Under the pieces are notes generated by a model, which made no database searches, had not been told where the DNA came from, and was given only the letters and a program-made list of their open reading frames with translations. From the IMG/VR virus record IMGVR_UViG_3300028783_000022, positions 1 to 27,219 of that record: a DNA stretch of 27,219 bases. One strand, given 5' to 3'. This DNA comes from a virus. Positions 1 to 27,219 of this stretch are shown in pieces. A program made the position numbers and the translations under genes. The first letter of the stretch is position 1. Every line of letters begins with the position of its first letter.

Positions 1-2
1 TG

Positions 3-71
3 AACAAGGGCGAGTGGATGGCCACTCTCCGGCTCGAGGATTTCCTCGCAATGAAAATGGGGTTGATCTGA
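3..71 (+). CDS. 3' end of an upstream gene, product unknown (partial)
   Basis: The first 22 codons of this frame are open from the window edge and end at TGA 69-71. The stop overlaps the ATG of the next gene as TGATG, the typical spacing of a co-translated phage operon. The visible tail contains EWMATLRLEDFLAMKMGLI. It is too short to assign, and the start lies outside the window. The overlap and shared direction are the only support for a real gene. Confidence 0.5.
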   Translation, partial: NKGEWMATLRLEDFLAMKMGLI

Positions 72-286
72 TGCCTCGCCTGCAGATGAACAAGCGCGTC
101 CGCATCGGCTTGGTGCTGGTGCAGGACGAGGGGCCGCGCGTTCAGGTCGACCGCGTCATCGAGGGCGAGATGCTGCAGTATGCTCGCGTCGGCCACCTCG
201 ATATGATCCGTGCCGTAGTGCAACAGTGCGCCGACACTCTGGTCGACGCCATTCGGAAAGATTTGGAAAATGACCCCGTTGTCTGA
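71..286 (+). CDS. small protein of unknown function (71 aa)
   Basis: Not recognised. The ATG at 71 overlaps the preceding stop (TGATG), and a GGGG stretch lies just upstream at 59-62; an in-frame ATG at 14 exists but would overlap the previous gene by 58 nt. The protein has a beta-like N-terminal half (RVRIGLVLVQDEGPRVQVDR) and a helical C-terminal half ending in charged residues. No signal peptide or membrane segment is apparent. Its 3' end overlaps the metallophosphoesterase gene by 17 nt, so it belongs to the same rightward operon. By position it may be a DNA-metabolism accessory protein, but nothing in the sequence shows this. Confidence 0.6.
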   Translation: MPRLQMNKRVRIGLVLVQDEGPRVQVDRVIEGEMLQYARVGHLDMIRAVVQQCADTLVDAIRKDLENDPVV

Positions 287-1502
287 TGGAGAACTCGTGG
301 AGCGCCTAAAAGCCACGGAGCGGCTCGGCCCCGCCGAGGCTGCCAAACTGTTCGGGGTCGGCACGAGCGCCTTCCGCACGAGCATCTCGTTCGCCAAGTC
401 GCGGGGCCTCACCGCGAAGTCCCGTATCGTGGACCCCCTGGCCGTGGCCACGGCGCGGCTCAAGGCGGCCGAGGCGGAACTGCGGGCGCGCGAGCGCGAG
501 GAGGTGTCAGCCGCCCAGTTGCGCCAGACCCTCTACGGGTTGTCCCTGGCGACGCCGGAGCCGCCGGACTGGCTGAACCAGACCCGCGTGCTTCGCCGCA
601 AACCAAACGAAGGCACGCTCACCGTGCCGATGACCATGTGGTCCGACTGGCACTGGGGCGAGACTGTGCTGGCCGAGGAGACCGGCGGGACGAACACCTA
701 CAACATGAAGATCGCCCGCGAGCGCATGTGGCGCCTGGTGTCGGCGACGGTCGACCTGGCGAAGAACCACATGGGGCCGCTGAAAATCCCCGGCATCGTG
801 GTGGCGCTCGGCGGCGACATGATCTCGGGCGGCATCCACGAGGAACTGCGCGAGAGCAACGGCGGCACGATCCAGCAGCAGTTGATCAACGTGCAGGACA
901 ACCTCTGCGCTGCGCTGACCGCCATGGCCGACACGTTTGGCAAGGTGTTCGTGCCGTGCGTCGTAGGCAACCACGGGCGGACCAGCTTGAAGCCCCGGGC
1001 CAAGGGCCGCGCATTCGAGAGCTACGAGTGGGGCCTCTACCAGCAACTCGAAAGGCACTTCCGCAATGACAAGCGTTTCCGGTTCGTCATCAGCAATGAA
1101 ACGGATGTTCACTTCACTGTGCTTGGCCATCGCTTCCTGCTCACTCACGGTGACAGCCTGGGCGTTAAAGGCGGCGATGGGATTATCGGAGCGATTGGGC
1201 CGATCGCCCGCGGGGCTACGAAGGTCGGCCGCAGTGAAGCGCAGATCGGCCGAAACTTCGACACCCTGCTGATGGGCCACTGGCACACCTACATCCCTCG
1301 TGGAGATGCGACGCCAGTGATCGTCAACGGTGCGCTCAAGGGCTATGACGAGTATGCCCGCATTGGCCTGCGGGTGCCCTACAGCCCGCCGTCGCAGGCG
1401 CTCTGGTTCGTGCATGCCCGTCACGGCATCACGGCGCAGTGGAGCGTCAAGGTCGAGGACAAGTTCAAGGCGGGGCCGCAGTCCCCGTGGATGGAGACGT
1501 GA
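270..1502 (+). CDS. calcineurin-like metallophosphoesterase with possible N-terminal HTH
   Basis: The 410-aa protein carries the ordered metal-binding motifs of the calcineurin-like phosphoesterase fold: SDWHWG (125-130), GGDMISG (181-187), GNHG (233-236), THGDS (292-296) and GHWH (336-339). These would bind a di-metal centre that hydrolyses phosphomono- or phosphodiesters. Mre11/SbcD-type nucleases share the fold, so a DNA-processing role is plausible, but the substrate cannot be read from sequence. Residues about 18-47 (LGPAEAAKLFGVGTSAFRTS and onward) look like a helix-turn-helix, followed by a charged helix at about 57-85. The ATG at 270 overlaps the previous gene by 17 nt and has only a weak GGAAA upstream. 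All metal ligands appear present, so it is probably active. Confidence 0.85.
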   Translation: MTPLSDGELVERLKATERLGPAEAAKLFGVGTSAFRTSISFAKSRGLTAKSRIVDPLAVATARLKAAEAELRAREREEVSAAQLRQTLYGLSLATPEPPDWLNQTRVLRRKPNEGTLTVPMTMWSDWHWGETVLAEETGGTNTYNMKIARERMWRLVSATVDLAKNHMGPLKIPGIVVALGGDMISGGIHEELRESNGGTIQQQLINVQDNLCAALTAMADTFGKVFVPCVVGNHGRTSLKPRAKGRAFESYEWGLYQQLERHFRNDKRFRFVISNETDVHFTVLGHRFLLTHGDSLGVKGGDGIIGAIGPIARGATKVGRSEAQIGRNFDTLLMGHWHTYIPRGDATPVIVNGALKGYDEYARIGLRVPYSPPSQALWFVHARHGITAQWSVKVEDKFKAGPQSPWMET

Positions 1503-1537
1503 GCGTGCATGGCAGCGAAGCGTTTTGGGAACTATTT

Positions 1538-1543
1538 GAGGAG
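1538..1543 (+). promoter_or_regulatory. Shine-Dalgarno that fixes the DUF3310 start
   Basis: GAGGAG lies 6 nt before the ATG at 1550. The same frame is open back to 1439, but the conserved domain begins just after 1550 and only this ATG has a strong ribosome-binding site, so the shorter start is preferred. Confidence 0.75.
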
Positions 1544-1549
1544 CAGATC

Positions 1550-1990
1550 ATGGCCCACGACCCAGTAAACCACCCCAGGCACTACACGTCGCACCCCAGC
1601 GGCATTGAGTGCATCACCATCACGGAGCATATGGGGTTCAACCTCGGCAATGCCTTGAAGTATATCTGGCGTGCCGATCTGAAAAACGATGCAATCGAGG
1701 ACCTTAAAAAGGCTCGATGGTATCTCGATCGCGAGATTGCCAAGCGCGACGCGGCCAAAAGCACCGAGGCATCGACGGCACTGGCGGCCCGGGCAATCCC
1801 GGTCGGCGCTGGCCAAGGTGACGCGGGCTTCGACCACCCCAAGCCCGAGGCGGTCAAGAGCGGCGCCATACTGAAACAGGAGAAGGCCGAAGCCCTCGAG
1901 GCCGACGCGCAGCGCCGCGGTGAAGCCGCGGACCCAGGTCGGCCAGACGCGATCTATCCGCCGCCACAAGATCGCTGGGACCTCGTCTGA
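1550..1990 (+). CDS. DUF3310 (SaV-like) family protein
   Basis: The 146-aa protein begins with the DUF3310 signature: VNHPRHYTSHPSGIECI, then GNALKYIWRADLKN and EDLKKARWYLDREI, all within the first 65 residues. Members are common in phage early or DNA-metabolism regions and are sometimes called SaV-like or nucleotide-kinase-like; their biochemical role is not settled. After about residue 70 the protein becomes Ala/Glu/Lys-rich, low in complexity and probably disordered. It is the last gene of the rightward operon, 47 nt after the metallophosphoesterase stop and directly before the terminator hairpin. Confidence 0.85.
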   Translation: MAHDPVNHPRHYTSHPSGIECITITEHMGFNLGNALKYIWRADLKNDAIEDLKKARWYLDREIAKRDAAKSTEASTALAARAIPVGAGQGDAGFDHPKPEAVKSGAILKQEKAEALEADAQRRGEAADPGRPDAIYPPPQDRWDLV

Positions 1991-2018
1991 TCCACAACGG
2001 GTCAATATCCTCAGAGAA

Positions 2019-2050
2019 AAGCCCCGGGTCACCTTGGTGATCCGGGGCTT
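2019..2050. terminator. bidirectional intrinsic terminator between convergent operons
   Basis: AAGCCCCGGGTCACC pairs with GGTGATCCGGGGCTT around a TT loop, giving a 15-bp stem in the rightward RNA with one G-U pair. CATTTTG follows. Read leftward, the same arms pair with one A-C mismatch and are followed by TTTTC. The hairpin sits 28 nt after the DUF3310 stop (1990) and 17 nt beyond the lipoprotein stop (2068), exactly where two convergent transcripts would need to end. Confidence 0.9.
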
Positions 2051-2067
2051 CATTTTGTGCAGCCATA

Positions 2068-2634
2068 CTACGTGGGCGCGCCGACGTGGACCGGGCAGAC
2101 CACGACGACTTCCGGCGTGCTCGACCCCTTGCGGGTTGCATGGGCCAAGCTGCACCGCCCGCTGGCGACAAGCTGCCGCAGGACCGCCTGCACGACATCC
2201 TCGGCCGGCAGCGCATCGCCGTCGTCTTCACTTTCGTCGCCGTCGACCACCTTGGTCACTGCGGCGAGGTGGATGTCCTTGGGGCTGGACAGCATGCCCG
2301 TGGTCACCGGGGCTGGCACCAGCGGGGCGACAGGGGCCGTCACCACGGTCACCGGGCCGGTCGCGGGGCCTGGGGCCGGGATCATGCCCACGACAGCGCA
2401 GGCGGCCGCCACGGCGGCGCTGGACGCCCCGGTGACCACCAGGGGCACACCAGCGAGCGTGGCGACGGCGGTGACCGCCGGGCCGTCCGCTGCAGCGTCC
2501 TTGCAGAACAACTGCCCCGTGGCCAAGGTGCTCGCCTCGGCGGTCTGGACTGCGGCGACCTGGGTGGCCGAACAGCCGGCCAGGATGAAGCCGCCAACGG
2601 CGATGGCTGACAGCAGCCCGAAGATGGAACGCAT
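2068..2634 (-). CDS. phage lipoprotein of unknown function
   Basis: The N-terminus is a lipoprotein signal peptide: Arg2, a hydrophobic stretch at 4-19, then lipobox LAGC with the lipidated Cys at 21. Ser at +2 fits outer-membrane sorting in Proteobacteria. The mature part is Ala/Val/Pro-rich with a hydrophobic patch at about 71-84, a Pro-rich region at 86-110 and an acidic cluster at 131-139. AGGAG lies a few bases upstream of the ATG. It is the last late gene, after two holin-like genes, so an outer-membrane lysis (spanin-like) role is conceivable. It is much longer than typical Rz1, and no partner i-spanin is visible. Superinfection exclusion is an alternative. Family not recognised. Confidence 0.75.
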   Translation of the reverse strand: MRSIFGLLSAIAVGGFILAGCSATQVAAVQTAEASTLATGQLFCKDAAADGPAVTAVATLAGVPLVVTGASSAAVAAACAVVGMIPAPGPATGPVTVVTAPVAPLVPAPVTTGMLSSPKDIHLAAVTKVVDGDESEDDGDALPAEDVVQAVLRQLVASGRCSLAHATRKGSSTPEVVVVCPVHVGAPT

Positions 2635-2644
2635 GTGAATTCTC

Positions 2645-2971
2645 CTATGAGGGGTCGGCGCCGAAGCGCACGGCCAGTTTGACGATCAGGCTCCAGATCA
2701 GATGCACCACGGGCGCGCAGGCCCCGGTGATCGCGATGGCGACATCGGCCGGCATGGGGGCGCGGCCGCCGCTGGCGAGCCATAGGACGATCGCGGCCGC
2801 GCCGGCGGTGCCCATGGACACGGCGCCGGTGGTGGTCACCGAGGAGGCCGTGCTGGGCTTGGCAGCGGCCGGCGGGTCAGGCGGGTCAGCAGTGGGCATG
2901 GTGTGCTCCTTGATCTTTGCGTTGATGGCGTCGAGGCGCGCCTGCAGCGCGTCTTCCTCAGTGGTGGACAC
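2645..2971 (-). CDS. holin-like small membrane protein (two TM), dual-start candidate
   Basis: From GTG 2971 the product is 108 aa. It has a short amphipathic helix (LQARLDAINAKIKEH), a Pro/Ala-rich stretch, then two hydrophobic segments at about 50-67 (MGTAGAAAIVLWLASGG) and 74-100 (ADVAIAITGACAPVVHLIWS). The pattern of a hydrophobic helix, a P.ADVA.AIT turn and a second helix resembles a two-TM phage holin family. GTG 2971 overlaps the upstream holin-like gene by 14 nt but lacks a clear Shine-Dalgarno. An internal ATG at 2899 has a perfect AAGGAG six bases upstream and would give 84 aa with both TM segments. Either or both products may be made. Inner-membrane location is predicted; the holin role is inferred from topology and context. 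Confidence 0.65.
   Translation of the reverse strand: MSTTEEDALQARLDAINAKIKEHTMPTADPPDPPAAAKPSTASSVTTTGAVSMGTAGAAAIVLWLASGGRAPMPADVAIAITGACAPVVHLIWSLIVKLAVRFGADPS
2906..2911 (-). promoter_or_regulatory. strong internal Shine-Dalgarno for alternative ATG 2899
   Basis: On the minus strand AAGGAG lies 6 nt upstream of ATG 2899, inside the 108-codon holin-like frame. It is much stronger than anything before the GTG start at 2971. Confidence 0.6.
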
Positions 2972-3179
2972 GGCGGCGAGCCCGGCGACGGCGCATGCGG
3001 TGCAACCGCAGCCACTTCTGGACGGTCTTGGTCTCGTAGATGCAGACCAGGAACCAGGCCATCGACACGATGGACGCCAGCGGAGGCAGCAGCGAAGTCA
3101 GCGCGCCGGCCAGCGCGACCGTCGAGGCAACGTGTCCCACGATCTGATCCCAGGTCCAAGAGTGATGTTCGGCGTCCAT
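2958..3179 (-). CDS. putative holin (73 aa)
   Basis: The product has a short polar N-terminus (MDAEHHSWTWDQIVGHVAST), a hydrophobic helix at about 15-30, a LLPP turn, a second helix at about 36-49 (SIVSMAWFLVCIYE) and a very basic C-terminal tail rich in Arg. Two short TM helices with a charged tail fit a class II-type holin, which would form lesions in the cytoplasmic membrane and time lysis. The IYETKTVQKW motif after the second helix resembles small phage holins I have seen, but this is recall rather than a search. An AGGA lies 9 nt upstream of the ATG. The gene overlaps the next holin-like gene by 14 nt, suggesting a holin/antiholin pair. Confidence 0.65.
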   Translation of the reverse strand: MDAEHHSWTWDQIVGHVASTVALAGALTSLLPPLASIVSMAWFLVCIYETKTVQKWLRLHRMRRRRARRRVHH

Positions 3180-3194
3180 GACGATGTATCCTAT

Positions 3195-3214
3195 ACGCCG
3201 GATTACTTCGGCGT
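3195..3214 (-). promoter_or_regulatory. hairpin and promoter-like sequence before the lysis genes
   Basis: Between the fibre stop (3222) and the holin start (3179), ACGCCG and CGGCGT form a perfect 6-bp inverted repeat around an 8-nt loop. On the minus strand it overlaps a TTGACG box (3210-3215) and, 16 nt further, TATAGG, which resemble -35 and -10 elements. A promoter here would start within a few bases of the holin ATG, giving a leaderless message, so a post-fibre hairpin is at least as likely. No U-tract follows. Confidence 0.3.
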
Positions 3215-3221
3215 CAAACGA

Positions 3222-3968
3222 TTATGGGAGCGACCCCATCACAAAAGATGCGGAGTTGATGTCGGCCGAGGTTATCCCGGCCACGTCGTAGATGGCGCCA
3301 TACCAAGTCCCCGCGGTGAAATCATAGGTGCTGTCTTGCACAAGGTTGAAATAGGGGCCGCCTTCTTGCGCCGCCCAAAGCGTCGCACCGTTGGCGCTGT
3401 CCGCGGTGACGATCAACTGGTATGTCACCCAGCCCTGGTTGGGGTTCTGCGCGCCAGTGGTGGCATAGTTGGTGGACCCCCCGGTATTCTCGCGCGAAAA
3501 CAAAACGCTCTGGTTGGCACCGCCGGCTCCGATGAACACCAAAGGCCCCTGGCCGCTCGAGTTCATCAGGCCAAACCCAGTGCTATGGCCGCTTCGCCGC
3601 CGCACCGTCGCTGCCATCTTGACGCGGGTGCCTGAGACGAAAGGGATCGACTGGCTGATGTAGGCCGGCAAACTGGAGTTGCCCTGGATGTTGACTGTCG
3701 CTCCCGAAAACGTCATCGCCGTAGGGCCGCCGCCGCTTGCATTTATGATCGGGTTCGCTGCGGTGCCGGTGATCGTGACGTTGGTGCCGGCGCCCACCGA
3801 CTGCACCCCTGATGGCGCAGAGCCGCCGGCCGACGTGACCGCTTGGCCAAGGGCCTGGAGTGGTATCAGGTGGGCATCGCCCGAGCCCGGGTCGGTGCGG
3901 CCGACTACGTAGCCGCTGGGGATTGGCGAGCGGATGCCGCGGATCATATTGCGGATGATGGCGGCCAT
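3222..3968 (-). CDS. tail fibre/appendage-like protein (248 aa)
   Basis: The N-terminal 45 residues (GIRSPIPSGYVVGRTDPGSG and onward) look like a short virion-anchoring segment. A beta-rich repeat, SVGAGTNVTITGTAANPIIN, follows at 57-76, of a type frequent in phage tail fibre shafts. Residues about 83-248 form a Gly/Ser/Thr-rich beta domain that could be a receptor-binding or lectin-like head, although no known motif is clear. GGAGG lies 7 nt before the ATG, and the gene follows the ejection protein by one base. At 248 aa it is short for a complete fibre, so it could be one part of a multi-subunit appendage. The fibre role is inferred from composition and its place between ejection and lysis genes. 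Confidence 0.6.
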   Translation of the reverse strand: MAAIIRNMIRGIRSPIPSGYVVGRTDPGSGDAHLIPLQALGQAVTSAGGSAPSGVQSVGAGTNVTITGTAANPIINASGGGPTAMTFSGATVNIQGNSSLPAYISQSIPFVSGTRVKMAATVRRRSGHSTGFGLMNSSGQGPLVFIGAGGANQSVLFSRENTGGSTNYATTGAQNPNQGWVTYQLIVTADSANGATLWAAQEGGPYFNLVQDSTYDFTAGTWYGAIYDVAGITSADINSASFVMGSLP

Positions 3969-3969
3969 C

Positions 3970-6900
3970 TTAGGTCCTCCGTGGCCCGGTCGGCGCGGCG
4001 AAATTCGGGCCGCCCTGGTTGCTCATGTCAAGCTGCAGATTGCGCGAGCGGTTCACATCGTTGCCCGGCCCACTGTCGCTGATCGTATTCGCGGGGCCGG
4101 CGGGAACATCTGCGCCCGGCTGGATGACCGCGGGGTTGATGCTCTTGTTCACGAACCGGCCAAAGCCTGCCTCTGGCACCGTGTAGCTGATTGGATGCAG
4201 CGCCTTCTGGACCGCCTCGCGCGCCTGCCGGACCTGCTCGAGCCGCGCCATGCCCGCCTCGGCCGACTTGATCATTGCGTTGTAGGCGCCGTCGATTGCC
4301 GAAATCTTCTCGTGGTTCGTCAGCGTGGTCGAGTGGTTGATGCCCTCGATGATACCGCGCTGCACGCTCATGGCGTGCTCGACTGCGGTGACGGCGCTGA
4401 GTGACGCCTCGAGTTGCTGGCGCGCCTGCTGCACATCGGCCGGCGTCGCTGCGCCATGCTGCGTTTCTTTCAGCAGGAAGGACATATCGGCGTTCTCCTG
4501 CCGGAGTTTCGTGGCCTCAGTGTAGAAGTCCTGGATCGGCTTGGCACTGGCACCGGCGGTGGTCGCGATGTAGCCGCCGACGATCGGCAGGTCCTTCACG
4601 GTCCACGGTGGCGCGCCGCCCGAGCGCAGCGGGATGTTCAGCAGCTTGGCGATGTCCATGCCAGTGGTCCCGCCATATCCCTGGATCATGTGGTCGATCG
4701 CGATGGGCGAGGAGAACTGCCCCTGGAACGGTGGCGGGATCAGCTTGGCCAACGCCTTGCCAGCCTCGCTGGTGCTCTCGGTGTAGCGGAACGGTGGGGC
4801 GCGCTCGGCAACGCTGTCGCTGACCAGCGGCAAGCCGGAGAGGGGATTGTGGTTCGTTGCCACATCGAGCGGCGCGGCAACCAGCGCTGGCGCTTTCAGG
4901 GGCATGAATTTGTCCCACAACGACGTGGCGAAACCATCGAACGCATGGGGGTCGCTTTTGAGGTAGTGATCCATGAAGCGGTTGACGAGGCCGTTCACCA
5001 GCGGCCCGACGACCGTGTAGTAGACCGGCAGCTTCAAGCGCATCCCCATGACCTGGGGGCCGATGATGTGGGTGTCACGTTCCGTTTGGTTAATGTTGCC
5101 CCACTTCTCATTCTCCGACAATCCGCCAGACTTGTCCTGCAAGTAGTTCATCGCGTAGTTCAAGATCGAGATGCCGGCGACTGTGCTCAAGAGCAGCCCG
5201 GTCATTTTCGCGCCGCCATTCAAGAACGCTTTCGCGAACTGTTTGTCCCCCAACAACTCCGGCCGCAGGAACGGGATAGCTCGAGCCAGCCATTTGGACA
5301 TCTCGGACGTGCCCCGCTCGGCAAAGTCGAGCATGGCGGTGCGGCTGCCGATGGCGGCTTTGGCCAGGGGCAGGCCCGCCTCCTGGCCCTGGCGCGTGTA
5401 GCCGATCCGCGGTGCCGCGTCCACCCGCTCGTGATACCCCTGGAACCATTGCAGGGGCGTCTTCACCGCGTTCCATATCATGTCTCCTCGGGTTGTCGCG
5501 CCGAACATCTTTTGAATATCTTGCTCGAGCAGGTCGCGATCCATGCTGGTCATGTCGACCGTCGAGCCGCCATTGGCCGCCCAGTCCCAGAACAGGTCAC
5601 CATGCTTGCCGGTGCCGACGCCTTCGAACGCGCCGAACACGCCACGCATGAAGGTGATCAGCGGCGGCGGATGCGCCGGGTCGGCGATCCAGGCGGTGAA
5701 CTGGTGGCGCAGCCCGACGTTCAGCGGAAAGGCAGGGTTTGTCACGATGCCGGCGCGCTCGAAGCTCGCCGCCGCGTTCATCATGCGCGTGAAGAACTCG
5801 GCTTCGCCGGGCGTGTCGGAGCCGCGCATCAGTTGCGCCAGGTTCGGGTCGCGCGCTTCCCACAACTCAGGCACACCGTTGCGGATGTAGATGAAGCGGT
5901 TGCTATTGGGGCCGAACTTGTTGTTCGCCCGCGTGGCCAGCATCGGCGTCAGGGCCTCGGGATCATCGACGCCGTAGCGCTCCCAGACGGTGCTGCCAGG
6001 GCGCTGGAGGAACGTGGCGGGGTCGCCCTCTGGCCCCTCGATGCGCCGAAGCCCCAGGTCGGCCGGCGCACCCGTGGCACCGCGCCCTTCCTGCAGGCCG
6101 ATCACGTAGCCGATCGCGATGTTCCGGTCGGACGCCGAGACGATCTTGTGCAGGTTGTCGATCGTGGCGACGATAGGGTTCAGAATTTGCTTGTCGCTGC
6201 CCTCGAAGTTCTTGATCACCTGGGAGGTGCGGAAGCTGCGTCCCATCGCGCCGGCGGCCCGGTCGTCGCCCATGATCCGGCGCCAGGAGGCATAGGCCTG
6301 GTTCATGGTGATGATGCGGTCATACTGGTCCGCGCTGATGTAGCCAGCTTGCTTGGCATACCAGAGCCCGCTGTTGGCGAACCCCTGGAACTCCGCCATC
6401 GCCCGCTCGTAGATGGGCGCCCGATCGGCCACGAAGCGCTCGAGGTCCGGCCGGCTGAGGGCGAGGCCGGTCTCGTGCCCTTGGTCTGCTTTCTCGATGC
6501 CGCGCTTGGCGTTCATGTAGTTCATGAAGCCCTTCATGTCGCCGCCGGAGCCAAAGCGGCCGGTCACATCCTGCAGACTGGGCAGGCCGTTCGGGCGATA
6601 CTCCGTGACGTTGCCGCGGCTGTCCAAGATCGGCTCGACGCCGCCGCGGTAGATCATGGAGCGCACGCGCCCCGTCGACCCGTAGGTCTGGCGGAAGATG
6701 TCCTCAGCGCCCATGGTGGTCCGCGGGTTGTAGCCCTCGGTCGCGCGATCGATCGCGGTGGCCGGCTGTAGCTCCGTGATCCATTGCCGATATGTGTCGG
6801 TCAGCGTCAGCGCCTTGCGCTTCGGCCCCTGGCCAATGAAGTCCGACAGCACATCGTCCATCATGTCCGGCGACAGGTTGATCGGCGGCACAGGGGGCTC

Positions 6901-9249
6901 GGGCGGCGTGGCCGGGCCTACTTCTCCTGGCGGCTTGGGAGGTCCCGGGGGACCGCCGTTACCGACCCCGTTCCCAGGTGGTGGCGGAGGCGGAACCGCT
7001 CCGCTTCCGCCCGCTTGATTGCCGCCTGCAGCGCCGCCAGTTCCGCCTCCGAAACCCGGCGGTTCATCCACTCCAGGAGGGGTTCTCCATCCGCCGGCGG
7101 TTCGCTGGGGGAGGGCTCGTTGGGCGATGTCGACATAGGGTTTCAACCTTTCCTTATACTTCGCGGCGAACAGGGGCATCTTCGCGCGCATGGTGGGGTC
7201 GCTGATCCAGGTGGCGATGTTGTCCGCCATCAGTTCGGCCGGGCTCGCGAGGTAGCCGCGCTGCGCACCGGTCGCCCAGTGGGCGGGGCGCCACTGTTGC
7301 GAAGTCGCGATCATTTCTTTCTGCAATTCGGGGTCACCGATGACCTTTGTAGTCTTACCATTGTTGAGTGCCGCGTCGACTGCGTGACCAACCTCGTGGT
7401 GCACGATCTGGTAGCGGTTCTGGCCGAACCAGCGCTGATAGAGTTCCTCGGGCGCCTCTGGGATGCGGACCATCCGGTCGCTACCGAGCGGGCCGCCGGT
7501 GATAAAGATCGGCGTCTTTGCAGGCCCAACAGTCCCCTCGCCGGGCTCCGGCAACTCCGGCCCGATGCGGAACTCGAAGCCGGCTTCCTTGGCGAAGTCA
7601 CCCAGGTAGTTGCCAATGACGCTCGGGTCTGGGATGCCGGCATTTCCCCAGCCTTTGCCAATCGACATTTTCGGCGGGATCAAAGCGCTGACCTGCGGCT
7701 CAAACTCCTCCGGCCGCGTGTAGAGTTCGGTGCCGCCGCCGCGCACGCCGCCGAGCCCTTTGGCCAGGTAGCCCTGCGTCTCGTGCGGCAGCACGCTGTT
7801 GTCGCGCCCTGCGGCGAGCCAGCGGTTGGCAACGCCCGGCCCGGCGTTGTAGGCGATCAAGACCGCCGGCACGTCGCCGTGGTAGCGCGTATAGAGGTCG
7901 TTGAGGATCGTGGTGGCGACCATCGTGTTGTAGTCGCGATCGTGCAGCCGCGTCGGATCGAACCCGTATTGCCGCGCCGTGCCAGGCATGATCTGGTAGC
8001 GGCCCTGCGCGCCGGCAGTCGACACCTCGGCATCCGCGCCGGCCGCGCCGCCCGTCTCGAGCCGCTCGATCAGCGGCAGCAAGCCGGCGCCACTCATGAC
8101 GCCCGGGGTTGGCTCCTCCGTTGCCTCGCCGCCGGCCGGGGGCGGCATGCGCAGTGGCGCGACGGGTTGGTAGGGTGGCGGCTCCGGGGGCGCCAGGGTG
8201 CGCAGCGTGGGCGTCACGGGGTTGCCGTGGGGGTCCTGGGCCAAGAGTTCAGCCTGCAGCACCGCGTCGCCCTGGGCGCGCCGCACAAGCTCCCACGGCG
8301 GGATGCCGGTGTTCCGGTAGATGTCCTCGGCGTTGGCCTTCACGCGGGCGCCAGCGTCCGTCAGGTCCGGCCGCGCCTGCCCAGGACGCGCCGAGAGCGC
8401 GGCATGTGTGCCGAGCGCCATCACGGCGGTCAGTAGGAAGTCCTTGGCGTCAGGGATACGCCCTTCCATGGCCGACTGCGCGAAGACCGCGCCGGTCGCG
8501 TTGGCCACGCCGACGACTGCTGCGCCCGCACCGAGCGCCGCCGCGCCTACCGCTGCCACGCCGCCAGCGCCGCCTGCCAGCGCCGATTTGCCGGTGGCGA
8601 CCATGTTGCCCAGCGCCATCTTGTAGAAATCGTCCATCGTGTGGATGTCGCCCTTGGCGAACGCATCCAGCATCACTTCGCGCATGGCCGTGGGGAGGGC
8701 GAAGGCGCCCGCGCCAGCGCCGATCACAGTGCCCTCGGGGCCGATCGCGGAGCCCATCACGCCGCCCGCTAGGCCGCCGGCGATCATGGGGAGGATGTTG
8801 CCTGAGAAGTTGCCGAAGGCGTAGGCTGCGGTGCCGACCCAGCCCGCATTGGGGTTGCCGACGATGCTCGGCTTGCCGCGGTTCTCCATCGTGCCGGGGA
8901 CACTGGTGCCGTGGCCGGCCCAGAACTGCTCGAGCGGGTTCGACGCCACCTTGGCCTGGTTGGCTGGCGTGAGGTTCGCGAGGTTGGCGGATGTGTGAGC
9001 ATTCAGCGCGCTGGGGTCCGGCGCTTGATCGCCCCAGTAGTAGGCTACCTCGCCGCCGGTCATGCCGCCTTCGAGGAGCGTCTTGGTGCGGTCGGCTTTC
9101 CAGGCGTCCGCATCTTCCGCGGATATACCGTTGGAGCGCAGTTTTGCATAGTCTTCGGCCCCGGGTGCCAAAGGCGGCTGCAAGGAAAGGCCGGGGCCGG
9201 GATCGGCCGCACGGGGTGTTGCGACGGCGCTGGCGAGATCGTTTTCCAT
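3970..9249 (-). CDS. giant ejection/internal virion protein with lytic transglycosylase and HExxH peptidase motifs
   Basis: The 1759-aa protein occupies the T7 gp16 position. Residues about 140-290 are Gly/Ala-rich and hydrophobic, possibly membrane-active. Residues about 391-500 match a soluble lytic transglycosylase: ETGG with the likely catalytic Glu398, STAGAQGRYQIMPGTARQYG (410-429) and AYNAG (466-470). Residues 617-623 read HHEVGHA, a HExxH zinc site (His618, Glu619, His622), with SPAELMAD (669-676) downstream as a plausible third ligand, as in gluzincins. A Gly/Pro linker (about 720-796, with six prolines in a row) leads to a long helical C-terminal half. Part of this half (about 1300-1400) recalls the LPD38 domain of phage polyvalent proteins; that comparison is from memory. 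Its likely role is cutting peptidoglycan while DNA enters the periplasm. TAATG couples it to the upstream gene. Confidence 0.8.
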   Translation of the reverse strand: MENDLASAVATPRAADPGPGLSLQPPLAPGAEDYAKLRSNGISAEDADAWKADRTKTLLEGGMTGGEVAYYWGDQAPDPSALNAHTSANLANLTPANQAKVASNPLEQFWAGHGTSVPGTMENRGKPSIVGNPNAGWVGTAAYAFGNFSGNILPMIAGGLAGGVMGSAIGPEGTVIGAGAGAFALPTAMREVMLDAFAKGDIHTMDDFYKMALGNMVATGKSALAGGAGGVAAVGAAALGAGAAVVGVANATGAVFAQSAMEGRIPDAKDFLLTAVMALGTHAALSARPGQARPDLTDAGARVKANAEDIYRNTGIPPWELVRRAQGDAVLQAELLAQDPHGNPVTPTLRTLAPPEPPPYQPVAPLRMPPPAGGEATEEPTPGVMSGAGLLPLIERLETGGAAGADAEVSTAGAQGRYQIMPGTARQYGFDPTRLHDRDYNTMVATTILNDLYTRYHGDVPAVLIAYNAGPGVANRWLAAGRDNSVLPHETQGYLAKGLGGVRGGGTELYTRPEEFEPQVSALIPPKMSIGKGWGNAGIPDPSVIGNYLGDFAKEAGFEFRIGPELPEPGEGTVGPAKTPIFITGGPLGSDRMVRIPEAPEELYQRWFGQNRYQIVHHEVGHAVDAALNNGKTTKVIGDPELQKEMIATSQQWRPAHWATGAQRGYLASPAELMADNIATWISDPTMRAKMPLFAAKYKERLKPYVDIAQRALPQRTAGGWRTPPGVDEPPGFGGGTGGAAGGNQAGGSGAVPPPPPPGNGVGNGGPPGPPKPPGEVGPATPPEPPVPPINLSPDMMDDVLSDFIGQGPKRKALTLTDTYRQWITELQPATAIDRATEGYNPRTTMGAEDIFRQTYGSTGRVRSMIYRGGVEPILDSRGNVTEYRPNGLPSLQDVTGRFGSGGDMKGFMNYMNAKRGIEKADQGHETGLALSRPDLERFVADRAPIYERAMAEFQGFANSGLWYAKQAGYISADQYDRIITMNQAYASWRRIMGDDRAAGAMGRSFRTSQVIKNFEGSDKQILNPIVATIDNLHKIVSASDRNIAIGYVIGLQEGRGATGAPADLGLRRIEGPEGDPATFLQRPGSTVWERYGVDDPEALTPMLATRANNKFGPNSNRFIYIRNGVPELWEARDPNLAQLMRGSDTPGEAEFFTRMMNAAASFERAGIVTNPAFPLNVGLRHQFTAWIADPAHPPPLITFMRGVFGAFEGVGTGKHGDLFWDWAANGGSTVDMTSMDRDLLEQDIQKMFGATTRGDMIWNAVKTPLQWFQGYHERVDAAPRIGYTRQGQEAGLPLAKAAIGSRTAMLDFAERGTSEMSKWLARAIPFLRPELLGDKQFAKAFLNGGAKMTGLLLSTVAGISILNYAMNYLQDKSGGLSENEKWGNINQTERDTHIIGPQVMGMRLKLPVYYTVVGPLVNGLVNRFMDHYLKSDPHAFDGFATSLWDKFMPLKAPALVAAPLDVATNHNPLSGLPLVSDSVAERAPPFRYTESTSEAGKALAKLIPPPFQGQFSSPIAIDHMIQGYGGTTGMDIAKLLNIPLRSGGAPPWTVKDLPIVGGYIATTAGASAKPIQDFYTEATKLRQENADMSFLLKETQHGAATPADVQQARQQLEASLSAVTAVEHAMSVQRGIIEGINHSTTLTNHEKISAIDGAYNAMIKSAEAGMARLEQVRQAREAVQKALHPISYTVPEAGFGRFVNKSINPAVIQPGADVPAGPANTISDSGPGNDVNRSRNLQLDMSNQGGPNFAAPTGPRRT

Positions 9250-11000
9250 TATCGGCTACCCTCCTGCGGAGAAGCCGATTGCGGCGCCTTCTGCCCTGAC
9301 AGGATAAGGTTTACCTTTCGCTTTGTCCACTCACGTTGGCTTTCGCCTGGAAGCGCCGGGGGCCAGCCCTCGCTTTCTTTGCCGGGCAGGCTGCCCATCG
9401 GCAGGCTGCCCATCGGCAGGCTCGGGTCGGTCAGCGGCGGCGGAGCCACGCGCGCGGGGCCGGCGGGCGTGGGCGGCGGCCCTATGAGCCCGGGCTTGTG
9501 GAAGTTGGGCGGCGGGATCAAGCCAGTGGGTGCGGCTGCCGCCACGTCTTCCGCGGATGGGCGCCCCTGGCTGATCAGGTAGCTGAGACTGCCGGGGCCA
9601 GTGCCCAGCAGGTCCTTCGGGCTCTTGCCGTTCTTGATCCCGTCCAGGTATTCCTGTTTCGCCTGCTGGTAGACCTGCTCATAGCGCTGATCACCCAGGT
9701 TGTCGTAGAGGCCCCGGGTCACGTCGGTCTTGCTGATGCTCGACTTTTGCGAGCCAATCCACTGGTTGAACATCTGGACGCGCTGGCGGTAGACCGGATC
9801 GTTGGTCGAGGCGCGCACGTCCGCCATCAGCAGCTTGCCGTCCTGGGTGGACAGCTTGCCACCGGAACCCATCTGGCCAAGCACGTCGGCCTCGGTCAGC
9901 GCGTTGGGGTCGGTCGGTGGCAGGAAGGCGCGGCTTCGCAGTTGCTCCAGCGTCACCGGGTCCGACTGCATGTATTTGCCGCTGGATGCCTCCCGGGTCG
10001 CGCGCTGGAAAGCGGACATGAGCGCCGGCTCGTGGCGGGCCAAGTCCGGGTTGTTCATCTTCGCATCCTGGACCTGCTGGTAGAAATCCTTGGGTGGCGA
10101 CGGCAAGCCATTGGCGTCCGTCAGGCTGCCGATCAGGTTGCCGGCGGTGCGGTCGGCGTCGATCGCCTGGTTGCGGCGCGTCACCGCGTCGTCGGCTTTG
10201 GCCTGGTTGCCCGCATGTTCCTTGGCGCGCGTGGCTTCCTGCACCAGCTTTGCTTTGGTCGTTCCGTCGATGTATTGATCATACTTGCCACCGCTGATGT
10301 TCGCCAGGGCTGCATCGGGGTTCGCCTTGATCTCGCTCATCGCCGATGACACCGCAAGCTGGAGGTGCCCCCCGGAGGTCATACCCTCCCGGATTTTGCC
10401 GCCTGCGACCGGGTCCCCCGTGGCGTTGGCGAAAGCCTCGACCGACGCATCCCACTGCTTCAGCGCGGCGTTGAACGCTGTCGGGTCGTTGTAGACCGCG
10501 GTGCTCAGGGAGTTCAGTGTGGTGCCCGCATTCTGGTGCGCCGCGTCGGTCTGGCGCGTGATGGTGTCCGCGGCCGACACGCCGTAGAGGTGCGTCCGCA
10601 TGTTGTCGATGGTCTGCTGGGCGAACGCCTTGCCCTTCTCGGTCGTGAACCCCTGCGCGAACTTTTCCGCGAAGGGCTCGAAGTTCTGCTGGATGTAGTT
10701 GGGGCCTGCCTCGTGGTCGTTCACGTCGGCCGTGTTCATGTGGTTCTTGAGGCCGACCACCTGGTTGTGGAACTGCAGCGCGGCCACAGCGGCGCCGGTG
10801 CTGATCTCGGACTGCTCCTGGTAGCGCACCGCGGCGTCCGCGACGGGCGTGGCGACGCGCTGGACGCCCTGGCCAACGGCATTGGCCCCCTCAATCGCAA
10901 GGCCGCCAATGGTGCGCCCAGAACGCGCCAGGGCCTCCGCACCGGCCTCGGCGGGGCGGATGGTGTCAACGGGCGAAACATATTCACGAACTTGGGGCAT
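9249..11000 (-). CDS. internal virion (ejection) protein, gp15-like position
   Basis: The 583-aa protein is largely helical and polar with many Ala, Gln, Asp and Lys residues (roughly 1-490). A Pro-rich tail of about 80 residues follows, including IPPPNFHKPGLIGPPPTP and a repeated GSLPM block. No enzyme motif or signal peptide is seen. It lies between a small Gly-rich gp14-like gene and the transglycosylase ejection protein, the order of T7 genes 14-15-16, so it is probably a capsid core protein ejected to form the trans-envelope DNA channel. Homology to T7 gp15 is not evident by eye; the call rests on order, size and composition. AGGAG is 5 nt before the ATG. The stop TAA overlaps the next ATG by one base. 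Confidence 0.65.
   Translation of the reverse strand: MPQVREYVSPVDTIRPAEAGAEALARSGRTIGGLAIEGANAVGQGVQRVATPVADAAVRYQEQSEISTGAAVAALQFHNQVVGLKNHMNTADVNDHEAGPNYIQQNFEPFAEKFAQGFTTEKGKAFAQQTIDNMRTHLYGVSAADTITRQTDAAHQNAGTTLNSLSTAVYNDPTAFNAALKQWDASVEAFANATGDPVAGGKIREGMTSGGHLQLAVSSAMSEIKANPDAALANISGGKYDQYIDGTTKAKLVQEATRAKEHAGNQAKADDAVTRRNQAIDADRTAGNLIGSLTDANGLPSPPKDFYQQVQDAKMNNPDLARHEPALMSAFQRATREASSGKYMQSDPVTLEQLRSRAFLPPTDPNALTEADVLGQMGSGGKLSTQDGKLLMADVRASTNDPVYRQRVQMFNQWIGSQKSSISKTDVTRGLYDNLGDQRYEQVYQQAKQEYLDGIKNGKSPKDLLGTGPGSLSYLISQGRPSAEDVAAAAPTGLIPPPNFHKPGLIGPPPTPAGPARVAPPPLTDPSLPMGSLPMGSLPGKESEGWPPALPGESQREWTKRKVNLILSGQKAPQSASPQEGSR
9385..9422. repeat. 15-bp in-frame tandem repeat, about 2.5 copies
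   Basis: GGCAGGCTGCCCATC occurs at 9385-9399 and 9400-9414 and begins again at 9415-9422. On the minus strand this encodes the repeated GSLPM units in the Pro-rich tail of the gp15-like protein. Being a multiple of three, copy number could change without a frameshift. Confidence 0.9.
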
Positions 11001-11008
11001 GGTCGCTC

Positions 11009-11500
11009 CTAGAGCATCATTCCGATTGCGGCAACGCCGCCGATCGCCGACATGATCCCGCCGGCTTGCTTGGCCTTGGCGGCGCTCTCGGCGGCCTGCT
11101 GTTCCCCACGGTAAGCGCCGGCCTGGGCCTCATACGAGTTGGCGTTCACCTGCGTCTGCACGCCGGTCAACTGGGACGCGAGGGCACCCTGCGCCATGCT
11201 GTTCCGGTAGACATCGAGCGCGTTGCCGCTGGCAGCGAGGCCGTTGCCCGCCACGTCCGCCTGCCCCGCGCCGACCACCTTGAGTTCCTGGCGCTGCTGC
11301 TGCATCTGCTGGATCGCGCCACTTTCGAGGGCGATCTGTTTGTTTTGCTCCTCGAGGGCCGCCGCTTGGCCAAAGGCCGTGGCTTCCTGCTGCATGCCGC
11401 CGACCGCCATCAGGTCGCTCACGGCCCCGCCGAAATCGCCGATCGCGCTGCTGACCCCTTGTGCTGAAACGGTGCCGCCTAAGCCCAGAATACCGGACAT
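11009..11500 (-). CDS. internal virion protein, gp14-like position
   Basis: The 163-aa protein has a Gly/Ser/Ala-rich start, a central Gln-rich helical region (ALEEQNKQIALESGAIQQMQ and onward) and a hydrophobic Gly-rich C-terminus (GGIMSAIGGVAAIGMML) that could insert into a membrane. Such small Ala/Gln-rich proteins with amphipathic ends lie directly after the nozzle gene in many podoviruses and correspond in position to T7 gp14, which is ejected into the outer membrane. AGGA lies 8 nt before the ATG. The gene sits 4 nt after the nozzle stop and 8 nt before the gp15-like start. The specific role is inferred from order and composition. Confidence 0.65.
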   Translation of the reverse strand: MSGILGLGGTVSAQGVSSAIGDFGGAVSDLMAVGGMQQEATAFGQAAALEEQNKQIALESGAIQQMQQQRQELKVVGAGQADVAGNGLAASGNALDVYRNSMAQGALASQLTGVQTQVNANSYEAQAGAYRGEQQAAESAAKAKQAGGIMSAIGGVAAIGMML

Positions 11501-11504
11501 TGTG

Positions 11505-14500
11505 TTAATCCTGGGTTGTGATGAAGCCGCCGATGGCGGTCACCGTGCATGGGTAGGGGCGCGTGACACTCCACGACAGCGCGCTGTTGAAGCTGCTATC
11601 GTCATTGAGAGTATCCCAGTGCGTGCCCGTAAACAAGGAGGTAATGGGGAGCAGAGTGCCCGGCTGCTGCTCGAAGGCCACGGGGAATTGCGTGTTCAGG
11701 TCCGTGCCGATCGAGACCCCCTGGGCGTTCACCAGCTTGATACCATACTGGGCGAACCGGCGCTTCTTCACCAGCGCGGGGCCGCTGACCGAGCCCGTCT
11801 CCTGCGGCATCTCCGGCGGCAAGCAGAGGCCGGTTGTGGTGAAGGTGAACCCGATCACGGCCGGGATGGACAGGTTGGTCGTCGTGACGGTGGCGCCGTA
11901 GAAGAACGAGCCCGCCTGGAGTTGCGCCCAGACATTGCTCAGGGCCGCCGGCGTCGCATTGATCGGCTGCGGCGACGTGCTGGTCTTGGTGTAGACCACC
12001 GCGCCGGTGAGCACACCGGACACGTCGCTGGAGAACTGGGCGCCCATGGCGACGTTGGCCGCGGTGTAGCTGGAGTAGGTCCCTGTCGCCGTGTTGATTG
12101 CAAGCGTCAGGCCACCCGTGGCAGCCATCATGCTGAGAACGCCCTGGGTGATCTGGGACTGCACGAACGCCCCGGTGGAGACGTTGGCCCCGCCGGTCAC
12201 CGTGGACAGGTTCAGCTTCCACATCAGCGCGCCGGTGACCGAGTTCATCTTGAAGACGTATTGGTGGGTGTGCGTATCGTTTGGCAGGATGCCGACATAC
12301 GCGAAGACGATGATATTCCCATCCGAGTGGTCGTAGACCACATCGCCGGCCCCGGTCGGGAAGTCGACGCCGATCGGGTCAAGCTGGGCGGCGGTCACTT
12401 GGCCAATGGTCGAGAAGCTGATGTAGGGGTTGTTGATGATCTGCCAGTCCGTCCCCAGGGAACTCGTGGGCGCGACGTTCGTGTTGTTCACCAAGCAGGT
12501 ATAGGCGCAGCCCTGATACTGGATTTTGTTGCCGACCACATACGCCGTCGAGGACGACCATGTCGCATAGCCGGCCGCATAGGTGCCGGCAGACGCGCCG
12601 ATGATGATTTCCTGCAGGGAGATGTAGTTCAGTTCGTAGATCGAATTGTTGTTGTTGCTGACGGCGAACACGGTGCCCGTCTGGCCCCCGGATTGCCCAG
12701 GGGTCAGCAGCACGCTCTGCGCGCCATTGAAGGTGGCACCGGGCGCAGGCGCGGCCCACTGCATCGTGTTGCCGTTGGTCACGCCGAAGTTTGTCGCCAA
12801 GCCCGATGCGTTCGCGCTGACCACGAAGGTGGTGCCGTTGGCCGTCACCGCGGCCAGGGGGCCAGGGGCGATGCCGTTCGGGGTGTTGCCGCCGGAACTG
12901 GAATTCGACCCGAAGGTCCCGAGGAGCGCCAACGCTTGGCTGATCTTGAACAGCGGGCCTTGCGCTTGGCTGTCGGCGCCGGACACGTAGATGTTCCCGT
13001 CCGGTCCGAGGGCGGAACCAGCGAACCCATCGGAGGACCCGGTGATCGTTTGCAGCGGCGATCCCGTGAGGTTGGAACCGTTGCCAAGCGAGTAAGTGTG
13101 GATCGCTGCGGCCGCGCTCGAGTTGGTCAGGGCGAACAGGGTTTGCGTCGACCAGTTCACCAGTGCCGTGCCTGGGCTCGTGTCGACCGGCCCGAACGCC
13201 GGGTTAGGGATGAACCCGAGGATCGTCTGCGGCGTCGTGTTTGGCGGTGGCAGCACCGTGGAAACCTGGGTGAGCGGCGTGGCCAGGCCGCCGAAGGACT
13301 GGCCCTGGATGCCCTGCAGATAGGCCGCGGTGAACAGGCCGCCTGCGGCCCCGTAGGGGACCGTTATCGAGCCATTGCTCACGACATAGTCGCCACAGTC
13401 CAGACCCCCAACCCATGCTGTCACCGTCTTCCCGTTCAAGTAGGTGTATCCGTAGAACGTAACGTTCAGGGAGTTGCCGACCGCCTGGGTGGGCGTGCAG
13501 GCGTCATCCAGTTGCCAAGCTGAATAGATCGTGTCGCCGATGTCAAACAATTTCGCGGAGAACTCGATGTGGCAGATGCCGGTCACCGGGTCCTGCGTCA
13601 GCATGCACAGGCTGTCCAGCGCGCCATCGGGGCTCGGCCCGACCGTGATGCTCTGCACCGTCCGCGCGCTGCCCAGGACGTGGTGATGCCACCCCACGAA
13701 CACGGCGGGCTCGCTGCTGAACAGCGACGTGCGTTTGTAGGTGCAGCCGGACAGGGTGCCATTGGCCATGCGCAGCCAGATGACCGGGGCGAGTTCCTGC
13801 TGGTAGGCGATCTCAGAAATGCCGCTGACCGTCAGATGTTTGCCGGTCTCGGTCAGGTTCGGCGCGGTGTATTTGCCCGAGAAGGTATCCGCGAAGAACT
13901 CGAGCAGCTTCCGCTTGTAGCGATGCACCACGGCCAACGTCAGGCCCGTCCGCTTGGGCTCGATGTTGGCGCAGCCATATTTGGTCTGGCGGTGCGCCTG
14001 GATGCTGGTGGGCGTGATCGGATCGTTTAGCTGGCTGGCGTGGATCAGCCACTCACCTTCCTGCGTGCCGCACAGGATGCCCTGAGCGTCCGGCTGCAGC
14101 CAGTAGATCGGGTTGACCGTGCCGCTGTCGAACTTCGCCGAAATGCCGTTGCTGTCCGCCACGGTGCCGTCCGGCGAGGTCGGCGAGAACGAGGAGAGGT
14201 TGTTCGATACGCTGCCGTAAACGCGGTTCTGGCTCGAGATGTTGGCCCCCGTCAGCCACAGACGCCCCTGGTGGTAGCAGCCCGCGGTGGGGTAGCCGGT
14301 GGTGCCGCTGAATGCGCCCATCTGGAATAGCACGATCGGGTTGCTCGGGTAGAGGAGCACCGTCGACTGCAGCGTCACGGTGACGATGTTCGGCGGCGAC
14401 ACGGCGGTGATGATGCCCCAGGTCCACGCGGCCACGCCAGCGCCGCTCACGGGCGCCCAGTAGGTGGGGCTGATGTCCGGCTGGGTGCCCGCCGGCACCG

Positions 14501-15650
14501 TGATGATCGCTTGGTAGTAGGCCGCGGTGCCCGCTGGCTGACCGATCGGGTAGGTCACGACCTGACCGGCCGTGTAGCCGCCGGAGGGGCTATAGTCGAG
14601 CGGCTGCTGCCAGATGCGGATGGAGCGCCCGGTGTCGGTCGAAAGGGCTCCGACGTTCGGGTTGAACCCCGAGCCCGAGGTGGTCAACTGCCAAAGCGAG
14701 GGGCTGACATTCGGGGCCGCATCGAAGTTCGTGGCCAGGGCGATATAGTCCGCACCGGCATAGGTGACCACGTCCCCGGCGGCATAGGCGGCGGTCGAGG
14801 ACCATGCCGTGAAGACCCCCGACACGTTGATGACCGCGGTGCCACCACCGGAGACCACGGTGAGTTCAGCCCCGTTGGTCGGGTCCAGATAGGGGCCGTC
14901 GAGGAACTGCGCCGCCACGAAGTTGAACGTGGCGAACTGGCTGCTCGAGGGGATCGTGGAGGCGTTCGTGAGCGCCGACAACTGCCACGGGGGCTGCGTG
15001 CCCGACAGGAGTAGCGTCTGCGTGCCGCTCTGCACCGACCGGAGGGTCTGGATGTCCGCGGCCAGCCAGGGAGTGGTGAAGTTCAGGACCTTCGAGACCT
15101 GCAGGACGACCCCCGGCCCCCAGTTGAGCGCGGCGCCATTGATCGGCACGCCGAAGTCATCGGCGATGGAGAACTGCGTGCCGTTGATCACCGTGATGAA
15201 GAAGGTGCGGTTCTGCAACTGATTGCATTGCGCGGTCGGGCTCAGTGCGACGAACTGGAACGCGACCTGATCCAAGCTGGCCCAGGGCGATGCGCTGTCG
15301 ATGGTGATCACCGCCGGCGTCGCCGTGCTGATCGACACCACGTTGCGGACATCCGGGTTCATCACGAGGTTGGGGCCGGAGAACAGCCGCATGATACCGG
15401 GCGTGAATTCCATTACGTAGGGCGATGCCTGCGCCCAGTCGAAGCTGATCACGCGGCCGAGCATGCCCTGGCGCGTCAACTGCGCAAAGCGGAACCCCGC
15501 GCGACGCGGCGCGGCCCCCTCCTCGATTGGCAAGCAGTTCAGCATCGACTGCATCGCGCTGTCGTATTTCGGGTGCTTGATGCGGCCCTGGAAGTTGGCG
15601 GACCACTCCCCGCCAAGGAAGTTGTCCTGCAGTGGCGCTGCCTTGGCCAT
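11505..15650 (-). CDS. tail nozzle protein (T7 gp12-like) with CBM-like and propeller-like insertions
   Basis: The N-terminus has the nozzle signature NFLGGEWSANFQGRIKHPKY and CLPIEEGAAPRRAGFRFA (residues 10-56). A conserved-looking core spans about 430-760 (including HQGRLWLTGA and EGEWLIHAS), and the end carries KKRRFAQYGIKLVNAQGVSIG-type sequence (1295-1315), typical of the family. At 1381 aa it is far longer than T7 gp12 (794 aa). The extra length includes W..(x)Y..G..V.Y.G..Y modules at about 281-321, 353-399 (degenerate) and 1029-1070, resembling carbohydrate-binding module 5/12. A Gly/Ser/Asn-rich region at about 805-1250 recurs in blocks such as GPDGNIYVSG, suggesting a beta-propeller. 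It would form the distal short-tail tube below the adaptor, 3 nt downstream of the adaptor stop. Confidence 0.8.
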   Translation of the reverse strand: MAKAAPLQDNFLGGEWSANFQGRIKHPKYDSAMQSMLNCLPIEEGAAPRRAGFRFAQLTRQGMLGRVISFDWAQASPYVMEFTPGIMRLFSGPNLVMNPDVRNVVSISTATPAVITIDSASPWASLDQVAFQFVALSPTAQCNQLQNRTFFITVINGTQFSIADDFGVPINGAALNWGPGVVLQVSKVLNFTTPWLAADIQTLRSVQSGTQTLLLSGTQPPWQLSALTNASTIPSSSQFATFNFVAAQFLDGPYLDPTNGAELTVVSGGGTAVINVSGVFTAWSSTAAYAAGDVVTYAGADYIALATNFDAAPNVSPSLWQLTTSGSGFNPNVGALSTDTGRSIRIWQQPLDYSPSGGYTAGQVVTYPIGQPAGTAAYYQAIITVPAGTQPDISPTYWAPVSGAGVAAWTWGIITAVSPPNIVTVTLQSTVLLYPSNPIVLFQMGAFSGTTGYPTAGCYHQGRLWLTGANISSQNRVYGSVSNNLSSFSPTSPDGTVADSNGISAKFDSGTVNPIYWLQPDAQGILCGTQEGEWLIHASQLNDPITPTSIQAHRQTKYGCANIEPKRTGLTLAVVHRYKRKLLEFFADTFSGKYTAPNLTETGKHLTVSGISEIAYQQELAPVIWLRMANGTLSGCTYKRTSLFSSEPAVFVGWHHHVLGSARTVQSITVGPSPDGALDSLCMLTQDPVTGICHIEFSAKLFDIGDTIYSAWQLDDACTPTQAVGNSLNVTFYGYTYLNGKTVTAWVGGLDCGDYVVSNGSITVPYGAAGGLFTAAYLQGIQGQSFGGLATPLTQVSTVLPPPNTTPQTILGFIPNPAFGPVDTSPGTALVNWSTQTLFALTNSSAAAAIHTYSLGNGSNLTGSPLQTITGSSDGFAGSALGPDGNIYVSGADSQAQGPLFKISQALALLGTFGSNSSSGGNTPNGIAPGPLAAVTANGTTFVVSANASGLATNFGVTNGNTMQWAAPAPGATFNGAQSVLLTPGQSGGQTGTVFAVSNNNNSIYELNYISLQEIIIGASAGTYAAGYATWSSSTAYVVGNKIQYQGCAYTCLVNNTNVAPTSSLGTDWQIINNPYISFSTIGQVTAAQLDPIGVDFPTGAGDVVYDHSDGNIIVFAYVGILPNDTHTHQYVFKMNSVTGALMWKLNLSTVTGGANVSTGAFVQSQITQGVLSMMAATGGLTLAINTATGTYSSYTAANVAMGAQFSSDVSGVLTGAVVYTKTSTSPQPINATPAALSNVWAQLQAGSFFYGATVTTTNLSIPAVIGFTFTTTGLCLPPEMPQETGSVSGPALVKKRRFAQYGIKLVNAQGVSIGTDLNTQFPVAFEQQPGTLLPITSLFTGTHWDTLNDDSSFNSALSWSVTRPYPCTVTAIGGFITTQD

Positions 15651-15653
15651 GGC

Positions 15654-17147
15654 CTAAATCCTGCACTGAATGTAGTCGTCCTCGGGCGGCTCGACGGCGC
15701 CGGTCTCGATGCCGTCGACAGTGCGCGCCTCGCCCATGAACTGTTTGTAGTCGCGCTCGATCTGCGCCTTCTTGCCCTCGGACTGCGTCAGCCGCTCCAC
15801 ACTCTCGAGCGCCAGGCGCGCCGCGAGGCCCTCGCAGAACATCGGGTCCATCTTCGGCACCTGCGTCACGTCCGCAATAAACCGCAGCATGATGTAGCTG
15901 TAGGTGCTCGAAACGATGTAGCCGTCCTGGATTTCCCAGTCGTCGTAAGGTAGGCCGCTGGGCGCGCCGAGGTAGCTGACGCTGCCACGCTTGGGGTCCT
16001 GCGGGCATTTGCGCAGGTAGCCGTTCGGCAGCATGAACACGTTGCGCGTGGTGGTCTGGTCGCTGGGGCCAGTGCCGATCGGGTAGGTAAGGTTGATCTG
16101 CGCCAGCGTGCCGTATTGCTTCTGCCACTGGCTGGACACCGTGGAGGTGGTGAAGTTCGGCGCCCAGGGCGAGCGCGCGCCATAGGTGCCCCAGAAGCCC
16201 GTGGTGGTCGTGGGGTCGTGCCCGACGTTGCTTCCGGCCAGGGAGTAGTAGATGATGCCGTCGATGCCCATGACCGTCGCGTTGGCGGCGTAGGTGATCC
16301 CGACTTGCCACGGCAGGCCGCTGCCATTGTAGAGCGGCGGCGTCTGGCCGATGTTCAGGTCGAACATGCTCATGAAGGTGTAGCCGCCATAGCTGACCAC
16401 GTTGCCGCGCACATAGGTGGTGCTGCTCGACCATGCGCTGGCGGTTGTCGGCACCGCAACGTTGCCGTTGGTGAGCGACGCGAAGATGTAGGTCGAGCCC
16501 GCGTTGTTGGTGGTGTAGACCAGTTCGCCAGCGAAATAGGTCGGCGGGTTCTGGGCCACCGAGCCGGTGACCGCGGACTGCTGCACCCACGCGATGCTCG
16601 AGCCCGGCATGTTGTTCAGGTTGTTGTTGATCTGCGAGGCCCACAGATTGCCGATCACGTCCGCTACCACCGCGCCGAGCGAATAGGTGGTCGTCGCGGA
16701 CCATGCGGGGCCGGTGGAGAAGCCGGAGGAAGCCGGCGGATTGAAGGGGTTCACGCAGAGCGAGCCGAAGAACACGTCCCACTGCAGACTGGCGCCGGGC
16801 GTGTTGTTCAGGTTGTTCAGTGCCGAGGACTGCCAGATCACGCCGTTGCCGCTCGGGTCCAGCACGATCGCGCCTGGGCCGTAGCTGATTGCCGCGGACC
16901 ACAGGTTCGGCACGAACAGGAAGGTCGCGGAGTTGATCGGGCGCAGCGCGGCCAGCTTGGTCGAGAACGCCCAGGTGTTGCGGCGAAGCTCGGCGTCGCG
17001 CAGCTTGTCGTAGTTGAAGTAGAACTCCTGCTGCTGCTGGCTGCCGTCCTGGATCGAAAGCGCGGCCGAGGTGATCCGCTTCACACCGCAGTGCTGGCAG
17101 GCTCGGTTCGCGATGTCGAGCGAAGTCTGGAATGGGAGGTCGGTCAT
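15654..17147 (-). CDS. tail adaptor protein (T7 gp11-like) with repeated CBM-like insert
   Basis: Residues 1-80 form a helical adaptor start (LDIANRACQHCGVKRITS, then DKLRDAELRRNTWAFSTKLA). Residues about 340-497 form the adaptor end (LPNGYLRKCPQDP, DDWEIQDGYIVS, CEGLAARLALESVERL, DYKQFMGEARTVDG). Between them, about 82-322 holds four to five tandem modules, for example AWSATTTYSLGAVVADVIGN and AWSSSTTYVRGNVVSYGGYT. Each has the W...Y..G..V...G..Y/W pattern and a closing W or P, resembling carbohydrate-binding module 5/12. T7 gp11 is about 196 aa, so the insert accounts for most of the added length. The adaptor would sit under the portal and hold the nozzle. GGGAGG is 5 nt before the ATG. Confidence 0.8.
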   Translation of the reverse strand: MTDLPFQTSLDIANRACQHCGVKRITSAALSIQDGSQQQQEFYFNYDKLRDAELRRNTWAFSTKLAALRPINSATFLFVPNLWSAAISYGPGAIVLDPSGNGVIWQSSALNNLNNTPGASLQWDVFFGSLCVNPFNPPASSGFSTGPAWSATTTYSLGAVVADVIGNLWASQINNNLNNMPGSSIAWVQQSAVTGSVAQNPPTYFAGELVYTTNNAGSTYIFASLTNGNVAVPTTASAWSSSTTYVRGNVVSYGGYTFMSMFDLNIGQTPPLYNGSGLPWQVGITYAANATVMGIDGIIYYSLAGSNVGHDPTTTTGFWGTYGARSPWAPNFTTSTVSSQWQKQYGTLAQINLTYPIGTGPSDQTTTRNVFMLPNGYLRKCPQDPKRGSVSYLGAPSGLPYDDWEIQDGYIVSSTYSYIMLRFIADVTQVPKMDPMFCEGLAARLALESVERLTQSEGKKAQIERDYKQFMGEARTVDGIETGAVEPPEDDYIQCRI

Positions 17148-17159
17148 GTGCCCCTCCCG

Positions 17160-17546
17160 TTAAGCGAGCGTGCGGGCGCCCTTGAACCCGTGCAGGGTGA
17201 CAGCGGCGTTCAGGTTGCCGGCGCCCCCGCTGGGCAGCGTCAGCACGACGGCAGTGTTCTGCGCGGCGCCGGCGAGTGGTTGCATGAACTCCACGACGGT
17301 CTGGGTCACGCCGCCGGTGGCGATGGCCTGGACCTGCACCGGGACGGTGATGGTGCCGCCGAGCAGCCCGGTGATCGTGGCCAGCACGACTGCAGCCGCG
17401 GTGGCGCCGCCCATGTAAATCTCGAAGCCCGTCACATACCAGAACAGGTTGGCGTCGGCGGCGAGCGTGGCGGTGGCCGTGGCGGCCGCGACGTTGCCGG
17501 ACGAGGCACTCGTGACATCCGAGATGATGAAATTGCGGGTTGACAT
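17160..17546 (-). CDS. small beta-rich structural-region protein, unknown
   Basis: Not recognised. The 128-aa product is rich in Ala, Thr, Val and Gly with few charges, suggesting a compact beta-sandwich (ATITGLLGGTITVPVQVQAI, then TAVVLTLPSGGAGNLNAAVT). It has no signal peptide. AGGAG, which includes the stop of the upstream gene, lies 6 nt before the ATG. Its place between capsid and adaptor genes fits a decoration or minor head/tail protein, but no motif proves this. It ends 12 nt before the adaptor start. Confidence 0.7.
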   Translation of the reverse strand: MSTRNFIISDVTSASSGNVAAATATATLAADANLFWYVTGFEIYMGGATAAAVVLATITGLLGGTITVPVQVQAIATGGVTQTVVEFMQPLAGAAQNTAVVLTLPSGGAGNLNAAVTLHGFKGARTLA

Positions 17547-17555
17547 CGGGCGCTC

Positions 17556-18068
17556 CTACGGCGGAAGGGTGCTGTTGGCCGAGGCGAAAGTCACGATGCC
17601 CAGCAGGCAGCCGTTGAGGACAGCGCAGCCGGTGACCACCGTGGTGTCCACCTGGCAGATCATGTTGGACGATGTGGTGATCGACGTGGTGTTGGCGAGG
17701 TCAGTCTGGATCGTCCCGATGTTGTTGACGACCAACGTGCCCTGCGCCTGGATGGTCGTGTTGGCGTTGACCACGGCGGTCACCAGCGTGTTGATCGCGG
17801 CGATGTCGTTGGTCATCGTCGCCGTGATGGTGTTGCCGACCACGAGGAGGCCCGTCAGCGTGGTCAGGGTGCCCTGGGCGGACACCAAGCTGCTGGACTG
17901 CGTCACCGCCTGGGAGACGATCAGGGCGGCCTCAGTCGACGCCGAGTTGGCCACGGTGGTCATCAGGCCGAGCGAGGCTGAGATGTTCGACACGTTGATG
18001 GGGACGAGCCCCACGGTGTCCACCGTGCCGACCGCGACGCCGAAGCAAAGAGTTGGGTTGGCGCTCAT
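17556..18068 (-). CDS. Ser/Thr/Ala-rich protein of unknown function (170 aa)
   Basis: Not recognised. The protein is low in charge and rich in Thr, Val, Ala, Ser and Asn. It has repeated short helices or strands (STEAALIVSQAVTQSSSLVS, VTAVVNANTTIQAQGTLVVN), which could form a trimeric coiled coil or a fibrous beta-helix. Three cysteines cluster near the C-terminus (ICQVDTTVVTGCAVLNGC). Only a weak AGGCC precedes the ATG at 18068, which follows the upstream stop by 9 nt, so translation is probably coupled. The capsid-to-tail location suggests a minor virion or fibrous attachment protein; this is inference. Confidence 0.65.
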   Translation of the reverse strand: MSANPTLCFGVAVGTVDTVGLVPINVSNISASLGLMTTVANSASTEAALIVSQAVTQSSSLVSAQGTLTTLTGLLVVGNTITATMTNDIAAINTLVTAVVNANTTIQAQGTLVVNNIGTIQTDLANTTSITTSSNMICQVDTTVVTGCAVLNGCLLGIVTFASANSTLPP

Positions 18069-18077
18069 GGCTGCGGC

Positions 18078-18299
18078 CTACAGCGGCGGCATGTCGACGC
18101 CGGCCTGGCCCCCGGGGATGCCGTTGGACAGAAGATACATCTCGATCGCCTTGAGGCCAAGCATCACGTCTTCCTTGGTCTGGTTGGCGGTCGAGTTGAT
18201 CTGCACGTAGGTGTCGGCGGACGGGGCGCTGGTGGCGATCGCGACCTTGCTCGGGTTCTGCCCCTGGCCCCGGTTGATCGACAGGAAGTAGGTGGTCAT
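18078..18299 (-). CDS. small protein, likely tandem paralog of the 18310-18531 product
   Basis: A 73-aa protein starting MTTYFLSINRGQGQNPSKVA, with a beta-rich first half and a helical second half (EDVMLGLKAIEMYLLSNG). The upstream neighbour also has exactly 73 codons, begins MTT and shows the same strand-strand-helix layout, so the two may be diverged duplicates. AGGAG is 7 nt before the ATG. No known motif is seen. It probably belongs to the head or neck set by position. Confidence 0.65.
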   Translation of the reverse strand: MTTYFLSINRGQGQNPSKVAIATSAPSADTYVQINSTANQTKEDVMLGLKAIEMYLLSNGIPGGQAGVDMPPL

Positions 18300-18309
18300 A
18301 GGTCGTCTC

Positions 18310-18531
18310 CTACGTGCCCGGGAACTCGCCCGAACCGGACTTGAAATGATCCAGCGCGGCGGTGAGAGCGCAGCGCAATGCCGAGCCCGTCATCGCCTTG
18401 CCGTTGGTCTGCGTGGTGTTCACGGCCACCGTCACGTCCCCCGTCACGGTGGACCCGCGCGACAGCGTGATGACGTTTTGCCCGCTGGAGCGCAGTGGCC
18501 CGATCGTGAGGTTGACGTAGAGGGTGGTCAT
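18310..18531 (-). CDS. small protein, likely tandem paralog of the 18078-18299 product
   Basis: A 73-aa protein starting MTTLYVNLTIGPLRSSGQNV, followed by a beta stretch (GDVTVAVNTTQTNGKAMTG) and a helix (ALRCALTAALDHFKSG). The frame is open far upstream, but ATG 18531 lies 5 nt after the stop of the preceding gene and removes an implausible Arg/His-rich extension. No strong Shine-Dalgarno is seen, so translation may depend on coupling. The identical length and similar layout to the next gene suggest duplication. Function unknown. Confidence 0.6.
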   Translation of the reverse strand: MTTLYVNLTIGPLRSSGQNVITLSRGSTVTGDVTVAVNTTQTNGKAMTGSALRCALTAALDHFKSGSGEFPGT

Positions 18532-18536
18532 GTTCG

Positions 18537-19166
18537 TTACACCACGTAGATGACTTCGATGCCCAGCAAGCCGGCGGCCGCGGTGGCGGCGACGGTCGAG
18601 ACGTAGAGCAGGAAGTCGAAGAAGCCGCCCGGGTCCTGCGCGTAACCCTGGTTGTTCGTGAACCCGAACACGTCCCACAGATCGTCGTCGCGGAACGAGA
18701 ACGGATAGGTGGTCGCGCCGGCGTTGAAGGTCACGTCCTTGTTGTAGGTGGCCACGCCGGAGTTGGCGGCGACCACCGTGCCAAACAGCTTGTTGGGGCT
18801 GCTGTAGGCCGCGACGGTCGTGACGGCGCCGGTGTTGGCCGTGGTCGGGATCGTGCCCTGCAGGTTCACCTGGGTGACATCCAGGGTGCTGTCCGAGAAC
18901 GCCATGTTGATGTCGAAAGCGAGGGTCGCCGTGGCGTTGGTGTCGCCGCCCTTGAGCGAGAAGAAGACCTGCTTCACCTTGCTGTTGGTCGGGATGCGGC
19001 CAAGGCGGTAGGTCGACGTGGTCGACGCGACACCTGTGATGGTGCAGGCGACCCAGTCGGTGTGGATGCGCGCATAGCCTGGGCCACCCTCGCCTGCGGT
19101 CGGCTGGATAACCGGGATCGCATCGAGGTTGGTGATGGGTAGCGACTTGAGGTTTTCGACGGTCAT
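18537..19166 (-). CDS. post-capsid structural protein (possible head decoration), 209 aa
   Basis: Directly follows the major capsid gene. The product is beta-rich and weakly charged, with segments such as RLGRIPTNSKVKQVFFSLKG, TATLAFDINMAFSD, FSFRDDDLWDVFGF and a hydrophobic end (LLGIEVIYVV). Proteins of this size and place are often capsid decoration or minor head proteins, but no specific family motif is recognised. GGAGG is 5 nt before ATG 19166 and can pair with CCTCC just upstream in the RNA, so translation may be damped by structure. Confidence 0.7.
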   Translation of the reverse strand: MTVENLKSLPITNLDAIPVIQPTAGEGGPGYARIHTDWVACTITGVASTTSTYRLGRIPTNSKVKQVFFSLKGGDTNATATLAFDINMAFSDSTLDVTQVNLQGTIPTTANTGAVTTVAAYSSPNKLFGTVVAANSGVATYNKDVTFNAGATTYPFSFRDDDLWDVFGFTNNQGYAQDPGGFFDFLLYVSTVAATAAAGLLGIEVIYVV

Positions 19167-19171
19167 AGGAG

Positions 19172-19184
19172 CCTCCAGCGGAGG
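19172..19184 (-). promoter_or_regulatory. small hairpin sequestering the Shine-Dalgarno of the 209-aa gene
   Basis: In the leftward RNA, CCUCC (19184-19180) can pair with GGAGG (19176-19172) across a GCU loop. GGAGG is the ribosome-binding site of ATG 19166. This is a 5-bp GC-rich stem directly downstream of the post-capsid hairpin. Confidence 0.5.
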
Positions 19185-19187
19185 GCT

Positions 19188-19205
19188 GGCGGGCCGAAGC
19201 CCGCC
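19188..19205 (-). terminator. UUCG-loop hairpin after the major capsid gene (partial terminator or stabiliser)
   Basis: On the minus strand GGCGGGC-TTCG-GCCCGCC forms a perfect 7-bp GC stem closed by a UUCG tetraloop, 6 nt after the capsid stop codon. No U-tract follows, so full intrinsic termination is unlikely. It could cause partial termination, block 3' exonucleases or mark a processing site that keeps capsid mRNA abundant. Confidence 0.6.
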
Positions 19206-19211
19206 GCCGGA

Positions 19212-20147
19212 TTACGGGGTGATGTCGGAGCCGGTCGTGTCGGAGCAGAGGACCTGCACGACCTTGCCGGGCTGCAGGCGGGTCGCGCCATACATCACGG
19301 AAGTCCACAAGTCCCACGGCTCGCCCTCGAGGTCGTTTCGGATGCTGACGCGGTTGGTCAGGTCCTTCCAGTTCCCGAGATACATGCCGGATTTGACATA
19401 GGCCAGCACGCCGCGCTGGCTGGCAGCGCCAACCGCGGACGGCAGGCGCTCCATGACCTTCACGTTGTAGCCGAGGAAGCGCACCAACTTGCCATCGACC
19501 AGCACCGGCCGGTCGTTGAACTCGGTGCTGACCACCTGGACCTGGTTGAGCAGATCGGATTCCTGCTGGCTGCCCATAACCAGGGTCAGTTCGTCGCTGT
19601 CCAGGTCATTGTGGTAGTGGCGCAGGATGCGCTTCGCTTCGATCAGCTTGGCGACGGTCAGGCCGGACGAGGCGCTCGACTGGAAGTTCACCGCCACCTG
19701 GAAGTTGGTGGTGTTGAACGTCTCGGTCGTGAAGGCGCTCGGGTCCTGGCCCAACTGGGCCGTGCCGGTCGCGGCGGCGATCAGGGCGTCGTCCCAGGCG
19801 CGGCCCACGGCCATCGCCGCGTTCTGCGTATACTGGGACTTCGGGTCCACGATCGTCTGCAGTTCATCGAAGCTGTCGATCAACTGATCGATCGACCCTT
19901 CCTGCGGGAAGACCCACCGGCGGACGAACTCGGGGTCCGTGCGGTTCTTCGGGGCGAAGCGGCCGGCGGCGGCCTTGAGGCTGATCGCGCCGATCTGGTT
20001 CACTGGCGAAGCGGTCTTGCCGGTGTGGAAACCTTCGCGGACGGTGCCGCGGAGCATCGAGCCCATCTGCTGCAGGAGCAGTTCCAGGTTCGTGCTGAAC
20101 TGAGTGGTATAAAGCGGGATAAGCCCCGGATCGGTTGAAGTCGCCAT
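19212..20147 (-). CDS. major capsid protein
   Basis: The 311-aa protein begins MATSTDPGLIPLYTTQFSTN and continues with a capsid-like N-arm and E-loop region (GRFAPKNRTDPEFVRRWVFP, 62-81). A central part includes NAAMAVGRAWDDALIAAATG, and a beta-rich end carries WDLWTSVMYGATRLQPGKVV. Similar sequences are annotated as podovirus major capsid proteins with the HK97 fold. It follows scaffold and portal genes, as expected, and is the only gene with a long leader (191 nt) upstream, matching a need for high expression. GAGG lies 5-6 nt before the ATG. It would form the icosahedral shell around the scaffold. Confidence 0.85.
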   Translation of the reverse strand: MATSTDPGLIPLYTTQFSTNLELLLQQMGSMLRGTVREGFHTGKTASPVNQIGAISLKAAAGRFAPKNRTDPEFVRRWVFPQEGSIDQLIDSFDELQTIVDPKSQYTQNAAMAVGRAWDDALIAAATGTAQLGQDPSAFTTETFNTTNFQVAVNFQSSASSGLTVAKLIEAKRILRHYHNDLDSDELTLVMGSQQESDLLNQVQVVSTEFNDRPVLVDGKLVRFLGYNVKVMERLPSAVGAASQRGVLAYVKSGMYLGNWKDLTNRVSIRNDLEGEPWDLWTSVMYGATRLQPGKVVQVLCSDTTGSDITP

Positions 20148-20300
20148 GACACCCTCGGTGTTGAGATGGTTGGGTCAGTGGCGTGTCCGCGGGCGCGGGG
20201 CCGGCATTGGTCGGAGTAGGCTGCCCTTCCGCATGCGGTGTAGGGGCGAGGCGTCGGCACGGCGGCCCCTCTGCAAGCAGGGTAGGGCGGGGTTTGCATC

Positions 20301-20330
20301 GACAGGAGAGCAGAAACCTACTCCCCTGTC
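20301..20330 (-). promoter_or_regulatory. 10-bp hairpin in the capsid leader, overlapping a TTGACA box
   Basis: On the minus strand GACAGGGGAG pairs with CTCTCCTGTC around TAGGTTTCTG, giving ten pairs with one G-U, 8 nt after the preceding stop. There is no U-tract. TTGACA (20332-20327) is a perfect -35 hexamer, but at 17-nt spacing the -10 would be TCTCCT, a poor match. The hairpin is the firmer call; it may be an RNA-processing or attenuation site that separates capsid mRNA from upstream genes. Confidence 0.45.
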
Positions 20331-20338
20331 AAGTGCGA

Positions 20339-20755
20339 TTATCGAACCGGCGACGCTTTAATGCGCTTGGTGGTCGCCTTGAGCCCTTTCTTCTGGGCAT
20401 TGCTGATCTGCAACGGACGCTTTTCCGCCGCCTTGGAGTATTCATGCACCGGGCCACCCTGCCCGCCGGCGCCGCCGTCCGCGCCCCCCTGGCCGCGCTT
20501 GCCGGGCGCCGCAAGGGCGGGGCTATTCGCGGGCGCGGGCTCGCGGTTGATGTTGCCGTCGTGCTTGTGCGTCTGCGCGGGGCCGGCGGCCTCGGTGCGC
20601 GCCGAGGGCTGGATCGCCGGCTTGGTTGGCATCTTCGACGCGAACCCCTCGTTCTTGGCCGAGCCGGACGGCATCTTGACGCCGCCCTTCATGACCTTGA
20701 GGGTGGCAGCGCCGCCGGTTGCCTTCTGGCGCTGCTTGGCGAATGTGAAGGCCAT
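20339..20755 (-). CDS. small basic protein between scaffold and capsid genes, unknown
   Basis: The 138-aa product from ATG 20755 is basic and low in complexity, rich in Lys, Ala, Gly and Pro (FTFAKQRQKATGGAATLKVM, then PGKRGQGGADGGAGGQGGP, ending in a Lys/Arg-rich helix). The frame stays open upstream of 20755, but that extension overlaps the scaffold gene; ATG 20755 follows the scaffold stop by one base. No domain is recognised. A disordered basic protein in this place might bind DNA or scaffold in the capsid interior, but this is inference. It ends just before the capsid leader hairpin. Confidence 0.65.
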   Translation of the reverse strand: MAFTFAKQRQKATGGAATLKVMKGGVKMPSGSAKNEGFASKMPTKPAIQPSARTEAAGPAQTHKHDGNINREPAPANSPALAAPGKRGQGGADGGAGGQGGPVHEYSKAAEKRPLQISNAQKKGLKATTKRIKASPVR

Positions 20756-20756
20756 G

Positions 20757-21572
20757 TTACACTCCCAGCTTGATGCGATGGAGGCTTTCCATCTCGCGTT
20801 TCTCCGGCGCACCGCCGGCCATATAGCGCTTCACGAAGTCCTTGTCGGCCTTCAACTCGGTGATGCGGGCTTCCGCCTGCTCGACCGTCATGACGCCGCC
20901 CGGGCCGGCGCCGCCCTTCACGAGGCTGTCCTCGCCGATCTTCGAGCCGATCGTGCGGAACATCTCCATGATCTTCTCGTAGCCGACCGCGTTCTCGAAG
21001 TTCGTCACCGTTTCCTGGTCGAAGCCAAGGGCACGCGCGGCATTCTGCGCGATCAGGAGGTTCTGGTTGTAGTTGCCGCCCCAGTTCTTCGCAAGCGCGG
21101 CGCGGCTCTCGGCCAGGGCCGCAGTCTGCTCGGCGGCTTCGGCGGCCGCATTGCCCTCGAGGTATTTCACGAACTCGGTGGCGACACGCCCCGCGGCGTC
21201 CTTCGGCAGGTTGGCCGCGAACGCGCTGTTGCGGAACCAGTCCTGGAACGCCTCGTCCGGCTCGGAACCATCCGCGAACTTGGCGCCGGACAGGTCGTAT
21301 TCCTTGGCGTCGGCGGGCTTGCCCAGGCGGCTCCAGACGGTGCGCCAGCCGTTCTCGTCGGTGGCGTCCTTGGGCAGCCGGACCAGTTCGGCCGCGGGCG
21401 CGCCAACGAAGCGCTCAGCTTCGCGGTGAGCCTTGGCGGTGGCGAGGAACGCTTCGGCTGCCGTCTTGTCGGCGAGGCCACGGTTCTGCAGATAGCCGAC
21501 CGTGTCCGCATCGAAGCCGGCGTGCCATGCGGCGGCCGGCGGGGCGGGGGGCGGCGTGAGCGTCTCGGACAT
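20757..21572 (-). CDS. scaffolding protein
   Basis: The 271-aa protein has a Pro-rich start (TLTPPPAPPAAAWHAG) and then long Ala/Glu/Lys-rich helices (GNAAAEAAEQTAALAESRAA), low hydrophobicity and a charged C-terminal helix with basic residues (ADKDFVKRYMAGGAPEKREM and onward). In scaffolding proteins such a helix binds the capsid subunit. It stands two genes before the major capsid gene. It would guide procapsid assembly and then leave. No protease motif is seen. AGAGGA is 8 nt before the ATG. Confidence 0.75.
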   Translation of the reverse strand: MSETLTPPPAPPAAAWHAGFDADTVGYLQNRGLADKTAAEAFLATAKAHREAERFVGAPAAELVRLPKDATDENGWRTVWSRLGKPADAKEYDLSGAKFADGSEPDEAFQDWFRNSAFAANLPKDAAGRVATEFVKYLEGNAAAEAAEQTAALAESRAALAKNWGGNYNQNLLIAQNAARALGFDQETVTNFENAVGYEKIMEMFRTIGSKIGEDSLVKGGAGPGGVMTVEQAEARITELKADKDFVKRYMAGGAPEKREMESLHRIKLGV

Positions 21573-21575
21573 GGT

Positions 21576-21881
21576 TCAATCCTCTGGATCATTGCTGGGG
21601 TTGAGGCCGTCGACCGGGCGGCCATCGAGTAGCTGGTAAAGCTCCTGACTGGTCAGGTTCAGGTGGTTCTGGATGCGGAGCCAGACTTCCCGGCGCCCAT
21701 CGAGCGCGGCCGCGACCTGCGGGTCCGCATCGAAGGTGCTCTTGTTGGCATGGCAGAACCGCGCCAGATCAGTCAACACCGCCTGCCCGGCGATCGACCG
21801 GAAGGTGGTGAGGTAGTTGTTGCGCTGGCGCCGCCAGTAGTCAATCAGGCGGCCGAACGTGCCGACATTGAGTGCCATCAT
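21576..21881 (-). CDS. Bbp19-like phage protein
   Basis: The 101-aa protein contains GQAVLTDLARFCHANKSTFD and LDGRREVWLRIQNHLNLTSQ, matching the conserved core of the Bbp19 family named after Bordetella phage BPP-1. Members are small and often encoded near the portal gene; their exact role is not established. Two adjacent ATGs (21881 and 21878) are possible; AGGTGA fits the second better. Both overlap the lysozyme stop, giving translational coupling. It probably acts in head or neck assembly, by position. Confidence 0.8.
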   Translation of the reverse strand: MMALNVGTFGRLIDYWRRQRNNYLTTFRSIAGQAVLTDLARFCHANKSTFDADPQVAAALDGRREVWLRIQNHLNLTSQELYQLLDGRPVDGLNPSNDPED

Positions 21882-22537
21882 TCACCTGTCATGAACAGGG
21901 TGCGCTCGGCGGCGCGGCGGCGCACGAGGCCACGAAGCTGGTGGCCCCCCGCCATCGTCCAGTCGAGGAAGTAGTCGGACGCGCCCGTGATGTCGCCGGA
22001 GTTCAGCGAGCGCAGCAGGCGGCTCGATGCGAAGTTCCCGGCGCCGATGTTGTAGATCAGGTCCGTGAGGGCCACGCGCTGGTTGTCCGTGATCGGCACC
22101 GTGACGTAATGAGCGACATAGCCGACCGCTTCCGTCATCTCCTCGGCGAGCCACGCCAGCGCGGTGGCCGCGTCGATCGGGGGAGTGTGCTGCGTCACGC
22201 GCGTCGGGGGCGTATTGCGACGGTCCCAGATCGAGCCCGTGCCGATCGTCCAGACGCCGGCCGGGTCCGCATACGCCTCGAGGAACGTGCCCTCGAAGGG
22301 CGTGGCGAACGCGGCAGCGCGCTGCGCGATGGAGACCGCCGCCGGCGCCGCTGCGGGCGGAGCCGCGACCACGGGAACCGGCGGCGGGGCAGCCGGTGAC
22401 GCAGTTGCCGCCGCGTTTGTCCCGGCCGCGTCCTGTTCTTTGATCTCTTTCAGGAGCAGCGCTTCCTCGGCTTCGAGGTCCTGTAGTTGCTTGAGGGCGG
22501 CCTCGACCTGGGCCTCGAGGATTGCTTTGTCGGTCAC
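21878..22537 (-). CDS. GH24 (T4-type) lysozyme with N-terminal coiled coil
   Basis: Residues 80-219 match phage-type lysozyme. FEGTFLEAYADPAGVWTIGTG provides Glu82, Asp91 and Thr97, the same spacing as T4 lysozyme Glu11/Asp20/Thr26. DNQRVALTDLIYNIGAGNF and RGLVRRRAAERTLF follow. It would cleave the MurNAc-GlcNAc bond of peptidoglycan. Residues 5-36 form a charged helix (LEAQVEAALKQLQDLEAEEA and onward), joined by an Ala/Pro linker (40-68). There is no cleavable signal or SAR segment, so export would depend on a holin, or the protein may be virion-associated. GTG is the start; AGGAGG lies 8 nt upstream. It lies between portal and Bbp19-like genes, far from the holin-like genes. Confidence 0.85.
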   Translation of the reverse strand: MTDKAILEAQVEAALKQLQDLEAEEALLLKEIKEQDAAGTNAAATASPAAPPPVPVVAAPPAAAPAAVSIAQRAAAFATPFEGTFLEAYADPAGVWTIGTGSIWDRRNTPPTRVTQHTPPIDAATALAWLAEEMTEAVGYVAHYVTVPITDNQRVALTDLIYNIGAGNFASSRLLRSLNSGDITGASDYFLDWTMAGGHQLRGLVRRRAAERTLFMTGE

Positions 22538-22540
22538 GGC

Positions 22541-24313
22541 CTAGCCTCCTAGCTGTTGCGCGAGCGGCGGGCCGCCCTGGGCTGGTGCCTGCCCGCCCTG
22601 TGGTTGTCCGGTGTTCGGCCCCATGCCCGCCTTCTGCTGCGCGGCCTGGGCCTTCATCATTGCGGCCTGCGCCGGCGCCGCCTGGATCGCGGCCTGCTGC
22701 TGCTGCTGCGCGGCGCGGGCCTTGCGCTTCTGGGCGATCTGCTGCGGGCTCGACATCCAGCTTTCGTTGACGCCCTGGATCGCCGCGATGTCGCGCTGCG
22801 CCGTGTCGAAGTCGTAGACATCCAGGAGGCTCTGGTCCTGTGTGATCGCCACCAGTTCCTTGGTCGTCTCGACGGTGCGGATGAAGCCCGCGGCGGCGCC
22901 GGCCTGCGCAGCGCGGCTGATCGGCGACGTGTCGGTCACACCATAGTGGCCACGCGCCTCGCGGAGCCGCGGCGGCATCGGTGGCAGGAGCCCCTGCTGG
23001 GCCAGCAGGTCGATCTCGCGCGGCACCATGTTCCCGATATATTCCGAGTGCTGCCGGCCCATGGTCGGGGCGATCAGGATGCCCTTCTCGTTGGTCCGCT
23101 CGATCACCTCGGTCGCCGTCATCGTGGGCGTCTCGGTGAGGATTTGGAATAGGGAGACCAGGAAGGCGTCATTGATCAGCGACCGCTCCTCGTCCATCAT
23201 CTCCTTGCTGATCTGGATGGTGCCGGTCGGCAGCGGCATGATCAGCGCTTTGCCGTCCGGCGAGACGCCGCCCTTGTTGAGTGCACCCGGCCGCATGCTG
23301 ATGTCGACCAGCCCGTCCTCGGCGGTCAGCAGCACGGGGTCGGCCGCGCGGTGGCCCTGCTTGAGGAAGGTGCGCTTCTCAGCGTTCAGGGTCTTGAGCG
23401 CCGGCAGCACCATCATCGCGGGGCCACGGCCGTAGAACTCGCCGGGTGCCTGCTCGTAGCGCGAGACCGCGTAGGGGAAGCTGTGGAAGCCACCCTCGCC
23501 CATGAGCGTCTTGCCGATCACGCAGACATAGTAGGAGGCGAATGCCTTGCCCTTGGCGTCCATGCGGCCGGGGTCGTAGTCCGTGCGCGGCACGACGCGG
23601 TGCAGGAAGTCGTAGATCATCGGGGACTTCTGGTCGAGCGCCGGCCGCAGCACCTCGGGGAACCGTGCGGGACCCCACTTCTGCATGGCCTGCTGCGCCG
23701 TCAGGCGGAACCAGCGGATGACCCCGTCGACCTTGCCCTGGTGGTTCTGGCGGATGAACAGTTCGCCCAGCCGCGCCGCCTGGTAGCGGAGGCCCCGCCC
23801 CGTGCCGTCCGATCCGTCCGAGGCGTCGATGAACATGCCGGCGGTGCCATAGGCGCCGAGGTCGCCGAAGTAGGCCTGATTGTTGGCCGAGAAGTTCGCG
23901 CGGGCCGCGTAACGGTGCTGGAACAGCAATTTGGTGACCTGCTCAAACCACAGCCGCGTGTCACGATCTTTCATCACGTAGGGGTCTTCGGAGGCGAGCC
24001 CGTGCCAGATCGAGTTGCGAGGTGTCAGAAGGCTGTCGCAGATCGCCTTGAAGCGCCCGTGCGCCATCATGCCGGTGGCGTCCACCTGACGATCGGTCTT
24101 CTTCTGGCCCGGCCAGTTGAAGTTGTAGGCGAAGAAGGTGTTGCGCGAGTTGGGGTCGATCAGTTCGGCAACCTCCTCCCACTGCGAGGCGAACGTGTTC
24201 CGCCACGCCTGCATCTGCGACCACTCTTGCAGCGTCTCGGCGACGATCTGCTCGTCGTAGTTCGACTGCATGCCGAGGTTGTAGTTCAGGCGGTAGGGGC
24301 TAGTATCCAGCAC
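22541..24313 (-). CDS. portal (head-tail connector) protein, podovirus type
   Basis: The 590-aa protein has portal-typical segments: WRNTFASQWEEVAELIDPNS, GMMAHGRFKAICDSLLTPRN, NAEKRTFLKQGHRAADPVLL and TATEVIERTNEKGILIAPTM. The C-terminus is Gln/Ala-rich and probably disordered (KRKARAAQQQQQAAIQAAPA and onward). Size and motifs agree with T7-type portals (536 aa in T7). It forms the dodecameric DNA channel that binds terminase and then the adaptor. The start is GTG 24313 with GGGGAGG 6 nt upstream, overlapping the preceding gene by 14 nt. The last codons double as the ribosome-binding site of the lysozyme gene. Confidence 0.9.
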   Translation of the reverse strand: MLDTSPYRLNYNLGMQSNYDEQIVAETLQEWSQMQAWRNTFASQWEEVAELIDPNSRNTFFAYNFNWPGQKKTDRQVDATGMMAHGRFKAICDSLLTPRNSIWHGLASEDPYVMKDRDTRLWFEQVTKLLFQHRYAARANFSANNQAYFGDLGAYGTAGMFIDASDGSDGTGRGLRYQAARLGELFIRQNHQGKVDGVIRWFRLTAQQAMQKWGPARFPEVLRPALDQKSPMIYDFLHRVVPRTDYDPGRMDAKGKAFASYYVCVIGKTLMGEGGFHSFPYAVSRYEQAPGEFYGRGPAMMVLPALKTLNAEKRTFLKQGHRAADPVLLTAEDGLVDISMRPGALNKGGVSPDGKALIMPLPTGTIQISKEMMDEERSLINDAFLVSLFQILTETPTMTATEVIERTNEKGILIAPTMGRQHSEYIGNMVPREIDLLAQQGLLPPMPPRLREARGHYGVTDTSPISRAAQAGAAAGFIRTVETTKELVAITQDQSLLDVYDFDTAQRDIAAIQGVNESWMSSPQQIAQKRKARAAQQQQQAAIQAAPAQAAMMKAQAAQQKAGMGPNTGQPQGGQAPAQGGPPLAQQLGG

Positions 24314-24533
24314 TTTTCGCCTCCCCGATGAACTTTTTGAATTGATCTGCAGTTAAAACGATGGTCGCCTTGGGCTCGTAGACGCGCAGGCGCGGCTTGC
24401 CCTCGGCGGTGTGCGTGACGGCGCGGCCCTGCACGGTGATCATCAGGACCGGCTTCGGCTCGTTCCCCACGGCATAGCCTTCCTCGACTATGATGCTGGC
24501 CTCGAGCAAGTCCCCGGGTTCGCGCACCGTCAT
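24300..24533 (-). CDS. small protein before portal, unknown
   Basis: The 77-aa product starts MTVREPGDLLEASIIVEEGY. It has a beta-rich centre (KPVLMITVQGRAVTHTAEGK) and a charged helical end (TADQFKKFIGEAKSAGY). No motif is recognised. In-frame GTG codons at 24560 and 24575 would lengthen it and overlap the upstream gene; ATG 24533 is chosen although no strong Shine-Dalgarno precedes it. The 3' end overlaps the portal start by 14 nt, so the two are probably coupled. Confidence 0.6.
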   Translation of the reverse strand: MTVREPGDLLEASIIVEEGYAVGNEPKPVLMITVQGRAVTHTAEGKPRLRVYEPKATIVLTADQFKKFIGEAKSAGY

Positions 24534-24552
24534 GGCGGCGATAAGGCGTTTC

Positions 24553-24783
24553 CTACCCACCGAACAAAGTCCCACCCGCGCCCATGCCGCCCCCCGAGAA
24601 CAGGGAGAGGGTCGCCGGGTTCAGCGCCGAGGGAGAGTTGCCCCCTGGCGCGCCCTTGTTCGCAAGCAATTTCTTCTTGCGTTCGTCCAGGTCATCCTGG
24701 AGTTGCTGCCGAACCATATCCCCCATGCCAAGGTCTTGGGCGGCGGGCGACATAGACAAGTTCTTGGCGGTTGTGCCGGACAT
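24553..24783 (-). CDS. small conserved-type phage protein between TerL and portal
   Basis: A 76-aa protein, MSGTTAKNLSMSPAAQDLGM at the start. A charged helix follows (QQLQDDLDERKKKLLANKG), then a Gly/Ser-rich end (SLFSGGGMGAGGTLFGG). Similar short proteins with an AAQDLG.GD motif occur between terminase and portal genes in other podoviruses, from memory; their function is unknown. GAGGA lies 7 nt before the ATG, 39 nt after the TerL stop. It may be a minor head component. Confidence 0.65.
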   Translation of the reverse strand: MSGTTAKNLSMSPAAQDLGMGDMVRQQLQDDLDERKKKLLANKGAPGGNSPSALNPATLSLFSGGGMGAGGTLFGG

Positions 24784-24822
24784 GGTTTATCCTCGGGCGC
24801 GAGCGGGTCCGACTGGACTGTA

Positions 24823-26259
24823 TCAGGACCATAAATCGAAGTCAACGTCTTTCGCTTGGTCCCCTTGGCCACGGCCCCGGGGGTCCGGCGCCTTGCCCAT
24901 CGGCACCACCTTGGCGAAGCGCTGCATCATCGGCAGCTTCTCGCTGGCGGACATCAAGTCGTCGTTCAGCTTGACGATCAGGCCGTCCTTGCGGTGGTAG
25001 CTCCGGTATTCTTCGAACCAGTCGCCGAGGTGCGCCGCGACCTTCCAGCGGCCGGTCGACATGCGCAGGCTGATCTGGGCAACGGCGGCCTCGCGGGAGT
25101 AGCCGCCCTCGGGAAACGTCGCGTGCTCCTGGAGCATGCGGGCGCCTTCCTTGCGGTAGGTGGTCGCCAGGACGATGCCCGAGCCCTTGTCCCGCTGCGT
25201 GCCATCGTGCGGCCAGGCGACGGGCGCGCCGGCGCAGATGTTGCGCATCGCGCGGACGTGGTGCAGCGGGTCCTGCCCCGCCATGCGGACGGCGGCGATG
25301 ATGTGCCAGATGTCCTGGTCGCGGTCCCAGGCGCCGAGCACCGCGGCGAAGTTGTGCTCGATGCCGAAGTCGATGCCCCAGAGCTTGGCCCAGTGCCCCG
25401 GCACGGTCTCAAGGGTCGGCTCGGTGATGCTCTCCTCGAGGTGCTCATAGACGCGGCCGCTGCCGAGCATGGGGATGCCACGGACGCGGGCGTCGCGCTG
25501 GTAGGCCGGGTAGCCGGCGATGATGCGGTCGCGCTCCTCGACCGGGATGTGCTCCGCGTCCATCAGCGTCATCGTGACGACGGTGCGGTCGGGGGACGGC
25601 TCGGACAGGTATTTGGTGACGACCTTCGACTTGCCCTTGAGCGGCGTGAAGGTGCCGATCAGCATGCCCTTGGTCGCGGTGATGCGCGCCAGCAACTCGG
25701 TGTAGATGTCCTCGGGCGGCTCCTCGTCCCACCAGACCCAATCGAGCGTCGCGCCCTGGAGCTTCTGCCGGCCCTGCTCGTAGGACTTGAACATCCCCAT
25801 CGAAGTGCCGCCGGAGATGTGACGGACCTGGATCATGTCGTAGCCGTCCGTGACGCCGCGGCCAAGGGTCGGCTTGTCGGCGAAGGCGTCGCACGGGATG
25901 TAGCCGGTGCCGAAATCGTCCACGACGCCCGGGTTCCCGCAGAGCTTCATCTGGGAGACATCGCGCGTGGCCAGGCCGGTCTCGCCGACGATCCACCCCT
26001 TGGTCGGTCGGTCCCAGCGCCGGCCGAGCCACCATTCGGGATACTCGCCGGTCAGGTGGCACGACACCTCGAAGGCACCCGTCTCCGATTTGCCGACCTG
26101 GTTGCCCGCCATCAGCAGCCGCTCGCGCGCCCAAGCACCAGTGTCGAGGAAGTCCTGCTGCTTGGGGTAGGGGCGGAAGAACAGCTTCTTGTGGTAGGTG
26201 CGGAGGCGTTTCAGTTCCTCGAGCGCAGCGACCGCCTTCTCCGGGGAGACGGTGCTCAT
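24823..26259 (-). CDS. terL: large terminase subunit (ATPase and nuclease)
   Basis: The 478-aa protein has Walker A AGNQVGKSE (51-59), Walker B LDWVWWDEE (172-180) with the catalytic acidic pair, and coupling motif IGTFTP (201-206). The RNase H-like nuclease carries GIDFG (295-299, Asp297), HDG (351-353, Asp352) and a C-terminal LNDDLM (431-436). It powers DNA translocation into the procapsid through the portal and makes the packaging cuts. The set of motifs and size suit podovirus terminases. ATG 26259 overlaps the stop of the 44-aa microgene as ATGA, so its translation is coupled. Confidence 0.92.
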   Translation of the reverse strand: MSTVSPEKAVAALEELKRLRTYHKKLFFRPYPKQQDFLDTGAWARERLLMAGNQVGKSETGAFEVSCHLTGEYPEWWLGRRWDRPTKGWIVGETGLATRDVSQMKLCGNPGVVDDFGTGYIPCDAFADKPTLGRGVTDGYDMIQVRHISGGTSMGMFKSYEQGRQKLQGATLDWVWWDEEPPEDIYTELLARITATKGMLIGTFTPLKGKSKVVTKYLSEPSPDRTVVTMTLMDAEHIPVEERDRIIAGYPAYQRDARVRGIPMLGSGRVYEHLEESITEPTLETVPGHWAKLWGIDFGIEHNFAAVLGAWDRDQDIWHIIAAVRMAGQDPLHHVRAMRNICAGAPVAWPHDGTQRDKGSGIVLATTYRKEGARMLQEHATFPEGGYSREAAVAQISLRMSTGRWKVAAHLGDWFEEYRSYHRKDGLIVKLNDDLMSASEKLPMMQRFAKVVPMGKAPDPRGRGQGDQAKDVDFDLWS

Positions 26260-26390
26260 GGCTGGGGCACCTCGGGGTAGTCAGGGACGAACGGCAGCGG
26301 CTCGGGCGGCGGTGGCTCCATGGAGAGCCCTGCGACCGCGAGGACCAGCAGCACGGCCACGTAGAGCACCAGGAACGTCTCGATCTTCAT
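26256..26390 (-). CDS. 44-aa membrane microprotein between terS and terL
   Basis: Codons from ATG 26390 give MKIETFLVLYVAVLLVLAVA, continuing with GLSM and a Pro/Glu-rich tail (EPPPPEPLPFVPDYPEVPQP). The N-terminal 23 residues are one hydrophobic segment, so the product is probably anchored in the inner membrane with a short proline-rich tail. AGGGG stands 6 nt before the ATG. Both ends overlap their neighbours by 4 nt as ATGA, which strongly suggests a real gene. The family is not recognised. The start of the segment could also be read as an uncleaved signal. Confidence 0.7.
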   Translation of the reverse strand: MKIETFLVLYVAVLLVLAVAGLSMEPPPPEPLPFVPDYPEVPQP

Positions 26391-26533
26391 CTTGTGCCCC
26401 TAATGTTTCTCTCGAGCCACCACGCGACGCGCAAGGGCACCCGGTCGAGCCACACGATGCACCACGTCAACCGATAGATGATCCGGGTCCGCCGTGGGAT
26501 GTCCGCGTCGGAGTTGAACCAGGGCTCCTTCAC
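26387..26533 (-). CDS. 48-aa Trp/Arg-rich microprotein between terS and terL
   Basis: From GTG 26533 the product reads MKEPWFNSDADIPRRTRIIY, then RLTWCIVWLDRVPLRVAWWL and ERNIRGTR. It has five Trp and ten Arg among 48 residues, with a hydrophobic-aromatic core that may associate with membranes. AGGAGG lies 7 nt before GTG 26533. GTGA overlaps the TerS stop, and ATGA overlaps the next microgene. GTG 26536 is an alternative start one codon earlier. The precise overlaps and strong ribosome-binding site support translation. Function unknown. Confidence 0.7.
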   Translation of the reverse strand: MKEPWFNSDADIPRRTRIIYRLTWCIVWLDRVPLRVAWWLERNIRGTR

Positions 26534-27105
26534 CACTCGTCCTCCTGCACGCTAACATCGCTGGTGTTAGCGTCGATGGTGACCATCTCGCCGGCCAACA
26601 GCTTCTGCGGGTCGACGCCGAGTTCCTTGGCCAGGGAGTTGAGCCGGTCGAGCACCGCCGCGCCTGAGCCGCTGTCGCCGGTGTCGACCTTGATGTTGCG
26701 CTCGAGCACCTCCGGCATGCCCGTGCGGTTCAGCACCGCCGTCGCCGCCTTGAGCCGGTCCTTGTGGAACTTGTCCTCCATGATCTCGACCAGCACCGAC
26801 ACCGCGGTGAACTGCGCGCCGTGAAGCTGCCGGAAGCCCTCCTCCTTGAGCGCCTCGACCACCGCGGGGTTCCGCGCTAGCTTGGAGCCCATCGCCCGCA
26901 GCATCTCCTCGGACGACGCCGAGTAGCCGGCCAGCGCGGCGGACTTGGTGCGGTTGCCGCCGGTCAGGATCATCGCGGCGACGAACGCCTGCTGCCCGGG
27001 GACCAGGCCGCGCATCTTCGGCCCCAGTTCACCCTCCGGGGGTATGAGGGCCAAAGCGGTGGCGGGCGGTGCGAGAGGGGTTCCCATGGCGACCGGAGCA
27101 TGCAT
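26530..27105 (-). CDS. terS: small terminase subunit
   Basis: The 191-aa product from ATG 27105 includes GQQAFVAAMILTGGNRTKSA followed by ALAGYSASSEEMLRAMGSKL, a helix-turn-helix like those of small terminases that recognise packaging sites. Then comes a helical oligomerisation region (LKEEGFRQLHGAQFTAVSVL and onward) and an acidic C-terminus (VSVQEDEW). It is the first gene of the late cluster, as expected. The start is uncertain: TTG 27126, ATG 27105 and ATG 27087 are all in frame and none has a clear Shine-Dalgarno. The stop overlaps the next start as GTGA. Confidence 0.85.
   Translation of the reverse strand: MHAPVAMGTPLAPPATALALIPPEGELGPKMRGLVPGQQAFVAAMILTGGNRTKSAALAGYSASSEEMLRAMGSKLARNPAVVEALKEEGFRQLHGAQFTAVSVLVEIMEDKFHKDRLKAATAVLNRTGMPEVLERNIKVDTGDSGSGAAVLDRLNSLAKELGVDPQKLLAGEMVTIDANTSDVSVQEDEW
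26541..26546 (-). promoter_or_regulatory. strong Shine-Dalgarno of the 48-aa microgene inside terS
   Basis: Minus-strand AGGAGG lies 7 nt before GTG 26533 and inside the last codons of terS. It is one of the best ribosome-binding sites in the cluster and decides the microgene start. Confidence 0.7.
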
Positions 27106-27154
27106 TGGTTCGGGTTGTGATGTCAAGGCCGAAATTCTGGCTGGTCCGCGCCGG

Positions 27155-27184
27155 AAAATAGAAGCATAACAACGGTTTAGTCAT
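27155..27184 (-). promoter_or_regulatory. possible late promoter upstream of terS
   Basis: A locally AT-rich patch lies in otherwise GC-rich DNA. On the minus strand ATGACT (27184-27179) is followed after 18 nt by TATTTT (27160-27155); each matches four of six positions of sigma-70 hexamers. It would start transcription about 45 nt before the terS ATG, at the head of the late cluster. A phage-specific or host-variant sigma site cannot be excluded, and the upstream end is outside the window. Confidence 0.25.
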
Positions 27185-27219
27185 TGTGCACCTAAAGGCA
27201 CCTGGGGGTCGCGCGTGCT

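Follow-up and report, generated by a model that had tools for sequence, protein, structure and literature searches.

The window analysed here is the whole of the 27,219-nt virus record IMGVR_UViG_3300028783_000022, which represents a phage known from metagenome sequence only. On its minus strand, the gene for the terminase small subunit (terS, 26530..27126; Pfam Terminase_2, E 4.5e-6; phrog_51, E 6e-10) is separated from the gene for the large subunit (terL, 24823..26259; Pfam Terminase_6N, E 2.5e-25, and Terminase_6C, E 4e-12; phrog_2) by two orphan microgenes, here called A and B. Microgene A (26387..26533, minus strand) has 48 codons and begins with a GTG that overlaps the stop codon of terS. 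In the same way, microgene B (26256..26390, minus strand) has 44 codons and begins with an ATG that overlaps the stop codon of A, and the ATG of terL overlaps that of B. The junctions terS/A, A/B and B/terL read GTGA, ATGA and ATGA, with a 4-bp overlap each. The AGGAGG ribosome-binding site of A (26541..26546, minus strand) is found within the 3' end of terS, 7 nt upstream of the GTG at 26533, and the AGGGG site of B (26397..26401, minus strand) within the 3' end of A, 6 nt upstream of the B ATG, while a GAGGTG lies 8 nt upstream of the terL ATG. The frames, lengths, coordinates and three 4-bp overlaps of the microgenes, together with their AGGAGG and AGGGG sites, agree exactly with an earlier note on this DNA. 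An alternative start for microgene A is the GTG one codon upstream, at 26536, which would give 49 codons; the start at 26533 is favoured because the AGGAGG is spaced 7 nt from it as against 4 nt from 26536. The listed start of terS is a TTG at 27126, an internal ATG being also possible. Among the other late-gene junctions listed, a 4-bp overlap was observed in one only, that of the endolysin gene with 21576-21881.

The two products differ in composition. Protein A contains 5 Trp and 9 Arg, with a net charge of +5 and a pI of 11.2; it is amphipathic, with a moment up to 0.63, and has no segment above a Kyte-Doolittle (KD) value of 1.7. Protein B has a single strongly hydrophobic segment at residues 6-24, whose mean KD of 2.71 is the highest among the late genes listed, followed by an acidic proline-rich tail; it has 10 Pro and no cysteine. 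Composition and hydropathy are thus in agreement with the earlier description of a Trp/Arg-rich product and of one with a single membrane segment and a proline-rich tail. AlphaFold modelled A with a helix at residues 12-47 (mean pLDDT 76) and B with a helix at residues 3-22 and an extended tail after it (mean pLDDT 82), models that count as weak evidence since the input was single sequences. According to the positive-inside rule of membrane topology, the uniformly hydrophobic segment of B and its acidic, proline-rich tail suggest that the tail lies outside. B would therefore most likely be a membrane or exported protein in an N-in, C-out orientation. A would be a basic amphipathic helical peptide, perhaps acting at a membrane surface.

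The tiling of the gap was compared with a null model of 100,000 shuffles, in which the dinucleotides of the gap were kept and its flanks fixed. Two frames tiled the gap in 10% of the shuffles, and exact tiling alone is therefore weak evidence and not striking in GC-rich DNA. Tiling with both frames of at least 40 codons occurred in 1.2% of the shuffles, and in 0.3% when a ribosome site before B was also present. None of the 100,000 combined tiling with a second frame whose hydrophobic segment had a mean KD of at least 2.5, a level exceeded by B. In parallel, B scored higher for codon usage than 99.6% of equally long wrong-frame stretches. The score of full-length A is poor and falls inside the wrong-frame range; GC at its third codon position is 0.87 versus 0.47 and 0.53 at the other two. 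The poor stretch of A corresponds to its last 8 codons (including AGA, ATT, AGG, ACA and AGA), which contain the ribosome-binding site of B, and this site may be the cause of the rare codons there. Without them, the synonymous codon choice of A is placed among those of true genes and its score is reached by 19 of 741 wrong-frame stretches, a result that counts less than a planned test as the removal was decided after the full-length result. Two other frames, one on the minus strand (26400-26558) and one on the plus strand (26198-26824), were rejected for their non-coding codon statistics.

From the tiling-chance figures and the codon statistics, B is thus very likely a real gene and A probably one. 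The proposal of the earlier note that these are real, coupled small genes of a kind easily missed is a likely one, with the qualification that the codon usage of full-length A is atypical. It could also be argued that one or both frames, and A more readily than B, are non-functional, A being either a translated spacer that moves ribosomes on to B and terL or a chance frame in GC-rich DNA. The frequency of tiling among the shuffles would fit such a view, as would the full-length codon score of A and the lack of homologues described below. Nevertheless, long frames together with a ribosome site are rare among the shuffles, the codon usage of A is gene-like once its end is left out, and B lies far outside the null in both codon score and hydrophobicity. 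We consider this explanation doubtful.

Neither protein had a significant match in PHROGs, Pfam or NCBIfam, the best for B being phrog_27643 (E 0.13). By tblastn in phages, A gave chance matches only (E 3-5) and B gave none, a search in which part of B may have been lost to the low-complexity filter of BLAST. Unfiltered local tblastn of A and B against related loci returned chance-level matches only, a distant blastn search of phages with the gap sequence returned short chance-like ones only, and a viral-contig search with A retrieved the same species only. The terL matches consisted of four near-identical contigs (L002, L003, L016 and L043) and then of sequences with at most 60% identity. A portal search added about 60 contigs with at most about 65-70% identity, and one host-genome scan with TerL detected distant relatives only (34-49%). 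The relatives found through terL or portal contained no homologue of either protein outside the phage's own species.

Two of the near-identical contigs, L002 and L003, cover both microgenes, and they are identical to the window there. Almost every difference that they show in terS, terL and portal is synonymous, which indicates that these three genes are under selection and is uninformative for A and B. The same-species contigs are invariant over A and B, and no intermediate relatives were found. Contig L002 (1-1735) also runs about 1.6 kb past the window: upstream of terS it has about 850 bp without a convincing gene, then an opposite-strand frame of 236 aa, and this region beyond terS is possibly a divergent control region. 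In L003, the endolysin N-terminal region (window 22362-22534) carries 4 amino-acid changes (T2A, I32V, P53L and A59V), unlike terL and portal, which vary almost only synonymously in this contig.

The terS-terL slot was compared in 33 relatives besides the phage's own virus, all with homologous terS, terL and portal genes and with near-duplicates removed. About 14 of the 33 have no intervening gene, either because the terL start lies at the terS stop or close by, or because no frame fills the gap. About 18 have one or more small intervening frames unrelated to A and B, and one (L130) is ambiguous; these counts are approximate, as the gap frames are ORF predictions, some of them with weak third-position GC contrast. 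An overlap of 4 bp between the intervening frame and the terS stop was observed in 11 of the 18, and 4-bp overlaps at the terS-terL joint are common across the clade with or without gap genes. Gap frames such as those of L116 (74 aa), L105 (60 aa), L145 (40 aa), L007 (145 aa) and L154 (181 aa) resemble A and B in their slot and in their ATGA/GTGA coupling, but they encode different proteins with no detectable homology to either. Nearly all gap proteins of the relatives are also unrelated among themselves, the sole clear homologous pair being that of L099 and L103 (53% identity). Most appear soluble and are without known function. A resemblance to exported peptidoglycan enzymes was noted for two of them, the gap protein of L154, which matches DPBB_1 (lytic transglycosylase, RlpA-like; Pfam E 2.8e-19), and that of L007, which has a hydrophobic N-terminal segment and a TIGR02594-like domain (E 9e-10, below the curated cut-off). 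In L154, the RlpA-like gene (2011-2556 of that contig) overlaps a 33-aa membrane frame.

Since the slot is empty or filled with unrelated frames in the relatives, A and B are not conserved parts of the packaging machinery, and neither qualifies as a conserved packaging accessory gene. The suggestion of the earlier note that they act with packaging is in this respect unsupported. The strict coupling of terS, A, B and terL is what could lead one to propose that the two proteins assist packaging or set the ratio of TerS to TerL synthesis. However, 4-bp overlaps are common at the joint whatever the gap contains, and B looks like a membrane protein; we regard such a role as very unlikely. Genes between terS and terL have also been described in Burkholderia phage CSP3, in which 15 ORFs were found there, an arrangement deemed unusual by its authors (PMC10269572). 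Like A and B, these are genes without known role inserted at this position, whereas the present case involves two microgenes only, an exact tiling with 4-bp overlaps and a slot that varies among relatives.

Spanins are the other group of small proteins with which A and B can be compared. An o-spanin can be a short protein whose tail, a short periplasmic domain, is often rich in proline, the i-spanins have an N-terminal membrane segment and a long helical periplasmic domain, and unimolecular spanins combine an N-terminal lipoylation signal with a C-terminal membrane segment. In the T7-like phage AP5, the gene order is holin, terS (18), Rz/Rz1 (18.5/18.7) and terL (19) (PMC4283147), and an o-spanin needs a lipoprotein signal with a lipobox cysteine, [LVI][ASTVI][GAS]C or a variant of it (PMC6139136). 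The Rz/Rz1 genes of T7-like phages are thus, like A and B, small genes between terS and terL, and one of their products resembles B in its hydrophobic N-terminus and proline-rich tail. On the contrary, A and B offer no lipobox cysteine and no i-spanin-like periplasmic domain, they are not nested and they have no family match. As a candidate o-spanin of the Rz1 type, B has an N-terminal hydrophobic segment and a proline-rich tail, the latter presumably on the periplasmic side, and is rejected for lacking the cysteine. As a unimolecular spanin, B was rejected for having an N-terminal segment only and no cysteine. As an i-spanin of the Rz type, A was rejected as well, having no segment above KD 1.7 and a predicted helix of 36 residues that is basic and amphipathic.

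B, perhaps together with A, might nonetheless be a true spanin-type lysis factor and a divergent counterpart of T7 18.5/18.7. Its position, its very small size and its o-spanin-like architecture are consistent with this. But the cysteine-free B cannot have a lipobox, A has no membrane segment at the threshold used and is much shorter than the periplasmic domain of an i-spanin would have to be, neither protein matches a family, and elsewhere, at 2068-2634, the phage encodes a lipobox-containing lipoprotein; we find this assignment unlikely. A cysteine-free device for lysis or envelope disruption, in which A as a cationic amphipathic helix and B as a membrane-anchored proline-rich tail would act as two peptides from the slot of the T7-like spanins, is in our estimation highly improbable.

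Other genes of the window are also candidates for lysis. At 2068-3179 of the minus strand lie a small membrane-protein gene of 73 aa (2958-3179), a second one of 108 aa that overlaps it by 14 bp (2645-2971) and the lipoprotein gene (2068-2634; 188 aa, lipobox LAGC). These three genes had no significant family matches, and they possibly make up a lysis-type cluster that closes the late operon. The endolysin, a phage lysozyme (21878-22537, minus strand; Pfam Phage_lysozyme), is encoded between the portal and putative scaffold genes and has an N-terminal extension that is charged, then alanine/proline-rich. Given the genes at 2068-3179 and the endolysin, the phage has lysis candidates besides B, and with membrane-protein and lipoprotein genes present elsewhere in the window there is no need to assign lysis to B. 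That B is tiny and has a single strongly hydrophobic segment could also make it a holin- or antiholin-type peptide regulating the timing of lysis, but B has no family match and the small membrane proteins at 2645-3179, encoded beside the lipoprotein gene, are equal or better holin candidates. We judge a holin-type function quite improbable.

The explanation that we favour, to which we would give about an even chance, is that both microgenes are real accessory genes, coupled to their neighbours and occupying a variable terS-terL slot in a clade of podovirus-like phages. The frames with their overlaps and ribosome sites, the codon signal, the variability of the slot and the lack of detectable homologues are direct observations. 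The translation, topology and function that we infer for the two microgenes would be as follows. The late mRNA would be read through A and B by coupled re-initiation at the 4-bp overlaps, each microgene having its own ribosome-binding site. B would be a single-pass inner-membrane or exported protein with its proline-rich acidic tail in the periplasm, and A a basic amphipathic helical peptide, perhaps at the membrane surface. A role of B in the envelope or in lysis is the leading guess, by analogy with the spanin genes found in the same slot of T7-like phages. Against the accessory explanation stands the fact that neither protein has a homologue outside one virus species.

If translated, A and B would add two orphan proteins without family match. 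Phages are already well known to carry small orphan genes with 4-bp coupling overlaps, and the finding is of modest interest in this regard. The position between terS and terL is by itself insufficient to call a gene a packaging factor. The comparison with relatives points to an accessory-gene slot inside the packaging operon, whose contents differ among relatives and in which tight coupling is often kept.
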